A stretch of 64,000 nt of DNA from Marinobacterium mangrovicola (lineage in GTDB: Bacteria > Pseudomonadota > Gammaproteobacteria > Pseudomonadales > Balneatricaceae): contig NZ_SMFU01000009.1 of NCBI RefSeq assembly GCF_004339595.1, positions 62,001 to 126,000 of the forward strand, read 5' to 3'. The first letter of the stretch is position 1. Every line of letters begins with the position of its first letter. The translations under genes and the position numbers were made by a program. Positions 1 to 64,000 of the stretch are shown here, piece by piece. A model generated the notes under the pieces. That model had not been told where the DNA came from. It was given only the letters and a program-made list of their open reading frames with translations, and searched no databases.

Positions 1-1
1 G

Positions 2-1228
2 CCCCTGTTTGTCTGTCTGCTGCTGGCTGCGGTGGTCGGTTTCTTTTTCGTCGATCTGTCGCTGCTGCCGCGCATGCTGCCGCAACAGCTGTTCGCCGGC
101 ATCGACGTATTTTCGCTGATGGCGATTCCGCTGTTTATCCTGGCCGGTAACCTGATGAACAGCGCCGGTCTGACCCCGCGCCTGATCGACCTGGCCAAGG
201 CGCTGGTGGGCCACCTGCGCGGTGGACTCGGCTACGTCAACGTGGTTTCCAGCGTGTTCTTCGCCGGCGTTAACGGCTCGGCGGTAGCGGATACCTCCGC
301 GCTGGGCTCGCTGCTGGTTCCGGCAATGAAGAAAGAGGGCTACTCCACCGCCTACGCGGCGGGCCTTACCGCCGGTAGCTCGCTGATCGGACCGATTATT
401 CCGCCCAGCATTTTCATGATTCTGTACGCCTCACTGACCAATACCTCGGTGGGTGATCTGTTCCTCGCCGGCGTAATTCCGGGCCTGATCCTCGGCGTTG
501 CCTTCATGATCATGAACTGGGCCTATGCCCGCAAGGCGCAGCTGGCGGTGACCGGCACCCGTCCTACGCTCAGGGGTGTGACCGTCGCACTGTTCCAGGC
601 CGCTCCCGCGCTGATGGCGCCGTTTATTATCGTCGCCGGTATCGTGTTCGGTTTTGTGACCCCCACCGAATCCGGTGCGCTGATCGTGGCCTACGCCGTT
701 GCCGCCGGCCTGTTCAGCCGTCATCTGGACTGGCAGGGGATTAAATCCGCGGTTTGCGAAACCACCCGGCTTTCCTGCGCTATATTCCTGATTATTGCCG
801 CGTCTGCGGTGGTGAGCTGGCTGCTGGCGTTTGCCCAGGTGCCGAGCGAGTTCTCGGTGCTGCTGGCGCCCTTCTCCGACAGCCCGATCATCACCCTGCT
901 GCTGCTCAGCCTGATCACCTTTGTCACCGGCATGCTGATGGAAGAGGTTTCCGCGCTGATGCTGCTGACACCGGTATTCCTGCCGGTAGCGATGCAGGCG
1001 GGTGTGGATCCGGTTCACCTGGGGATTATCGTCACCATGAACATCACCATCGCGCTGATCACGCCGCCCATGGGCGCCTGCGTATTCGTCGCCGCGGCGG
1101 TGAGCAAACTGGATCTGAGCGTCATGTTCCGCGCGATCTGGCCCTTTGTACTGGTGGCCCTGTGTACCCTGATCCTGCTGATTTTACTGCCTCAAATTAC
1201 TCTGTTCCTGCCAGAGCTGCTGGGATAA
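2..1228 (+). CDS. TRAP transporter large permease (DctM type), 5' partial
   Basis: Large membrane subunit of a tripartite ATP-independent periplasmic (TRAP) importer, which drives solute uptake with an ion gradient and a periplasmic binding protein. The frame is open from base 2, so the N-terminus lies outside the window; a GTG at 32 is internal. Hydrophobic helices run throughout, with the family features GPIIPPSIFMILYA (about residues 130-145 of the visible part) and a late TPPMGACVF segment. The binding protein and small permease should lie upstream. The stop is 2 nt before the VanX-like gene, implying cotranscription. Substrate cannot be read from the permease. Confidence 0.93.
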   Translation, partial: PLFVCLLLAAVVGFFFVDLSLLPRMLPQQLFAGIDVFSLMAIPLFILAGNLMNSAGLTPRLIDLAKALVGHLRGGLGYVNVVSSVFFAGVNGSAVADTSALGSLLVPAMKKEGYSTAYAAGLTAGSSLIGPIIPPSIFMILYASLTNTSVGDLFLAGVIPGLILGVAFMIMNWAYARKAQLAVTGTRPTLRGVTVALFQAAPALMAPFIIVAGIVFGFVTPTESGALIVAYAVAAGLFSRHLDWQGIKSAVCETTRLSCAIFLIIAASAVVSWLLAFAQVPSEFSVLLAPFSDSPIITLLLLSLITFVTGMLMEEVSALMLLTPVFLPVAMQAGVDPVHLGIIVTMNITIALITPPMGACVFVAAAVSKLDLSVMFRAIWPFVLVALCTLILLILLPQITLFLPELLG

Positions 1229-1230
1229 CC

Positions 1231-2025
1231 ATGACAGACAACGCTACAACACCGCTTCAAGCAGACAATGCTGCACCGATAGACCAGGTGATTCCGTCCA
1301 TTCCGATGCCGGACTGGGAGAGCCTGCGCGCCATGCCACTGGAAGAAAACCAGGAACCGCTGCTGCCGCTGAGCCTGAGCCCGGTGATCACCACCTACCC
1401 GGCTTACTACAAGATGGGCGTGCCCAACGCCATGGATGAGTGCTTCGTGCGCCGCAGCGTCTTCGATCGCCTGATCGAAGCGAACCGCCTGCTGCCTGAG
1501 GGGCTGCGGCTGGTGGTGCTGGACGGCTGGCGGCCGTTTATCGTCCAGCAGTACCTGTTCGATACCCTGAACAACCTGATCCAGCACGCCAAGCCCGAGC
1601 TCAGCGCCGAGGAGCAATACGCCTTTGCCCGCACCCTGGTCTCTCCACCCAGTGCCGATCCCGTGGCGCCGAGTCCGCATCTGACCGGTGGTTCCGTGGA
1701 TGTCACCCTCAGCGATACCGATGGCCACCTGCTGGATATGGGCACCCTGTTCGATGAGGCCAGCCCGCTCTCCTGGAGCGCCGCGCTTGAGGAACAGGGT
1801 GACAGCTGCAGTAACGAGGAAGCCCGCACCAACCGCCGTATCCTCTACAACGTGATGACCGCGGTGGGCTTTACCAACCTGCCCAGCGAGTGGTGGCACT
1901 ACGACTTCGGCAACCAGCTCTGGGCGCTGAACAGGGGCGAGCCAAAGGCCGTTTACAGCGCCACCCGTCCACCGGGTGTTGAGCGTCTCTGGCAGCGCCA
2001 GCTGGGACTGAAACCAGGCATTTGA
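1231..2025 (+). CDS. VanX-like D-alanyl-D-alanine dipeptidase
   Basis: 264-residue zinc dipeptidase of the VanX/DdpX family, which hydrolyses D-Ala-D-Ala. Zinc ligands and catalytic residues of the family are visible: Arg101 in DGWRPF, His150 and Asp157 in SPHLTGGSVD, Glu220 and His223 in EWWH. No signal peptide is seen, so it is predicted cytoplasmic. ATG at 1231 is chosen because it follows the TRAP permease stop by 2 nt. In E. coli, DdpX sits with an ABC dipeptide importer; here a TRAP permease takes that place, suggesting uptake and cleavage of a D-amino-acid dipeptide or related carboxylate. No van resistance genes are visible, so a catabolic or wall-recycling role is more likely than glycopeptide resistance (inference). 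Confidence 0.88.
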   Translation: MTDNATTPLQADNAAPIDQVIPSIPMPDWESLRAMPLEENQEPLLPLSLSPVITTYPAYYKMGVPNAMDECFVRRSVFDRLIEANRLLPEGLRLVVLDGWRPFIVQQYLFDTLNNLIQHAKPELSAEEQYAFARTLVSPPSADPVAPSPHLTGGSVDVTLSDTDGHLLDMGTLFDEASPLSWSAALEEQGDSCSNEEARTNRRILYNVMTAVGFTNLPSEWWHYDFGNQLWALNRGEPKAVYSATRPPGVERLWQRQLGLKPGI

Positions 2026-2055
2026 CCGTTATCACCGCACGGCTCTTTTCCTGCC

Positions 2056-2083
2056 CTGACGCCTGCTCTCAGCGCTCTATACT
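2056..2083 (+). promoter_or_regulatory. Candidate sigma70 promoter of the HlyD/ABC operon
   Basis: CTGACG (2056-2061), a 16-bp spacer and TATACT (2078-2083) lie 33 bp before the GTG start at 2116, in the gap after the dipeptidase. The -10 also falls within a short CTCAG/CTGAG inverted repeat. Sequence match only. Confidence 0.4.
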
Positions 2084-2115
2084 GAGAGTGAAGCAAGGGA
2101 CAGGAAAAGACCCCG

Positions 2116-3258
2116 GTGAAACGAGCACTGATACTTCTGGCGATACTGCTGCCGCTTACGGCAGCGATCTGGTATTTCTCCCGCCCTCAACCCATTGCCG
2201 TCACACTGATCCAGGTCGAGCGCGGCCCGGTCGAGGTGATTGCCGCCAACAGCCGTGCCGGCAGTATTCGCGCCTGCCAGCGTTCCCGCCTTGCCGTTCC
2301 TCTTGGCGGTCGTGTGGAACAGCTGCTGGTGGACGAAGGCGATCGGGTCAAAACCGGGCAACTGCTGCTACAGCTCCACGACGATGAGCAGCAGGCACTG
2401 GTCGCTCAATCCAGGGCCGATCTTGAAGCGGCACAACTGGAACAGCAGCGATCCTGCCTCAACGCCGATCTCACCCAGCGCGAGCTAAAACGCTCCCAAT
2501 CCCTTGCCGCCCGCAAACTGGTTTCCGCCGAACAGTTGGACCGGCTAAGCACCGAAGCGCGCACCAGCGCCCTCGACTGTGAACGAGCCCAGGTGGCCAT
2601 TGCCCAGTCTCAAGCCCAGCTCGCCCTCTATTCCGCTCAGCTGGAAAAACGCCAGCTACGCGCCCCCTTTGCCGGCATTATTGCCGAGATCAATGGCGAG
2701 CCCGGCGAATACACCACACCTTCCCCTCCCGGCGTGGCGACACCACCCGCCGTCGATCTAATCGATGACAGCTGCCTTTACGTGCGCGCCCCTATCGATG
2801 AGGTGGAAGCGGCCCACCTCGCACCCGGCCAGAGTGCGCGCATCACCCTGGATGCCTTCAGAGGCGAGAGCTTCAACGGCACCCTGACCCGCATCGCGCC
2901 GTTTGTATCGGAGCTGGAGAAACAGGCCCGCACCGTGGATGTGGATGTCTACTTCACACCCGTCCCTGCAACCACCCGCTTACTGGTGGGCTACAGCGCC
3001 GATGTGGAGGTGATCATCGAGCAACATGCCGATCAGCTGCGCATCCCCACCGAGACACTGCTGGAAGGCAGTTATGTTCTGCGCTTTAACCCGAACAGCT
3101 CAACGCTTGAGAAGGTCGCCATTACCACCGGCGCCGCAAACTGGACCTGGACTTCTATTACCTCCGGCCTCGAAGCAGGGGATCAAATCCTTTCCCGGCT
3201 CGATATCGAGGGCGCGGTCGAAGGTGCCCAAGTTGAAGGCAAGGTCCGCGCGGAATGA
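2116..3258 (+). CDS. HlyD/MacA-type periplasmic adaptor subunit
   Basis: 380-residue membrane-fusion protein that would link an inner-membrane ABC transporter to the periplasm or outer membrane. It has an N-terminal membrane anchor (about residues 3-18), a lipoyl/barrel-sandwich half (GGRVEQLLVDEGDRVKTGQLL), a Gln/Glu/Ala-rich coiled-coil hairpin (about 95-170), the second lipoyl half (LRAPFAGIIAEI) and a C-terminal beta-barrel. GTG start at 2116 preceded by AGGAAAAGA. It overlaps the ATPase gene by ATGA (3255-3258), so translation is coupled. No TolC-like gene is visible; a housekeeping outer-membrane channel may be used. Substrate unknown. Confidence 0.85.
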   Translation: MKRALILLAILLPLTAAIWYFSRPQPIAVTLIQVERGPVEVIAANSRAGSIRACQRSRLAVPLGGRVEQLLVDEGDRVKTGQLLLQLHDDEQQALVAQSRADLEAAQLEQQRSCLNADLTQRELKRSQSLAARKLVSAEQLDRLSTEARTSALDCERAQVAIAQSQAQLALYSAQLEKRQLRAPFAGIIAEINGEPGEYTTPSPPGVATPPAVDLIDDSCLYVRAPIDEVEAAHLAPGQSARITLDAFRGESFNGTLTRIAPFVSELEKQARTVDVDVYFTPVPATTRLLVGYSADVEVIIEQHADQLRIPTETLLEGSYVLRFNPNSSTLEKVAITTGAANWTWTSITSGLEAGDQILSRLDIEGAVEGAQVEGKVRAE

Positions 3259-3992
3259 TCAGGCTGGAGCAGCTGTGCAAAACCTATCACCTGGGCGGCG
3301 AAAGCGTGCATGCCCTGGATCATATGGATCTTGCCATCGCCGCCGGCGATTACCTCTCGGTGATGGGGCCTTCCGGCTCCGGGAAATCCACGCTGCTGAA
3401 TATGCTTGGATTGCTGGATACGCCCGATAGCGGCGAGTACTGGCTTGAGGAGCAGCAAGTTAGCCTACTTAACGAGGAGCAGCGTGCCGCCCTGCGTAAC
3501 CAGCGCATCGGTTTCGTGTTCCAGGCCTATCACCTGATCGACCGGCTCAACGCCCGCGAAAATATCGAGCTGCCACTAGTACTGAATGGCACCCCACCGA
3601 AACGGCGTCGCCCGCTGATCGATGAGCTGCTGCAGCGTCTGGGACTGGAAAAACACGCCCTGCACCTGCCTCACCAGCTATCAGGTGGCCAGCGCCAGCG
3701 GGTGGCCATCGCCCGGGCCGTGATCCGTAAACCCGCGCTGCTGCTGGCGGACGAACCCACCGGCAACCTGGACAGCCACTCCAGCAACGAGGTGATCGAA
3801 CTGCTGGAGGAGCTCAACGGCGAGGGCATCACCCTGCTGGTGGTCACCCATGATCCCAAGATCGGCGAGCGCGCCCACCGCAGGCTGTGGATGCAGGATG
3901 GCAGGCTGACCGGGGAGAACCTCGACGCCAAAAGTCGCGAAGGTCGGACAGGTCGAAAAGCTCGAAAAGGTAGCGACGATGCGCAGCGCTGA
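3255..3992 (+). CDS. ABC transporter ATP-binding protein (MacB/LolD type)
   Basis: 245-residue nucleotide-binding subunit. Walker A GPSGSGKST at residues 38-46, signature LSGGQRQRVAIARA, Walker B LLLADEPTGNLDS and H-loop VVTHD are intact. It overlaps the adaptor by 4 nt and the first permease by 14 nt, so it is part of a four-gene transporter. The last ~20 residues are an unusual basic tail of (G/S/A)-R-x triplets encoded by a 9-bp tandem repeat (3932-3976); the fold ends before it, so the tail is probably dispensable. LolD itself is excluded because no LolC/E-type genes of the lipoprotein pathway are seen. Confidence 0.9.
   Translation: MIRLEQLCKTYHLGGESVHALDHMDLAIAAGDYLSVMGPSGSGKSTLLNMLGLLDTPDSGEYWLEEQQVSLLNEEQRAALRNQRIGFVFQAYHLIDRLNARENIELPLVLNGTPPKRRRPLIDELLQRLGLEKHALHLPHQLSGGQRQRVAIARAVIRKPALLLADEPTGNLDSHSSNEVIELLEELNGEGITLLVVTHDPKIGERAHRRLWMQDGRLTGENLDAKSREGRTGRKARKGSDDAQR
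3932..3976 (+). repeat. Imperfect 9-bp tandem repeat, 5 units, inside the ATPase 3' end
   Basis: Five consecutive 9-mers (aagtcgcga, aggtcggac, aggtcgaaa, agctcgaaa, aggtagcga) keep frame and encode the basic C-terminal tail of the ATPase, ending 2 nt before the next gene's ATG. Confidence 0.7.
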
Positions 3993-5196
3993 CCTGCTGA
4001 GCTTTAACCTGCGCCTGCTGACACGCCAGTGGTTTCGTACCCTGATGATCCTGCTGGCCACCGCCGTGGGCGTCGCCGCCGTGCTGCTGCTGACTGGCCT
4101 TGGCGAGGGCGCCCGCCGCTTTGTGCTGGAGGAGTTCTCCCTGCTGGGTCAGGACACACTGATTATGCTGCCCGGACGCAAGGAGACCACCGGCGGCCTG
4201 CCGCCACTGACCGGGGAAGGCAGTCGCGATATCACGCTGGCCGATGTGGCGGCGCTGGAACGCCTCAGCAGCATCTCGCTGGTGGCGCCGCTGATCGCCG
4301 GCAACGCCCAGGTGGTCTATGCCGGCCGCAACCGCGAGGTGATGACCCTGGGCACCAGCGCACGTTTCTTCGAGATCCGTAAACTGACCTTGAAGCAGGG
4401 ACGCTCCCTGCCGTTGATACCGCTGGAGCGTGCCGAGGCGGTCTGCCTGATCGGCCCGAAAGCCAAGACCGACCTGTTTGGCAGCGCCCAGGCGCTGGGT
4501 CAGTGGCTGAGAATAGGTGAGCGCCGTTTTCGCGTGATAGGCATTATCGAGGACCGCGGCCAGTCCCTCGGCATGGATGTCAGCGATCAGTTGATTATCC
4601 CCGTGGCCTCGGCACAGCAGATCTTCAATGTGCAGGGGATGTTCCGCGTGTTCCTGAAGGTTCGCCCCGGCAGCTCCATGCAGCAGGCCCGCAGCGAAAT
4701 TCTCGATCTGATGCAGAAACGTCATGGCGGCGAACGCGATGTTACCCTGATCACCCAGGATGCTCTGCTCGGCGCCTTCGACGATATCTTGAAGTTACTG
4801 ACATTGAGCGTCGGCGCCATCGCAGCGATCAGCCTGGTGGTGGCCGGTATCCTGATCATGAACATCACCCTGATCAGCGTCAGCCAGCGCACCGCCGAGA
4901 TCGGCCTGCTGAAGGCCCTGGGCGCCAGCCGAGGCGACATCCGCCTGCTGTTTCTCAGCGAGGCGATGCTGCTGGCACTGCTCGGCGCCCTGATCGGCAT
5001 CGGTAGCGGCTACGCCCTGCTCTGGCTCGGCCACAGCCTCTGGCCTCAGTTCCCTGTCTCAGTACCGCTCTGGGCGCTGCTCGGTGCGCTCTCGATTGCA
5101 CTGGGCGTTGCCGCCCTGTTTGCCTGGCTGCCCGCCAGCCGCGCCGCCCGCCTGCCACCGGTGGAAGCGCTGCACGGGGAGATCGGCCATGCTTAG
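3979..5196 (+). CDS. ABC transporter permease, MacB/FtsX type (first)
   Basis: 405-residue permease. One N-terminal transmembrane helix (about residues 16-36), a large periplasmic MacB core domain (about 45-250) and three C-terminal helices with the FtsX-family segment AEIGLLKALGASRGDIRLLF. ATG at 3979 is preceded by AAGG and overlaps the ATPase end. It is paralogous to the next gene; the two probably form a heterodimeric membrane core. Systems of this type (type VII ABC, mechanotransmission) usually export or extract substrates rather than import. Confidence 0.87.
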   Translation: MRSADLLSFNLRLLTRQWFRTLMILLATAVGVAAVLLLTGLGEGARRFVLEEFSLLGQDTLIMLPGRKETTGGLPPLTGEGSRDITLADVAALERLSSISLVAPLIAGNAQVVYAGRNREVMTLGTSARFFEIRKLTLKQGRSLPLIPLERAEAVCLIGPKAKTDLFGSAQALGQWLRIGERRFRVIGIIEDRGQSLGMDVSDQLIIPVASAQQIFNVQGMFRVFLKVRPGSSMQQARSEILDLMQKRHGGERDVTLITQDALLGAFDDILKLLTLSVGAIAAISLVVAGILIMNITLISVSQRTAEIGLLKALGASRGDIRLLFLSEAMLLALLGALIGIGSGYALLWLGHSLWPQFPVSVPLWALLGALSIALGVAALFAWLPASRAARLPPVEALHGEIGHA

Positions 5197-6382
5197 CCGC
5201 GACTATCTTCGCCTCACGCTTAGCAACCTTCACTCGGGGCGCATGCGCTCGGCGCTGACCATCCTCGGCATCGCCATCGGTATCGCTGCCGTGATGCTGC
5301 TGACCACCCTCGGCGAAGGACTGCGCCTCTACGTGCTGGAGAACTTCTCCCAGTTCGGCAGCCGCATCGTGGCCGTAAGCCCCGGCAAAAACCAGACCGG
5401 CGGAATCGGCGGACTGCTCTCCAGCACGCGCCCGCTAAGCATTGAGGATGCCAACAGCCTGCGCAACCTGCCCTACGCTATCCATGTGGTGCCGGTGGTC
5501 CAGGGCGCCGGCGCCATCGAGTACGGCAAACGGGTCAGACATACCGATATTCTCGGCACCGGATCGGAGGCGGCCGATGCCTGGCTGTTCCGCGTGGCGC
5601 TGGGCAGTTTTCTGCCACCCAGCGCCGGTTATTCACAGCCCTTTGCCGTGGTTGGCCACAAGGTGCGTAACGAGCTATTTGGCACCGAAAATCCCCTGGG
5701 CAGGTTTATCCGCGTCGGTGGTGAGCGCTATCGCGTGGTGGGCGTGATGGAAGAGAAGGGACAGATGCTCGGCTTCGACCTGGACGATATCGTCTACATC
5801 CCCATCGACCGCGCCCTAAGTCTGTTTAACCGCACCGGTCTGATGGAGGTGGATATCACCTACCAGCCCGGCACAAGCGCCGAGGCGATGGCCGAACGGA
5901 TACGCAACCGGCTGATCGCCCGACACGGCGCAGAGGATTTCACCATCATCACCCAGGACGAGATGCTCGCCAGCCTGGACCGGATTCTCGGCATTCTCAA
6001 GCTGGCGATCGGCGGTTTGGGCGGGATTTCACTGCTGGTGGGCGCCATAGGCATATTGACGATCATGGTCACCACGGTGCGCGAACGCCACGGCGAGATC
6101 GGTCTGCTGCGCGCCATCGGCGCCACCCGCCGGCAGGTACTGCTGCTGTTTCTGGCCGAGGCGACCCTGCTGTCGCTGGCCGGCGGCCTGGTAGGCATGC
6201 TGCTGTCGGGGTTGCTGCTGACCGCACTGACGCTGGCGATCCCGGCACTGCCGATACAGATCAGCCCGCTGTTTTTACTCCTGGCGCTGGGGCTCTCCGC
6301 CCTGGTCGGTCTTTTGGCCGGCGTTATTCCGGCCAGCCAGGCGGCGCGACTCGACCCGGTTATCGCGCTGCAAAGCGAATAA
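5189..6382 (+). CDS. ABC transporter permease, MacB/FtsX type (second)
   Basis: 397-residue paralogue of the preceding permease: N-terminal helix (about 18-40), MacB periplasmic core, and three C-terminal helices with EIGLLRAIGATRRQVLLLF. The ATG at 5189 overlaps the upstream stop by 8 nt; an in-frame extension upstream to 5084 lies inside the previous gene and is rejected. Last gene of the adaptor-ATPase-permease-permease operon. A 9-bp tandem repeat follows 10 bp after the stop. Confidence 0.87.
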   Translation: MLSRDYLRLTLSNLHSGRMRSALTILGIAIGIAAVMLLTTLGEGLRLYVLENFSQFGSRIVAVSPGKNQTGGIGGLLSSTRPLSIEDANSLRNLPYAIHVVPVVQGAGAIEYGKRVRHTDILGTGSEAADAWLFRVALGSFLPPSAGYSQPFAVVGHKVRNELFGTENPLGRFIRVGGERYRVVGVMEEKGQMLGFDLDDIVYIPIDRALSLFNRTGLMEVDITYQPGTSAEAMAERIRNRLIARHGAEDFTIITQDEMLASLDRILGILKLAIGGLGGISLLVGAIGILTIMVTTVRERHGEIGLLRAIGATRRQVLLLFLAEATLLSLAGGLVGMLLSGLLLTALTLAIPALPIQISPLFLLLALGLSALVGLLAGVIPASQAARLDPVIALQSE

Positions 6383-6392
6383 GCTGGGCCCG

Positions 6393-6437
6393 GTTGCTTA
6401 CGTTACTTACGTTGCTTACGTTGCTTACGTTGCTTAG
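6393..6437. repeat. 9-bp tandem repeat GTTGCTTAC x5
   Basis: Five head-to-tail copies (four gttgctta[c/g], one gttacttac) fill most of the 62-bp gap between two convergent genes. No stem-loop or T-run is seen, so it is not an obvious terminator. Confidence 0.9.
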
Positions 6438-6444
6438 GTAACGC

Positions 6445-7077
6445 TCAGTCCTTCGGCGTCACCCGCAGTAGCCAGGTTTTGATCTCTTCACCGGCATCCG
6501 CCATCAACGCAGAAAACGCATCCACAACGGCGCTGACCGCGGTGCCCGCGGCCGGCTTGTCCAACTCGATGGCGCGCTCGGCAATCAACGCACGGCTATC
6601 GCTGTCGATCAGTTGCAGATAGCCGCGCATCACCGCCACCGGTTCACCATCACGATACTCGCTCTGAAACGCATCCAGCCGGCTGACCAGTTCATAGCGG
6701 GCATCGATTCTCGCGCTGTCGCTGCTGATATGGGCAAAGCGGCTGTCGCTTTGCAGCGCATGGACCAGGTAATCGCGCCAGAGTGTCGGCACATTGGCGC
6801 TCCAGCGGTTGCCCTTGTACACGCTGACCGGCTGCTCCTCAGGGACCACCAGCAGGTAACGACCGCTGAGCAGATCCTGTGCCTGGGGTCGCAACACACG
6901 TAGATCAGAGAGTTCAACGGGACCAAGATCCTGCTTGGCGGCCGGCTGCAGCGTCCAGCTCTGTACCGGATCGGACTCCGGAAGCAGACTACAGCCGCCC
7001 ATGGCAGAGATAACCACCAGGCAGAGCCCAAGCACTAATCCCTTATTCACTTTTTTCGGCGCCTCAGATCGCAACAT
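6445..7077 (-). CDS. PqiC-like ABC transport auxiliary lipoprotein
   Basis: 210-residue predicted outer-membrane lipoprotein. N-terminal signal with lipobox SAMGGC, then a sandwich domain of the ABC-type transport auxiliary lipoprotein (PqiC-like) family: W-x-L near the start, LRVLRP, and a dimer-like LQSDSRFAHIS segment. Start at 7077 is chosen because AAGAGG sits 6 nt upstream and it follows the MCE gene stop by 10 nt; an ATG at 7104 lacks a ribosome site and would overlap that gene. Last gene of an Mla-like operon; likely the outer-membrane partner of the MCE protein. Confidence 0.82.
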   Translation of the reverse strand: MLRSEAPKKVNKGLVLGLCLVVISAMGGCSLLPESDPVQSWTLQPAAKQDLGPVELSDLRVLRPQAQDLLSGRYLLVVPEEQPVSVYKGNRWSANVPTLWRDYLVHALQSDSRFAHISSDSARIDARYELVSRLDAFQSEYRDGEPVAVMRGYLQLIDSDSRALIAERAIELDKPAAGTAVSAVVDAFSALMADAGEEIKTWLLRVTPKD

Positions 7078-7087
7078 GCTCTGCCTC

Positions 7088-8026
7088 TTAAGGGGTAAAT
7101 TCATTGGCCGGAGCCTGTCCGGTCAGGTAGCCCGCCGGGTCCTCTTCCAGCCGCGACAGGATACGGTTCAGCGTGCCCAGGCTACGCTGCAGCTCGCGCA
7201 TCACAGGACCGATCTCGGCGACGCCCTGAAAGCCTTGATCCAGCTGAGTAGCATTGCGGCTCAGCAGTCCCTCCAGCTGTTCGCTACTGCTGGCCAGCGA
7301 ACGCATCGCCTTCTGCCCCTCATCGAACATGGGCCCACCGCGGGAAACCAGCAGTTCATCGGCATGGCCCATCAATTCACGGGCATCGAGCATCACCCGC
7401 TGCGCTTCCTGCGCGGCCAGGGTCAGCTCATTCAGGCTGGTCGAAACGTCACTGCGCGAATCCGCCAGATCGGAGGATACCCGTTCCAGGTTGTGGATAA
7501 TCAGGCCAATACGCTCGATATTATCCGGCGAGAGCAGCTTGGCGCCCTGCTCCACCAGCTCGTTGACATTGGCGAACAGGGTTTCGCTGTTACCGATCAA
7601 CGAGCCAAAGGCGGAAGGCTCCGCCTGGATGATCGGTAACTCATCCTCGTGCCTCTCCAACGGCGGCGCCTTGGGGTTATCGGTGGTCAACAGGATGTTG
7701 GCGGAGCCGGTGATATTGGCGATTGCCAGTTTAGCGACGGTACCCTGATTGATCGGTGTGGTGGCGTTAACCTCGATATCGGCCAGCACGCGGCGTGGAT
7801 CGGCAGGATCCAGCGCCAGCTGTCGCACCTCGCCCACGCGCAGCCCGCTGTACTTCACCTGGCTGCCCACGCTAAGGCCGCTGACCGCCTCGTTGAACAC
7901 CACCCGGTAGCTGAGGGTCTCCTCCTGCTTGCCGGAGTTCACCAGCCAGACGCCAAAGCCCAGCGCCGCCAATAACGCCACCAGCGTAAACAGGCCGACC
8001 ACTACATGATGTACGCGCGTTTCCAT
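7088..8026 (-). CDS. MlaD-like MCE-domain protein
   Basis: 312-residue substrate-binding component of a lipid ABC transporter. One N-terminal transmembrane helix (about residues 8-30), a single MCE domain (about 38-115, with GLSVGSQVKYSGLRVGEV) and a long helical C-terminal part with coiled-coil character, longer than E. coli MlaD (about 183 aa). ATG at 8026 has AAGGAG upstream and follows the ATPase stop by 1 nt. Its hexameric ring is expected to shuttle phospholipid across the periplasm together with the lipoprotein downstream. Confidence 0.88.
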   Translation of the reverse strand: METRVHHVVVGLFTLVALLAALGFGVWLVNSGKQEETLSYRVVFNEAVSGLSVGSQVKYSGLRVGEVRQLALDPADPRRVLADIEVNATTPINQGTVAKLAIANITGSANILLTTDNPKAPPLERHEDELPIIQAEPSAFGSLIGNSETLFANVNELVEQGAKLLSPDNIERIGLIIHNLERVSSDLADSRSDVSTSLNELTLAAQEAQRVMLDARELMGHADELLVSRGGPMFDEGQKAMRSLASSSEQLEGLLSRNATQLDQGFQGVAEIGPVMRELQRSLGTLNRILSRLEEDPAGYLTGQAPANEFTP

Positions 8027-8027
8027 A

Positions 8028-8831
8028 TCAGCTCCTTTGCACCGCACTATTATTCACCGAACCACTTTTCACTGCTCGATGGGCGGCCCTGCCACGGGGA
8101 CCTTTGAAATAGCTTTGTATCCAGTCGTCCGGGTATTCCGCCACCCGCTCCGGCGCATCCGCCACCAGCACCCGTTTCTGCGACAGCACGGCGATTCGGT
8201 CACACACGGTCCAGAGCGAATCCAGGTCGTGGGTCACCATAAACACGGTGAGCCCCAGCGCATTGCGCAGCGTCAGCAGCAGCTGATCGAAATCGGATGC
8301 GCCGATGGGATCGAGCCCCGCCGTGGGCTCATCAAGAAACAGTACATCCGGGTCCATCGCCAGGGATCGCGCCAGCGACGCACGCTTGATCATGCCGCCG
8401 GACAGCGATGCGGGATAAAGATCACCGGCATGGGGCGCCAGACCCGACAGCGCCAGTTTCACCTCGGCCAGCTCCTCGGCATCGTCACGGCTAAGGCCCG
8501 CATGCTCAATCAGCGGCAGCGCGACGTTTTCCCGCACCGTCAGTGAACTGAACAGCGCCCCACCCTGAAACAGCACGCCAAGGCGCTGTTCGAGTCGTGA
8601 ACGCTCTTCCACCGGCAGTGCCAGCAGATTCTGACCGAACAGTCTGACCTCCCCGCCGCTGGGTCGGTTCAGACCGACGATGGAGCGCAGCAGCACCGAC
8701 TTGCCAGTACCCGAGCCACCCACAACCCCCAGGATTTCACCGCGATAAAGATCCAGATCCAGATCCTCGTGCACCGAGTTATCGCCGAAGCGGTTACTCA
8801 GGCCGCGCACCTCAATAATGGCTTCGTCCAT
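8028..8831 (-). CDS. MlaF-like lipid ABC transporter ATPase
   Basis: 267-residue ATPase with Walker A GGSGTGKSV, signature LSGGMIKRASLARSLA and Walker B DVLFLDEPTAGLDP; the M-I-K-R variant after LSGG is typical of MlaF-type proteins. The ATG at 8831 shares a base with the permease stop (TGATG), implying translational coupling; a GTG one codon earlier is less likely. Energises the adjacent MlaE-like permease. Confidence 0.9.
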   Translation of the reverse strand: MDEAIIEVRGLSNRFGDNSVHEDLDLDLYRGEILGVVGGSGTGKSVLLRSIVGLNRPSGGEVRLFGQNLLALPVEERSRLEQRLGVLFQGGALFSSLTVRENVALPLIEHAGLSRDDAEELAEVKLALSGLAPHAGDLYPASLSGGMIKRASLARSLAMDPDVLFLDEPTAGLDPIGASDFDQLLLTLRNALGLTVFMVTHDLDSLWTVCDRIAVLSQKRVLVADAPERVAEYPDDWIQSYFKGPRGRAAHRAVKSGSVNNSAVQRS

Positions 8832-9940
8832 CACCAGCCCATCTCCATGAAGAATAGCGCCGCCACCGCATCAAGCAGGATCACCATAAAGATCGACTGC
8901 ACCACGCTGGAGGTGGTGTGCTGCCCCACGGACTCAGCGCTGCCGCTGACCCGGAACCCCTCCATGCAGCCAATCACTGCGATAACAAAGGCAAACACCG
9001 GGGCTTTCACCATACCGACCAAGTAATGCTTCAGCGGCACATCGGCGAGAATCGACAGATACTGGCTCAGGGCGATATCCAGCGAAACCACCGACACCAG
9101 GGCGCCTCCCACCAGTCCCGAGACCACTGCCACGAAGGTCAGCAGCGGCAGCGTAATCAGCAGCGCCAGCACCCTGGGGACCACCAGCAGTTCGATGGGA
9201 CTGAGTCCCAGGGTTCGCAGGGCGTCGAGCTCTTCATTGGCATTCATGGAACCGATCTGGGCGGTAAAGGCGCTGGCAGTGCGCCCGGCAAGCAGGATAG
9301 ACGCCAGGATCACGCCGAACTCGCGCAGGAAGGAGTAAGCCACCAGGTTAACGGTATAGATCTCAGCGCCAAATTCGCCCAGCACCGTGGCGCCAAGAAA
9401 GGCGACCACCGCGCCGACCAGGAAGGTCAGTAGCGCCACAATCGGCACCGCATTGAGACCGGTCTGATGAATCTGGTTCACCAGCGCCGTCATGCGCCAG
9501 CGTGAGGGTCGCGGCAGCACTGTGGCCAGCGTCTGCAGCACGTAACCGACAAAGCCGCTCAGCTGCCAGAAATGCCGCGCCAGTGTCTCGGTTTGCTGCC
9601 CCAACAGCTCCAGCGCCTGAATCAGTGCATTAGGAGATTTTTGTCGCGCAGCCGGCTCGCGCCCCATGGCGCGGGTCAGGGTTTCCAGCAGCGCCTTGCG
9701 CTCCGGCTGCAGCTCGGCATCGCTGCTGATGATCTGCTGCAGCCGCTCCACACCCAGCCAGCGGATCAGCAGCGTCGCCCCGGCGGTATCCAGGGCGCTG
9801 ATCTGTTTCAGACAGAGATCGCCCTCTGGCGCCGGAGACTGAGCCAGCAGGCGCTTGATCTGGGCGTGCCGCGACAGCGTCCACTCACCGAGCAGTCGTG
9901 TTGTTGCACCCTGTTCTATTCCAGGCTCGGCCTGATCCAT
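8831..9940 (-). CDS. MlaE-like lipid ABC permease with N-terminal STAS-like domain
   Basis: 369-residue permease of the MlaE family. Residues ~1-110 form a STAS-like domain (LKQISALDTAGATLLIRWL), which in E. coli is the separate protein MlaB; residues ~150-369 are the five-helix MlaE core (VPIVALLTFLVGAVVAFLGA, EFGVILASILLAGRTASAFTAQIGSM). First gene of the MlaE-MlaF-MlaD-lipoprotein operon. Such STAS-MlaE fusions are known in other bacteria. It lacks a neighbouring MlaC or MlaA gene, so this is likely a second, non-canonical MCE system. Confidence 0.9.
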   Translation of the reverse strand: MDQAEPGIEQGATTRLLGEWTLSRHAQIKRLLAQSPAPEGDLCLKQISALDTAGATLLIRWLGVERLQQIISSDAELQPERKALLETLTRAMGREPAARQKSPNALIQALELLGQQTETLARHFWQLSGFVGYVLQTLATVLPRPSRWRMTALVNQIHQTGLNAVPIVALLTFLVGAVVAFLGATVLGEFGAEIYTVNLVAYSFLREFGVILASILLAGRTASAFTAQIGSMNANEELDALRTLGLSPIELLVVPRVLALLITLPLLTFVAVVSGLVGGALVSVVSLDIALSQYLSILADVPLKHYLVGMVKAPVFAFVIAVIGCMEGFRVSGSAESVGQHTTSSVVQSIFMVILLDAVAALFFMEMGW

Positions 9941-10017
9941 CAGCGGCTTCCGTTTCTGAACTGTTTAGGTCCCATTTTCGCGATGCTCTGTGCCCGCTTC
10001 AAGCCGGGTCACGGCCC

Positions 10018-10046
10018 TGTAATCGACCTCTCCCAGACTGTATAAT
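10018..10046 (+). promoter_or_regulatory. Candidate valS promoter
   Basis: A perfect TATAAT (10041-10046) with TGTAAT 17 bp upstream (10018-10023) lies about 140 bp before the valS ATG, in the gap between divergently transcribed genes. The leader between promoter and gene has no assigned structure. Confidence 0.5.
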
Positions 10047-10184
10047 GCCCGGTTTCGACCAAGTTGCCGACGCCCGGTGCTCCAAAGGCCTGACAGTGTG
10101 CACTTTACAGTAGCGCGATCAGTTACGCCCAGCCCGCGTCAGACAGCCATCCGAGCGGCCAAAACGATCAGAGATACGGACCCA

Positions 10185-13040
10185 ATGGACAAGACTTACC
10201 AGCCACACGAGATTGAAAAATCCTGGTACCAGACCTGGGAAGAGAAGGGCTACTTCGCGCCCTCCGGTGAAGGCGACGCCTACAGCATCATGATCCCGCC
10301 GCCCAACGTCACCGGCAGCCTGCACATGGGTCACGCCTTCCAGCACACTATCATGGATTCTCTGGTCCGCTACCGTCGTATGCAGGGCCGCAACACCCTG
10401 TGGCAGGTCGGTACCGACCACGCCGGTATCGCCACCCAGATGGTGGTAGAGCGCAAGCTGGCCGCAGAAACCGGCGAGAGCCGCTACGACCTGGGCCGCG
10501 ATGCGTTTATCGAAAAGGTCTGGGAGTGGAAGGATCAGTCCGGTGGCACCATCACCGGTCAGATGCGTCGCCTGGGTAACTCGGTCGACTGGCCCACCGA
10601 ACGTTTCACCATGGACTCCGGTTTCTACCACGCGGTGCAGGAAGTGTTTATCCGCCTGCACGATGAAGGTCTGATCTACCGCGGCAAGCGCCTGGTCAAC
10701 TGGGATCCGAAACTGCACACCGCCATCTCCGACCTGGAAGTGGAGAACCGCGAAGTCAAAGGCAAGATGTGGTACCTGCGCTACCCGCTGGCCGATGGCG
10801 AAAAGACCAAAGATGGCCTGGACTACATCGTTGTCGGTACCACCCGTCCGGAAACCCTGCTCGGTGATACCGGCGTTGCGGTTAACCCGGAAGATGAGCG
10901 TTACGACAACCTGGTCGGCAAGTTCATCGAGCTGCCGCTGACCGGCCGCCGCATCCCCATCGTGGCCGATGAGCACGCCAGCATGGAGAAAGGCACCGGC
11001 TGCGTGAAGATCACCCCGGCGCACGACTTCAACGACTACCAGGTAGGTCAGCGTCAGCAGCTGCCGATGATCAACGTGCTGACCCTGAACGCCGATATCC
11101 GCGACGAAGCCCAGGTGTTCAACTTCGACGGCACCGTCAACAACGAACTGGACCCGAGCCTGCCGGAAAAATACCACGGTATGGAGCGCTTCGCGGCGCG
11201 CAAACAGGTCGTTGCCGATATGGAAGAAGCGGGTCTGCTGGTCAAGATCGACGAAAACGATATGACCGTGCCCTACGGCGACCGTGGCGGCGTGGTGATC
11301 GAGCCGATGCTGACCGACCAGTGGTTCTGCGATGCCAAGACCCTGGCCAAGCCTGCGATCAAGGCGGTTGAGGATGGCGATATCAAGTTCGTCCCCAAAC
11401 AGTACGAAAACATGTACTTCGCCTGGATGCGCGATATCCAGGACTGGTGTATCTCCCGTCAGCTCTGGTGGGGTCACCGTATTCCGGCGTTCTATGACGA
11501 TGCCGGCAACGTCTACGTCGCCGCCTCCGCCGAAGCGGCCCGCGAAAAATACGGCCTGGACCTGGAGCTTGAACTGCGTCAGGACGATGACGTCCTCGAC
11601 ACCTGGTTCAGCTCTGCACTGTGGACCTTCGGCACCCTGGGCTGGCCGGAAAACACCGACCGCCTGAAGACATTCCACCCGTCCGATACGCTGGTCACCG
11701 GCTTCGACATCATCTTCTTCTGGGTTGCACGCATGATCATGTTCACGCTGCACTTCATGAAAGACGAGGATGGCAAGCCGCAGGTACCGTTCAAGAACGT
11801 GTACGTTACCGGCCTGATCCGCGACGAAAGCGGCGACAAGATGTCCAAGTCCAAGGGCAACGTGCTCGACCCGCTGGATATGATCGACGGTATCGGCCTG
11901 CCGGAACTGCTGGAAAAACGTACCGGCAACATGATGCAGCCGCAGCTGGCCGAAAAGATCGGCAAGCGTACCGAGAAGCAGTTCCCGGAAGGGATCGCCG
12001 CACACGGTACCGACGCCCTGCGTTTCACCCTGGCAGCGCTGGCCTCCACCGGCCGCGATATCAACTGGGATATGAAGCGTCTGGAAGGCTACCGTAACTT
12101 CTGTAACAAGATCTGGAACGCTGCCCGCTACGTGCAGATGAACACCGAAGGCGAAGACTGCGGTCAGAGCGGTGGCGACGTGGATCTGTCCCTGGCGGAT
12201 CGCTGGATCATCAGCGAACTGCAGCGCGCAGAAAGCACCGTTACCAAGCATATGGACGAGTTCCGCTTCGACCTGGCTGCGCAGACCATCTACGACTTCG
12301 TCTGGAACCAGTACTGCGACTGGTACCTGGAGCTGTCCAAGCCAGTACTCTGGGATGAAAACGCCTCCGCCGAAGCCAAGCGCGGCACTCGCCGCACCCT
12401 GGTACGCGTACTGGAAGCGATCCTGCGTCTGGCGCACCCGATCATGCCGTTCCTTACCGAAGAGATCTGGCAGGCGATCAAGGAACTGGCCGGCACCGAT
12501 GGCGACACCATCATGCTGAAGTCCTACCCTGTTGCCGAAGAGAGCAAGATCGACGCTCAGGCGGAAACCGATATCGAATGGCTCAAGGGCGTAATCACCG
12601 GCGTACGCAACATCCGCGGCGAGATGAAGATCGCCCCGTCCCAGGATCTGGACCTGCTGTTCGCCCACGGCGAAGCTGACGACAAGCGCCGCATGGAAGA
12701 CAATGCCACCTTCCTGAAGAAACTGGCCAAGCTCAGCTCCCTGACCTGGCTGGACAACCCGGAAGACGCGCCGATGTCCGCCACTCAGCTGGTCGGCAAG
12801 ATGGAAGTATTGGTGCCGATGGCTGACCTGATCGACAAGGAAGCGGAACTGGCGCGTCTGCAGAAAGAGATCGACCGCCTGACCGGCGAGATCAAGCGTG
12901 TGGAAGGCAAGCTGTCGAACGAGAAATTCGTCGCCAATGCGCCGGAAGCCGTGGTCGCCAAGGAGCGCGAGAAGATCGCCGCTGCACAGGAATCCCAGAC
13001 CAAGCTGCAGGAGCAGTACGCCAAGATCGAGGCGCTTTAA
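10185..13040 (+). CDS. valS: Valine--tRNA ligase
   Basis: 951-residue class I aminoacyl-tRNA synthetase that charges tRNA-Val. HIGH-type motif HMGH at residues 47-50 within [17 protein letters not shown] at 552-556, editing (CP1) domain between them with [19 protein letters not shown], anticodon-binding helices after about 650, and a C-terminal coiled coil (last ~70 residues, [16 protein letters not shown]). ATG at 10185 gives the [16 protein letters not shown] start typical of the family; the frame is open further upstream but that is leader. Full length, essential, followed by a strong terminator. Confidence 0.98.
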
Positions 13041-13055
13041 CACAGCGTTCGTACT

Positions 13056-13086
13056 AAAAAGCCGGGGCATCTGCTCCGGCTTTTTT
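13056..13086 (+). terminator. Intrinsic terminator of valS
   Basis: A-run, then GCCGGGGCA, a 2-nt loop and TGCTCCGGC (9-bp stem with one G-U pair), then six T. It begins 15 bp after the valS stop. Confidence 0.92.
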
Positions 13087-13168
13087 GTTTCTGCTCCTTG
13101 GCATCTTCAGTGCTGGGCTTGAGACCCGCGGCCATTTATAAAGCAGCGGTCGAGGCCGCGCCGCAGGA

Positions 13169-14728
13169 TCAGTGATCCCCGCCAAGATCGGCTGCTATTC
13201 TCGCCTGAGCACAGATTTCCACGCGGTTACGCCCTCCCTCTTTCGCGCGATACAGCGCTCGATCAACCCTTTGCAGCAGCTGCTCAGCCGTTTCACCCGG
13301 CAGCCACTGGGCAGCGCCGATACTCAGCGTGCCCACACTGCCCAATGGGTCGATCGCCTTCACCTCATCGCTGCGCAGGCCGTCTACCAGCTTGCGCAGT
13401 TTTTCGGCGAGATCACTGGCACCCTTCAGATCGAGATCCGGACACAGCAGCATGAACTCCTCGCCGCCCCAGCGCGCGATGATATCGCTGCTACGACAGT
13501 TATCACGGAAAGCCTCCGCCACTGAGCATAGATGTTCGTCACCCTTGCTGTGCCCAAGCCTGTCATTGATCCGCTTGAACTGGTCCAGATCAATCAGCAA
13601 CACGCTCAGCTCACCGCCATGACGATAGATCCGCGCCATGGCATGCTGCATTGAAGCGGTCAGGAAACGGCGGTTCTTAAGGCCTGTCAACTGATCGGTC
13701 ACCGCCAGATGTTCAAGTTCATCCATCTGGCGCTCCAGTGTCTGTGCCATACCGGAGATCGCCTGCGCCACCCGGCTCACCTCTTCCGGCGCATCGCGGA
13801 AATCATGTCCCAGGGTTTTGCGGATCACTCCCAGATCGACACTGCCCACCGACAGCTGCTGCAGCTCGTCGACCAGCTCAGCATAAGGGCGCAGATAGCG
13901 GCGTAAAATCCACATCAGCAAGATAGGCAAGAGGATCAGCAGCACCGCGAACAGGATCAACAGCTGCCGCGCCAGGCTATCCACGGAATGAATGCCACGG
14001 TCGGGCCAGAGCAGAATCTGCGCTTCTTCCACGACCAGGCCTGCACTGCGACCGCCAAAGCCCATGGGCACGACCCGCCGAACCGTTTCCGGTCTTGTGC
14101 CTTCTGTCTCGTCGAACGATGAGAAACGCTGACCGCCGATCTGAATCTCAATATCTGCACCGGTCCCCAGCACCAACTGTTTTAGCCGCTCTGGCGTAAC
14201 CTTGACCTGACTGACGACGATGCCGATGGGAATCTCCTGGTACTGCAGCACAGGTCTGGCAATGAGGTAATAAAAGCCATCCTCCTGCTGAAAAAGCCCG
14301 GCAACCCTATCTCCGGCTTGCACCCCATCCACCAGTAACTGGCTGATTTCGTCTTGTTCGCTGAGGTCATCGCCAAAACGGTAGCGATCATCAGAACGAC
14401 TCAACACCCGGCCTTGCAGATCCAGATAGATGATGCGACTTAGCTGCAGCGGTTCGTATTGCCGGCCCAGTTCGTAGAGCGTATTGACGTTGTGATCCTG
14501 CACCGCGAGTACCGCCTCGCGATTCAACGCCAGTATTTTGCTGGCGGCATCGACACGACTCAGCAGAGTTACTACACGGGCGCGAACAATCTGCTGCAGC
14601 AGTTCATCCTCCTGCTGAATCTGCTCTTCCTGCTTGTCCACCGAGCTAATCAGCAGCCAGACGCCGGCCAGCAGTACTGCGGCCAGGGGCAAAATCGCGG
14701 TGAGAAGAACCTGCCTGACCAGCTTCAT
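13169..14728 (-). CDS. Membrane diguanylate cyclase with periplasmic sensor domain
   Basis: 519-residue c-di-GMP synthase. Transmembrane helix 1 (about 8-28), a periplasmic Cache/CHASE-like sensor (about 30-245, FYYLIARPVLQYQEIPIGIVV is typical), helix 2 (about 255-277), a HAMP-like linker, and a GGDEF domain (about 340-505). The active site is GGEEF at 421-425 and the inhibitory I-site RxxD is present at 412-415, so it should be active and feedback-inhibited. The ATG at 14728 shares one base with the stop of the PhnD-like gene (TGATG), indicating coupled synthesis with a periplasmic binding protein that may deliver the signal. Confidence 0.9.
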   Translation of the reverse strand: MKLVRQVLLTAILPLAAVLLAGVWLLISSVDKQEEQIQQEDELLQQIVRARVVTLLSRVDAASKILALNREAVLAVQDHNVNTLYELGRQYEPLQLSRIIYLDLQGRVLSRSDDRYRFGDDLSEQDEISQLLVDGVQAGDRVAGLFQQEDGFYYLIARPVLQYQEIPIGIVVSQVKVTPERLKQLVLGTGADIEIQIGGQRFSSFDETEGTRPETVRRVVPMGFGGRSAGLVVEEAQILLWPDRGIHSVDSLARQLLILFAVLLILLPILLMWILRRYLRPYAELVDELQQLSVGSVDLGVIRKTLGHDFRDAPEEVSRVAQAISGMAQTLERQMDELEHLAVTDQLTGLKNRRFLTASMQHAMARIYRHGGELSVLLIDLDQFKRINDRLGHSKGDEHLCSVAEAFRDNCRSSDIIARWGGEEFMLLCPDLDLKGASDLAEKLRKLVDGLRSDEVKAIDPLGSVGTLSIGAAQWLPGETAEQLLQRVDRALYRAKEGGRNRVEICAQARIAADLGGDH

Positions 14729-15642
14729 CAAGGCTCCACAGCAGATCCGGCAAGCGCCCGTTTCAACGGCAGATAGAACTCGGCGGAACGCTGTTCAAAA
14801 CCGGCAGCGGGCCAGGCGAGGTTTTGCTGAATAGCAAGGTTAACGGGATGGTCGCCACTGCCAATATCCAGCAGAGCCTGGCGCACTTGAGCGACGGTAT
14901 CCGGCGATAGATCAAACGCAGCCACAATGGCATCCAGCGGAATCGGGTCAGACCAGGCCAGCACCTGCAACTGGCCGGGGTATTCAGCCATCGCGGTGTA
15001 ATAGGTGCCGTCGGACACCGCCCCCGCATGAACAGAGCCGGCGAGCAGCGCTTCAATCACACTGCGATGGGTGCCCAGAAAATAGGTATCTGAGAAAAAC
15101 TGCTCCGGGTCGATCTGCTGCTGTTCCAGCATCATCCGGGGATAGGCATGGCCCGATGTGGAATCCGGGTCCGTAAAACCGAATCGTTTGCCCTGAAGAT
15201 CGGTCAGCCCGGAATAACCGGAGCTTGCCAGCGCCAGTATTACGGCACGGTAAAAGGCATGAACCTCACCGCTCTCCTTGGAACGCTCACGGTAAGTCGC
15301 GATGTATTGTGGGCTGCGTTCACTATCGAAGGTGCTGACGTAGTTGGCAGAACCGATCCAGGCCAGATCCACGGTCCCCTCATCAAGCCGCCGCGCCAGC
15401 TCAGCGTAATCCCGCGTCACGATCAAATTGACCCTGACGCCCAGTCGCGTCTCAAGGTATTGAGCCAGCGGCGAGAACGCCTGATGGATGCTGGCCGCAT
15501 CGCCGAACGGATAGGTGGCCAGGCTGATGCTTGCCGGGTTCTGTGGACGAGTCTCAGCCTTGAGCACGCCCACCGCCAGCAGCATCAACACTGATATAAG
15601 AAAAAGAAATCGGCTGCTTAAGCCGCGCAAGCGCCATGCCAT
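14728..15642 (-). CDS. PhnD-like periplasmic phosphate/phosphonate-type binding protein
   Basis: 304-residue periplasmic binding protein of the PhnD (phosphate/phosphite/phosphonate-binding) family. Signal peptide at residues 1-28 ending near LKAETRPQ, then the two-lobe fold with VRVNLIVTRDYAELARRL, VDLAWIGSANYV, GKRFGFTDPDSTSGHAYPRMML and AGAVSDGTYY, all typical of PhnD. No permease or ATPase accompanies it; instead the next gene is a membrane diguanylate cyclase with which it overlaps. It therefore probably works as a ligand receptor rather than in transport. Ligand unknown. Confidence 0.85.
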   Translation of the reverse strand: MAWRLRGLSSRFLFLISVLMLLAVGVLKAETRPQNPASISLATYPFGDAASIHQAFSPLAQYLETRLGVRVNLIVTRDYAELARRLDEGTVDLAWIGSANYVSTFDSERSPQYIATYRERSKESGEVHAFYRAVILALASSGYSGLTDLQGKRFGFTDPDSTSGHAYPRMMLEQQQIDPEQFFSDTYFLGTHRSVIEALLAGSVHAGAVSDGTYYTAMAEYPGQLQVLAWSDPIPLDAIVAAFDLSPDTVAQVRQALLDIGSGDHPVNLAIQQNLAWPAAGFEQRSAEFYLPLKRALAGSAVEP

Positions 15643-15725
15643 TCAGCTGTTCTCCAGGCATCGCGCCTATAACAGAAACCACTAAAGTGTATCGCCTTAG
15701 CTTGGGTATTAAAACTGCGACATTA

Positions 15726-16643
15726 CTAACTTGCAGGCGAACTACTATAACTTGGCGGCTCTTTATCTAACTCAAGATAGGGCAGCCAGTACCAGTGCTC
15801 CGGCCACTGCCGAACCCAGCGATCCAGAGCTTCATCCATCTGCCTGGCTAACTTGAGAGCTTGAGGTTTGGCTGCTTCATCCTCTGATACTTTCATCAAG
15901 GGTTCTACCACCACTTTGTAGCTTCCGTTCTCCGATGGCTCTACGTAAGCAGGCAAAATATCCATTTGGTGTTTAACCGCCATCCTGGCAGCAAACCATA
16001 AATTTCCGGTGTAGAACGGGCTACGTCCCAAGCTGGGGGCCCATACATAATCATGCTTCTCTTCATCGACGAAAATCAGCAGATTTTTACCCTCAGCTAT
16101 TGCCCGATTAATTTTTCGCAGGCTGGAGCTTGTATCTGTCGGAAGGAGGACGCTGCCCTCCGGTTCTGCAGAGTACCATCCCATGCGAGCCTCACAGACC
16201 AACTTGGTCCTAACACGACTCTTCAGTGGCAAGTAAAGCACTCGCCAAGGCCCCTTGATCTCATGCTTGATCAAATGACCAATCATTTCCCAGTTGGATA
16301 GATGTGCGCTGACCATGATTACCGGACGGTCTATCTGTGCCAGGTGCTCTTTTCCCTGAACTTCCACTCTTCCGTTGGCATCCAGCCGGTGCAGCACCGG
16401 TATCTCTGCGTATAGCCGGCCGATACGCCGGGTGTAATCAATGATCCGCTGCTCCCTTTCTTCTGACGAATCAACACCACTAAGCCGCCTCATATTGTCA
16501 TGCAGGCGCGCGACCCACTTCCGCTTAGCCACAATAGCTTTACGCCCGCTGCGCGCACCTAATGCCTCACCTATCTTCCTTACCCAACTCAAGGGCAGAT
16601 AAGAAAATGAGCGAGCAAGGAACAGTTCTATCTGCTCTTTCAT
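15726..16643 (-). CDS. LpxL/HtrB-like lipid acyltransferase
   Basis: 305-residue member of the lysophospholipid/lipid A acyltransferase (LpxL/HtrB) superfamily, inner-membrane associated. The catalytic HxxxxE-type motif is visible as His114 with NWE at 117-119 in SAHLSNWEMIGH, followed by a second block with FVDEEKHDYVWAPSLGRSPF. The ATG at 16643 overlaps the P450 stop by one base (TAATG), so the two are one operon. True lipid A acyltransferase genes usually stand alone; the P450 partner suggests an acyl transfer to or from an oxidised lipid or secondary metabolite (inference). Acyl donor and acceptor cannot be read from sequence. Confidence 0.78.
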   Translation of the reverse strand: MKEQIELFLARSFSYLPLSWVRKIGEALGARSGRKAIVAKRKWVARLHDNMRRLSGVDSSEEREQRIIDYTRRIGRLYAEIPVLHRLDANGRVEVQGKEHLAQIDRPVIMVSAHLSNWEMIGHLIKHEIKGPWRVLYLPLKSRVRTKLVCEARMGWYSAEPEGSVLLPTDTSSSLRKINRAIAEGKNLLIFVDEEKHDYVWAPSLGRSPFYTGNLWFAARMAVKHQMDILPAYVEPSENGSYKVVVEPLMKVSEDEAAKPQALKLARQMDEALDRWVRQWPEHWYWLPYLELDKEPPSYSSSPAS

Positions 16644-18091
16644 TACATATCCGCCTTGGTGCGCGGGACCAGGATCATCGGCAAGCCGCCTTTAGGCCGC
16701 AGCGTTAAACGGCACTCTATATCTACCTCGTGATCTGGCTTCAGCCGAGCTTCGAAGCGCTGAGCAAGTGTTGCCAAACAGAGAATGCCTTCGGTTAGCC
16801 CGAAACGCAGCCCAAGGCAGACACGATGCCCAACACTAAACGGCAGATAGACGAACTTATCAGGCCTCGGCTGATCCGGCATAAACCGTTCCGGTATAAA
16901 TTGGTTTGGCTTTTCCCAGAACCGCTCATGACGATGCAGTAACCAGGGAACGACGAGAATAATTGATCCCGGGTGAATCTCTTTACCACGAATGCTGTCT
17001 TCAGCCCTCGCCTGGCGACTTAGCAGAGGTACCGGCGGATAAAGACGCATCGACTCTTCGAACACGGCACGGGTATAAGGCAGGTTGGGTACATCATCCA
17101 ATGAAGGTGTGCGCCCCTTAAGAACGCGGTCCAGCTCTTCGTGCAGCTTCGCTGCGGCTCTTGGATTGTGGTCCAAAAGGTACCAGGTCCAGGCAAGAGA
17201 GTTAGCTGTCGTCTCATGCCCGGCCATGAACATGACAATCGCCTCATTACGCGCCGCTAGGTGATTCAGCGGACAACGTTTCTGACCACTTTTTTTGCCG
17301 TTGTAACCATTCAGCAGAACACTCAGCAGAGTAGCCTCATTGCGGGATGGCTCCGCCTGATGCCGTTCGATTATATTGTCGATGACAGCCTGGACCTGGC
17401 CCGCCGCGCGAATTGCTTTTAAGCGTGTAAACGGATTACTTAACCAACGTAAATAAGGCAAGCCAAAGGTATCGGCGAGGCTCATCTGTTCAATCAACTG
17501 CTGGTATTGAGTGAAACCCTTAACGACCTGGGACGCTTCCTCCTCAGATGTATCGTCACCAAAAATCGTTCGACCGATAATCCGAGAGGTGAGGTTAGCC
17601 ATTTCACTGAGCATATCGATCGGCGTTTCTGAACCCGCCCGCTCCCAGGATTCCACCATCTGTTGCGCCGAGTTGACCATAACCTCAGCAAACCCTGGCA
17701 GGAGTTCTGCCTCAAAGGCTGGGGCGCAGGCCTTTCTTCTTTCCTTCCAAAGCTCTCCATCACTAACAAACAAACCATCCCCGAGCAGAGGCTCTAACGC
17801 ACGCCGCATCTGAGGACTTTTTTGATCGTAATTGGAGTGTTCTTCGAGAAAAACCCGCTTCACTGTATCCGGCGAATTGCAGACGAAATAATGCTGATTC
17901 AGCAGCTGCATAGAGAAAGTTAAGCCGTTATATGCTCGATCCGGCCATACACTTAACAAGTTATTCCGTAACTCCGTCAGGGAGCTAAGGCTTCCTTTCC
18001 AGGTTTTGGGTCGATTTACATTGACCGGTTCGGATTCCAATACATCGTTCAATGAACCTTCAACCCTGGCTACATCATCAATGACTGCCAT
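16643..18091 (-). CDS. Cytochrome P450 monooxygenase
   Basis: 482-residue heme-thiolate monooxygenase. I-helix oxygen-activation motif AGHETT at 290-295, ExxR at 346-349, PERF at about 400-403 and heme loop FSVGHRVCLG at 418-427 with ligand Cys425. WKERRKACAPAF near residue 115 matches the C-helix of E-class (fatty-acid/CYP4/102-like) P450s more than typical small bacterial P450s. No membrane anchor and no ferredoxin or reductase gene nearby, so electrons must come from proteins encoded elsewhere. GC content looks lower than in neighbouring genes by eye, hinting at horizontal acquisition. Translationally coupled to the LpxL-like acyltransferase. Confidence 0.95.
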   Translation of the reverse strand: MAVIDDVARVEGSLNDVLESEPVNVNRPKTWKGSLSSLTELRNNLLSVWPDRAYNGLTFSMQLLNQHYFVCNSPDTVKRVFLEEHSNYDQKSPQMRRALEPLLGDGLFVSDGELWKERRKACAPAFEAELLPGFAEVMVNSAQQMVESWERAGSETPIDMLSEMANLTSRIIGRTIFGDDTSEEEASQVVKGFTQYQQLIEQMSLADTFGLPYLRWLSNPFTRLKAIRAAGQVQAVIDNIIERHQAEPSRNEATLLSVLLNGYNGKKSGQKRCPLNHLAARNEAIVMFMAGHETTANSLAWTWYLLDHNPRAAAKLHEELDRVLKGRTPSLDDVPNLPYTRAVFEESMRLYPPVPLLSRQARAEDSIRGKEIHPGSIILVVPWLLHRHERFWEKPNQFIPERFMPDQPRPDKFVYLPFSVGHRVCLGLRFGLTEGILCLATLAQRFEARLKPDHEVDIECRLTLRPKGGLPMILVPRTKADM

Positions 18092-18241
18092 CAGCGCGTG
18101 TCTCTTTATTGAATTATTAGGACGAATTACGCTTGCGGAGGAGCTGGATTAGCGGCTGCTTAAGAGCAGCCACTAATCTGCGCCAACCTAACAATTGGCT
18201 GATTATTGCACGTTAGTCACGGGACTGGAGCCCGCTAAGCT

Positions 18242-19444
18242 TCATCTTTCAGACTCAAAGCCAAAAGTCTCACTGACGTAATCGATATCCTTATCACCAC
18301 GACCGGACAGGTTGATCAGGATGGTTTCGCCCGGATTCTCGCGGCCATGCTTCATCGCCCAGGCAACCGCATGAGCACTTTCCAGCGCAGGGATGATCCC
18401 TTCCATACGTGACAGTTTGTAGAAAGCGTCCAGCGTTTCATCATCGCTGATGGCGTGGTAATTCACGCGACCGGAGGTTTTCAGGAAGGAGTGCTCGGGG
18501 CCTACGCCCGGATAATCCAGGCCGGAAGCGATGGAGTGCACCGGAGCCGGGTTGCCTTCTTCATCGCTGAGCAGCAGACACTTGAAGCCGTGGATCATGC
18601 CCGGCTTACCAAAGGTCATGGTGGCGGAGTGCTCACCAAGCTTGGTGCCCTTACCGAGGGGCTCGACGCCGTTGAGGCTGACACCTTCGTCATCAATAAA
18701 CCCACTGAAGATCCCCATGGCGTTGGAACCGCCACCGAGGCAGGCACCAACCTGATCCGGAAGTTCGCCCACCAGTTCCAGGAACTGCTCCCTGGCTTCG
18801 GTACCGATCACCGACTGGAAGTCGCGTACCATCAGCGGGAAGGGATGCGGGCCCACCACCGAGCCGATGGCGAACAACGCCGTTTCCGCCTGCCCCAGGT
18901 AAGACTGGAATGCGGAATCCACCGCCTCTTTAAGGCTGCGGCCGCCAAAGCCTACCGGCACCACTTCCGCGCCCAGCAGTTTCATACGGGTGACGTTGGG
19001 CGCTTCCTTGGCGATATCGATCTCGCCCATATGGATCTCGCATTCCATACCGAAGTAGGCGGCAGCGGTGGCCAGTGCCACCCCGTGCTGACCGGCACCG
19101 GTTTCGGCGATCAGCTTGGTCTTGCCCATATGCTTGGCAAGCAGGGCTTCAGCCATGCAGTGGTTGAGCTTGTGAGCACCGGAGTGGTTCAGGTCTTCAC
19201 GCTTGAGATAGATCTGAGCACCGGTTTCACGGCTCAGATTGCGGGCGTAATAAACCGGCGTCGGGCGCCCCTGGTAGTGTTTGCGGATGTAACGCAGCTC
19301 ATTGAGAAAATCCGCCGAGCGACCCAGCGCCAGATATGCCTTGTTAATCTCGGCAAACTGGGACTCCAGTTCCGGCGGCAGGAAAGCGCCGCCGAAATCG
19401 CCGAAATAACCATCGTGGTTTGGATACTGCTTCAGATAACTCAT
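18242..19444 (-). CDS. trpB: Tryptophan synthase beta subunit homologue, divergent and unlinked to trpA
   Basis: 400-residue PLP enzyme making L-tryptophan from indole and serine. PLP lysine at 92 in HSGAHKLNH, catalytic Glu in AETGAGQHG, phosphate-binding GGGSNAMG, and C-terminal SGRGDKD are present. The N-terminus ([15 protein letters not shown]) and the active-site flank (HSGAHKLN where classic TrpB has HGGAHKTN) diverge from canonical TrpB. No trpA or other trp gene is adjacent and no leader peptide is seen. It may be a second TrpB that salvages indole or makes a tryptophan analogue; ordinary TrpB in a dispersed pathway is the alternative. Confidence 0.9.
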
Positions 19445-19545
19445 ACCGCTGCCTTAATGTTGACTGTTCGTTGTGAGAACAACATAAAATCAACGACAGG
19501 TCGAAGCAACCCAACCTTTGTGGAAAAGCAATCGGTTAGCCCGTT

Positions 19546-20145
19546 TCATCCCGCTTGCTGGGGCACTCTCGCCCAACGCGGCGGCCGATGATAGCGCCCT
19601 ACTACTGAGCTAAGTGCCAGGAACGCCGCCAGCGACCAGGCCATCTGCATCGGGGAATAAACCGCAAAACCACAGGCACCGATCAACAGATCACAGGCCA
19701 GAGTCGTTTTGCCGGCATGAATATCGAACCGTTTTTCAAGAAAGATCGCCAGGATGTTCACACCGCCGAGAGACGCCTGATGACGGAACAGAATAATCAG
19801 GCCAAAGCCCACCAGCATACCACCCAGTACGGCTGCCAGGATCGGCTCCTCCATATTGAAGTCAGCCCAGAGTCGCATCAGCTCAGACAGGCCCGCCAAC
19901 ATACTGACGGCGACAAAGGTACGCCAGGCAAACGACCAGCCCAGGCAGCGTATGGCCAGCAGATAGAAAGGCAGGTTCAACAGAAAGAACAGCTGACCGA
20001 AACTCAGGTCGGTGACCTGTTTAAGGATAAGACCCATACCAGCGGTGCCGCTGATCAGCAGATCCGAGGCTTCAAGTAGATGTATGCCCAGAGCAACGAG
20101 CAGACAGCCTTCCAGAATGGAAAGCCAGCGATGTGTAGTAACCAT
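19546..20145 (-). CDS. YitT family inner-membrane protein
   Basis: 199-residue integral membrane protein with about five to six predicted helices and family segments SGTAGMGLILKQVTDLSFGQLFFLLNLPFY and HQASLGGVNILAIFLE. YitT/DUF161 proteins are of unknown function and often carry a C-terminal cytoplasmic domain that is missing here, so this is the short form. ATG at 20145 follows a GGAGGGAG-like site about 9 nt upstream. Monocistronic by context. Confidence 0.8.
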   Translation of the reverse strand: MVTTHRWLSILEGCLLVALGIHLLEASDLLISGTAGMGLILKQVTDLSFGQLFFLLNLPFYLLAIRCLGWSFAWRTFVAVSMLAGLSELMRLWADFNMEEPILAAVLGGMLVGFGLIILFRHQASLGGVNILAIFLEKRFDIHAGKTTLACDLLIGACGFAVYSPMQMAWSLAAFLALSSVVGRYHRPPRWARVPQQAG

Positions 20146-20572
20146 GTGTACGACTCCCTCCGCTTGTGGCGGTCCGAACCGATAATGTGATGTGGATAAG
20201 AATCTTTTGGATTCTCCACCTGCGTTTCACCCTCCGAGCCGGTAAGCCCAGGTGAAACAACGTGTGATGATACAGCAGAGTTCATGCAGCAGGTATGCCA
20301 GCTTCAGCTATACCAGAAATCAGCAACTTAGAATAAATATTGGCCCGTCTGCTCACCAGGCTGGTGCAGTTTCGCCTCATCAGCGCGCACAACCGCCCCT
20401 CAATAGAGGTCTGAAACGCCAAGTTGGTCTAAACATATAGAAGGCTTTTGTGGATATAACGCCCTATCGGGGGGTCATATTCCCTGTATACAGCCTTTTA
20501 AGGAAAGGAATCCCGGCCGCAGAGCGGCCCACTCGGAAACTAACAAGCCAACCCCAGAACAAGAGGTGTGTT
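20146..20572. other. 427-bp intergenic region with paired inverted repeats
   Basis: Lies between the divergent YitT and host-attachment genes. On the YitT (minus) strand there is a perfect 8-bp inverted repeat GTTTCACC/GGTGAAAC (20224-20231 and 20251-20258) and a small hairpin AGAATC/GATTCT around 20200-20217. These could be a structured leader of the YitT mRNA, but no known riboswitch consensus was matched. The part from 20280 to 20572 shows nothing recognisable apart from the ribosome site of the next gene. Confidence 0.3.
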
Positions 20573-20983
20573 ATGCCAGATTGGATAGTCGTTGCAGATG
20601 CGTCTAAAGCAGTGATTTATACACAGGAGAAGCCCCGCGGAGAACTGGAAGAGCTGACAAATCTGGTACATCCCCAGGCCCGGGTCAAAGAGAGCGATCT
20701 GGTCACCGATGCTCAGAGCATTCCCACCAAAACTTCAGCCCGGGAAACCGAGGATAAACGCTTCGCCCGCGACATCGTCGCCAAACTTCGCAACGCCGTC
20801 GACACCAACGAGATCAGAGGTTTTTACCTGTCTGCGCCGCCGCACTTCCTTGGCCTGGTGCGCGATGCGATGGATGACCACGTCCGCCAGCACCTGCGCG
20901 GCGACATAGGTAAAAAACTCACCAACCTGCCGGTGACAGACGTACAGAAAGCCTTTGCCGCTTTCCCTACCATCCGGAACTGA
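20573..20983 (+). CDS. Host attachment protein family (PF10116-like)
   Basis: 136-residue cytoplasmic protein of the family annotated as required for attachment to host cells. Starts MPDWIVVADASKAVIY, the usual opening of the family, with a charged middle region and LYLSAPPHFLG-like segment (FYLSAPPHFLGLVRDAM, about residues 83-99). Structurally such proteins resemble the RNase-H-like eRF1/Pelota middle domain; the biochemical role is not established. ATG at 20573 is chosen for the AGAGGTG upstream; the frame continues open to 20450 without a better site. Confidence 0.8.
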   Translation: MPDWIVVADASKAVIYTQEKPRGELEELTNLVHPQARVKESDLVTDAQSIPTKTSARETEDKRFARDIVAKLRNAVDTNEIRGFYLSAPPHFLGLVRDAMDDHVRQHLRGDIGKKLTNLPVTDVQKAFAAFPTIRN

Positions 20984-20998
20984 CTGAGTCAGCCGCAA

Positions 20999-21038
20999 GA
21001 CTTTACTGAGAGTGGAAATCCGTGATTTCGGTAAAGTC
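20999..21038. terminator. Nested hairpin between convergent genes
   Basis: Outer perfect arms GACTTTAC/GTAAAGTC (20999-21006, 21031-21038) enclose GAAATC/GATTTC. There is no T-run on either side, so a bidirectional terminator role is only suggested by its position between convergent genes. Confidence 0.3.
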
Positions 21039-21092
21039 CTGCCCCGTGAAAGCGACGAATACCGGCATCAGAACGATGAGTTCGTCGCTTTC

Positions 21093-21725
21093 CTAGTAGC
21101 GCCAATGGTAGGGGAAAGGCCTGGGATGCATGCCTGAAAACCAGGGGTTATCGAAACTGTCGACTTCATCAATCCAGTACTTGATCTTGAACGCGTTGCC
21201 CCGCTTTTCCTCGTCTGGTGCGCCGCCATTGCGGCTGACCTGAAAATACCCCACACACCCCAAACGCTCATCCCCGGGCGAAACATTAACACGACCTTCA
21301 CCCAGTCCGGTGACTCCGTCCAGTTGTCCCCAGAGATGCAGTTCCGGTGACTCATCAAACAGCATAACGCCACCATACACCCAGGTATCTCCGTCCACCG
21401 GCTGAACCAGGCTGAAGCGTCCATCGGTATCTATACCTGTCTCAAACTCCATGGCGGGATCACTGCCCAGGCTGATCTCAACACGGTCTTCAGTCTGCGT
21501 AAGGCTGACCAGGTCGGTATATCCGGCGCAGTTAACGGAGATCAGGTTTCTGAGCCGATCTCGGGCGTAGTAATGCAGCGAGCCGTTGCGTACCAGCCCC
21601 TGCCAGATATTATCTTTACCGGCTTCTGCGGCCGCAGCCGGAGGCTCGTGCCAATATGAAGGCCCGGCACAACCGGCCAACAGCATGGACGCCATACAAC
21701 AGGCCATTACTGAATGTTTCATCAT
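21093..21725 (-). CDS. Uncharacterised lipoprotein
   Basis: 210-residue predicted lipoprotein: signal MKHSVMACCMASMLLAGC with lipobox LLAGC, then a soluble domain rich in beta-prone segments. Cysteines at the lipid site and in VNCAGY and RLGCVGY, the latter two possibly disulfide-bonded. AGGAGG lies 4 nt before the ATG at 21725 and 7 nt before the next codon's ATG at 21722; either may be used. No family was recognised. Aromatic-rich C-terminus (FPYHWRY). Neighbours give no functional clue. Confidence 0.72.
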   Translation of the reverse strand: MMKHSVMACCMASMLLAGCAGPSYWHEPPAAAAEAGKDNIWQGLVRNGSLHYYARDRLRNLISVNCAGYTDLVSLTQTEDRVEISLGSDPAMEFETGIDTDGRFSLVQPVDGDTWVYGGVMLFDESPELHLWGQLDGVTGLGEGRVNVSPGDERLGCVGYFQVSRNGGAPDEEKRGNAFKIKYWIDEVDSFDNPWFSGMHPRPFPYHWRY

Positions 21726-21998
21726 GATTCCTCCTGCTGTCTAAGACCACGCAGAGCTACGAAAGTCCCGCGTAGATCCTCCATATAAGCACTCTTCGTT
21801 ATCACTATAGCGTTGCTGATACTTTTCCGAACTTCAATTAAGCAAACCTATTCATATATATCATCCATATGATTCTTGAATCAGTTTCAGGGAACAGACT
21901 ATTCCCCTTTTTTAGGGCCGGGGACAGGACATTACGCATTTACCTGCATGATACAATTATATTTCACAGATTCTTAACGCTTTATTAAATCCGCTGCA

Positions 21999-22748
21999 AT
22001 GAACGAAACTCTCTCCTTGTCTCCATTCTGTTTACAGCAGAACAATGTACTGCACGCGCTGCAACAGCAGTTTCCTGACCTGCGGTTCCACCCTGAGCAT
22101 CTCAGTGTGCTGCGCGACACCGGCCATTGTGCCAACGCTGTGGTCATGCGTTACAAAGACAGCCAGGTTGATCTGGTGGTTAAAGACTTTGCCCGCTGCA
22201 ACTGGCTGCTGAGAAAAACCTTTGCCCGCTTTATTATCGCCCATGAGGCCAAGGCTTTAGAGCAACTCTCAGGGATTACCGGCGTAACACCGCACTGCTA
22301 CAAGCTTGGCGAAAGCATGCTGGCTTACCCCTTTATCGAAGGGACTCCGCTCAACAAGATCAAACAGTCCGGGCGGCGTCTACCGCGCCAGTTTTTTATC
22401 GACTTTGAAACCCTGGTCTCGCGTATTCACCAGCAGGGTCTGGTGCATCTTGACCTGCGTAACCTTGGCAACGTGCTGGTTGGGCCGGATGGCAAACCCT
22501 ACTGCATCGATTTCCAATCGGCGATCGGCTTTCGCTCTTTCCCTGCAGGCCTGCAGCGTTTTATGAAGGGCGCCGATGTCACCGGTGTCTACAAGGCGTG
22601 GAGAATTCTCTGCGAGGAGCCTCTGCCAACAGAGCATGCCACCTACCTCGACGAGTATAACCAGGTACGTAAACGCTGGATCTTCCGTGGCTATCCGGTG
22701 GCCCGCCTGAAACGACGCCTGAAACGTCTGATCTGTTCTCGCAGCTAA
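21999..22748 (+). CDS. LPS (Kdo/WaaP)-kinase-like or RIO-like protein kinase
   Basis: 249-residue protein-kinase-fold protein. Candidate ATP-binding Lys in LVVKDF, helix-C Glu in AHEAKAL, catalytic loop HLDLRNLGNVLV (HxD...N, about residues 149-160) and metal-binding IDFQSA. This pattern fits the lipopolysaccharide kinase/RIO-like group that phosphorylates sugars of the LPS core. No signal peptide; basic C-terminus (KRRLKRRLKRLICSRS-like) could associate with membrane. ManC lies 465 bp downstream, consistent with a surface polysaccharide locus, though other glycan genes are absent. Confidence 0.75.
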   Translation: MNETLSLSPFCLQQNNVLHALQQQFPDLRFHPEHLSVLRDTGHCANAVVMRYKDSQVDLVVKDFARCNWLLRKTFARFIIAHEAKALEQLSGITGVTPHCYKLGESMLAYPFIEGTPLNKIKQSGRRLPRQFFIDFETLVSRIHQQGLVHLDLRNLGNVLVGPDGKPYCIDFQSAIGFRSFPAGLQRFMKGADVTGVYKAWRILCEEPLPTEHATYLDEYNQVRKRWIFRGYPVARLKRRLKRLICSRS

Positions 22749-23000
22749 TCCTCGCTATCCCCTCTCATTTCCTCGTTCTCGGCGCAGTATAAGACTGGCG
22801 TGTGTATCTGTTTTCGCGGCACACGCTGGTCCAGGCGATAAACCAGAATTGCCAACAGCAGCAGGATCATAGAGATCCGCATCGAGATCTCCCCGGCAAA
22901 CCTCGTTCATCAACCGAGTCACGATAAACAGAATCGGGAAATGCAGCAGTAACGACGGGAACGCCTGTTCACTGAGCCCCCCACCGTATGCGCCTGGCAA
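22745..23000 (-). pseudogene. Possible decayed membrane-protein fragment
   Basis: In the 465-bp gap between the kinase-like gene and manC, the minus strand shows two adjoining frames with membrane-protein character. One contains FPSLLLHFPILFIVTRLMNEV (22900-23000), the other a 45-codon stretch from ATG 22882 to TAG 22745 beginning MRISMILLLLAILVYRL. A single frameshift would join them into a hydrophobic C-terminal tail like that of some O-antigen-ligase or glycan membrane proteins. Neither has a clear ribosome site. The rest of the gap (23001-23213) shows nothing else. Speculative. Confidence 0.22.
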
Positions 23001-23213
23001 TCCGCTTTACCGACCTGCTAATGACAGCACTGGCAAACACTGTCGGTCGAATGACTACCGGCCTCGCGCTTTTACACCGCCGTTAGCTGACACTTCCGCT
23101 TCAGTGCAAGTAGCCTCTCCGACGAGTACCACCGTATAGATACCCCAACCCGGCCCACCACTGTAGAATTCACCGCCTGTTACAGCGCCTCCAACTCTCC
23201 GCAAGGACCCTAT

Positions 23214-24656
23214 ATGCTGCTTCCTGTCATTCTCGCCGGCGGTTCAGGTACAAGGCTTTGGCCACTATCGCGCCTGGCGTACCCGAAACAGTTTCTGGCA
23301 CTGACAGATAGCTCATTGTCTCTGCTCCAGACGACCCTTGAACGACTGAAAGGTATCGAGACTGCACCACCCTGGCTGATCTGCCACGAAGAGCACCGTT
23401 TCCTTGCCGCGGAGCAGCTGCGCCAGCTGCAACTCCAGAACGCCTCTCTGCTGCTGGAACCTGAGGCTCGCGGCACTGCGCCGGCCATCGCACTGACAGC
23501 CCTGCGTGCCAACGCACGCGGTGATGATCCGCTGTTGCTGGTGTTACCGGCCGATCACCTGATCAAGGATGAAGCCGCTTTTCACAGCAGCCTTACCACT
23601 GCACTACCTCTGGCCGAGGCGGGAAAACTGGTCACCTTTGGCATAACTCCCACCGAGCCTCACACCGGCTACGGTTATATCGAGTGCGGTGCTGCACTTT
23701 CAGAGGGCTCGGAATCAGAGGGCTTCGAAGTCGCCTGCTTCCGCGAAAAGCCTGACCGGGTGCTGGCAGAGCGTTTTATCCGCAGCGGCAAGTACCTCTG
23801 GAACAGCGGCATGTTTCTGTTTCGTGCCAGCCGGTTCGTAGAAGCGCTGAGCCACTATCACCCCGAGATCGTCAAACATTGCCGCGCGGCATTGGCCGGG
23901 GAAAGCCGGGATCTGGACTTTATACGGGTGGGTCAGGAAGCGTTTTCGCACTGCCCGGATCTGTCGATAGACCACGCGCTGATGGAGCCTTTGAGCCAGG
24001 ACACAAAGAAGAGATCGGCTGCGGTGGTGGTACCCTTGGATGCGGGCTGGAGCGATATCGGCGCCTGGTCATCGCTCTGGGACCTGAGCGACAAAGATGC
24101 GGCGGGCAACGTCACTCAAGGTGATGTCATCTCGTTGCACAGCCGTAACAGCTACTTACATGCCCAAAGCCGGCTGCTGACAACACTGGGCGTTGACGAC
24201 CTTATCGTCGTTGAAACCGCCGATGCCGTGCTGGTTGCACACAAAGACCGGGTACAGGATATACGTCTGCTGGTTTCCCGAATGGAGGCTGACGCCCGAG
24301 AGGAAATAAGCCAGCATCCGCAAAGCTATCGCCCCTGGGGGACCAGCACGGTGGTCCATAGCAGCGGCCACTACCGAGTCAAACATCTGCGGGTGAATCC
24401 AGGTGAAGGACTTTCGCTGCAAAAGCATCGCCACCGCGCCGAACACTGGATCGTGGTTGGCGGCACTGCACGCGTCACTCGTGGAGAAGAGGTATTTCTC
24501 GTGACCGAGAACCAATCCACCTTTATCCCGGTGGGCGAAATCCACTGCCTGGAGAACCCGGGCCAAATCCCGCTGGAGCTGATCGAGGTTCAGTCAGGCG
24601 AGCGCCTGGATGAGTCAGATATAGAACGCCTCAAAGACAGGTACGGCCGCAAGTAG
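23214..24656 (+). CDS. manC: Mannose-1-phosphate guanylyltransferase / mannose-6-phosphate isomerase
   Basis: 480-residue bifunctional-type enzyme making GDP-mannose for polysaccharides. N-terminal nucleotidyltransferase with signature GGSGTRLWPLSR (residues ~8-19) and YPKQFL, middle GVDDLIVVETADAVLVAHKD, and a C-terminal cupin isomerase domain with HRAEHWIVVGG and EIHCLENPG. AAGGA precedes the ATG at 23214. Full length for the family (about 470-485 aa). It stands without manB or glycosyltransferases, so it may feed a polysaccharide made elsewhere on the chromosome. The stop lies in a short GGCCGC/GCGGCC hairpin (24645-24661). Confidence 0.93.
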   Translation: MLLPVILAGGSGTRLWPLSRLAYPKQFLALTDSSLSLLQTTLERLKGIETAPPWLICHEEHRFLAAEQLRQLQLQNASLLLEPEARGTAPAIALTALRANARGDDPLLLVLPADHLIKDEAAFHSSLTTALPLAEAGKLVTFGITPTEPHTGYGYIECGAALSEGSESEGFEVACFREKPDRVLAERFIRSGKYLWNSGMFLFRASRFVEALSHYHPEIVKHCRAALAGESRDLDFIRVGQEAFSHCPDLSIDHALMEPLSQDTKKRSAAVVVPLDAGWSDIGAWSSLWDLSDKDAAGNVTQGDVISLHSRNSYLHAQSRLLTTLGVDDLIVVETADAVLVAHKDRVQDIRLLVSRMEADAREEISQHPQSYRPWGTSTVVHSSGHYRVKHLRVNPGEGLSLQKHRHRAEHWIVVGGTARVTRGEEVFLVTENQSTFIPVGEIHCLENPGQIPLELIEVQSGERLDESDIERLKDRYGRK

Positions 24657-24686
24657 CGGCCATTTAACAGTGTCACAGAGCCCAGA

Positions 24687-25343
24687 TCAGGATGACTGAG
24701 CCAGCAGATCCCGAATCACCTGCACAAAGGTCTCAACCGGTTGCCCACCGGACACCAGGTAACGTTCATTGAAGACGATGGCCGGTACCGAGCTGACACC
24801 GCGCTGCTGCCAGAGAGCCTCTTCACTGCGAACCTCTTCTGCATATAGGTCAGTATCGTAGACTCGCCCTGCCTCGCCAGCGTCCAAACCCACCTGTCCC
24901 GCCAGATCACAGAGCAGCGCCCGGTCAGACGGATTGAGGTTATGGCTGAAGTAGGCATCGAACAGGGCCAGTTTAAGTGCCAGCTGTTTGTCACGGTTCT
25001 GCTCGCCAGCCCAGTGCAGCAATCGGTGGGTATTGAAGGTGTTCCACTTACGGCTGTCGCTGCGGAAATCAAATTTAAATCCAAGATCGGCACCGCGCTC
25101 GGTGATCTGGGCCTGATTCTGTGCCACCTGCGCTTCGCTTATGCCGTACTTGTTGCAAAGGTAGGGAATCACCCGCTCACCTTCTGCCGGCATATCGGGG
25201 GTCAGTTCAAACGGATGAAAATGGATTTCAGCCTCTACTTCTCCGTTGAGCTGTTCCAGCGCAAGCAGAAGGCTATGCAAACCGATAGCGCACCAGGGGC
25301 ACATCACATCGGATACGAAATCTATTCTGAGTTTTGCCGGCAT
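24687..25343 (-). CDS. FrnE-like DsbA-family thiol oxidoreductase
   Basis: 218-residue cytoplasmic DsbA-family protein of the FrnE group. Thioredoxin-fold active site CPWC at about residues 16-19 (SDVMCPWCAIG), alpha-helical insertion with FKFDFRSDSRKWNTFNTHRLLHW, and cis-Pro loop GVSSVPAIVFNERYLVSGGQP. No signal peptide. ATG at 25343 is favoured by GGAG 8 nt upstream; a GTG at 25373 would start inside the 7-bp tandem repeat. FrnE-type proteins are linked to oxidative stress and polyketide processing; substrate here unknown. Confidence 0.88.
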   Translation of the reverse strand: MPAKLRIDFVSDVMCPWCAIGLHSLLLALEQLNGEVEAEIHFHPFELTPDMPAEGERVIPYLCNKYGISEAQVAQNQAQITERGADLGFKFDFRSDSRKWNTFNTHRLLHWAGEQNRDKQLALKLALFDAYFSHNLNPSDRALLCDLAGQVGLDAGEAGRVYDTDLYAEEVRSEEALWQQRGVSSVPAIVFNERYLVSGGQPVETFVQVIRDLLAQSS

Positions 25344-25370
25344 TCCTGGCTCCAACGATTGATCTCTTTT

Positions 25371-25403
25371 CACTGTTCACTGTTCACTGTTCACTGTTCA
25401 CTG
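25371..25403. repeat. 7-bp tandem repeat CACTGTT x4 plus partial
   Basis: Four perfect copies followed by CACTG, located between the helicase stop and the FrnE-like start, 28 bp upstream of the latter's ATG. Copy-number change would alter the spacing upstream of the ribosome site. Confidence 0.9.
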
Positions 25404-25418
25404 CGCTGAAACAGGCCT

Positions 25419-26741
25419 CTACTTCGAGAACAACGAGCGCCGCCCAGCCGAGCGGCTCGGCGCCTTGACCTCTTCCTGCCTGGGTAACTCTTTCGTCGCT
25501 GCCTTGGCGTTCTTGCCGCCCTTTCCTTTCTGAGACTTAGCATTCTTCGGTTTGGCTTTCGCACCCGGCTCTTTATCCGGTAGCGCCTTGCCATCCACCA
25601 GCTTGCCATTCTCCGCCATCGGCACCGGCTGCAGTTGCAGCGGCTTGTTGATGAGTTCCGAGATCGGCTTGAGAAAGCGGCGTTCATCCGGGCCGACCAG
25701 CGAAACCGCCAGACCTTTCTGGCCGGCGCGACCGGTGCGGCCGATACGATGAACATAATCCTGAGGCTGATTCGGCAGGTCGTAGTTAACGACCTGGGGC
25801 AGGCTTTCGATATCCAGCCCGCGCGCCGCCACATCAGTGGCCACTAGCACGCTGATTTCCCCCTCGGTAAAGGCGTTCAGTGCCGCGATCCGCTCCCGCT
25901 GATGCTTGTCGCCGTGGATCGCCAGCGCCTCAATCCCTTCCGCCTGCAGTGCTGCGCAAAGATCATCGGCTCGGCGTTTGGTTCGGGTAAACACCAGTGT
26001 CTGTTGCCAGTGAGCACCCTTGATCAGGTAGCAGAGCACATCAGCCTTGTCGGCATTTTCCACCGCATAGACTCGCTGGCGCACCTGGCTGGCGGCAGCA
26101 TTACGCGGTGCCACACGCACTCGCTGCGGGTTGTTCAGCAGCGCATCGGCCAGCGCTTCAACACTGTCATCCAGCGTGGCGGAGAATAGCAGCGTCTGTT
26201 TCTGCTTCGGCATGTATGACAGCAGCGCCTTAATCTCGTTGATAAAGCCGAGATCGAGCATCCGGTCAGCTTCGTCAAATACGAGTATCTCGAGGTGATC
26301 GAGGGACAGCTTTTTCTGCTTCAGCATGTCCAGCAGACGACCGGGCGTTGCCACCAGGATATCGGCGCCCCGCTTCATCTTGCGGATCTGGTTATCAAAG
26401 CGCACCCCCCCGAAGATGGAGATCACCCGCATCCCCAGCAGCTGACCATATTCCAGGGTGTTGTCGCCCACCTGAATCGCCAGTTCTCGCGTCGGCACCA
26501 GTACTAAACCGCGGATCTCGCGATACTCGGGATTCGACGGTTGCTGGCTCAGACGTTCGATCATCGGCAGGGCGAAACTGGCGGTCTTGCCGGTGCCGGT
26601 CTGTGCCTCGGCGATCAGATCATGCCCTGCCAATATCAGCGGGATCGCCTGGGCCTGGACCGGGGTAGGCTCGCTGTAACCCAGGGCTTCCAGGGTGGCG
26701 TTCAGTTCGGGACAGAGATTCAGGTCGGTAAAGCGAGTCAC
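25419..26741 (-). CDS. DEAD-box ATP-dependent RNA helicase (RhlE type)
   Basis: 440-residue RNA helicase. Q-motif F...GYSEPTPVQ, motif I AQTGTGKT (46-53), Ia PTRELA, II DEAD (VFDEADRML), III SAT, V TDVAARGLD, VI HRIGRTGR. The basic, Lys/Ala-rich C-terminal tail (last ~60 residues, with PSRSAGRRSLFSK) resembles RhlE and may bind RNA. Start taken as GTG 26741 because it gives the expected VTRFTDLNL opening with GGAAG upstream; the open frame to 26909 has no homology-like sequence. Likely acts in ribosome assembly or RNA decay. Confidence 0.92.
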   Translation of the reverse strand: MTRFTDLNLCPELNATLEALGYSEPTPVQAQAIPLILAGHDLIAEAQTGTGKTASFALPMIERLSQQPSNPEYREIRGLVLVPTRELAIQVGDNTLEYGQLLGMRVISIFGGVRFDNQIRKMKRGADILVATPGRLLDMLKQKKLSLDHLEILVFDEADRMLDLGFINEIKALLSYMPKQKQTLLFSATLDDSVEALADALLNNPQRVRVAPRNAAASQVRQRVYAVENADKADVLCYLIKGAHWQQTLVFTRTKRRADDLCAALQAEGIEALAIHGDKHQRERIAALNAFTEGEISVLVATDVAARGLDIESLPQVVNYDLPNQPQDYVHRIGRTGRAGQKGLAVSLVGPDERRFLKPISELINKPLQLQPVPMAENGKLVDGKALPDKEPGAKAKPKNAKSQKGKGGKNAKAATKELPRQEEVKAPSRSAGRRSLFSK

Positions 26742-26932
26742 TTGAGCTTCCGTTAATAAGGGGCTGATAGGCGTTAATTCTACCTCAGATGACCGAGGTC
26801 CGTGTCCAGGCACAACACAGGATTGAAACTGATCGGTAATCGTCACCGTTTCGACCCAGGAGTGAGGTATGATCGAACAGGTGTATAAACACCGGACAAT
26901 TTTCTCCACTGGCTTCAGAACAGGGAAACCAC

Positions 26933-27619
26933 ATGAGTAAGGTTCATTTCATCGGCGGTGAAAAAGGCGGCGTCGGCAAATCGATGACCTCCCGTTTGTT
27001 AGCTCAGTACTACATCGACCGGGAACTGCCGTTCCTCGGTTTTGACTCGGATGCCTCCCACGGCACTTTTTCTCGCTTCTACGGCGAGTTCGCCTCGCCC
27101 GTCATCGTCGGCGAGGATGACAGCCTGGACGGCATACTCGAAGCCTGCGAATCAAAACCCGATCACGATCTGATTATCGATCTCGCGGCACAGACCTCCA
27201 CCCGTCTCGGCGAGTGGATCGACGAAACCGACGTTTTCGGTCTGCTTGATGAGCTGGGCTACGAGGTTTTTCTCTGGCACGTGATGGACGACGGCGCCGA
27301 CTCCATCGACCTGCTGGGCAAGTCACTGGCGCGTTACCCGCAGCCGGAACTTAAGTTTGTCGTGGTACAGAACTTCGGCCGCGGCAGCGACTTCAGCCAA
27401 TTGCACGACTCCGACGCCTTCCAGAGCGCCAAGGCGCGCGGCGCCAGCCTGTTTGAACTGGGCAAACTGCACGCCAAGCTGACCCACAAGGTGGACTTCG
27501 CCAACGCCAGTTTCTGGGCCGCGGCCAACAACCGCGACATGATGAATATCGCTGAACGCCAGCGCATGCGGGTATGGCTTAAGAACAACTACAGCCAGCT
27601 CGACAATCTGTTCGCCTGA
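26933..27619 (+). CDS. Orphan ParA/MinD-like P-loop ATPase
   Basis: 228-residue deviant-Walker ATPase: GGEKGGVGKS at residues 8-17 with the ParA/MinD signature lysine. It has a DSDASHGTF segment where ParA has DxDxQ, and a plausible Walker B DLIIDLAAQTS. No ParB, no parS-like repeats and no Min genes are nearby. The middle region (FLWHVMDDGADSIDLLGKSL) resembles P-loop proteins annotated as mobilisation or CobQ/ParA-like. ATG at 26933 follows CAGGGAAA. Cargo unknown; possible role in positioning a protein complex. Confidence 0.78.
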   Translation: MSKVHFIGGEKGGVGKSMTSRLLAQYYIDRELPFLGFDSDASHGTFSRFYGEFASPVIVGEDDSLDGILEACESKPDHDLIIDLAAQTSTRLGEWIDETDVFGLLDELGYEVFLWHVMDDGADSIDLLGKSLARYPQPELKFVVVQNFGRGSDFSQLHDSDAFQSAKARGASLFELGKLHAKLTHKVDFANASFWAAANNRDMMNIAERQRMRVWLKNNYSQLDNLFA

Positions 27620-27631
27620 TACTGATTCTGT

Positions 27632-27659
27632 CCGTCACCCGGCGCCTGCCGGGTGACGG
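27632..27659. terminator. Strong hairpin between convergent genes
   Basis: Perfect 12-bp stem CCGTCACCCGGC/GCCGGGTGACGG with a 4-nt loop, 13 bp after the ParA-like stop; no T-run follows on either strand. A second small hairpin TCCCAA/TTGGGA sits at 27686-27701. Probably a bidirectional or Rho-assisted end. Confidence 0.5.
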
Positions 27660-27727
27660 CTAAAAACGGCAACTGCTGCTCACTATCCCAAAACATTGGG
27701 ACAATAACAGCGAAGGGCGCGTCCCGA

Positions 27728-29314
27728 TCAGTTTTCCTGGCTTTTCAGGTAGTCGTCGTAATCACCGTGGAAATCGACGATACCATCGGACTTGAGCTCA
27801 ATAATGCGGGTCGCCAGTGAGGAGACAAACTCCCGGTCGTGGCTGACAAACAGCAGTGTGCCAGGGTAGTTTTCCAACGCTAGGTTGAGCGACTCGATCG
27901 ATTCCATATCCAGGTGGTTGGTGGGTTCGTCGAGCAGCATGATGTTGGGCTGCTGCAGAATCAGTTTGCCGAAAATCATGCGACCCTGCTCACCACCGGA
28001 GATCACCTTCACGGACTTGCCGATCTCCTTCTGCGAGAACAGCAGACGGCCCAGGGTGCCGCGGATCACCTGCTCATCATCGCCCTCTTTGCCCCAGTAG
28101 GACATCCAGTCGTAGAGGTTCTTGTCCTCTTCAAACTCGTGGGCGTGGTCCTGGGCGTAATAACCCAGCTCCGCATTTTCGGACCATTTTACCGTGCCGG
28201 AATCCGGCTCCAGGTCACCGACCAGACACTTCAGCAGCGTGGATTTACCGATACCGTTGGGGCCGATAATGGCGATCCGCTCACCTACGCTCACCTGCAG
28301 GTTAAGACCCTCGAACACCTTCTCATCGAAGGACTTGCCGAGACCTTCCACTTCCAGCGCAGTACGGTGCAGTTTTTTCGCCTGCTCAAAGCGGATAAAC
28401 GGATTTTGACGGCTGGAGGGCTTCACCTCTTCCAGCTCGATCTTGTCGATCTGCTTCAGACGGGAAGTCGCCTGGCGCGATTTCGACGCGTTGGCAGAGA
28501 AGCGGCTGACGAAGGATTTCAGATCGGCGATCTGGGCCTTTTTCTTGGCGTTATCGGAGAGCATCTTCTCCCGCGCCTGGGTCGACGCGGTCATGTACTC
28601 GTCGTAGTTGCCCGGGTAGACGCGCAGCTCACCGTAATCGATATCCGCCATATGGGTACAGACCGAGTTCAGGAAGTGGCGGTCATGCGAGATGATCACC
28701 ATGGTGCAGGTGCGCTGGTTGAGCACGCCCTCAAGCCAGCGGATGGTGTTGATATCCAGGTTGTTGGTCGGCTCGTCGAGCAGCAGGATATCGGGATCGG
28801 AGAACAGTGCCTGCGCCAGCAGCACACGCAGCTTCCAGCCCGGCGCGATCTCGCTCATCGGGCCGTAGTGCTGCTCCACCGGAATTTCCAGACCCAGCAG
28901 CAGTTCGCCAGCGCGGGAGTCAGCGGTGTAGCCATCCATTTCGGCGAACTCCGCTTCCAGCTCACCGGCACGGATGCCGTCTTCCTCGGTCATTTCAGCC
29001 TTGGCGTAGATGGCGTCACGCTCGGATTTCACCGCCCAGAGCTCTTCATGCCCCATGATCACCGTGTCGATGACGCTGAACTCTTCGTAGGCGAACTGAT
29101 CCTGGCGCAGTTTACCGAGGCGCTCGTTCGGATCGATGGAGACATTACCGCTGCTGGGTTCCAGGTCACCGCCAAGAATCTTCATGAAGGTGGACTTACC
29201 GCAGCCATTGGCGCCGATAAGACCGTAACGGTTACCGTCGCCAAATTTAACGGATACGTTTTCAAACAGCGGCTTGGCGCCAAACTGCATAGTGATGTTG
29301 GCAGTGGTCAGCAA
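27728..29314 (-). CDS. ybiT: ABC-F family ATPase YbiT
   Basis: 528-residue tandem-ATPase protein of the ABC-F class, ribosome-associated translation factors without membrane domains. Two Walker A motifs ([18 protein letters not shown]), the ABC-F linker with [18 protein letters not shown], and two [21 protein letters not shown] Walker B motifs. The sequence follows E. coli YbiT closely from TMQFG onward. Start taken as TTG at 29314 with AGGTG 6 nt upstream, giving [11 protein letters not shown]; a GTG at 29323 has no ribosome site. Monocistronic. Confidence 0.95.
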
Positions 29315-29438
29315 TGGAAACACCTGAAACTTTAAAAGGGGGGATTTATCCGGGAGGCGGATTCAAGCTCGAAGCGAACCCGCAATGTTGCGCTGCATTA
29401 TGCCACAGAAAGGCGGTTAACCACAGGTCAGCGCTAAA

Positions 29439-29864
29439 TCAGCAACGTGAATTTCGGCGGCCTTCCGGCAGGTTTTCAGGCCGAGACCAGACCACCAGCG
29501 CACCGACCGCAATGGCGCCAAGAATCAGCATCAGCAACAGCGGATGTCCTATCGCATAAACCACGATAACAGCCGCCACCAGCATGCCGATGCTGGCGGT
29601 AATCTTCGATTTACGGTCGATCACGCCGCCCTGCTCCCAGTTACGCAGACGCTCACCGAAGAGGGAGTGATTTTCCAGCCAGGCACGCAGGCGCGGAGAG
29701 CATTTCGACGCACTCCAGGCAGCGATCAGCACAAAGACCGTGGTCGGCAGCCCCGGCAGAATCGCACCGAGTATCGCCAGTCCCAGTGCGACCCAGGTCA
29801 GCAGCAACCAAAGCCAGCGCAGGCCGCTGTCTGTCGCTGTTTTTTGCTCACCGGATCGGGCCAT
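29439..29864 (-). CDS. YbaN/DUF454 family inner-membrane protein
   Basis: 141-residue small membrane protein. Helix 1 with the family signature LGAILPGLPTTVFVLIAAW (about residues 32-50), the segment CSPRLRAWLENHSLFGERLRNWEQGGVI, then two closely spaced helices (about 88-125). Function unknown. It ends in a Cys-terminated basic tail. Confidence 0.87.
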   Translation of the reverse strand: MARSGEQKTATDSGLRWLWLLLTWVALGLAILGAILPGLPTTVFVLIAAWSASKCSPRLRAWLENHSLFGERLRNWEQGGVIDRKSKITASIGMLVAAVIVVYAIGHPLLLMLILGAIAVGALVVWSRPENLPEGRRNSRC

Positions 29865-29956
29865 CAGTCTTCTACCTCCATACCGCTGTCATCCAGTATA
29901 GATAATTCAGGTTCGGCTCGCGCTCTGATCCTGCCTATGTCTTTGATAAAACCAGG

Positions 29957-30622
29957 CTATAGCGAGTTGCAGTTACGCGGAGCCCAGTCGACGCCGCCCT
30001 GAGCGCTGGGCTTGAAGCAGAAGCTCATCTGGAACTCGGTACCGCAGCGATCCATGCTCCACTCCTCTTCCCAGACATTATCGATGGTCTGACCGCCCAG
30101 CACCCGTGGCGCGGGTGGCAGGCTGATCCAGGTATCTGTCACCAGCACTTTTTTGCAGTCGCCCTGAGCTTCGCTCATATTCGCTGACTCCACCGCCACG
30201 GCCTGCTCATATAGATCCTTGATCAAGCGAGGACCCGCGCGGGACTCTCCCGGCACCTGTGGCTGCAGATCAACGTTACCATCCTTGGCCACAGCGATGG
30301 CGTTATAAGTGGCAGTCTCTCCGCAGCGACTCAAGCGAAAACGCTGCTGCCAAATGCCCCGCGTCGGCACCGGGTTACCGGGTTCAAATTGAGGCGGGTC
30401 CAGCAGCATAAATGTGGTCGGTTCCACCCCGTACTGCTCCTCACACTGCACCTGCCGTTGCAGCACGTTACGATCCCAGTAGATCCCCAGCTTGAACAGC
30501 CGGTCCATGTAATGCTTGCTGCGCAGATACTGCTCCATTGCAGCGCCCTCGGAGCCGGCGGCAAGCGAGGGCCCGGATGCCAGCATAGCGGCAGCGGCCA
30601 GAGCAAAGATCGATACTCGCAT
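29957..30622 (-). CDS. Uncharacterised secreted protein
   Basis: 221 residues with a clear signal peptide (MRVSIFALAAAAMLASGPSLA, cleavage near AAG). The mature part is cysteine-bearing (CEEQYG, SRCGETA, GDCKK, DRCGTE, SFCFK, RNCNSL), so several disulfides are likely in the periplasm. ATG at 30622 is chosen for GAGG 6 nt upstream. No family recognised. It lies between the YbaN gene and the divergent GGDEF/EAL gene. Confidence 0.7.
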   Translation of the reverse strand: MRVSIFALAAAAMLASGPSLAAGSEGAAMEQYLRSKHYMDRLFKLGIYWDRNVLQRQVQCEEQYGVEPTTFMLLDPPQFEPGNPVPTRGIWQQRFRLSRCGETATYNAIAVAKDGNVDLQPQVPGESRAGPRLIKDLYEQAVAVESANMSEAQGDCKKVLVTDTWISLPPAPRVLGGQTIDNVWEEEWSMDRCGTEFQMSFCFKPSAQGGVDWAPRNCNSL

Positions 30623-30810
30623 GGAAAGCCTCAACATTAATTTTTACTCACAACTCTACTGACCCTACCAGAGCCGCTGCGCAAAAAGACAGTTTTGCGC
30701 CTTCCTGAGTCTGGACTGATCGTTTTACAGCCAGAATTTCACTTGTAGCCACACTCGTCTGGTGGTTTTATAAACACTTAATCTTATGGCCGTGAAGGAA
30801 AGGGGAACGG

Positions 30811-32766
30811 GTGAACACATTGTCCTCGTTCAAATCCGCAGTTATGGCAGCAAACAAAGGACTGGTACTGTTTTTCCGCAGCGAGCGCGGCCTGATCGCC
30901 ACGCTCTTCATCCTCTATTTTATCGCCACGCTGACCCTCACCGGCCTGACTTTCCGCGCCAGCCAGATCGCCCAACTTTCCCAGACCCGCTCAACGCTAC
31001 TCACCGCTGCCCGCTCCGGCGGCCACCTCATCGGGCGCTACTTTCACGATATCTACAGTCTGAACCGGCAGCCCGGCGACGTGCACTACCGGCTGATCGT
31101 CGAGACACTGGATCAACTGGTGGCCGATCTGCCAGAGGTAGAGTACGTCTATTCCATGGACGTGGTGGGCGACCAGGCGTTTTTCATCGTCAGCAATGAA
31201 ACCCGCCTTGATCTGCAACGCGGCACACCTAGCCGCTTCTATAACCCCTATGGTTCGGCACCGAAGGAGCTGTTTGAGGCCTATCACTCCAAAACGGACA
31301 TATTCACACCGGTGTACACCAACGAATGGGGCACTTTCCGCTCCGCCTTTGTGCCAACAAAACGTTCCGACGGCTCCTATTTTGTTATGGCTGCCGACAT
31401 GAAGGTCGATAGCCCCAATACCCTGTTGATCAACAGCCTGAAGCTGGCCGCGCTGGTATCACTGATCGGCTTGGCACCGATCTATCCGTTATTGCGGGTT
31501 TACCATCGCCTGCGTCGTCGGCGGGAGGAAGAGCTGGAAGCTGAGCTCTACTTCGACCCGATCACCGGTCTGCCCCGCATCACCAAAATGGAAGCGGATC
31601 TGGCGGACAATACCGAACCACTGGGCGGCATACTGATTAATCTGGACGAGTTTCACGCGGTCAATACACTATTCGGCTACGAGGTAGGCGACCACCTGCT
31701 TGCCGAAATCGCGCAGGCACTGCGGGCTCAACTCCCCGCCGACACCAAGCTGTACCGATCACTGGTGGACGAATATTTCATCCTGCTGCGCGGTTACGAT
31801 GAAACCCGTGCTGTTCAACTCACTTCGCGTCTGCTGGCCAGCGTATTCGAACCGATCGAAGCGGATGAACAGCGCCGTATTACGCTGACCGCGCGCGCCG
31901 GCCTTGTTCTGAACGAAATAGATCCGGTCCGCCTACAGCACGACGCTCGTGAAGCAATGGATGAAGCCGCACGCAGCGGTATCGAGATGCTCGTTTTCAG
32001 CGATGCGCTGCGACCGGAGCAACGCTACGAAGACAACCTGCACTGGCTCAATGTGCTTAACGATGCATTCCGCGATCACCGGGTACGGCCCTGGTTCCAG
32101 CCCATTCTCGATACCACAGAAGGAAAGATACGCCACTACGAGGCTCTGGCCCGAGTGGTGGATAAGGATGGAAAGATCCATACGCCGTTTCATTTTCTGC
32201 CGGTAATCCGCAAAAGTCATCTCTACCGACAATTGACCTGCGCCATTATCGACCAGAGCTTCGCCCTGTTCGGCCCGCTGACTTCAAGCCTGTCGATCAA
32301 CCTGACCCGCTTCGACCTGATGGATGAAGAGACCATCGCCTACCTGTTGCAGGAATACGAGCACCACGGCCTTCACGGCCGACTGATTATCGAGGTCATA
32401 GAGTCCGAATCGATCGGTTACCAGGACGAAGTACTGAGAGTGCTGAAACAACTCAAGTTGGCGGGAATAAAACTCGCCATCGACGATTTCGGCAGCGGCT
32501 ACTCCAACTTCGACCAGATGCTGAAGATCGATGCCGACTACCTGAAGATCGATGGTTCACTGATCAGCTGCGTACTGACCAGCCACAAGGCAGGCGCGTT
32601 GGTCGATGCAATCATCAGCTTTGCCAGCAGCCTGGATATCCCTCTGATCGCCGAATTCGTCGAAGATCAGAAGATTCTCGACTACCTGAAAATCCGGGGC
32701 GTGCAGTTTATGCAGGGTTTCACCATCGGCAGACCCGCGCCCGCCGATCAGCAGCAGATTCTATGA
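30811..32766 (+). CDS. Membrane GGDEF/EAL protein, probable c-di-GMP phosphodiesterase
   Basis: 651 residues: N-terminal helix (about 30-52), a periplasmic sensor domain (about 55-205), second helix (about 209-229), a degenerate GGDEF domain (about 245-400) where the active loop reads SLVDEYF, and an EAL domain (about 410-651). The EAL keeps EALAR, NLTRFD, EVIES, DDFGSGYSN, DYLKIDGS and MQGFTIGRP, so phosphodiesterase activity is plausible while cyclase activity is not; the degenerate domain may bind GTP as an allosteric site. GTG start at 30811 with AGGGG upstream. Confidence 0.9.
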   Translation: MNTLSSFKSAVMAANKGLVLFFRSERGLIATLFILYFIATLTLTGLTFRASQIAQLSQTRSTLLTAARSGGHLIGRYFHDIYSLNRQPGDVHYRLIVETLDQLVADLPEVEYVYSMDVVGDQAFFIVSNETRLDLQRGTPSRFYNPYGSAPKELFEAYHSKTDIFTPVYTNEWGTFRSAFVPTKRSDGSYFVMAADMKVDSPNTLLINSLKLAALVSLIGLAPIYPLLRVYHRLRRRREEELEAELYFDPITGLPRITKMEADLADNTEPLGGILINLDEFHAVNTLFGYEVGDHLLAEIAQALRAQLPADTKLYRSLVDEYFILLRGYDETRAVQLTSRLLASVFEPIEADEQRRITLTARAGLVLNEIDPVRLQHDAREAMDEAARSGIEMLVFSDALRPEQRYEDNLHWLNVLNDAFRDHRVRPWFQPILDTTEGKIRHYEALARVVDKDGKIHTPFHFLPVIRKSHLYRQLTCAIIDQSFALFGPLTSSLSINLTRFDLMDEETIAYLLQEYEHHGLHGRLIIEVIESESIGYQDEVLRVLKQLKLAGIKLAIDDFGSGYSNFDQMLKIDADYLKIDGSLISCVLTSHKAGALVDAIISFASSLDIPLIAEFVEDQKILDYLKIRGVQFMQGFTIGRPAPADQQQIL

Positions 32767-32777
32767 CATAGCACGAA

Positions 32778-33263
32778 TCAAAAAGCACCCGGCGCGCACT
32801 GCAGACAGGTCAGCCCCAGCTCGCGCCAGCGCGCCACCACCGCATCGCGGTCATCCAGTACCAGCCAGGGGCTAAAGCCATCGGCGCGGATCTGCGCCAG
32901 CAGCTGTTGCTTCACCGCCTCGTCATCCACCTCATCGTCACCCAAAGCGCGCAGGTAGGCGCCGTCGTAGGGAATCTCATGACGATCCAGCCACTCCAGC
33001 GTATGTTCCCGGTGTGAGTCGGGACGCCCGCTGCAGATCACGATGCGCTGCCCCTGGGATTTCAGAATCTGCACCAACGCCCGCACCGGCTCGATCACCG
33101 GCGCCTGCTTCATATGCTCAAAAAACGGATCCCAGGCTTTCTTCTCACTGAGCACCCACTGATGCACCTCGGTCGGATCGAAGTGCGCCAGGGTGCCGTC
33201 CACATCCACGATGACCGTATCCGCATTATCTAAATCAGACCTGTTTAACTCAGACTTATTCAA
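32778..33263 (-). CDS. HAD-family phosphatase resembling the PNKP 3'-phosphatase domain
   Basis: 161-residue HAD phosphatase. Nucleophile motif DVDGT at residues 20-24, motif II in VICSGRPDSHREHTLEWL, motif IV LVLDDRDAVV. The SGRxDxxRExTxxWLxxHxIPYD pattern matches the 3'-phosphatase domain of T4/bacterial polynucleotide kinase-phosphatases, but no kinase domain is attached. Start taken as TTG at 33263: AGGAG lies 7 nt upstream and it overlaps the phosphatase stop by 8 nt. Its first 15 codons are three L-(N/D)-x-(S/A)-(E/D) repeats. Last gene of the importer operon; probably dephosphorylates an imported compound. Confidence 0.75.
   Translation of the reverse strand: MNKSELNRSDLDNADTVIVDVDGTLAHFDPTEVHQWVLSEKKAWDPFFEHMKQAPVIEPVRALVQILKSQGQRIVICSGRPDSHREHTLEWLDRHEIPYDGAYLRALGDDEVDDEAVKQQLLAQIRADGFSPWLVLDDRDAVVARWRELGLTCLQCAPGAF
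33219..33263 (-). repeat. 15-bp imperfect tandem repeat, 3 units, at the HAD gene start
   Basis: Reading on the minus strand, three 15-mers encode LNKSE, LNRSD and LDNAD directly from the TTG start. The first true fold residues follow at once (TVIVDVDGT). Confidence 0.6.
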
Positions 33264-33831
33264 GCCAGTTCTCCTCAAGTGTTGTCATCTGCCAGCCACT
33301 CTCGACCGGCTCGATCAGTACCGGCTGGGCGTTATCGATCCGCGGTCCGTGCGGCGTACCTGTCTGCAGTTCGCGGATCACGCGGTATACGCCGGAGTGC
33401 GCCACAACCAACGGCAGTTCATGCACCGCCAGCAACCGGTTCAGTGTTTTCAGTACGCGCCCTCGAAAGGCGCTCCAGGGTTCGCCATCCGGCGGGGTTT
33501 CCTCGTACGGGGTCTGCACACTCAGCGGCGCCAGCTCCAGGCTGCCCCAGTGGCGTTCGTTCAGCCCTTCAAAGCTGTAAAGAGGATGCCGCGGCACCGC
33601 CAGATGGGCCGTGCGCCGTGCCCGGTAAAGGCCGCTGGTGGCCACGCAGCTCCAGCAGTGACGGTCCAGCCAGTTAGCACTCAGCGCCTGCTGTTCACCG
33701 AGCTTGCTCAGCGCCACATCGCTAGCGCCGCAGATGATGCGGTGAGCGTTCGTTTCGGTCTCGCCATGACGCATAAACACGAAGGGTTTGCGGGTCAGGC
33801 TCTGGCTCGGGAAAGGGGATGAATCACTCAT
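33256..33831 (-). CDS. Histidine phosphatase family protein
   Basis: 191-residue member of the phosphoglycerate-mutase-like histidine phosphatase superfamily. Catalytic RHGE at residues 21-24 (FMRHGETETNAHRIICG) and the second histidine in LVVAHSGVYRVI; a conserved acidic partner lies in GLNERHWGSLEL. Cytoplasmic. ATG 33831 is preferred to a TTG at 33855, though its ribosome site is weak. It follows the MBL gene by 31 nt and overlaps the HAD gene by 8 nt. Substrate unknown; the family removes phosphate from sugars, nucleotides or cofactors. Confidence 0.85.
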   Translation of the reverse strand: MSDSSPFPSQSLTRKPFVFMRHGETETNAHRIICGASDVALSKLGEQQALSANWLDRHCWSCVATSGLYRARRTAHLAVPRHPLYSFEGLNERHWGSLELAPLSVQTPYEETPPDGEPWSAFRGRVLKTLNRLLAVHELPLVVAHSGVYRVIRELQTGTPHGPRIDNAQPVLIEPVESGWQMTTLEENWLE

Positions 33832-33862
33832 CTGTCGTCTCAATCGTGCTTTCAATACGGGT

Positions 33863-34942
33863 TCAATCGATAGCTATTGCGGCGTTTGCCAACCGGCCTG
33901 CCCCGCCCTGAGCGGGCAGGTAAAGCGCATCGCCCATTACCTCGCGCCAGCGCACCAGCGGCTCAAGGCCAGTAAACAGCGGGATGACCCGGCGTGCTCC
34001 GAGGAGCTGGCTCAGACGACTCAGGTCTGAGCTGCGCGGGTGTACATTCCAGCGCAGCCAACAAGCCCGGCCCGCCTCCACATCGGCACGCGCCTTGGGT
34101 GGCGTATAGCCGGTGTAGATCAGCTGCCGGTCGCCGCGCTCTATCAGCCGTTCGATCTCTTCGCCCAGTCCTTCGGGGCTGCCGATCAACGCCACATGGC
34201 TCCGGTCCAGCGAACCTGAGCCAGACAGCCGCTCTAAACTCTCCCTGACGCCTGGCTGAAAACAGCCCTCAGGCAGGGACTTAAGAGTGTCCAGCTGATC
34301 GGCGCAGCGCTGATCCATGGCCCAATCGATCCCCTGTTCATCCAGCCAGAGCGCCATCTCCAGCGCCCGTCCCGAGGCGGGTACCGGCAACAGCGTCGGT
34401 TGTTCAAGTCGCGCCTGCAGCGCCGCGCGGCAGTCGGTCTGAGGTTTGTCATAGAGGCCGTAGGAGGCATCCAGTAGCGCCAGTTCAGCCGGGGGCGGCG
34501 GATCAAAGCGGAACAGTGTCGATTCCAGCGAATAGTCTCCGCTGTAGAACAGCCCGCCGCCGATCTCGAAGTGCAGCCAGACTCCGCCCAGCGAATGGCC
34601 CGCCTGTCCGCAGCGCACGCGGATACCGGCGATCTCCAGCTCACCGTTCAGAGGTAGCGGCCGGTGTTGCAGATAGTCAGGCAGGGCCGCAGCAACAGGC
34701 TCAGTTGTATAAACCGGCACATCCGCAGGCAGCCGGTCAGCGGCACCGATATGGTCCACATGGTCATGACTGATGATGACCGCATCCAGTGGCCGCCCCT
34801 CCGGCAGCTCCCAGCCGATCTCCATACCCGGCTCCAGTGCACCGCCAGCCTCGATCAAAATACGGGCGCCAGCGGTTTCCAGCAGCAAAGCCGCCGGCGC
34901 CTTGCCACCCAGGCCGCTGAGGATCTCAAGCCTTGCACTCAC
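33863..34942 (-). CDS. Metallo-beta-lactamase-fold hydrolase, beta-CASP-like
   Basis: 359-residue MBL-fold enzyme. Metal site HDHVDH at 59-64, His116 in GHSLGG and Asp136 in FYSGDYS. The second half has a nucleotidase-like arrangement, LLPVPASGRALEMAL followed by a late NVHPRSSDLSRLSQLL and VIPLFTG, comparable to the beta-CASP insert of RNA/DNA nucleases. GTG start overlaps the ATPase stop by 4 nt. In an importer operon it may open or cleave a phosphodiester or cyclic phosphate; a nucleic-acid nuclease role is possible but less obvious from context. Confidence 0.8.
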   Translation of the reverse strand: MSARLEILSGLGGKAPAALLLETAGARILIEAGGALEPGMEIGWELPEGRPLDAVIISHDHVDHIGAADRLPADVPVYTTEPVAAALPDYLQHRPLPLNGELEIAGIRVRCGQAGHSLGGVWLHFEIGGGLFYSGDYSLESTLFRFDPPPPAELALLDASYGLYDKPQTDCRAALQARLEQPTLLPVPASGRALEMALWLDEQGIDWAMDQRCADQLDTLKSLPEGCFQPGVRESLERLSGSGSLDRSHVALIGSPEGLGEEIERLIERGDRQLIYTGYTPPKARADVEAGRACWLRWNVHPRSSDLSRLSQLLGARRVIPLFTGLEPLVRWREVMGDALYLPAQGGAGRLANAAIAID

Positions 34943-35967
34943 CGCGCGGACTCCAGTGACCAGCCGCGGCTGATTTGAACTGCGGCACGCTGGCCCGCCT
35001 GCAGTGGCTGGTGGTGATAGGCCATCAATTCAGCACCGCTGGCCAGGCGCAGCTTGAGTTCATAGCGCTCACCGCGATAGATCGACTCGGCCACATCCAC
35101 GGCGATACCGCGCTCACTGACGCGCACATCCTGGGGGCGGATCAGCACCGGCGTAGCAGCGCCGACGTCGCAGGAGAGGCCTTTCAGCAGCGCCTCTTCA
35201 CCCAGCTCCATGCCAGCACTGACACCGTGTACAGGTGCCACGCCTCCCTGGCCGATAAAGCCGGCCACCCATTCACTGCGCGGGAAGGTGTAGAGTGCCT
35301 GTGGCGTACTCCACTGCTCCAGACGCCCCGCATTCATCACCGCGATACGACTCGCCAAAGACATCGCCTCGGCCTGATCGTGGGTGACATAGATCATCGT
35401 GGCGCCGGTACGGCGGTGGAATTCGCGGAACGCCTCTTCCATGGATGCGCGCAGGTGGCGATCCAGGTTGGCCAGCGGCTCATCCAGCAGCACCACGTCC
35501 GGTTCGGTCACCAGGCAGCGCGCCAACGCCACACGCTGACGCTGACCGCCGCTAAGCTCTTTCGGCGCCCGATCCGCCAGGTGCGTCAGTTGCACCGCTT
35601 CCAGCGCCTCGCCGATGCGGCGTTTGCGCTCACTGTCGGCGAGCTTTTGCATCTTCAGCGGATAGCCCACGTTCTGCGCCACGCTCATGTGCGGCCAGAG
35701 TGCGTAGGACTGGAACACCATGCCCATGCGACGCTGTTCCGGTGGTAGATGCACACCTTCTCCCGCCAGCAACTGACCGCCCAGACGGATGGAACCGCCG
35801 GTGATAGTTTCAAAGCCCGCCAGCATCCTCAGCATGGTGGTTTTGCCGCAGCCGCTCGGCCCCAGCAGCGCGACAAACTCACCCGGCTCGATCGCCAGGT
35901 TAAGCCGGTCCACCGCGGGCTGATCACCAAAATATTTGCTGACGTTATCCAGAATCAGGTTCGCCAA
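34939..35967 (-). CDS. ABC importer ATP-binding protein (Fe3+/aminoethylphosphonate/spermidine type)
   Basis: 342 residues: Walker A GPSGCGKTT (about 37-45), signature LSGGQRQRVALARC, Walker B VVLLDEPLANLD, H-loop YVTHDQ, and a C-terminal TOBE-like domain (from about 240). The closest look is FbpC/PotA/PhnT. It overlaps the permease end by 13 nt. Supplies energy to the adjacent fused permease. Confidence 0.92.
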   Translation of the reverse strand: MANLILDNVSKYFGDQPAVDRLNLAIEPGEFVALLGPSGCGKTTMLRMLAGFETITGGSIRLGGQLLAGEGVHLPPEQRRMGMVFQSYALWPHMSVAQNVGYPLKMQKLADSERKRRIGEALEAVQLTHLADRAPKELSGGQRQRVALARCLVTEPDVVLLDEPLANLDRHLRASMEEAFREFHRRTGATMIYVTHDQAEAMSLASRIAVMNAGRLEQWSTPQALYTFPRSEWVAGFIGQGGVAPVHGVSAGMELGEEALLKGLSCDVGAATPVLIRPQDVRVSERGIAVDVAESIYRGERYELKLRLASGAELMAYHHQPLQAGQRAAVQISRGWSLESAR

Positions 35968-37655
35968 GGTATAACTCCTTGCGGCAGCCAGCGCCCCATC
36001 AGGCTGAGTAACAGCATCAGCGCGACCACCATCAAAACGATTACGACGGAGATGGCAGCGGCCAGCACGCTGTCGCCGCCCTCATCCAGGTTGAATACGA
36101 GCACGCCAAGCGTCTCGTTACCGGCACTCCACAGCAGCGCCGATACAGTGAGTTCGTTCACCGCGGTGAGAAACACCAGCAGGCCTCCGGCAAACAGCGC
36201 CGGTGCGACCAAGGGCAGCACGATCTGCACCAGTCGGCGCAAAGGCCCGGCCCCGGCGAGCTGCGCCGCCTCTTCCAGCGAGCCATCGAGCTGCCCGGCG
36301 CTGGCCTGCACCGGCTTCAATGCGATGCTCATAAAGCGGGCCAGGTAGGCGATAAAAATAATCGCTAGCGAGCCGTACAGGCTCACCTCGATCACCGGCA
36401 GCGGCTGGGCGAACAGCAGGATGCAGGCGATCGCCAGTACCACGCCCGGCAGCGCGTAGGGAATCTCGATCAGGCTGTTCAGGCTGGTGCGGGCCCGCAC
36501 CGACATGCGCGACATCATCCAGCCCAGCGGCAGGCTCAGACACATCAGGAACAGCGCAGCACCGCTGGCCAGCAGCAGGCTGTTGCCGAAGGCACGGGCG
36601 GTGGAGCCCTGACGCGTCAGCATCTCCACGTAGGCACTCAGGGTGAAGGTATCGCTATCCAGCGCGACGCCCAGCGCCGGTACCAGGGAGCTAATGATCA
36701 GGGCGATCAGGGGCGCCACCAGGATCAGCGCCAGCACCGTCCAGAGCAGCAGTTGCAACAGCAGACGATGACGGCTATCCAGCACAAACGCCTGGGCGCG
36801 GCCGGTGTGGCCCAGCAGTTCATACTGGGCACGGCGCACAAAACGCTGCTGCACCAGCACGCCGATCAGCGCCAGCACACCGATCAGCATGGAAAGCACC
36901 GCCACATCGCTGAGCATGCTCTGGCCGAAACCCGCCATATGCTGATAGATCAGCGTTGGCAGCACGTAGTAGGAGGCAGGAATCCCCAGCATGGCAGGGA
37001 TACCAAAGTTGCCCAGCGCCGAGACAAAGGCGATGGCCGCCGCAGCCACCAGGCCACTGCGACAGAGCGGAAAGATCACATCGAGCCAGACGCGACGCTG
37101 ACTGGCGCCGTTGATCCGTGCCGCCTCGATCAACTCCGCCGGCATATTGATCAGGCTGGATCTCAGCGTCAAAAACACCAGCGGCGCATGCTGAATCCCC
37201 ATCAGCAGGGCGATGCCCTCGGCGGAATAGAGCGGCTGGGACGAACCCAGCGCCGGAGCGATTCCTAACGAATTCAGCAACGGGCTGCTCGGTCCGAACA
37301 ACTGCAACCAGCTCAGCGCCGTCACCTGGGGTGGAATCATCATCGGCAGCATGAAGCAGAACACCAGCCACTGACGACCGGAGACATTGGTCAGCGACAA
37401 GGCACAGGCGAACAGCGCGCCCAGCACCAGCGCAATCAGCGTGGCCAGGCCGGAGGTATAGAGACTGTGATAGGCCGCCTGCCAGGTGGCGCCATCACGC
37501 AGCACCCGCGCCAGTGGCGACTCACTGCCAAGCTCCAGCTGGCTCAGCGCTTCGACCATCAGGCGCAGGCTGGGCGTGAGGCTAAGCAGAAGGATCAGGG
37601 AAAGGATCAGGGCGACCAGCCAGCGGGGCTGGTCACCGGAGAGTGCACGCAACAT
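35955..37655 (-). CDS. Fused ABC importer permease (two FbpB/PhnU-V-like halves)
   Basis: 566-residue double-length permease with about 12 helices. Each half carries an EAA-type loop: EAARINGASQRRVWLDVIFP in the first and EEAAQLAGAGPLRRLVQIVLP in the second, so one polypeptide forms the whole membrane core. ATG 37655 follows the binding-protein stop by 4 nt; the frame is open for 24 more codons upstream but these lie within the previous gene. Typical of iron(III), thiamine or 2-aminoethylphosphonate uptake systems. Confidence 0.9.
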   Translation of the reverse strand: MLRALSGDQPRWLVALILSLILLLSLTPSLRLMVEALSQLELGSESPLARVLRDGATWQAAYHSLYTSGLATLIALVLGALFACALSLTNVSGRQWLVFCFMLPMMIPPQVTALSWLQLFGPSSPLLNSLGIAPALGSSQPLYSAEGIALLMGIQHAPLVFLTLRSSLINMPAELIEAARINGASQRRVWLDVIFPLCRSGLVAAAAIAFVSALGNFGIPAMLGIPASYYVLPTLIYQHMAGFGQSMLSDVAVLSMLIGVLALIGVLVQQRFVRRAQYELLGHTGRAQAFVLDSRHRLLLQLLLWTVLALILVAPLIALIISSLVPALGVALDSDTFTLSAYVEMLTRQGSTARAFGNSLLLASGAALFLMCLSLPLGWMMSRMSVRARTSLNSLIEIPYALPGVVLAIACILLFAQPLPVIEVSLYGSLAIIFIAYLARFMSIALKPVQASAGQLDGSLEEAAQLAGAGPLRRLVQIVLPLVAPALFAGGLLVFLTAVNELTVSALLWSAGNETLGVLVFNLDEGGDSVLAAAISVVIVLMVVALMLLLSLMGRWLPQGVIPWRT

Positions 37656-37659
37656 CGGA

Positions 37660-38640
37660 TCAGCCGCCGAAGATTTCGCTGAAACGTGCCTTGTTGGCTT
37701 CAGCGTTCTCAAGCGCATCGGCTGCATCGAACGGCATCAGTTTGATCTCGCTGCGGGCCGGGAAGCCTTCTGGTGGTTCCACCTGATCGCTGGCCGGCAG
37801 GTAACCCTGGCTGCGCACCAGTTGCTGGCCTTTTTCAGAGAGCACGAAGTCTACAAACTTCTGCGCCGCATCCAGGTTCTTGGCGTCTTTCATGATCGCC
37901 ACCGGCTCGGTGACCATGCTGCCGCCCTCGGTGGGGAAAGCAAACTCGATGGGCGAACCCTTGGCCGCTTCGCGGATGGCAAGAAAATCAACGATCACAC
38001 CGTAGGGCTTGTTACCGGATGCGACGGCCTTGAGCACGCCGCCGTTACCGCCCTGAGCCTGGGTCTCATTGTCCGCCAGTGATTGGTAGTAATCCCAGCC
38101 CAGATCCGGATTGGAGGTAAGCGTAGCCAGGTGGATCAGCGCCGCGCCGGAGTACAGCGGGCTCGGCATCGCCACCTGCCCCTTGTATTCGGTACCGGCC
38201 AGGTCAGCCCAGCTTTGCGGCGCTTCGGCGGCACGCTGGTGGCGCACTATACCGGTAGTGATCAGCTTGGTGCTGTAGTAGTAACCCTGGGGCTCATAGA
38301 GGGATGCATCGTAGTGTTCACGCTGATCACTGAGGTAAGGCTGAAGGTAGCCATCCTGCTTCAGCGATTCCATGGTGACGCTATCGGCGATCAGCAGCAG
38401 GTCCGCACGGGAGGCGCCGCTCTGCAGCTCGGCACGCAGGCGCGCCATCAGTTTGGTGGTGCCGTCGCGCACCCACTCCACCTCGATCTCCGGATAGGCT
38501 GCATTAAACGCGTCTACCGTTGCCTGGGCGTCGGTGTTGGGCTGGCTGGTGTAGAGCACCAGTTTGTCATCGGCCTGGGCCAGCAGCGGCAGGGACAGTC
38601 CGGCGATACCTACACAGGTCAGCAAGCTTTTCTTGAGCAT
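37660..38640 (-). CDS. Periplasmic substrate-binding protein of the ABC importer
   Basis: 326 residues with a signal peptide (MLKKSLLTCVGIAGLSLPLLAQA) and the type II binding fold seen in iron(III)/AepX-like proteins (DDKLVLYTSQPNTDAQATVDAF). A strong AAGGAGG site 7 nt before the ATG at 38640 suggests high expression. The iron-binding tyrosine pair of FbpA-type proteins is not clearly present, and phosphonate genes are absent, so the ligand is open. First gene of the operon, divergent from the DeoR regulator. Confidence 0.9.
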   Translation of the reverse strand: MLKKSLLTCVGIAGLSLPLLAQADDKLVLYTSQPNTDAQATVDAFNAAYPEIEVEWVRDGTTKLMARLRAELQSGASRADLLLIADSVTMESLKQDGYLQPYLSDQREHYDASLYEPQGYYYSTKLITTGIVRHQRAAEAPQSWADLAGTEYKGQVAMPSPLYSGAALIHLATLTSNPDLGWDYYQSLADNETQAQGGNGGVLKAVASGNKPYGVIVDFLAIREAAKGSPIEFAFPTEGGSMVTEPVAIMKDAKNLDAAQKFVDFVLSEKGQQLVRSQGYLPASDQVEPPEGFPARSEIKLMPFDAADALENAEANKARFSEIFGG

Positions 38641-38690
38641 TTCAGCACCTCCTTGAATTCGATGCTGAAAAGGTAATGTCATGTTCTTAC

Positions 38691-38757
38691 ACGAAAATGA
38701 CAGCCAACTTTCGTTTCAACGCTCAATGCTTTCGTTTTATCGCCATTACCGCTTTCG
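38691..38757. promoter_or_regulatory. Candidate DeoR-family operator boxes
   Basis: Two identical CTTTCGTTT boxes (38708-38716, 38729-38737) are 21 bp apart, two helical turns, with a shorter CTTTCG (38752-38757) and an inverted ACGAAAATGA (38691-38700). DeoR-family repressors often bind repeated TTTCGTTT-like boxes. The cluster sits between the regulator start and the importer operon start, so it could control both. Confidence 0.55.
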
Positions 38758-38778
38758 CCGGTAAAAAGGACAGATTTA

Positions 38779-39537
38779 ATGCATAAACGAAGACAGGCCA
38801 TCACCGAACTGGTCAACACTCGCGGCCGCACCGAGCTGCAGCAGCTGGCGGATACTTTTGATGTGTCGGTGCAGACGATCCGCACCGATGTGCGCATCCT
38901 GGCGCAGCAGGGGCTGGTGTTGCGCAACCACGGCGAGGTGATGCCCTTTCCGCACCGGGAAAACATCAGCTACGACCAGCGCCGCATCAGAAATGCGGCG
39001 GGCAAACGCAAAATCGGCGAACTCTGCGCCACCTGGCTGAACGGTTTTCAGAGTGTTTTTCTCGGCACCGGCTCCACCCTGGCGGAACTGGCGGCGCAGT
39101 TGGGTCCACTGCGGGGATTACAGGTGTACACCAATAACCTGCACGCCGCACGACTGCTCTGCGAGCACCAGGACTGCGCGCTGACGGTGGCCGGCGGTCG
39201 GGTTCGTTTGCGGGATCAGGATGTAATCGGCGGCGATGCACTACGCTTTTTCCAGCGCTATCACGCCGATATCGCCATCACCTCGGTGGGGGCTATGGAC
39301 GCAGCGGGAAAACTCTACGATTACAACGATGACGAGGTGATGGCGCGGGAAGCGATGCTGGAGCAGAGCCGTTTCCATATTCTGCTGATCGACAGCAGCA
39401 AGTTCGACAACAGCGCCCCCTGCAGCGCCGGCCAGCTGGAACAGTACGACCTGGTGGTCACCGACGCGCCCCTGTCGAGCCGGCTCCAGGGCCAGTTGCT
39501 GGCCGGTGGTGGTGAACTGCTGCAGCAGAAGCCCTGA
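38779..39537 (+). CDS. DeoR-family transcriptional regulator
   Basis: 252 residues. N-terminal winged helix-turn-helix (RRQAITELVNTRGRTELQQLADTF then VSVQTIRTDVRIL, residues ~4-45) and a C-terminal DeoRC sugar-phosphate-sensing domain (from about 75: VFLGTGSTLAELAAQL, YTNNLHAARLL, DIAITSVGAMDAAGKLYDYNDDE, LLIDSSKFD). Such regulators usually respond to phosphorylated sugars or polyols. Divergent from the importer/phosphatase operon and the obvious candidate to control it. Confidence 0.92.
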   Translation: MHKRRQAITELVNTRGRTELQQLADTFDVSVQTIRTDVRILAQQGLVLRNHGEVMPFPHRENISYDQRRIRNAAGKRKIGELCATWLNGFQSVFLGTGSTLAELAAQLGPLRGLQVYTNNLHAARLLCEHQDCALTVAGGRVRLRDQDVIGGDALRFFQRYHADIAITSVGAMDAAGKLYDYNDDEVMAREAMLEQSRFHILLIDSSKFDNSAPCSAGQLEQYDLVVTDAPLSSRLQGQLLAGGGELLQQKP

Positions 39538-39546
39538 GTGGCTCGA

Positions 39547-39963
39547 TCAGAAATCCTTGACCCGGCCACGCATCGACTTGGTTTTACCGCGCTGGGTTTT
39601 CTTGTCCATGCGCTTCCTCTGCGAGCTGCGCGTCGGTTTGGTGGCACGGCGCGCCTTCTGCACCTTGGTCACGCTCTGGATCAGTTCGCGCAGCCGGTCC
39701 AGCGCATCCAGGCGGTTCTTTTCCTGGGTGCGAAACTGCTGCGCCTTGATCACCACCACGCCCTCCTGGCTGATGCGGTTATCGCTCAGGGCCAGCAGGC
39801 GCTCCTTGTAGAACTCGGGCAGCGAGGAAGCACGGATATCGAAACGCAGATGGATGGCGCTGGAGACCTTGTTGACGTTCTGACCGCCCGCACCCTGGGC
39901 GCGAATGGCGGTCAGTTCTATCTCATCGTCCGGGATATGAACATTACGTGAAACCTCCAGCAT
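39547..39963 (-). CDS. arfB: Alternative ribosome-rescue factor ArfB (peptidyl-tRNA hydrolase)
   Basis: 138 residues. Catalytic GGQ at 26-28 in [13 protein letters not shown], a release-factor-like domain, and a basic C-terminal tail (from about 100: [20 protein letters not shown]) that enters the empty mRNA channel of stalled ribosomes. Full length for YaeJ/ArfB. The ATG shares one base with the msrBA stop (TGATG), so translation of the two is coupled. Confidence 0.94.
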
Positions 39964-40829
39964 CAGAAACGTTTCTGGTAGCTGTGGCAGTAGGGGGTTT
40001 TGCCGGTACGCACGTAGTAATCCTGGTGGAACTCTTCGGCGCGCCAGAACGTCTGCATCGGCAGCACGCGGGTCACCACGTTCAGCCCTTTGTTTTCCAG
40101 CAGCGCGATCAGTTTATCGCTGATGCCGCGCTCCTCGTCATCATTCACGAAGATGGCAGATGCGTACTGCGGCCCAATATCCGGCCCCTGGCCGTTGTCC
40201 TGGGTCGGATCGTGGATTTCGAAGAACAGCTTGGCCAGGGTCTCAAAGTCGGTCTGGCCGACGTCGTACAGCACTTCAACCGTTTCCAGATGGCCGGTGG
40301 TCTTGGTGCACACCAGCTCGTAGCTGGGGTTTTCCACATGACCGCCCATGTAGCCGGAGACCACAGACACCACACCCGGCACCTGCTGCAGCAGATGTTC
40401 AACGCCCCAGAAGCAGCCCCCAGCGAAGTAGGCTTTCTTCAGCGTACCGCCGACCTTTTCGGCCAGTTCCTCGGCACTGACGAAATCCATGGAGATGGAG
40501 TTGACGCAGTGGCGCACGTTCTTACGGGTCAGCATCTCGCCTTCAAACACATGGCCGAGATGGCCGTCGCAGTTGGCGCAAAGGATCTCGGTGCGGCGGC
40601 CATCCGCATCCACTTCACGGCGGATGGCGCCCTCGATCTCATCATCGAAGCTGGGCCAGCCGCAGTGGGAGGGAAACTTGTCTTCCGAGCGGTACAGCGG
40701 TGCACCGCACTGCTTGCAGGTGTACACACCGGTTTCAAAAAAGTCGTCATATTGGCCGGTGAATGGGCGTTCGGTGCCTTTGCGCAGAATCACGTACTGC
40801 TCTTCCGGCGTCAGTTGTTTGTAGCTCAT
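39963..40829 (-). CDS. msrBA: MsrB-MsrA fusion, peptide methionine sulfoxide reductase
   Basis: 288-residue bifunctional enzyme that repairs both methionine sulfoxide epimers. MsrB half (about 1-125): zinc cysteines CKQC and [14 protein letters not shown], and catalytic RHCVNSISM. MsrA half (about 130-285): [17 protein letters not shown] with the nucleophile Cys and SGYMGGH. MsrB precedes MsrA, the less common order relative to many fusions. No signal peptide, so cytoplasmic. ATG 40829 has GAGGG upstream; a GTG at 40835 overlaps that site. Coupled to arfB. Confidence 0.95.
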
Positions 40830-40990
40830 GTTCACCCTCTGTCTCTATCTCTATCTGAATAAGAGCCTGTGCCTGTTCCAGCGACCGGAAATCTCAGCGG
40901 TCGCTCGGTGTGTCTAAATCAGGCTATCTCTAATCTATGGGTACGCACGGCAGCGAAAAAAAGATGTCTCTGCCAAGAAGGTTCTGCCGA

Positions 40991-42454
40991 TCAGCGCTCC
41001 TTATTTGCATCCAAGCTACAGGGCCTGCGACCGGTATCAAGTCTGCACGCTTCGCTACGCTCGGCCAGCTCGATGGTTTCGCTGATACTGGGCTCCTCGT
41101 AGAGCAGCTCCAGCTTGGCCGCTATTTCAGTGCCGACAAAGCGCTGCGGTCGGGATGGGGTAAAACCATCCTTTTGCTCACGTTCGGTGACCCAGTCACG
41201 GGCCAGATCAAAGGCCTCGATAAAGCGCGGTTCCCGCGGCAGTGCCTGACGGAAGTAGGCATCGCCGAAGTAGGTAAAGTCGCTTTGCGAGCCGCAACCA
41301 AAGGAGCTGCGATCCTCTGCCGCGGCCGTGATGACCAAGGACTGCGGCGACTTCAACGCCTCGACAAAACCACCTGAGTAGCAGCTGGACACCAGCAGCA
41401 TCCGCCACTGGATACCGGCTCTATCCAGCGCCTGGCGCAACTGCTCAGGTGTCAGGTCGTTCAGGCCAAGATTACCCAATTGCAGTGAAAAGTAATGATC
41501 GGGACTGCCGTGGGAAGTCATGAACAGGAACAGCAGGTCCTCATCCAGGTTCATCTTCGCCGCGATACCATCCAGAGCCGTCTGCAGGTTCGGCGCGTTG
41601 GCCAACGGATAGCGCTCCGTAGTCGCCGGGTTATTGGCCAGTACCAGGGAGTGCGAGCCGGTGCCGAAGTCGCTGTCGAACTGCTCGCGCACGTGTTCCA
41701 CTTCCTTGAGGAAAACATTCTCTTCACCGTAGCCACCCAGCGCCAGCAGGTAGAGTTCGGTCTTGCCCTCCTCCCCTGGCTCAAGCCGTGACAGGCCAGC
41801 AGCCAGCAGTTCCGGCTGGGCGTAGTAGATCTTTTCCACATCCAGCTCCGGCGCCGGTTCGCTGTACTCCTGTGGATAGTCGGTGTACCAGAGCGGAATC
41901 TGCGGAAACAGCCAGAAGCTGCCCAGCAGACCCAGCGGAAACAGCACCGCAGTCGACGCCACCCTCGGCCAGCGCAGGCCAGGGTTGAGCTTCAGGGCCC
42001 GGCTCAACACCAGCCACTGCCAGCCGAAGAAAGCGAGCAGCCCGGCCCAGTAATAGGTGTAGGGCAGCTCAAGCCGCAGCAAGAGTTCACTGACCGGGTG
42101 CGTCAGCACCAGGATAGGCAACTGCGCCGCTGCTACGGCCAACAAAGTGCGGCCGAATACCCGGGCGCCGCCACCGGCCATGCGGGCGACCACCAGCAAC
42201 AGCAGAATAACCAGCAGATTCACCGCCGCCAGGTAGTTGGCGCCGTAAGGGCTGAACGCCCGCGGTGGATCAACCGTGAAGAAGGCAAGCGCCACCTGCA
42301 GCAGAGCCAACAGCGCAAAAAGCGCGATCAGCTGTCCCAGCGAATAATGAAAACGAAGACTGCGCAGGGTAAAGCCGAACGCCAGCCCACAGCCCGCCTT
42401 CAGGTTGGTCATCAGATTAGCAACCGGATTTCCCGCTCCTTGCTGCACCTGCAT
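40991..42454 (-). CDS. Membrane-anchored C13 (legumain/caspase-like) cysteine peptidase
   Basis: 487 residues: six or so N-terminal helices (about 40-185), then a periplasmic or cytoplasmic C13 peptidase domain. The catalytic dyad is visible as His315 in FMTSHGSPDH and Cys358 in LLVSSCYSGGF. ATG at 42454 is chosen for AGAGGA upstream; the open frame to 42601 shows no signal or homology-like sequence. Gammaproteobacterial C13 membrane proteins exist but have no known substrate. The C-terminus is acidic then basic (ACRLDTGRRPC). Confidence 0.85.
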   Translation of the reverse strand: MQVQQGAGNPVANLMTNLKAGCGLAFGFTLRSLRFHYSLGQLIALFALLALLQVALAFFTVDPPRAFSPYGANYLAAVNLLVILLLLVVARMAGGGARVFGRTLLAVAAAQLPILVLTHPVSELLLRLELPYTYYWAGLLAFFGWQWLVLSRALKLNPGLRWPRVASTAVLFPLGLLGSFWLFPQIPLWYTDYPQEYSEPAPELDVEKIYYAQPELLAAGLSRLEPGEEGKTELYLLALGGYGEENVFLKEVEHVREQFDSDFGTGSHSLVLANNPATTERYPLANAPNLQTALDGIAAKMNLDEDLLFLFMTSHGSPDHYFSLQLGNLGLNDLTPEQLRQALDRAGIQWRMLLVSSCYSGGFVEALKSPQSLVITAAAEDRSSFGCGSQSDFTYFGDAYFRQALPREPRFIEAFDLARDWVTEREQKDGFTPSRPQRFVGTEIAAKLELLYEEPSISETIELAERSEACRLDTGRRPCSLDANKER

Positions 42455-42800
42455 GGTTTCGCTTCCTCTGAATAAAACCGGATTAGCGACCGCGTCGACA
42501 CCCGAGAATAGATAGCCAACCATCAATAGAAGGCTTTCGATAGTCAACGCGGCACTTGATTCTGCCAGTGTACCGGAATGTGACCGAGGCCGTATTTCCA
42601 CGCTGATATGTAAGGGTCAATCTCGGTACAAAAATTTCGCCTGTAGGCCTATTCCCTGGTCAGAAAAACTCTGGAATACTCCAACACATGACTAACACTT
42701 CCGCGCTCCGACGACAGGCTCACTCCACAAGGTTCACCTTGGGATTACGCCTGCCTGCCCGATAAGCGCTGATCGCCTGAGTCACTCAGGCTGATTCTTT

Positions 42801-42840
42801 CGACAAAGGCCGCCGGTATCCCCGGCGGCCTTTGTCGTTT
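42801..42840 (+). terminator. Strong terminator-like hairpin in the aminotransferase leader
   Basis: Perfect 16-bp stem CGACAAAGGCCGCCGG / CCGGCGGCCTTTGTCG with a 5-nt loop, followed by TTTCTGG. It lies about 130 bp before the aminotransferase start, so it would either end an upstream short transcript or act as an attenuator. Confidence 0.6.
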
Positions 42841-42921
42841 CTGGCGTTTAGCAACCAAACGCCCTGCGCTCTTGCTTTGAGCATTAACCAGATCCAACCA
42901 CTCAATTTTATTAACGGATAC

Positions 42922-42954
42922 CGTCGGCACGGACAGAGCAATGCCGTGTCGACG
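42922..42954 (+). promoter_or_regulatory. Ribosome-site-proximal hairpin
   Basis: CGTCGGCACGG pairs with CCGTGTCGACG (one G-U), ending 4 nt before the AGAGGA ribosome site of the aminotransferase. Position suits control of translation. Confidence 0.4.
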
Positions 42955-42970
42955 ATACAGAGGAACTCCC

Positions 42971-44245
42971 ATGTCTATTTTTAAGAGCAAAAGCTCGATG
43001 AACCCAAGCTCCACGCACACAGGCCTCAACAACAGCCTCAACAACAGCCTCAAAAACAGCCTCAAAAACAGCTTCAACAACAGCGATTACAACGCCCTGA
43101 TGCAGATAGCACCGCGGCCGGAAATCACCTTTACACGGGGTGCCGGCAGCTACCTTTTCGATGAACAGAACAACGCCTGGCTCGACTTCGTTCAGGGCTG
43201 GGCCGTGAATACCCTGGGCCACAGCCCTCAAGCCATAAGCGGTGCGCTGATCGCGCAGAGCCAGACACTGCTCAATCCTGGCCCCGCGTTTTATAACGGC
43301 CCGGCGGTGAAGCTGGCCAACCGGCTGACGACACTCAGCGGAATGGACCAGGTGTTCTTTGCCAACAGCGGCGCCGAAGCCAACGAAGGCGCAATCAAAC
43401 TGGCGCGGAAATGGGGCAGCAAACATAAGAACGGCGCCTGGAAAATCATCACCTTTGAAAACGGCTTTCATGGCCGGACCCTGGCCACCATGTCCGCCAC
43501 TGGCAAGCCGGCATTCGAGCCGCTGTTCAACCCCAAGGTGCCCGGCTTCACCAAGGTACCCTATGGCGACCTGGACGCGGTTGCTGCCGCTATCGACTCG
43601 GAGACCTGCGCCATCATGCTGGAGCCGATTCAGGGCGAAGCAGGAGTCGTTCCGGCCAGCGCCGAGTTTCTACAAGGCCTGCGCGCGCTGGCCGATCAAC
43701 ATAACCTGCTGCTGATGCTGGACGAGGTGCAAACCGGCATCGGCCGGACCGGCTCGCTGTTTAGGTACCAGGCGCTGGGGATCGAACCGGATGTACTGAC
43801 CCTGGCCAAGGGCCTCGGCGGTGGCGTGCCGATCTCCGCCCTGCTGGCGAAACAGCACGCCAGCTGCTTCGATTACGGCGATCAGGGCGGCACCTTCAAC
43901 GGCAACCCGCTGGTCTGCGCCGCTGCATTGGCGGTGATCGAGCAGGTGACTTCTGAGGGTTTTATGGAACAGGTTAACCTGAGCAGCCAGACACTGAGCG
44001 AACTGCTCACCGACCTTTCCAGCCAATACGGCATGGGCCAGGTGCGGGGTGCGGGACTGCTGCTGGCCCTGGATACCGGCAGGATCGACGCGCCCACGCT
44101 GGTAAAACACGCCTTCGATCTGGGGCTGATGCTGAATGCTCCAAGGCCCAACAGCCTGAGGTTTATGCCCGCGTTGAATGTCAGCGGCGAAGAGATTGTC
44201 GAGATGGGCAGGCTTCTGGAGATGGCGATTCAACGCACCCTATAA
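42971..44245 (+). CDS. Acetylornithine-type class III aminotransferase with repeat-bearing N-terminus
   Basis: 424-residue PLP-dependent aminotransferase of the ArgD/AstC/aspartate-aminotransferase family group. [20 protein letters not shown], the ENGFHGRT block, the [12 protein letters not shown] motif with the cofactor Asp, and [11 protein letters not shown] with the PLP Lys are present. ATG 42971 has AGAGGA 6 nt upstream. Residues ~19-39 are repeats of (N/K)NS(L/F) encoded by five 12-bp units; relatives start near DYNALMQI (residue 39), so the repeat is an extra leader-like extension. Likely arginine or ornithine metabolism; exact substrate uncertain. Confidence 0.87.
43025..43084 (+). repeat. 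12-bp coding tandem repeat, 5 units
   Basis: Units ctcaacaacagc (x2), ctcaaaaacagc (x2) and ttcaacaacagc, in frame, encode the Asn/Ser/Leu-rich extension of the aminotransferase. Confidence 0.92.
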
Positions 44246-44328
44246 ATTACGCCGCGATTGATCTGTTGGGTTACGACGTCCGCCGTGCAGCCTTAAATCG
44301 ACACCGCAGCAGACCCCGCTACACAAAG

Positions 44329-44361
44329 GCCCGGCCCGCCCAAAGTTCAGGCGGGTCGGGC
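44329..44361. terminator. GC-rich hairpin between convergent genes
   Basis: GCCCGGCCCGCC pairs with GGCGGGTCGGGC (one G-U) across a 9-nt loop, in the 150-bp gap after the aminotransferase. No T-run; possible bidirectional terminator. Confidence 0.4.
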
Positions 44362-44395
44362 ACAGGGGCAGAGCAACCTTCCCCTGACTTTGCGC

Positions 44396-44773
44396 TTATC
44401 CCCCCGAGTCCTGTTTGGCGGCCTTGTAGGGGTTTTCAGGCATCATGGACGGCGGCAGTGGCGGCCTGCGGGCGCCCTCTTTCGGTCCATAGTGCTTAGC
44501 GAGGTAATCGAGAATGGTGTTTTCCATCTCCGGCGGCAGCGGCCAGAGGCCCTGGGTTTCCTGCATCCAGCGGATCAGGTATTCCCAGCGGTTACGGGAA
44601 CCGGCATTCTGCGTCACCAACGCACCTGAGTGGCACGCGGTACAGGTGGATTTCACCGTTTCCCAGCCCTCATCGATCACCAGCCCGCTATCCGGATCCG
44701 TTTCCGCCCAGGCTCCCAGAGGAGCCACAAGCGCCAGCGGCAACAGCAGCCGGCGCATTCGTCGCGCTAACAT
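44396..44773 (-). CDS. SorB-like cytochrome c subunit
   Basis: 125 residues with a Sec signal peptide (MLARRMRRLLLPLALVAPLGAWA) and a single heme c site CTACH at 44-48. It fits the small cytochrome subunit of sulfite dehydrogenase, which accepts electrons from the molybdenum subunit in the periplasm. GGAGG lies 8 nt before the ATG, 12 nt after the sorA-like stop. Distal heme ligand probably one of the Met residues of SMMPENP or PPEMENT (inference). Confidence 0.83.
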   Translation of the reverse strand: MLARRMRRLLLPLALVAPLGAWAETDPDSGLVIDEGWETVKSTCTACHSGALVTQNAGSRNRWEYLIRWMQETQGLWPLPPEMENTILDYLAKHYGPKEGARRPPLPPSMMPENPYKAAKQDSGG

Positions 44774-44785
44774 GGCCAGACCTCC

Positions 44786-46117
44786 TCAGACTATCTGTAC
44801 CGCGATGCGGTGACAGGCGTTGTTGAGATAGCCTTTCGGGTTCCATCCGGGAACGACCATCGGTTGCGAGTGACCTTCGGAGTCCGTGGCCTTGGCCCAG
44901 ATCTCGTAGTAGCCGATCTCGGGGAAGTCGACCACCGTGCTCCAGCGCTGCCAGGCCAGGCGGTTGGCCGGGGCTTTCAGCTCCACTTCCATCCAGGTGG
45001 CACCAAAGTCGATAGACACCTGCACCTTGTCCACCGCCAGATCCCCTGCCCAGGCATGGCCGCGTACGACCAGCTTTTCACCCTTGGATTGGGTTAGCCC
45101 TGATTCGGGATAGGTAATCAACGACTTCACCGGCATCGATTCTATGGTGACAAAGTCGGACTTGGGTACATCGGTCCCCGGCGCCACCGGATGCCTCGGC
45201 ACACTGTAGGAGGGAGCTCCCATCTTGGTGCCATCGTGTTTCTGGTTACGGATCACGATCCGCTGCAGCCATTTGCCGGAGACAGACCCCGGCCAGCCGC
45301 CACAGACCACACGCAACGGGTAACCGTTGAGGTAGGGAATATCCTCGCCATTCATTGCCCAGGCGATAAGCGACTCATCCTCCAGCGCTTTGTGCATCGG
45401 AACGCCACGGGAGATCGGGTCGCGGCTTGGATCGCCGCTGACATGGGTATCAGCGCCGTAATAACCGATGTAGACCGCATCGTCCTTTATCCCACAGGCT
45501 TCCAGCACATCGCGCAGGCGCACGCCGGTAAAGGTCGGGCAGGCCACTGCACCGGTGGTCCACTGGTTACCGCTGGCGGAAGGCACATATTCACTGCGAC
45601 CGTTACCGCCGCATTCGATCTGCAGCTGATAGGTGTGGTGCTGGAATTTCTGTTTCAGCTCGGCGATGGTAAAACTCATCGGATTAACGCAGGACTCACC
45701 TTCGATGCGCACTTCCCAGGTGGCCGGGTCGATATTCTCGATGGCCGGCGGAATGCCGTTGTTACGCACAAACATGCGGCTTCCAGGGGTGATATCGTCA
45801 TCAAGCAGATGCGCCGGAGTTTCCGCATTGATCGGTCGATCATTAAGAATGGTCAGGCCATCTTTGCCGTCCAGCATGAAGGGTTCATGCTCATCAGCCA
45901 AAGCGACGGGAATGAGGCCCGAAGGCATTTTATCGGCGAAGGGAATTGCTGCGGCGCCAATCGCCGCCCCCATAGCGGCCAGGCCGCTTTTCTTTAGAAA
46001 TCCGCGCCGAGACTCCGGATCGACCACCCGTCCCCAGACAAGGCGGTCCGCCTTTTCGGGATCTTCGGCGTACAACTCATGCAGGCCGCGCGTTTCTCTC
46101 TCTTTATCTTTGGACAT
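44786..46117 (-). CDS. SorA/SoxC-like molybdopterin sulfite dehydrogenase, Tat-exported
   Basis: 443 residues of the sulfite oxidase family, oxidising sulfite to sulfate in the periplasm. Twin-arginine signal SRRGFLKK at 37-44, molybdenum-ligand Cys169 in QIECGGNGR, YGADTHVS and the PLRVVCGGWPG segment, and a C-terminal dimerisation domain (from about 320). The ~36 residues before the twin-arginine are unusually long. ATG 46117 is preferred to a GTG one codon earlier. SoxC is an alternative, but the downstream monoheme cytochrome and absence of sox genes favour a SorAB-type enzyme. Confidence 0.87.
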   Translation of the reverse strand: MSKDKERETRGLHELYAEDPEKADRLVWGRVVDPESRRGFLKKSGLAAMGAAIGAAAIPFADKMPSGLIPVALADEHEPFMLDGKDGLTILNDRPINAETPAHLLDDDITPGSRMFVRNNGIPPAIENIDPATWEVRIEGESCVNPMSFTIAELKQKFQHHTYQLQIECGGNGRSEYVPSASGNQWTTGAVACPTFTGVRLRDVLEACGIKDDAVYIGYYGADTHVSGDPSRDPISRGVPMHKALEDESLIAWAMNGEDIPYLNGYPLRVVCGGWPGSVSGKWLQRIVIRNQKHDGTKMGAPSYSVPRHPVAPGTDVPKSDFVTIESMPVKSLITYPESGLTQSKGEKLVVRGHAWAGDLAVDKVQVSIDFGATWMEVELKAPANRLAWQRWSTVVDFPEIGYYEIWAKATDSEGHSQPMVVPGWNPKGYLNNACHRIAVQIV

Positions 46118-46383
46118 CACGCACTCTCCTCAGGGCCCGGTTCAGGAGTTCAGCGTGACAGGCAAGCGAGCACGTTATTCCTTGTCGAATAACGGCGCCA
46201 GACCTTCACTGTTTACCGGGCATATTTTTATAGGTATTACCCTTTGGAACCAGTCAGGGGAGCGATGTTTAAATCAGGGCCTCCCGAGCAACCAGCCGAA
46301 ACACTGTTGGTTTCAATACACGTCGGTTTCAAGCCTAGCAGCTCGGATTAAATTCAGCTTTCCTTATATAAAAATATTCTAAT

Positions 46384-46404
46384 AGGTTTTGGAATTATAA
46401 ACCT
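46384..46404 (-). terminator. Weak hairpin after the DsrE-like gene
   Basis: AGGTTT/AAACCT arms with an AT-rich loop followed on the minus strand by an A/T-rich tract, 10 bp after the DsrE-like stop. The rest of the 296-bp gap to sorA (46118-46413) presumably carries the sorA promoter; none was clear enough to call. Confidence 0.3.
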
Positions 46405-46413
46405 GTTCCACGC

Positions 46414-46716
46414 TTACGCTCGGATATAAGCCCATCCGGCCGCCTGCTGCCGTGCCAGATGCTGCACCGCCGCGGCAACCACACGCACGCCCTCGGGCTC
46501 CTGTAGTTGCTGCCCGTCCAGACTGTTACGGCAGAGCACCAGCAGTGGCAGAATTTCTGCGTCAGTAATCAACACAGCCACAGCCGCTGCCGGGCCGTTG
46601 ACGACGATCTCGACCTCCGCGTCATCCTCAAGCTTGAGCAGGTTACGGGCATTGTTCTGTGCACGCTTAAGCGCCTCGAGTGTGGGCGCGTGGATCATCA
46701 GCTTGATCGCCGCCAT
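46414..46716 (-). CDS. DsrE-like small sulfur-related protein
   Basis: 100-residue cytoplasmic protein with the DsrE/DsrF-like fold pattern: KLMIHAPTLEALKRAQNNARNLL, EVEIVVNGPAA and LVLCRNSLDGQQL, where the single Cys (about residue 62) matches the persulfide-carrying position of the family. Begins 17 nt after the ATPase stop. Likely a sulfur-relay or sensor protein in this sulfonate/sulfite cluster (inference). Confidence 0.7.
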   Translation of the reverse strand: MAAIKLMIHAPTLEALKRAQNNARNLLKLEDDAEVEIVVNGPAAAVAVLITDAEILPLLVLCRNSLDGQQLQEPEGVRVVAAAVQHLARQQAAGWAYIRA

Positions 46717-46733
46717 GGGTCAATCCTCAACAA

Positions 46734-47465
46734 TCAGATAGCTCGGGAGATTTCATCCGCCAGGTTCTGTAGCTCTTCAGCGCCGCGTCCGCGCGGCCGC
46801 GGCAGATCGATCCGACGGTCTAATGCAATTTTAGCAGGCGAGCCGGCCAGCACGATGACACGGTCGGCCAGATAGACCGCCTCTTCAATATCGTGGGTGA
46901 TAAACAGCACCGCCTTTTGGGTTTCATCCCAGATGCTGAGCAGTTGGTCCTGCAGATGACGCCGGGTGATCGCATCCACAGCGCTGAACGGCTCATCCAT
47001 CAGCAGCAGATGCGGATGCACCGCCAGGGCACGGGCGATACCGCCACGCTGCACCTGGCCACCGGAAAGCTGATGCGGCCAACGATCGGCCAGTTCTTCC
47101 AGACGCGCAAGCTTGAGCACTTCGTCAACACGTTCGCGTTTCTGCTCGGCGGTGAGCTTCAGGCCCTTGAGGCCGTATGCCACGTTGGCGCGCAGCCGGC
47201 GCCAGGGCATCAGCCGGCCATCCTGAAAAACGATGCCGCGACGGCGGCGGGTGTCATCATGGGGAACGTTAAGTGAAATCGAGCCGCCGCTGGATTCAGC
47301 AAGGCCAGCGACACAACGCAGCAACGTTGACTTACCCACGCCGGAGCCGCCTACCACGGCGATAAACTCACCAGGCTCCACCCGCAGATTCAGCCCGCTA
47401 AAGACCGGGCTCTCGCTGTTGCCGTAGTGGTAACTGAGATTGTCGATATTCAGGATGGACGCCAT
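46734..47465 (-). CDS. ABC importer ATPase, SsuB/TauB type
   Basis: 243 residues: Walker A GGSGVGKST (about 37-45), signature LSGGQVQRGGIARAL, Walker B LLLMDEPFSAVD, H-loop FITHDIEEA. The SsuB/TauB/NrtC look suits sulfonate, taurine, nitrate or similar uptake. It overlaps the permease end by 16 nt. Confidence 0.9.
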   Translation of the reverse strand: MASILNIDNLSYHYGNSESPVFSGLNLRVEPGEFIAVVGGSGVGKSTLLRCVAGLAESSGGSISLNVPHDDTRRRRGIVFQDGRLMPWRRLRANVAYGLKGLKLTAEQKRERVDEVLKLARLEELADRWPHQLSGGQVQRGGIARALAVHPHLLLMDEPFSAVDAITRRHLQDQLLSIWDETQKAVLFITHDIEEAVYLADRVIVLAGSPAKIALDRRIDLPRPRGRGAEELQNLADEISRAI

Positions 47466-48232
47466 GTGAGGACTCGCTTCTCGACCTGGGCAAAAAGAGT
47501 ATCGCTGAGGGTATACACCAGCGAGATAACCAGCATGTAGACAACAACCGCCTCATAGGCGCCGACGCCGGCGGCGGAGTTCATCTCCTGCCCCATGCCC
47601 GGCACGCCGAGCAGTTCGGCGGCAATCAACGTCATCCACGCCTGGCCAATACCGGTACGGATCCCGGAGAAGATCCCCGGCGCCGCGCCCGGCAGAGTCA
47701 CCTGCAACGCCTGGCGCAGATAACCGTTCTGACCAAAGGCGCGCGCCAGCTCATAGTATTTCGGGTCCACATGGCGCACCGCGGAATAGGTGGCGAAGTA
47801 GTTCACCCAGAACACGCCGATGGCGATAACAAACGCAGCGCCGGCGTGGCTCACCTTGAACCAGGCGATGGCGAAGACCACCCAGGCCAGCGGCGGAATC
47901 GGGCGCAGAATACGCGCCAGCCAGGCATGCAGTGCATCCATCATCGATGAAGACGCCGCTACTGTGCCGACCAGAAAACCAAACAGGGTACCCAACGCCA
48001 GACCCCAGGCGTAATGCACCAGGCTCGACAGAATCGCTGGTAGCAGACGATCCGAGTTCCACTCATCCATCAGCGCCTGCGGCAGCAGAAACGGATCGGG
48101 AATGGTACCGGAGGGCGCCCAGCCGGAGACCTGGGCAAATTTCCACAGCGCAACAAACGCCGCCACGCCGACTAAACCAAGCAAGGCCCGCCCCCAGGGG
48201 GAGCGAGCCATAGGATGCACCTGTTGCGTCAT
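47450..48232 (-). CDS. ABC importer permease, SsuC/TauC type
   Basis: 260 residues, about six helices, with the EAA-loop-like segment YYELARAFGQNGYLRQALQVTLPGAAPGIFSGIRTGIG. Two starts are possible: ATG 48232, or ATG 48211 with CAGGTG 6 nt upstream. Cotranscribed with the ATPase and binding protein. Confidence 0.9.
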   Translation of the reverse strand: MTQQVHPMARSPWGRALLGLVGVAAFVALWKFAQVSGWAPSGTIPDPFLLPQALMDEWNSDRLLPAILSSLVHYAWGLALGTLFGFLVGTVAASSSMMDALHAWLARILRPIPPLAWVVFAIAWFKVSHAGAAFVIAIGVFWVNYFATYSAVRHVDPKYYELARAFGQNGYLRQALQVTLPGAAPGIFSGIRTGIGQAWMTLIAAELLGVPGMGQEMNSAAGVGAYEAVVVYMLVISLVYTLSDTLFAQVEKRVLTWRPS

Positions 48233-48241
48233 TGCTAGCGT

Positions 48242-49261
48242 TTACTCCTGAACCAGCTCATCGTAGAAACGGGTATCGAACAGGGTGCTCAGATCAACTT
48301 CCGCCTTCAGCGAACCCAGCTCTGCCTGGAAATCGCGCATGGTGCGGGTGCCGTCGATGATGGCGTTGGGATCAGCTTCGAATTGATCGTGGGAACGCTG
48401 CAGCGCCTTGAGCACGATATCCGCCGGCAGACGACCGCCGCCAACGTACTTACCCACCGCCTTGGCGGCTTCTTCCGGCTGATCGCGTAGTTGATTGGTG
48501 GCGTCGATATGCGCTTTCACCAGCGCTTTGACCAGTTCCGGCTGCTCGCTGATCAGGCTCTCACGCACCGCCAACACGGCACCGGGCTGATGTGGGAACA
48601 TCTCGGAGCCAGCGGCAACGACCTGAGCGTCATCCCTGCGATCCAGCACGATGCTGACAATCGGCTCCAGAATCGCCGCACCGTCTACGGCGCCGGTCAT
48701 CAGTGACTGCTGCACCTGGGCGGCGCCCTGGTAGATGATGTCGATATTATCGTTGATCTGCTGCTCGCTCAGACCCAGCTGATGACGCAGCCAGTACTGC
48801 AGCACCGTCTCCGGCACCGAGCCCTGAGGGAAGGTGGTGATAACCGCTTTGCGTCCCTTATCCGCCTGGAAACGTGCAAAGGCTGTAGCCGCTTCGCCAT
48901 CGGTAAAATAGGGAGCCAGCTCACCCAGAGAGATCAGGCTGATCTGCTCAACGATGTTGGAGGCTACCACCTTGATATCCGCCCCCTTGGCGCGAGCCAC
49001 CATGGCCGGCCCAATGCCCATGTAAGCCACATCAAGCTGACCGGCCAGCAACGCCTGCACAATGGCGGGGCCGTTCTGGAACTTGATCAGATCGGGATCG
49101 CTGACGCCCGCCTGGTTCAGGGCATCCCCCTCCAGCACCACAAAGGACTGGGATACCGGAATAATCGGCATGTAGCCGATCTCCAGGGACTTGTCTGCAG
49201 CAAAGGTAAGACCGCTCCAACCCATTAACAGGACGGAAACGAGAGCAAATAGACGACGCAT
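48242..49261 (-). CDS. ABC importer substrate-binding protein, SsuA/TauA/NitT type
   Basis: 339 residues with a signal peptide (MRRLFALVSVLLMGWSGLTFAA) and the SsuA/TauA fold: EIGYMPIIPVSQSFVV, VQALLAGQLDVAYMGIGPAMVARAKGADIKVVA, and FPQGSVPETVLQYWL. ATG 49261 follows GGAG by 8 nt; the longer open frame upstream has no signal. First gene of the importer. Context (sulfite dehydrogenase, DsrE, TSUP permease) favours a sulfonate ligand over nitrate. Confidence 0.9.
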   Translation of the reverse strand: MRRLFALVSVLLMGWSGLTFAADKSLEIGYMPIIPVSQSFVVLEGDALNQAGVSDPDLIKFQNGPAIVQALLAGQLDVAYMGIGPAMVARAKGADIKVVASNIVEQISLISLGELAPYFTDGEAATAFARFQADKGRKAVITTFPQGSVPETVLQYWLRHQLGLSEQQINDNIDIIYQGAAQVQQSLMTGAVDGAAILEPIVSIVLDRRDDAQVVAAGSEMFPHQPGAVLAVRESLISEQPELVKALVKAHIDATNQLRDQPEEAAKAVGKYVGGGRLPADIVLKALQRSHDQFEADPNAIIDGTRTMRDFQAELGSLKAEVDLSTLFDTRFYDELVQE

Positions 49262-49505
49262 GGCGAGACTCCGGCTGAAGTGTAAATCAGAGGAGACAAT
49301 CCTATATAAACAAAAACAAAGTAAAAAGGTCGGATTAAGATCTTTTGGCAATATCAATAGTTGCGAATGTAATCCCTGCCGCAGCCTTTCCGTTCAGTGT
49401 TATTGCCTCCGAAGCAGACGTTACGAACCTTTTCCGGGATAATTTACCGCACCTTTGCAGTTGCAAAGCAGCATCCACACACTCGCCACCCGGGACACTC
49501 GCACC

Positions 49506-50303
49506 ATGGAACTGGACCTCAGTCTGATCCTGCTACTTCTACTGACCGGCCTTGGCGCCGGCACCATCGACGCCATCGCCGGCGGCGGCGGGTTAATCAC
49601 TTTGCCGGTGCTACTCGCCAGCGGCCTGAGCCCGGTGCAGGCACTGGCCACCAACAAACTGCAGGGCAGTTTCGGCACCCTGGCCGCCACGCTTTATTTC
49701 GTGCGCAAAAAACTGGTGAATCTGCGCGAGATGCGCACGATGATCATCTGCACCTTTATCGGTTCAGCACTGGGTACGGTAATGGTCCAGCTGATAGACA
49801 GCAGTATTCTCGCAGCGATCATGCCGGCGCTGCTGATACTGATCGCACTCTACTTTGCGTTTTCACCGAAAATCGGTGATCAGGACCTTGACCGCCGCAT
49901 CAGCGTGCTGCTGTTCAGCACCGCTATCACTTTCGCCGTGGGCTTTTACGATGGTTTTTTTGGCCCCGGTACCGGCACCTTTTTCACCCTCGCCTTTGTC
50001 ACTCTGGCGGGCTTTGGTCTCGCCCGCGCCACGGCGCATACCAAGGTCCTTAACTTCACCTCGAATATCGCATCGCTGCTGTTCTTTTTGTTCAGCGGGC
50101 ACATCGTCTGGCTGGCCGGCTTCGCCATGGCGGTTGGACAGCTGATCGGCGGCCAGCTAGGCGCCCGGCTGGTCGTCAGCCGCGGTACAAAACTGGTGCG
50201 CCCGCTGATTGTCATCATCACTCTGCTGATGTCAGCTAAACTGCTGCTGGACCGATTTGGGCTCTCACCCGGCGAGCTGGCCACTAGAGTTTTCGGCGGC
50301 TAA
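49506..50303 (+). CDS. TSUP (TauE/SafE, YfcA-like) membrane permease
   Basis: 265 residues, about eight helices, with the two TSUP repeat motifs [36 protein letters not shown] and [16 protein letters not shown]...TKVLNF. The family includes sulfite and sulfoacetate exporters. Divergent from the Ssu/Tau-type importer (244-bp gap), consistent with sulfite removal after sulfonate breakdown. ATG 49506 gives the expected MELDLSLIL opening; the ribosome site is weak. Confidence 0.87.
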
Positions 50304-50406
50304 GCCCAACACTTCGGCCGGAACATTTTCCTTTAGCGGCGTTCCCAATCATTGCATCCGCGCTTTAAGGGCGTTTTATAAGGCATTCCATCAAGGAGAG
50401 AGAGTG

Positions 50407-50973
50407 ATGAGCAAAAAGATTCTGATGATCACCGGCGACTTCACCGAAGATTACGAAACCATGGTGCCCTTCCAGACCCTGCTAGCCGTGGGACATCAGG
50501 TAGATGCGGTTTGCCCGGATAAGAAAGCGGGCGACAGCGTAGCCACCGCGATCCATGACTTTGAAGGTGATCAGACCTACAGCGAAAAGCCGGGGCATCG
50601 CTTCGCGCTGAATGCCAGTTTCGACGAGATCGACCCCGCCGCCTATGACGCACTGGTGATCCCCGGAGGTCGCGCGCCGGAGTACCTGCGGCTGAACAGC
50701 GATGTGATCAAGATGGTGCGCCACTTTTTCGACACCAACAAACCGGTGGCAGCGATCTGTCATGGCGCTCAGCTGCTGGCCGCCGCTGATGTGCTGAAGG
50801 GACGTCGCTGTTCCGCTTATCCGGCCTGCTCACCGGAGGTACGACTGGCCGGTGGCGAGTTCGCCGAGATCGAAGTGGATCAGGCCACCACCGATGGCAA
50901 CCTGGTCACCGCACCGGCCTGGCCCGCGCATCCGGCCTGGCTTTCTCAGTTTATGGCCCTGCTCAACAGCTAG
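50407..50973 (+). CDS. DJ-1/PfpI family protein
   Basis: 188 residues of the DJ-1/PfpI superfamily (class I glutamine-amidotransferase-like). Nucleophile-elbow Cys118 in AICHGAQLL, with a nearby acidic residue Glu in DFTEDYE; a PfpI-like acid at [13 protein letters not shown] 50407 preceded by AAGGAGAGAG. Members act as chaperones, glyoxalases or proteases; the exact role cannot be read. Confidence 0.87.
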
Positions 50974-51082
50974 GGCTTCGCGCCCAGCGCGATAGACCAC
51001 CCCTGCCGGGCCGGCATCTGCGTCGGCCCGCGCCTCCCCTGCCATTTCAGGCCGGAGGCTTCTGGCAATTCATGCCTGGGAA

Positions 51083-51430
51083 TCACCATTCATACATCGG
51101 CTTGCCGTCGCTAAGACGCAACCAGCCCTTGATAATCCGATAGATCACCCAGACCGTATTGATAGCCAGGATCAGGTAACCGACCAGAATAATGATCGAC
51201 AGGAAACCGGTAATAAACCAAAAGACGCTGAACCAGAAGGTACGTATCTGCCAGCGAAAGTGAGATTCGTAGAGGGTGCCGCGGACATCCGGCTGCTTGA
51301 CGTAGTTGATAATCACCGCGACCAGAAAGGTAATACCGATTAAGAAAGAGGCCGCCTGCAAAGCATAAACAAGCGTGGTGATGTTCTTGAGATTCCGGTC
51401 TTCGTCTTCTGGTATCAGGGTATCGCTCAT
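51083..51430 (-). CDS. DUF4870-like membrane protein
   Basis: 115 residues with three hydrophobic segments (about 17-42, 58-82, 84-105) and the family-like SHFRWQIRTFWFSVFW. Start taken at ATG 51430 (MSDTLIPEDED), with AGGCAGG upstream. Function unknown. Confidence 0.78.
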   Translation of the reverse strand: MSDTLIPEDEDRNLKNITTLVYALQAASFLIGITFLVAVIINYVKQPDVRGTLYESHFRWQIRTFWFSVFWFITGFLSIIILVGYLILAINTVWVIYRIIKGWLRLSDGKPMYEW

Positions 51431-51606
51431 GGACCTGCCTTGAAAAAACGTCGTGAACAAAGAGAGGATTTAAGCGGTCAGTATGACAAGGAAGCGTTGC
51501 TGCTCCAAGCAGTGCTACCTCGCCGCCCCACCTTCGCCGTCGCTGCTGTCGACTAGCCACCGAGCAGCGCTCGGCCGCTGAAACTGTCACACCAAGGGAG
51601 AGACAG

Positions 51607-52137
51607 ATGTTGAAACGCATATCCGCCATTTTTCTGCTGGCCGCACTGGTGGCCGGCTGTTCCAACGATGGCTGGCAAACAGCAAGCCGCGAGTCCGCCG
51701 GCATCGCACCGCCAGCATCGGATACGCCCGAGGCGGTGATCCAGGTTTATGCCGCCGATGCCTGGGGCTGGCGAGGTATATTCGCGGTTCACACCTGGAT
51801 CGCCATAAAACCCAGCAACGCCGACAGTTATACCGTTCACGAAGTGGTCGGATGGCGCGAGCGTCGTGGACTTCCGGTGCTGAGGTCTGTTCAGGATCAG
51901 CCGGACCGTTACTGGTACGGCGCCCGTCCAGAAGTGATCTACGACCTGCGCGGACCCGAAGCGGATGAGCTGATTCCCAAGATTCAGTCGGCGGTGGAAA
52001 ACTACCCGTGGAAAGACGAGTATCGTGTGTTCCCAGGCCCCAACAGCAACACCTTCCCCGCCTGGGTGGGTTTACAGGTTCCGGAAATGGAACTGGATAT
52101 GCCGTTCAGGGCTATAGGCTCAAGCTGGGCCGACTGA
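51607..52137 (+). CDS. DUF3750-type lipoprotein
   Basis: 176 residues: lipoprotein signal MLKRISAIFLLAALVAGC (lipobox LVAGC), then a DUF3750-like domain with YAADAWGWRGIFAVHTWIAIK, ARPEVIYDLRG and YPGPNSNTFPAW-like FPGPNSNTFPAWV. A His-containing WGWR...HTW and PxNSNTF pattern hints at an enzymatic pocket, but no activity is known. AGAGACAG-type site upstream of the ATG. Confidence 0.8.
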   Translation: MLKRISAIFLLAALVAGCSNDGWQTASRESAGIAPPASDTPEAVIQVYAADAWGWRGIFAVHTWIAIKPSNADSYTVHEVVGWRERRGLPVLRSVQDQPDRYWYGARPEVIYDLRGPEADELIPKIQSAVENYPWKDEYRVFPGPNSNTFPAWVGLQVPEMELDMPFRAIGSSWAD

Positions 52138-52227
52138 ACTGCTGGTAGATGCGAGACCGCTGGTCTAGAGTGGCGGCCTCGCACTCGATCGCGGTCGGGT
52201 GCCCTCAGCTAACCAACGAGAGCCGTA

Positions 52228-52716
52228 ATGAAAATCTGGGTAGATGCGGACGCCTGTCCGGTGGTGATCAAAGAGATTATTTTCCGCGCCGCTGAACGCG
52301 CCGGTATAGAAACCACACTGGTAGCCAACCAGTATATTCGCACGCCGCCGTCGAAACTGATCAAGGCGATTCAGGTGAGCCAGGGGTTCGATATCGCCGA
52401 TAATGAAATCGTGCGTCGTGTCGAATCCGGCGATCTGGTGATCACCAGCGATATCCCGCTGGCGGCCGAGGTGATCGAGAAAGGCGCTCTGGCGCTCAGC
52501 CCCCGCGGTGAACTGCTCACTGCCAATAATGTGAAAGCGCGCCTGAACATGCGCGACTTTTACGAGACATTGAGATCCAGCGGCATCCAGACTGCCGGCC
52601 CCGCAGCCCTGAGCCAGACGGACCGGCGCGAGTTCGCCCGACACCTGGATACACTGATCGCACGCGCCAAACGCCAGGTCAGCGCAAAACCACCGGCATC
52701 GAATAAAGACGCCTAA
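52228..52716 (+). CDS. YaiI/YqxD family (UPF0178) protein
   Basis: 162 residues starting [17 protein letters not shown], the family hallmark, with [11 protein letters not shown] and [30 protein letters not shown], a PIN-like/NYN-type acidic arrangement (Asp6, Asp8, Asp in SD). Cytoplasmic. Converges with the DnaJ-related gene, their stops overlapping by 4 bp. Possibly a nuclease-like fold; no function established. Confidence 0.92.
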
Positions 52717-53120
52717 TGCGGTAACGATGGCTTGTCGTTTAACGCGGCCATCATCCGATCGATATCTTCCGCCGTGGTCTCGCTGTATTCATTCCAGTCC
52801 AGATAATACTCGGCAAGCTGGGGATACCACTCCGGCTCCTGCTCCGGCGACTCTGCCCGCTGACGCTCGTGCAGCTCGATATGCAGCGGCGAGATCTCCA
52901 GCACACGATTTTCCTCCTGCCAGAGAATATCCTGCAGATCGTAGAGCGCATTCATGATCAGAAAATGTTTGCGATACAGCGGTAGCAATCCCGGCCCCGC
53001 GCCGTTTTGATCCTCGAACAGCCTTTGCCGATCCAGCGCTTTCATCAGACTGTATTCGCTGATGCCATCTGGATGATCACGCAGTACAGCGAGAACCTGA
53101 GGCAATACCGGGTTAACCAT
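52713..53120 (-). CDS. DnaJ-related N-terminal domain protein, lacking the J domain
   Basis: 135 residues matching the DNAJ-related domain: [46 protein letters not shown] and [20 protein letters not shown]. Relatives in gammaproteobacteria usually continue into a C-terminal J domain with HPD; here the gene stops directly after the domain. ATG 53120 has AGGCAGG upstream; ATG 53141 is a longer alternative. Function of the domain is unknown. Confidence 0.72.
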
Positions 53121-53170
53121 AAGCAAACCTGCCTTGTTCATTGACCAACTGACTAAATTATAGACAGGCT

Positions 53171-53506
53171 TCAGTGACCCGGCAGAGGCTCTATAACGGG
53201 GATATCGAAGTGCACGGCCAGGCTATCCACGACCGCGTTCAGAGATTGCCCCTCCAACGCATCGAAGAGTGCGGCACTTGCCGAGCTCGGTGGGTATTCC
53301 AGATGCAGGCCATAGCGCTCTTCCGCCTGACCGAGGGTATAGAGATAAGCGCGCAGTTGAGGATCTTCCGGGTGACAGATAAACACAGCACAGCGGTCAC
53401 AGTCCGTTGCTTCGTCGACACGAAACGCAGACTCGCCTAAACGGGTCTGCAGCAGCAGTAACAGGTGCCGGATACTCTGATCCTTATCCATGGCCCAGAT
53501 ATTCAT
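53171..53506 (-). CDS. Hypothetical protein, 111 aa
   Basis: Soluble, acidic protein with GAGG 8 nt before ATG 53506. Features: MNIWAMDKDQSIRHLLLLLQTRLG, a Cys pair in DCDRCAVFICHPEDP, and a C-terminal DIPVIEPLPGH. The HPED/Cys pattern could suggest a regulatory or metal-contacting role, but no family was recognised. Confidence 0.65.
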   Translation of the reverse strand: MNIWAMDKDQSIRHLLLLLQTRLGESAFRVDEATDCDRCAVFICHPEDPQLRAYLYTLGQAEERYGLHLEYPPSSASAALFDALEGQSLNAVVDSLAVHFDIPVIEPLPGH

Positions 53507-53624
53507 GGAAACGTCCTCGGTTCACTTAACCCCCTCGTCATCATACGCCGCATCCAACGAATCTGAACACCAGCCCGCCGATTTAGTTTCTCTTCCAGGT
53601 ATCAAGCTCGTGAGCTGAAAAGAC

Positions 53625-53656
53625 AAAAAAAGGCCCGCTCTGAGGCGGGCCTTTTT
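53625..53656 (-). terminator. Intrinsic terminator of the small membrane protein gene
   Basis: GGCCCGC/GCGGGCC stem with a 6-nt loop, flanked by seven A on one side (T-run on the minus strand) and five T on the other. It lies 55 bp after the stop of the minus-strand 44-codon gene and has the longer T-run in that direction. Confidence 0.88.
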
Positions 53657-53711
53657 CACGAGGATCAAGCTTAACCGGGAGCCAAGCCTGGCACTTCTGA
53701 ATCCGTGTCTC

Positions 53712-53846
53712 TTATTTGTGCTTCGGTTCTTCGTTCATCAGATGGCGGACTTTGATAAACGCCCAGACCATCACGCCGGCCATGGCAACAACACCGATTA
53801 CACTGGGTACAAGAACTTCGAGGCTGTAGGCATCAACACCAAACAT
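53712..53846 (-). CDS. 44-residue single-pass membrane protein
   Basis: A small gene read on the minus strand: MFGVDAYSLEVLVPSVIGVV opening, one transmembrane helix (about residues 10-31) and a charged tail ending EEPKHK. Supported by AAGGGTGA 7 nt before the ATG and a strong terminator 55 bp downstream. Size and topology resemble accessory subunits of respiratory complexes, but no oxidase gene is adjacent. Unknown function. Confidence 0.65.
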   Translation of the reverse strand: MFGVDAYSLEVLVPSVIGVVAMAGVMVWAFIKVRHLMNEEPKHK

Positions 53847-54077
53847 AGCGGTCACCCTTTCTTCTCTTTTAACGTTGGAGATAGAGTAACGCTGAACCTT
53901 TCGGAGAATATTGACTCAGCTCAAGCAAGCCTCCACTCCATTTCTGGCTTGAAAAAAAGGCTCATTTATCCCATTACTGAAATTGAGCAGATGCAATAAC
54001 CTGGCAGGAAGTACGAGGCGCAAAAAACGTTTCACATAAACAACCTGCACGCAGACTTGTCTTACAAGGAGAAGAAA

Positions 54078-54278
54078 ATGCCCACCAAAATGAAAATCTG
54101 GTCAGCTGAACAGCTCAAACAGATGAACGAGGAGCGGTTCCTGGTCGAGATGCTGGATATGTTCCGCTATACCCCCGAGCTCAGCGAAAGTGACGAGTCT
54201 GTAAAAGAGATCCGTGCACATCTGACCCGCGTTGAAGACGCGCTGCGCGCCCGCCTCGCCGTCACCAAAGAGCTGTAA
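54078..54278 (+). CDS. Hypothetical protein, 66 aa
   Basis: Small soluble, helix-rich protein (MPTKMKIWSAEQLKQMNEER, then ESDESVKEIRAHLTRVEDALRARL). AAGGAG lies 6-7 nt before ATG 54078, strong support for translation. No family recognised; charged heptad-like spacing could form a short coiled coil. Confidence 0.62.
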   Translation: MPTKMKIWSAEQLKQMNEERFLVEMLDMFRYTPELSESDESVKEIRAHLTRVEDALRARLAVTKEL

Positions 54279-54822
54279 GCCCGCCACAACCGCCGCACCA
54301 TAGATCCGGGCAGGTTCAGCCTGTCCGGACAGAGCCCTTCACACCCCGCCTCGGCCCGGTTTCTAAAGCCTTCGCCCCTTCGAGACCACGTTTACCCTTA
54401 GCCTGCGTCCCACCTGTCGCCCTGATCCGCCTGCTTGCCTGAGCCCTGCGCCTCCTCGCCACTTGAACCACAACCTCAGCTGAGCTCCAGCACAACGTCA
54501 TAAAAATAGCGCACATCACAAAATCAACAGATCATTTTCATAGTATTGATTATTCATTAATCACTTTTAACTACTTATTGTTCTAATACGATTTTCTTAA
54601 GGCACAAAAGCTTCTAAGGCTCTCAGACAGAAAAACATCGTAATTTCAGTCACTTACATCACCATGCTTTAAGCCGCCCGCCCTTCATTAAAAAAGTTTA
54701 AAAACCCTTTACAAACAGCCACTTAAAACACCACAAAAAGCAATATAAATTTGCGATAGATCATTATCGGTTATAAAATAATCAATAGATAAATAACGAT
54801 GAATCACTAAAGGATTAAAACA
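54279..54822. other. 544-bp gap with AT-rich segment
   Basis: The first half is GC-rich and shows no gene with a ribosome site. From about 54500 to 54822 base composition drops sharply to AT-rich, unlike the rest of the window, with repeated A/T tracts and a CGATA/TATCG inverted repeat at 54754-54769. It precedes the 86-residue gene and looks like imported or silencer-bound (H-NS/MvaT-type) DNA. Confidence 0.5.
54751..54779 (+). promoter_or_regulatory. Candidate promoter in the AT-rich segment
   Basis: TTGCGA (54751-54756), 17-bp spacer and TAAAAT (54774-54779), about 45 bp before the 86-residue gene. AT-richness makes chance matches likely. Confidence 0.35.
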
Positions 54823-55083
54823 ATGCAGGAACGGGAAATTAAGCTTCTTTTCAAGGCGGGAGTATTTGAGTCGTGCCAGGCCATTCCGATTTCGATGTCT
54901 CGTGGCTGGACTTTGAAGTTTCTAATGCGTGATGGCGAAGTGGTGGTATTAAATCTTCAACGCTCTAAAGGCGAGCGTGAATTTAAAAGCCTGGATGGCG
55001 CTGCGGCAGTGGCGCGACGTATAGGGTTTGAATGGTTGAATGTGCAGATCGGTGATCTGAAATGGCGCGAGAAGGTATCCTGA
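54823..55083 (+). CDS. Small protein resembling plasmid/ICE ParC-like accessory proteins
   Basis: 86-residue soluble protein with AAGGA 8 nt before ATG 54823. Pattern: LLFKAGVFESC near the start, MSRGWTLKFLMRDGEVVVL, and a C-terminal FKSLDGAAAVARRIGF. This layout resembles, from memory, short ParC/partition-associated proteins carried on plasmids and integrative elements. No transfer genes are nearby. The assignment is weak; the sharp base-composition change upstream supports foreign origin. Confidence 0.55.
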   Translation: MQEREIKLLFKAGVFESCQAIPISMSRGWTLKFLMRDGEVVVLNLQRSKGEREFKSLDGAAAVARRIGFEWLNVQIGDLKWREKVS

Positions 55084-55167
55084 GCCGGTCCGGGGATCGG
55101 CAGCTCAGGATATTAAGGAAAGGAAATCAGGAGAGAATTAAGCGTATAACTCGCGGAACAATCCGGC

Positions 55168-55635
55168 TCAGTTGCTGACACTCAAATCCGCCAGTTCCTG
55201 CTCAGTTGCGGCACGAACATCGACCACGGCAACATTGAAGGCCAGATCCATGCCGGCATAGGGATGGTTAAGATCCAGCTCAACTTCCCGGGTATCCAGG
55301 TTGAGAACACGGGCCAGTGCAGGCTTGCCTGATTCATCGTTTACCTGCACCAGCGCGCCCTTGCGCAGGCTTTTGACGCCGGCAAAAGCTTCACGCTCAA
55401 CCGTTTCAATCAGGCTCTCGTCCCGGGGGCCGTAAGCCTGTTCAGCGTTCAGTTCAATACTGAAGCTTTCCCCCGCTTCACGACCATCCAGTGCGGCTTC
55501 CAGGCCGGGCACGATCTGACCATGGCCATGCAGGTAACTCAGCACCGGATCATCATCCGCAGGAGCCGCCAGCGGCTCACCCACCGGCGCCAGTGAGTAA
55601 CGAAAGAAAACGGCGGAATCTTGGGTAATTTTCAT
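55168..55635 (-). CDS. SlyD-like FKBP-type peptidyl-prolyl isomerase
   Basis: 155-residue FKBP of the SlyD group: FFRYSLAPVGEPL..., SYLHGHGQIVPGLEAALDGREAGE, the insert-in-flap domain with EAFAGVKSLRKGALVQV and LDLNHPYAGMDLAFNVAVVDVR. It lacks the His-rich metal tail of E. coli SlyD. GGAAAG precedes ATG 55635. Cytoplasmic folding helper. Confidence 0.9.
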   Translation of the reverse strand: MKITQDSAVFFRYSLAPVGEPLAAPADDDPVLSYLHGHGQIVPGLEAALDGREAGESFSIELNAEQAYGPRDESLIETVEREAFAGVKSLRKGALVQVNDESGKPALARVLNLDTREVELDLNHPYAGMDLAFNVAVVDVRAATEQELADLSVSN

Positions 55636-55685
55636 CTGACTTTCCGGTAATAGGTTTGCTTCGGCGGTGGCTTTACTCAACCGGC

Positions 55686-56336
55686 TCAGGGCTGAAGACG
55701 ATCCACCTGCCACTTACCGTCGTCCAGGGAAAAGACGAAACGGTCGTGAAGACGGTTCTCACGTCCCTGCCAGAACTCGAAACGCTCCGGCACCAGGCGG
55801 TAGCCGCCCCAGGTTTCAGGACAGCGGATATTACCATCCTCATGGGCAGCGCTCATCTCGCTGACCGCTTTTTCCAGCGTCGCACGGCTGTCTACCGGCG
55901 AGCTCTGGTGAGATACGGCGGCGCTGAGGCGGCTTCCCAGCGGACGGGCGTTGAAGTAACGCTCACCAAAGGCATACTCCAGCTTCTCGACAGGTCCGCG
56001 AATCCGCACCTGACGCTCCAGGCCGTACCAGTAGAACATAATCTCAGCGTAAGGGTTCTGTGCCAGGTGCTGCCCCTTTTCGCTGCGGAAATCAGTAAAC
56101 CAACAGAAGCCATGGTTGTCGAAGTGCTTGAGCAGTACGATGCGGGCACCCGGGCGCCCTTCGCTGTCAGCGGTAGCCAGTGTCATCGAAGTGGCATCGT
56201 CCGGGTGGGCAACCAACGCCTTGTCGAACCAGCTCTGAAACTGTTCAAACGGATCGTCGCGCAGGTCCGCCTTATGCAGGCCTTCAGCAACGTATTCCCG
56301 TCTCAGGGCACTGATGTCACTATTCTGGTTTGCCAT
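55686..56336 (-). CDS. pdxH: Pyridoxamine 5'-phosphate oxidase
   Basis: 216-residue FMN enzyme that makes pyridoxal phosphate from PNP/PMP. Family segments visible: LRREYVAEGLHKADL at the start, DSEGRPGARIVLLKHFDNHGFCWFTDFRSEKG, FYWYGLERQVRIRG and the C-terminal WGGYRLVPERFEFWQGRENRLHDRF. Full length. Divergent from the Let operon across a 106-bp gap. Confidence 0.96.
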   Translation of the reverse strand: MANQNSDISALRREYVAEGLHKADLRDDPFEQFQSWFDKALVAHPDDATSMTLATADSEGRPGARIVLLKHFDNHGFCWFTDFRSEKGQHLAQNPYAEIMFYWYGLERQVRIRGPVEKLEYAFGERYFNARPLGSRLSAAVSHQSSPVDSRATLEKAVSEMSAAHEDGNIRCPETWGGYRLVPERFEFWQGRENRLHDRFVFSLDDGKWQVDRLQP

Positions 56337-56442
56337 TACGTTCTCCTGTGGGAAACTTCGAAGGCGGTACTATAAACGATAAGCCTGCTGATTTTCTGCG
56401 TCGGATCATGCCGAACGCGGTTTGCCTTAAACCGGGAGATTA

Positions 56443-57102
56443 ATGAGTACCCTGGCCCCTGATACACGTATCGCCTGCCATGAATGCGACCTGCTACTTT
56501 CTCGACCCGAGATCAGCGGTGATCAGGTAGTCTACTGTCCGCGCTGCGGTTCACGGCTGATATCCAGCCACCCCAACAGCGTGGAACGCTCCCTGGCCCT
56601 GGCCATCGCCGGCCTGATACTGCTGCTGCCGGCCAATCTGTTCCCGGTGCTGAGCCTGGAAGTGCTTGGCAGGCATCAACAGCAGACGATTTTCTCCAGT
56701 GCCATGGCGTTATACGAAGACAGCCTGCCGCTGGTTTCCCTCTGTATTCTGCTGTTTGCCATCCTCGTACCCTGCACCAAGTTTCTGTTGCTGGCTTACC
56801 TCTCTCTGGCACTGCACCTGCGTCGGCGCTGGCCGGGTTTGCCACTGGCGATGCGCGCCCTTCACCATCTCGATGAGTGGAGCATGCTGGAGGTCTACCT
56901 GATCAGCGTGCTGGTCTCCGTGGTCAAACTGGTGGATATAGCGGAGGTGCACCCGGGCCTGGGTCTTTACTCCCTGGGGGCGCTGATATTGATCACAGCG
57001 CTGAGCTCATCACAGATGGATGAAGACCTGTTCTGGCACCAGATCGATGATCTGAGCAGCGCCACGGGAAATACAGCTGGCAAAGGAGTCCGGCATGAAT
57101 AA
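56443..57102 (+). CDS. letA: LetA N-terminal half (PqiA-family membrane protein)
   Basis: 219 residues: zinc-finger-like pairs CHEC and CPRC (about residues 12-34), then about four helices with NSVERSLALAIAGLILLLPANLFPVLSL and EWSMLEVYLISVLVSVVKLVDIAEV. This equals the first PqiA domain of E. coli LetA (YebS), normally one ~427-residue protein. It overlaps the next gene by 8 nt. Inner-membrane partner of LetB in lipid transport. Confidence 0.88.
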   Translation: MSTLAPDTRIACHECDLLLSRPEISGDQVVYCPRCGSRLISSHPNSVERSLALAIAGLILLLPANLFPVLSLEVLGRHQQQTIFSSAMALYEDSLPLVSLCILLFAILVPCTKFLLLAYLSLALHLRRRWPGLPLAMRALHHLDEWSMLEVYLISVLVSVVKLVDIAEVHPGLGLYSLGALILITALSSSQMDEDLFWHQIDDLSSATGNTAGKGVRHE

Positions 57103-57730
57103 CTGGCGCCACAGCGCCCTGGCCCAGGGCCTTATCCGCTGCCACGACTGCGGCGCACTCTGGCCATTGCAGCAGGAACATACCCACTGCCCGCGCTGCC
57201 AGGCGATGCTGCATGCGCGTACGCCGGATTCGCTGAAACGCACCTGGGCCCTGTTGCTGACCGCCACGCTGTTGCTGCTGCCGGCGAACCTATTGCCGAT
57301 CATGCGGGTCACTACCCTGGGTCAGGGGGAACCCTCGACCATTTTTGGCGGCGTGCTGCAGCTGGCCCATCACGGGCTCTGGGGCATCGCCTTTGTGGTA
57401 CTGGCTGCCAGTATTCTGATTCCGGTAGGCAAGATCATTGCGCTATGTGCACTGCTGTTAGCGATCCAACGCGGCTGGACCACCAATATGCAGCAGAAGA
57501 TGGTGATGTTCCGCGTGGTTCACTGGATCGGCCGCTGGTCGATGCTGGATATTTTTGTCGTCGGTATACTGGTCGCCCTGGTTCAGTTCGGCAATCTGGC
57601 CTACATCGATGGTCAGGCCGGCGCCATCGCCTTTGCCGGCGTCGTCATTTTCACCATGCTGGCCGCCGGCACTCTCGATACCCGGTTGATCTGGGACCGC
57701 CACCTTCAGGAGAACCCGCGTGGATCCTAA
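57095..57730 (+). CDS. letA: LetA C-terminal half (PqiA-family membrane protein)
   Basis: 211 residues, with its own zinc pairs CHDC and CPRC, then PDSLKRTWALLLTATLLLLPANLLPIMRV and RWSMLDIFVVGILVALVQFGNLA. It corresponds to the second PqiA domain of LetA. AAGGAG 6 nt before ATG 57095 shows independent initiation, so LetA is split in two here. It overlaps letB by 11 nt. Confidence 0.88.
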   Translation: MNNWRHSALAQGLIRCHDCGALWPLQQEHTHCPRCQAMLHARTPDSLKRTWALLLTATLLLLPANLLPIMRVTTLGQGEPSTIFGGVLQLAHHGLWGIAFVVLAASILIPVGKIIALCALLLAIQRGWTTNMQQKMVMFRVVHWIGRWSMLDIFVVGILVALVQFGNLAYIDGQAGAIAFAGVVIFTMLAAGTLDTRLIWDRHLQENPRGS

Positions 57731-60416
57731 GTCTGATACGAACTCCGATAATCCATCCCCCGGCGAAATCCGCCCCCGGGTGCGGCGCCACCGCGGCCCC
57801 TCCGCGGTCTGGATTCTGCCGCTGCTGGCGGCCCTGATCGCCGGCTGGCTGGTGTTCAAAAGCTACAACGATGCCGGCGTTATGGTCGATGTGGTATTCA
57901 GCTCCGCTGAGGGTCTGGAGGAGAACAAAACTCAGGTAATCTACCGCGGTCTGCCCAGCGGTACCGTGCGCAGCCTGAGGCTCAATGACGATCTGCAAAG
58001 CGTTACCGCACAGATTGAGATCGCTACCCACGCCGAATCGCTGCTGCATGAAAAAACCCAGTTCTGGCTGGTGAAACCGCAGATATCACTCTCCGGTGTG
58101 CGCGGGCTGGAGACTCTGGTCTCCGGCCACTACATTGGCATTCGCCCTGGCGATGGGCCAGAGACACGTCAGTTCATTGCTGCCGATGAACCACCGCCGG
58201 CAATCCGTGATCAGGATGGGCTCTACATCACCCTGTTTGCCGATTCCGTCAGTGCGGTGCGGCGCGGCTCCCCGGTCTATTACCGCGACGTCAACGTGGG
58301 CGAGGTGATCGATTATCGCCTCAGCGCCAACGATGACCAGATCCTGGTGGATCTGTTTGTGGAACAGCAGTACGCCCACCTGGTGAAAAAACACTCCCGC
58401 TTCTGGAACGCCAGCAGCCTGGAGGTTAAGGGCAAGTTTCCCGATATCGATTTCCGCCTCGGTTCCCTGGCTACCATCATCGCCGGCGGGGTGCACTTTT
58501 ACACACCTGACCCGCAGGAAAACCCCGCCGCCGAGGATGGCGACCAGTTCCGACTGTTCGCCGACTACGAAGCCGCCGAGGACGGCGTTCCTGTACAGCT
58601 GACCTTCCCCGCCGACACTCAGCTGAGCCCCGGCACCGAGGTACGCACCGGTGGTGTCCGTATTGGTCGCGTGCGCGACATCAAGTTCAGCGATGACTTC
58701 CAGACGCTGCATGCGCAGCTGCTGATCGACCCCCGCGCTCGTCCTTTGCTGCGCGCCGGCAGCCGCTTCTGGCTGGTGGAACCGAGCCTCAGCTCCGGCG
58801 AGCTGAACCTGCAGAAACTGCTGGGCGGCCAGTATATCGAGCTGGCCCCCGGGCCCGGCCGTGAGACCTTCAACTTCACTGCAATGGCGGAGGCTCCGGC
58901 GAAACTGCCGGTGCAGCAAGGCGTAGAGCTGGAGCTGATCAGCGATGAACTGGGCTCGATCAATCGCGGCTCGCCGCTGCTTTACCGGCAATTGCCGGTG
59001 GGTGAAGTCAACGGCTACGAGCTGACCGCCGATGGCAGCCAGGTGCTTATTCACGCCGTGATCAAGGAGAAATACCGCCAGCTGATCGGCAGCCACACCC
59101 GCTTCTGGAACAGCAGCGGCATCCGTTTCGCCGCCGACCTGGACGGCGTTTCGCTGGAAACCGGCAGCGCACAGACGCTGCTTCGAGGCGGCATCAGCCT
59201 GTTTAATCCGGGCAATAACCCCGGCAAGCAGGTCGTAGCGCCACGGCGCTTCAACCTGTACACAGATCGCGAGAGCGCAACCGAGAGCGGCGACCTCGAT
59301 AGCGGCAGCGCCGGGTTGAAGCTGACACTGGAGGCTCCGCAGTTAGGTGCCGTCGCCGTGGGCTCACCGGTGCTATATCGCGGGCTGGAGGTCGGCGAGG
59401 TCAGCCACTATCACCTTGGCGATACCGGCCGTTCGGTGCTGATCGATCTGACCATCGCCCCCGAGCACAGCCAGTTACTGAACGGCAGCAGCCGCTTCTG
59501 GATCTCCGGCGGTATCGAAGCTCGTGCCAGCCTGCAGGAGGGTGTCCAGGTCAACACAGGTTCACTGAAACAGCTGGTAAAGGGCGGCATCGCCTTTGAT
59601 ACCCCTGAGGGTGGAGACGCCCTTACAACGGCGCAACGCTTCCGCCTCTACCCTGACCGGCAGGCCGCACAGGAGCAAGCACTGCAGATCCAGATCAGCT
59701 TTTCACCCGGCGCAGAACTGGCACCGGGTGCAGCGATCAACTATCGCGGTCAGCAGGTTGGGCGTATCGACAGTATCCGCGTGGTCAGCGCCAACGGCGC
59801 CCGCATCGCAAAGGCAAGCCTGTTCCATGAAGCCGCTTTCCTGGCCCGGGAGGGCACCCGGTTCTGGATCAAAGAACCACAGATCCGTCTCAGCGGGATC
59901 CTTAACCCCACCAATGTGCTGTTTGGTAACCAGGTGGAAGCCCTGCCCGGTGACGGAACCGACACAAGAGCTATCGCCCACGACTTTATCGCCCTGCGCG
60001 AGCCGCCCGCCTACCAGCCGCAGCCGGGGTTGACGGTGGAGCTTCACGCCCGCGAGCTTGGCTCAATCGGGCTCGGTAGCCCGGTGCTCTATAGGCAGGT
60101 GCCGGTGGGTGAGGTGACCGGGTACGAGATCAATCTTCGGGGTGATGGCGTGAAGGTTTATGCCCATATTCGTCCCAGCCATGCGACACTGGTGCGCAGT
60201 TCCAGCCGCTTCTTCAACGAGAGCGGCGTCAAGAGTCACGCTGGCCTGTTCAGTGGCCTGGATATCAAGCTCGCCAGCCTGGAGACACTGGTCGGCGGCG
60301 GCGTCAGTTTCACCACCGGTGACCTCAGCGCGCCTGCGGTAAAGGAACTTACCGTATTCAGATTGGATGATGAGGCTCCGCCGATGAGCCAAGAGACGCA
60401 AGGAGAGAGTCAATGA
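57720..60416 (+). CDS. letB: LetB, seven-MCE-domain periplasm-spanning lipid tunnel
   Basis: 898 residues: one N-terminal transmembrane helix (about 30-48) and seven MCE repeats, each marked by a variant of YRGLPSGTV / YRDVNVGEV / TGGVRIGRV / YRQLPVGEV / YRGLEVGEV / YRGQQVGRI / YRQVPVGEV. E. coli LetB (877 aa) has the same seven rings. GTG start at 57720 with AGGAG upstream. Expected to form a hexameric channel between inner and outer membrane. Followed by an ATGA overlap with a lipoprotein gene. Confidence 0.94.
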   Translation: MDPKSDTNSDNPSPGEIRPRVRRHRGPSAVWILPLLAALIAGWLVFKSYNDAGVMVDVVFSSAEGLEENKTQVIYRGLPSGTVRSLRLNDDLQSVTAQIEIATHAESLLHEKTQFWLVKPQISLSGVRGLETLVSGHYIGIRPGDGPETRQFIAADEPPPAIRDQDGLYITLFADSVSAVRRGSPVYYRDVNVGEVIDYRLSANDDQILVDLFVEQQYAHLVKKHSRFWNASSLEVKGKFPDIDFRLGSLATIIAGGVHFYTPDPQENPAAEDGDQFRLFADYEAAEDGVPVQLTFPADTQLSPGTEVRTGGVRIGRVRDIKFSDDFQTLHAQLLIDPRARPLLRAGSRFWLVEPSLSSGELNLQKLLGGQYIELAPGPGRETFNFTAMAEAPAKLPVQQGVELELISDELGSINRGSPLLYRQLPVGEVNGYELTADGSQVLIHAVIKEKYRQLIGSHTRFWNSSGIRFAADLDGVSLETGSAQTLLRGGISLFNPGNNPGKQVVAPRRFNLYTDRESATESGDLDSGSAGLKLTLEAPQLGAVAVGSPVLYRGLEVGEVSHYHLGDTGRSVLIDLTIAPEHSQLLNGSSRFWISGGIEARASLQEGVQVNTGSLKQLVKGGIAFDTPEGGDALTTAQRFRLYPDRQAAQEQALQIQISFSPGAELAPGAAINYRGQQVGRIDSIRVVSANGARIAKASLFHEAAFLAREGTRFWIKEPQIRLSGILNPTNVLFGNQVEALPGDGTDTRAIAHDFIALREPPAYQPQPGLTVELHARELGSIGLGSPVLYRQVPVGEVTGYEINLRGDGVKVYAHIRPSHATLVRSSSRFFNESGVKSHAGLFSGLDIKLASLETLVGGGVSFTTGDLSAPAVKELTVFRLDDEAPPMSQETQGESQ

Positions 60417-61105
60417 GTCGAGTGCTCGGCCTGGTTTTGATCATACTGGCGCTGCAGGGTTGCGCCAGCGGCGGCAAAGCACGCCCCTTTGAAATAAAGA
60501 ACCTGGCCAAGTCCGATATCGATATGGTGGCCGACTCCCATATCCGCGCGCTCAACGACCTGGTGCGCGAACTCACTATCAAGCTCTACAAGCGGAATCC
60601 CAGAGAACTGAAAAAGGGCCCGCCCGGTATCACTGTGAGCCGGCGACTGCAGCTGCTGCTGGATTCGCCGCGGCTGATCAATCACCCCGAGCTGAACGGC
60701 CGCTACGGCATCGATGCGATACCACTGGCGTTTGAGCCAGACTTTCGCGGCGACCGGGTGTTTGCGCTGATGGTGGGTATCAGCGGCATGCTGCATGCTT
60801 CCTACAGCTACCGCGACGAGTTTTTCATGCTGAACGATATCGATCAGCAGAAGCTGTTCAACTCCGCCCGCAACCTGGAAGCGATCGCCTGGCGCCTGAA
60901 TAACCGCCGCCTGCCCAATGGCGATCTGTTTCTACTCTCCAACGGCATCGCCGACAACGGCGTACCCAATTACAGTTTCGAACGCATTTTTGGCAAACTG
61001 ATAGCCTACCAGGACATGATGGCGCAGATCGTGTCCGACAAGACCAACCGCGCCATCAACTCGGTGGTCGTGGGGTTTGCATCCACCACGCTGCTGCCGA
61101 TTTAA
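60413..61105 (+). CDS. Uncharacterised lipoprotein coupled to LetB
   Basis: 230 residues: lipoprotein signal with lipobox LALQGC, then a mostly helical domain with DMVADSHIRALNDLVRELTIKLYKRNPRELKK, GDRVFALMVGISGMLHASYSYRDEFFMLNDIDQQKLFNSARNLEAIAWRLN. It is not of the PqiC family seen at 6445. The ATGA overlap (60413-60416) with letB means coupled translation, so it is a likely subunit or outer-membrane partner of the Let system (inference). Confidence 0.82.
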   Translation: MSRVLGLVLIILALQGCASGGKARPFEIKNLAKSDIDMVADSHIRALNDLVRELTIKLYKRNPRELKKGPPGITVSRRLQLLLDSPRLINHPELNGRYGIDAIPLAFEPDFRGDRVFALMVGISGMLHASYSYRDEFFMLNDIDQQKLFNSARNLEAIAWRLNNRRLPNGDLFLLSNGIADNGVPNYSFERIFGKLIAYQDMMAQIVSDKTNRAINSVVVGFASTTLLPI

Positions 61106-61128
61106 TGCCGGCGGACTCAGCCTTCTGC

Positions 61129-62163
61129 TTACAGGCTGAACTCCACACCACCCTGGCGTGATGTCAGTAGCGGCCGCCCCGTATTGATCAGAATGTCGCT
61201 GATCTTGTGGTTTTCATTCAGGTCCAGGCAGATATCCACCTTGCCGGGCAGCTCCTCCAGCATGGCGCGGGTCAGGCGCTCATAGTGGGCGATAAAGCGG
61301 CGGATCTCGGAAGGATTCATGATTCGCAGATGCGAAGTCGGCTGCTGGGTGTCGTAGATATAGCGCACCCGTTCGGCCAGTTTTTCCTCCTGCTGAGCGC
61401 GCCACTGATACACCGCCTGCATGCTCGGCACTTTCAACATCAGGACCAGGTCCAGATACTCGAACAGCTGCTGATAGGGTCCCGCCAGCTGCGCATTGAC
61501 GTAACGGCGCCAGACACCGTCCGGGTCTTCATCCGCTTCCAGCGAGTTCACCGCCTGCGCCAGCTCCGCTTCGGTTTGCGGCTCCGCGCCGACACACCAG
61601 CCTTCAAACACGATCACATCCACAGGCCCTAGCCACTCCTGCCAAACCGTGGGCGGACAGCGGTCATCGATGGATTTGTCGAACACCGGTATCTTGGTCA
61701 GCGTATCGGGCCCGGCATGGAGCAGTGACTCCAGCAGTTCGATACCCAGGGCGACGTCGTGGGTACCGGGCACGCCACGGGTCTCCATCAGCGGATGCAC
61801 CTCACGCCCCAGCTCTTCACGCTCGGCGCGGGTACGATACAGATCATCGATAGAGAAGCCGATGACGCGCAAACCAAACCCCTCCTCGAGAATCACCTCG
61901 ATCAGGTTAAACAGGGTGGATTTTCCCGCCCCCTGAGCGCCGTTGATACCCACCACCAGCGGTTTGCTCTGCCCACGCTGACGCTCCACCAGCCAGGCCG
62001 CGAGGGGTACATAGATCTGCTCAAACATCTCCTTCAGACCTATATCCACCTGCAGCGACTCCAGCGTGGGCGCGAACGCCTTTTCCACCGCCTGCACGGC
62101 ACGACGACGTTCTTCAGCACTGAGCATCAGCTGTTCTCTGGGCCAACGGGTAAGCAGACTCAT
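61129..62163 (-). CDS. Glycerate-3-kinase-like P-loop kinase (YggC type)
   Basis: 344 residues. Walker A GINGAQGAGKST at 72-83, catalytic DDLYRTRAEREELGREVHPLMETRGVPGTHD, KSIDDRCP and IVFEGWCVGAEP. This pattern is shared by YggC and the plant-type D-glycerate 3-kinase family, so D-glycerate or a related hydroxy acid is the likely substrate. It starts 9 nt after the hydrolase stop. No glycolate or tartronate genes are visible. Confidence 0.85.
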   Translation of the reverse strand: MSLLTRWPREQLMLSAEERRRAVQAVEKAFAPTLESLQVDIGLKEMFEQIYVPLAAWLVERQRGQSKPLVVGINGAQGAGKSTLFNLIEVILEEGFGLRVIGFSIDDLYRTRAEREELGREVHPLMETRGVPGTHDVALGIELLESLLHAGPDTLTKIPVFDKSIDDRCPPTVWQEWLGPVDVIVFEGWCVGAEPQTEAELAQAVNSLEADEDPDGVWRRYVNAQLAGPYQQLFEYLDLVLMLKVPSMQAVYQWRAQQEEKLAERVRYIYDTQQPTSHLRIMNPSEIRRFIAHYERLTRAMLEELPGKVDICLDLNENHKISDILINTGRPLLTSRQGGVEFSL

Positions 62164-62172
62164 AGTTCCTCT

Positions 62173-63048
62173 TTACAGCTCCTCTTTGTCGGTAAATACC
62201 TGTGATTGCGTAGCCCGCAACCACTCGACCAATAATGCGATCTGATCTTTGCTCATCAGCGCCGGCGCATGGCCGATGCCTTCAAGGCTGTGTATCTGCA
62301 GATCCTGCTTGCGCGCCTGCATCTGCTCTACCGTATCGGTTCTGAGCACATCAGAGTCGCGACCGTGCAGCAAAAGCTGCGGGCAGGCCACCTGCTCCCA
62401 GAGCGACCAGATATCCACATCCGCCTGGGCGTTCTCTGCCGCGTTGATGGCGATGGCCGGGTCGTAATGCAGCCCCAACCGGCCATCCTCACACACCCGC
62501 TGACCGTGGGTCACCAGGTGCTGCCACTGGCGATCACTGATTCCGGCAAAGGCTGTGTAGAGATCACGCAGCCAGCTTTCCATGGCGTTTTCGTCATCGA
62601 AGCGGTGATCCCCCAGGTAGCCTGCGATCCTCTGCAGCGCCGTTTGGGGGATGAACGGACCAATATCATTCAGCACCAGGCGGCGGATCGGCGTATTCGG
62701 CTGCGCCGCCAGACAGATGCCGATCAGCCCACCGAGGGAGGTGCCGATCCAGTCCACCCGGGCAGCGTCCACCCGGGCGATCAGCGCGACCATATCCTGG
62801 ACATACTGCACCAGTGAGTAATCCTTCGGATTGGCAAGCCAGTCACTCTCGCCCCGGCCCGGCAGGTCCGGGCAGATCACACGGTAATTGCGACTCAGCG
62901 CCAACGCCAGCTCGTCAAAGTCGCGGCTGTTGCGCGCCATTCCATGAACACAGATCAGCACCCGCTCGTTACTGGCGCTGCCCCACTCCTGATAATGCAG
63001 GCGATGAAATCCGCCGCTGTCCAAAGAGAGTATGTTTCCTCGTCGCAT
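62173..63048 (-). CDS. Alpha/beta hydrolase
   Basis: 291 residues of the alpha/beta-hydrolase fold. Oxyanion HG in CVHGMARN, nucleophile Ser104 in GTSLGG, catalytic Asp in HGRDSDVL and His in GIGHAPAL. GGGAGG precedes ATG 63048. Broad family (esterase, lipase-like, epoxide or C-C hydrolase); substrate unknown. Cotranscribed with the glycerate-kinase-like gene. Confidence 0.88.
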   Translation of the reverse strand: MRRGNILSLDSGGFHRLHYQEWGSASNERVLICVHGMARNSRDFDELALALSRNYRVICPDLPGRGESDWLANPKDYSLVQYVQDMVALIARVDAARVDWIGTSLGGLIGICLAAQPNTPIRRLVLNDIGPFIPQTALQRIAGYLGDHRFDDENAMESWLRDLYTAFAGISDRQWQHLVTHGQRVCEDGRLGLHYDPAIAINAAENAQADVDIWSLWEQVACPQLLLHGRDSDVLRTDTVEQMQARKQDLQIHSLEGIGHAPALMSKDQIALLVEWLRATQSQVFTDKEEL

Positions 63049-63362
63049 CGCTATCCTCCCGCCGCTTTTTTATTTTTATCCTGAAAGCTGTGCAGATCCG
63101 GCGCAGTCTCCTGTGCCGGGCAGATCTCTACTATAACCCGCCGAGGCAGAGCTCGCCTTAGGCTCTATAGCAGCAACATCCAATTGAAACTTATCCACGT
63201 ATTATCTGCCCCATAGAGAGGAAGTGTGGCTGGGTCGCAACACACAGTCCCATCTGTTGTGATTCCGTCGATGTAAACCATACTCAAAGATACTCTGAGC
63301 GTCTGTCTCGGAACCCCGAGTTTTCGGCAGGCACCAGTGGTAACAGACACATAGGAGGGTGT
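63049..63362. other. 314-bp intergenic region
   Basis: Lies between divergent hydrolase and fumC genes. Apart from the AGGAGGGTG ribosome site of fumC and a small CTCGG/CCGAG hairpin near 63325-63338, nothing recognisable was found. Confidence 0.5.
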
Positions 63363-64000
63363 ATGACGCGCACAGAACATGACAGCCTGGGCCAGGTCGA
63401 AGTACCTGAAGAGGCGCTCTACGGCGCCCAGACCCAGCGAGCCGTAAACAACTTCCAGATCAGTGACCGCCGCATGCCGGCGCCCTTTCTTATCGCCCTG
63501 GCGCAGATCAAGGCGGCCTGTGCCCAGACCAACGCGGAACTGGGACTGCTCGACGAAGAGCACAGCAAGGCGATCATCGCCGCCTGCGACCGGATCGTCG
63601 CCGGCGAGTTTCACGATCAGTTCCCGGTTGATGTGTTCCAGACCGGTTCCGGCACCAGCAGCAACATGAACATGAACGAGGTGCTCTCCCACCTGATCGA
63701 GAAAGACGCAGGGCTCACGCTGCACCCTAACGATCATATCAACATGAGCCAGAGCTCCAACGACGTGATCCCCACGGCGCTGCACCTGAGCGCCCTGAGC
63801 GAGCTGCAGATCAAACTGATCCCGGCACTGCGCCATCTGAAAAATGCGATCCGCCGCAAGAGTTCCGACCTTAATGACTTGGTCAAAACCGGCCGCACCC
63901 ACCTGATGGACGCGATGCCGGTGACCATGGGACAGGAACTGAGCGGCTGGCAGCAGCAGATCAAGGCGTCGGTAGAAAGGCTGGAGCAGACCGCACCACG
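63363..64000 (+). CDS. fumC: Fumarate hydratase class II, 3' partial
   Basis: The first 212 codons are present and run off the window. Fumarase/aspartase superfamily: YGAQTQRAVNNFQIS at the start, FQTGSGTSSNMNMNEV, NDHINMSQSSNDVIPT and KTGRTHLMDAMPVTMGQE. The GTSSNMNMNEV and HLMDAMPVTMGQE forms match the fumarase branch more than aspartase, though the missing C-terminus (signature SSIMPGKVNP) would settle it. AGGAGGGTG precedes ATG 63363. Confidence 0.88.
   Translation, partial: MTRTEHDSLGQVEVPEEALYGAQTQRAVNNFQISDRRMPAPFLIALAQIKAACAQTNAELGLLDEEHSKAIIAACDRIVAGEFHDQFPVDVFQTGSGTSSNMNMNEVLSHLIEKDAGLTLHPNDHINMSQSSNDVIPTALHLSALSELQIKLIPALRHLKNAIRRKSSDLNDLVKTGRTHLMDAMPVTMGQELSGWQQQIKASVERLEQTAP

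What the first reader, a model, noticed from the sequence alone, without database searches (positions are those of the whole stretch)
32778..39537. Candidate undescribed system: DeoR-controlled importer with beta-CASP-like hydrolase and two phosphatases
Six minus-strand genes are packed with overlaps or gaps up to 31 nt: binding protein, fused permease, ATPase, MBL hydrolase with beta-CASP-like features, histidine phosphatase, PNKP-like HAD phosphatase. A divergent DeoR regulator, a family that senses phosphorylated sugars, faces it. The import of a phosphoester, cyclic phosphate or oligonucleotide-like compound followed by cleavage and phosphate removal would explain all members. Phosphonate and iron genes are absent.
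Basis: partly seen in the sequence, partly recalled or inferred. Interest (0 to 1): 0.72.

Follow-up and report, generated by a model that had tools for sequence, protein, structure and literature searches.

The report
Phosphate-starvation importer of organic phosphate esters
A set of bacterial genes usually labelled as an iron importer instead looks like a phosphate-starvation system that takes in an unidentified phosphate-containing molecule and cuts phosphate off it with RNA-nuclease-like and phosphatase enzymes.

Summary
Six packed minus-strand genes (binding protein, fused permease, ATPase, metallo-beta-lactamase hydrolase, histidine phosphatase, PNKP-type HAD phosphatase) face a divergent DeoR gene. 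The cluster is not local. In 39 of 39 loci examined that hold the hydrolase, from gamma-, beta- and alphaproteobacteria, the importer genes lie in the same locus. A phosphatase was found in 36 of 39, but its family varies (histidine phosphatase, HAD, DSP, SurE), as does the regulator (DeoR, LacI, SorC-like).

A strict Pho-box pattern occurs 5 times in this 4.98-Mb genome (backward control 2); two of the other four sites precede phoB-phoR and hemB-ppk. Across relatives, strong sites precede the operon in 32 of 47 loci against 6 of 426 control upstreams. A probable Sinorhizobium relative is reported as strongly induced by phosphate stress, under an iron-transport annotation.

The hydrolase model matches beta-CASP nucleases over most of its length. 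In three relatives an EEP-superfamily enzyme stands in its place.

Best reading: Pho-regulated uptake of a small phosphodiester or phosphoester, then cytosolic hydrolysis to phosphate. The ligand is unknown. Nucleotide-like compounds are the boldest candidate not excluded.

The parts
32778..33278 (-). HAD phosphatase, PNKP phosphatase-domain family (DxDGT, SGR, DDRD present)
   Evidence: PF25109 101.8 bits, cut-off 27.6; nearest solved relative Pnkp1 4xrp E 1.7e-13; D25, D27, T29, R85, D143 invariant in 22 of 22 rows, the frameshifted L011 left out
33256..33831 (-). histidine phosphatase, branch 1 (ORF open to 33855; ATG at 33831 preferred)
   Evidence: PF00300 89.1 bits; R29-H30 invariant in 24 of 24
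33863..34942 (-). beta-CASP-like metallo-beta-lactamase hydrolase, 359 aa (GTG start)
   Evidence: model pLDDT 85.1; top five Foldseek matches CPSF73, TTHA0252 and archaeal CPSF chains, TMq 0.76-0.80; motif residues invariant in 38 of 38 rows
34939..35967 (-). ABC importer ATPase with TOBE_2
   Evidence: PF00005, PF08402
35955..37655 (-). fused two-domain permease (ORF open to 37727; start inferred from relatives)
   Evidence: two PF00528 stretches; TIGR03262 189.7 bits, below cut-off 593.25
37660..38640 (-). periplasmic binding protein, AfuA-like (ATG after AGGAGG)
   Evidence: PF13343; nearest solved sequences 8x1a and AfuA 4r72; model pLDDT 86.2, Foldseek top 8x1a, G6P-binding VcA0625
38686..38703 (-). 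Pho box CTGTCATTTTCGTGTAAG
   Evidence: own-genome pattern search 5 sites, backward control 2; only site of that score or better in the 64-kb window; found upstream of relatives
38708..38757 (-). three CGAAAG direct repeats, 23 and 21 nt apart: probable DeoR operator
   Evidence: spacing of 21-22 nt in related gammaproteobacteria; ACGAAAG pair unique in own genome, control 0
38779..39537 (+). DeoR-family regulator, divergent
   Evidence: PF08220 and PF00455; best NCBIfam a GlpR model, 140.4 bits, below cut-off 300

Best explanation
A Pho-regulon organophosphate scavenging operon. Under phosphate starvation PhoB activates the operon from the Pho box (inferred). DeoR, bound to the CGAAAG repeats, keeps it low until a sugar- or nucleoside-type breakdown product appears (inferred). 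The AfuA-like binding protein captures a small phosphodiester, cyclic phosphate or phosphomonoester, and the fused permease and ATPase import it (inferred from family). In the cytosol the beta-CASP-like hydrolase cuts the phosphodiester; the histidine phosphatase and the PNKP-type HAD remove the remaining phosphate; Pi enters metabolism (inferred). Shown here: gene content, conservation, intact catalytic motifs, Pho box and DeoR-type repeats, exchange of enzyme families in the same slots.
For: Pho box: 5 strict sites in 4.98 Mb, backward control 2; of the other four, one precedes a response regulator plus PhoR-family kinase and one precedes hemB followed by ppk. 32 of 47 loci against 6 of 426 control upstreams score >=10. 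All 11 loci without the hydrolase have a site scoring >=9.8 before the binding protein. Enzymes: importer in 39 of 39 hydrolase loci; phosphatase families interchange; an EEP-superfamily enzyme in the hydrolase place in 3 loci. Binding protein nearest to sugar-phosphate binders. S. meliloti SMc04316/17, annotated as iron transport, Pho box, highly induced by phosphate stress (PMC8829014); the S. meliloti relative here is 60.5% identical and has a Pho box.
Against: No ligand, assay or expression datum for this operon. The Pho-box weights are mine, on a recalled consensus. 15 of 47 loci score below 10, among them 4 of 5 LacI/DSP-type representatives (L026, L027, L050, L053) and the Halomonas-type loci L044 and L046. 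Eleven of 28 genomes with the binding protein lack the hydrolase, so the ligand need not be a diester. No phosphatase was found in 3 of 39 hydrolase loci (L010, L025, L055). Two of three AfuA sugar contacts are absent. The fold is shared with ferric and Mg-citrate binders. Identity of L107 with SMc04317 was not verified.
Confidence: 0.62

Rival explanations
1. The ligand is nucleotide-like (nucleoside 2',3'-cyclic phosphate, 3'-nucleotide or dinucleotide from extracellular RNA/DNA) and the operon is a nucleotide scavenging system. (A sharper form of the best explanation.)
For: Enzymes found in the slots have nearest relatives acting on nucleic acids: beta-CASP RNases, PNKP phosphatase, an EEP enzyme whose nearest NCBIfam is ExeM/NucH DNase, SurE 5'/3'-nucleotidase, and a DSP just over the cut-off of PTP-SAK, a domain of RNA repair proteins, in one of two scanned.
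Against: Superfamily resemblance only. The ExeM/NucH, DSPc and NCBIfam SurE matches are below their cut-offs, and the histidine phosphatase's best model is alpha-ribazole phosphatase, also below cut-off. Related solved binding proteins hold small sugar phosphates, PLP, Mg-citrate or iron. No consistent nucleoside-catabolism neighbours were seen.
Confidence: 0.3
2. The ligand is a glycerophosphodiester or sugar phosphodiester, and the system parallels Ugp with an intracellular diesterase.
For: In Phyllobacterium a LacI regulator, ABC genes and a calcineurin-like phosphoesterase adjoin; L102 and L105 have sugar-type ABC genes beside it; DeoR is closest to a GlpR model.
Against: Such neighbours occur in few loci; no gene labelled glycerophosphodiester phosphodiesterase appears in the annotated stretches (PLSDB's gene table is incomplete); the GlpR match is below cut-off.
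Confidence: 0.3
3. It is a ferric iron importer, as many relatives are annotated.
For: The binding protein shares the fold of ferric binding proteins; relatives are annotated 'iron ABC transporter permease'.
Against: Pho box; phosphatases and hydrolase in the operon; PRK11432 ferric ATPase model 282.2 bits against cut-off 496; AfuABC was the same kind of misannotation (PMC4546632, passages). The iron-binding residues were not tested.
Confidence: 0.05
4. It is a 2-aminoethylphosphonate importer (PhnSTU or AepXVW type).
For: Best NCBIfam hits of permease and binding protein are the PhnU2 and PhnS2 models; L103 and L104 lie beside a phosphonate-binding protein gene.
Against: The models score far below cut-off (189.7/593.25, 137.7/392.75); no phosphonate-cleaving gene in the operon; no phnJ in the genome; the cleaving enzymes are of phosphoester type.
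Confidence: 0.04

Closest known systems
AfuABC hexose-6-phosphate importer (PMC4546632, passages read)
   Same: ABC importer of the 'iron' family; binding protein of the same fold, 21-22% identity in the structural match; importer of a phosphorylated compound misread as iron; the phosphate-contact Ser37 position is Thr here
   Different: Sugar-contact His205 and Glu229 positions are Val here, only Asp206 kept; no dedicated hydrolases mentioned in the passages read
P5PAB pyridoxal-5'-phosphate importer (PMC8427247, abstract and outline)
   Same: Related binding protein (6wce, E 1.1e-16); phosphorylated ligand
   Different: Different operon; no such enzymes mentioned in the abstract
S. meliloti SMc04316/SMc04317 'iron transport' operon (PMC8829014, one section read)
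   Same: Probably the same transporter clade (L107, SBP 60.5% identical), with Pho box
   Different: No MBL hydrolase match in L107; a 570-aa HAD plus AAA/HerA-like protein follows
beta-CASP nucleases CPSF73, TTHA0252, archaeal CPSF, RNase J
   Same: Fold over both domains; motifs 2, 3, 4, A and B present
   Different: 359 aa only; motif C His replaced by Phe in 36 of 36 rows covered; sits in an importer operon
AepXVW 2-aminoethylphosphonate importer (PMC8316502, passages)
   Same: High-affinity organophosphorus importer of proteobacteria
   Different: Its host carries phnWAY for 2-AEP breakdown; this operon has no such gene; phosphonate, not phosphoester

Membership tests
Pho regulon | Pho box (two CTGTCAT-like repeats 11 nt apart) in the promoter | tested here: met
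   CTGTCATTTTCGTGTAAG at 38686-38703; 5 strict sites in own genome, backward control 2; 32 of 47 loci against 6 of 426 controls
Pho regulon | PhoB-dependent induction by phosphate limitation | not testable with these tools
   Only literature on a probable relative (PMC8829014)
AfuA hexose-6-phosphate binders | His205, Asp206, Glu229 sugar contacts (paper numbering) | tested here: not met
   HMMER alignment: Val, Asp, Val; residues named in PMC4546632
AfuA hexose-6-phosphate binders | phosphate contacts Ser37 and Thr150 | tested here: inconclusive
   Thr at the first, Ala at the second
PhnSTU-type 2-AEP importers | NCBIfam TIGR03261/3262/3265 above cut-off | tested here: not met
   137.7/392.75, 189.7/593.25, 299.2/457.7 bits
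Ferric iron importers | curated ferric ATPase model above cut-off | tested here: not met
   PRK11432 282.2 against 496
Ferric iron importers | iron-coordinating tyrosine pair in the binding protein | not tested
   No alignment to a ferric binding protein of this kind was printed
beta-CASP nucleases | MBL plus beta-CASP two-domain fold | tested here: met
   AlphaFold model pLDDT 85.1; the 50 Foldseek rows shown are entries of CPSF73/Ysh1, archaeal CPSF/FttA, TTHA0252, Integrator, RNase J and Cas14, TMq 0.60-0.81
beta-CASP nucleases | motifs HxHxDH, His, Asp, A (Asp) and B (His) | tested here: met
   invariant in 38 of 38 rows; motif names and numbering recalled
beta-CASP nucleases | motif C His of RNA-type members | tested here: not met
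   Phe in 36 of 36 rows covered, 2 rows gapped
beta-CASP nucleases | Pfam Beta-Casp/RMMBL domains | tested here: not met
   not listed at E<=1 for any of 12 members
beta-CASP nucleases | nuclease or phosphodiesterase activity | not testable with these tools
   needs an assay
PNKP-type HAD phosphatase | PF25109 above gathering score and HAD motifs | tested here: met
   101.8/27.6 bits; motif residues 22 of 22

The most novel reading that the evidence does not exclude
A dedicated Pho-regulated nucleotide-scavenging pathway: cyclic nucleotides, 3'-nucleotides or dinucleotides are imported whole by an 'iron-type' ABC importer and dismantled in the cytosol by a beta-CASP enzyme that has left RNA processing for nutrition, followed by an RNA-end-type phosphatase, with the diesterase (beta-CASP or EEP) and phosphatase (histidine phosphatase, PNKP-HAD, DSP, SurE) exchanged between lineages.
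Probability: 0.25. Interest if true: 0.82.

Novelty: new variant of a known kind. Interest (0 to 1): 0.6.

Why it matters
A widespread transporter clade annotated as iron uptake would become an organophosphate scavenger in marine, soil and plant-associated bacteria, which bears on how dissolved organic phosphorus is used. It would also be, as far as I recall, the first beta-CASP enzyme tied to small-molecule nutrition rather than nucleic-acid processing. The recurring exchange of phosphatase and diesterase families in one operon makes the ligand directly testable with a small panel of compounds.

Tried and rejected
Local peculiarity of Marinobacterium: rejected, since the cluster recurs in Comamonas, Thalassospira, Phaeobacter, Paracoccus, Azospirillum and Enterobacter records.

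C-P lyase or 2-AEP uptake: models below cut-off, no phnJ.

The neighbouring GGDEF/EAL gene (30811-32766) as a member: among the loci it lies beside the cluster only in L008 and L009 (and the own-genome piece L001), so it was left out.

Literature: six queries for combinations of these enzymes with an importer or the Pho regulon listed no paper recognisable as describing this operon. Searches found 0 papers, 36 found 3, 76 found 9, and 52 listed only 10 of 263. One search listed 12 of 30 and led to the S. meliloti papers; SMc04317 is in 2 papers. That is the basis for saying that no substrate was found in print in that library.

E. coli: a query with the Kosakonia importer genes gave no place covering 80% of the query in 5,426 genomes; the ten rows shown are ATPase-region matches of 11-14%.

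Not resolved: the inverted ATPase in several loci; the phosphatase, if any, of L010, L025 and L055 (the gene after the hydrolase is a regulator-like, an antiporter and a LacI gene).
Full report
WHAT IS THERE. The window lies in a Marinobacterium-like genome (G000, 4.98 Mb; nearest named relative M. lutimaris, MBL 91% identical). The MBL protein has one match in its own genome at E<=0.001, itself.

CONSERVATION. A genome scan with the MBL protein gave 13 named loci, all with the importer next to it. 39 of 39 hold binding protein, permease and ATPase matches in the same locus (the ATPase is on the other strand in L025). Histidine phosphatase matches are in 24, HAD in 23, both in 20, a DSP-type phosphatase in 7, and at least one of these in 34. 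Of the remaining five, L054 has a histidine phosphatase by Pfam and L057 has SurE after the MBL gene. In L010, L025 and L055 no phosphatase was found. The DSP replaces the histidine phosphatase in Salipiger, Alloyangia, Paracoccus pantotrophus, Pannonibacter and unnamed alphaproteobacteria. Regulators are DeoR (23 of 39 loci), LacI or a SorC-type sugar-binding protein. In 398 genomes of the phylum the MBL occurs in 17 and the SBP (E<=1e-50) in 28; all 17 are among the 28. In the order the MBL is in 7 of 194 genomes, the own one included.

WHERE THE HYDROLASE IS MISSING. In the 11 genomes with SBP but no MBL match, three (L098-L100) have an EEP-superfamily enzyme (PF03372, 41-45 bits, cut-off 24.5) in the same operon after the ATPase, followed by genes that in L098 are NUDIX-like and PhzF-like. 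L100's nearest NCBIfam is ExeM/NucH DNase, 43.8 bits against a cut-off of 300. L103 and L104, near-copies, lie beside GntR/UTRA and phosphonate-binding genes. For L096, L097, L101, L102, L105 and L106 the few neighbours scanned showed no phosphoesterase. Devosia has PhoX next door. In S. meliloti a 570-aa HAD plus AAA/HerA-like protein follows. Five plasmid loci show no phosphoesterase directly behind the importer in PLSDB's incomplete gene table (Kosakonia, Sulfitobacter, Salmonella, Qingshengfaniella, Phyllobacterium). The importer is thus the constant part, and phosphoester-cleaving enzymes are a variable but recurrent addition. An SBP tree of 48 rows needs 14 changes of the enzyme label (least possible 7, shuffled mean 28.8); the five DSP rows fall in one clade with L055.

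PROMOTER. Reading upstream sequences showed two features. First, direct repeats of CGAAA(G) about 21 nt apart in gammaproteobacteria; the ACGAAAG pair occurs once in the whole own genome, control 0. In Thalassospira and rhodobacterial loci the CGAAA/TTTCG elements are arranged differently. Second, a Pho box directly before the SBP. A strict pattern gives 5 sites in 4.98 Mb and 2 for the backward control. The other four lie before a response regulator with a PhoR-family kinase, before hemB followed by ppk, before an EAL/CBS/GGDEF gene, and in a stretch where no closed ORF of 150 aa was listed. In 47 representative loci, chosen by me to leave out most near-copies, the best site upstream of the first gene scores >=10 in 32, against 6 of 426 upstreams of other genes in the same loci (Mann-Whitney p 1.6e-25; loci are related, so p is too small). 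The 11 loci without MBL score at least 9.8 each, and in 8 of 11 it is the only such site in 20 kb. Results against: 15 of 47 score below 10. L013, L026 and L103 lie at 8.8-9.8; L010, L027, L028, L044, L045, L046, L049, L050, L053, L109, L111 and L112 are below 8. Some of these keep a degenerate box at the same place (L044, L046), others do not. With four of five representatives weak, the LacI/DSP group may not be PhoB-controlled.

THE HYDROLASE. The model (pLDDT 85.1) matches beta-CASP nucleases: CPSF73, TTHA0252, archaeal CPSF, Integrator and RNase J entries, TMq 0.60-0.81 in the 50 rows shown. Profile search gives the same families first. His59, His61, Asp63, His64, His116, Asp136, Asp158 and His301 are invariant in 38 of 38 rows (L011 left out for frameshifts). 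The position of the RNA-type motif C histidine is Phe in all 36 rows covered. Pfam's Beta-Casp domain is not listed. It is therefore beta-CASP by fold and motifs, but a divergent small branch. That it cleaves phosphodiesters is inferred.

THE BINDING PROTEIN. Nearest solved structures are VcA0625 (G6P), MctA (Mg-citrate), AfuA (G6P), ferric binding proteins and P5PA. At AfuA's three essential sugar contacts it has Val, Asp, Val, while the phosphate-end RxGS motif is RxGT (residues from PMC4546632 passages). A phosphorylated ligand other than hexose-6-phosphate is the natural reading, but the MctA and ferric relatives show that the fold alone does not decide.

LITERATURE. S. meliloti SMc04316 and SMc04317 are described as an operon with a Pho box, predicted iron transport, and among the highly induced core phosphate-stress genes (PMC8829014, section 17 read). 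Another paper calls SMc04317 likely iron uptake (PMC2848018, one passage). That these are the relatives seen in strain Ak57 (L107) rests on annotation, Pho box and family, not on a sequence check of strain 1021. No paper seen here assigns a substrate.

VERDICT. The module is real, conserved and probably part of the Pho regulon. The beta-CASP and interchangeable phosphatase partners are the new part.

Noticed in passing
L025, L110, L111, L113, L114: In several alphaproteobacteria the importer ATPase gene is inverted and convergent to the permease gene, a recurring arrangement.
   Followed up: no
L107:11144-12856: In Sinorhizobium meliloti the importer is followed by a 570-aa protein joining a HAD-IIB phosphatase to an AAA/HerA-like domain, next to an ftsZ gene.
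   Followed up: partly
L066:3916-3931 (G000 C4:277916): A strict Pho-box match lies directly before an EAL/CBS/GGDEF gene in the own genome, hinting at phosphate control of cyclic-di-GMP turnover.
   Followed up: no
L011: In Nitrincola sp. A-D6 the binding protein, permease, ATPase, hydrolase and HAD genes each match in separate pieces, which looks like draft sequencing error.
   Followed up: no
L022:5141-10544: The importer, hydrolase and histidine phosphatase sit on an Enterobacter hormaechei plasmid with IS transposase genes annotated on either side, so the module may move between enterics.
   Followed up: no
L103, L104: Binding protein and permease lie beside GntR/UTRA and phosphonate-binding ABC genes, a phosphorus-gene neighbourhood.
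   Followed up: partly
window 40991-42601: A minus-strand gene of 536 aa with a C-terminal peptidase C13 (legumain-like) domain and, by eye, membrane segments; uncommon in bacteria as far as I recall.
   Followed up: no
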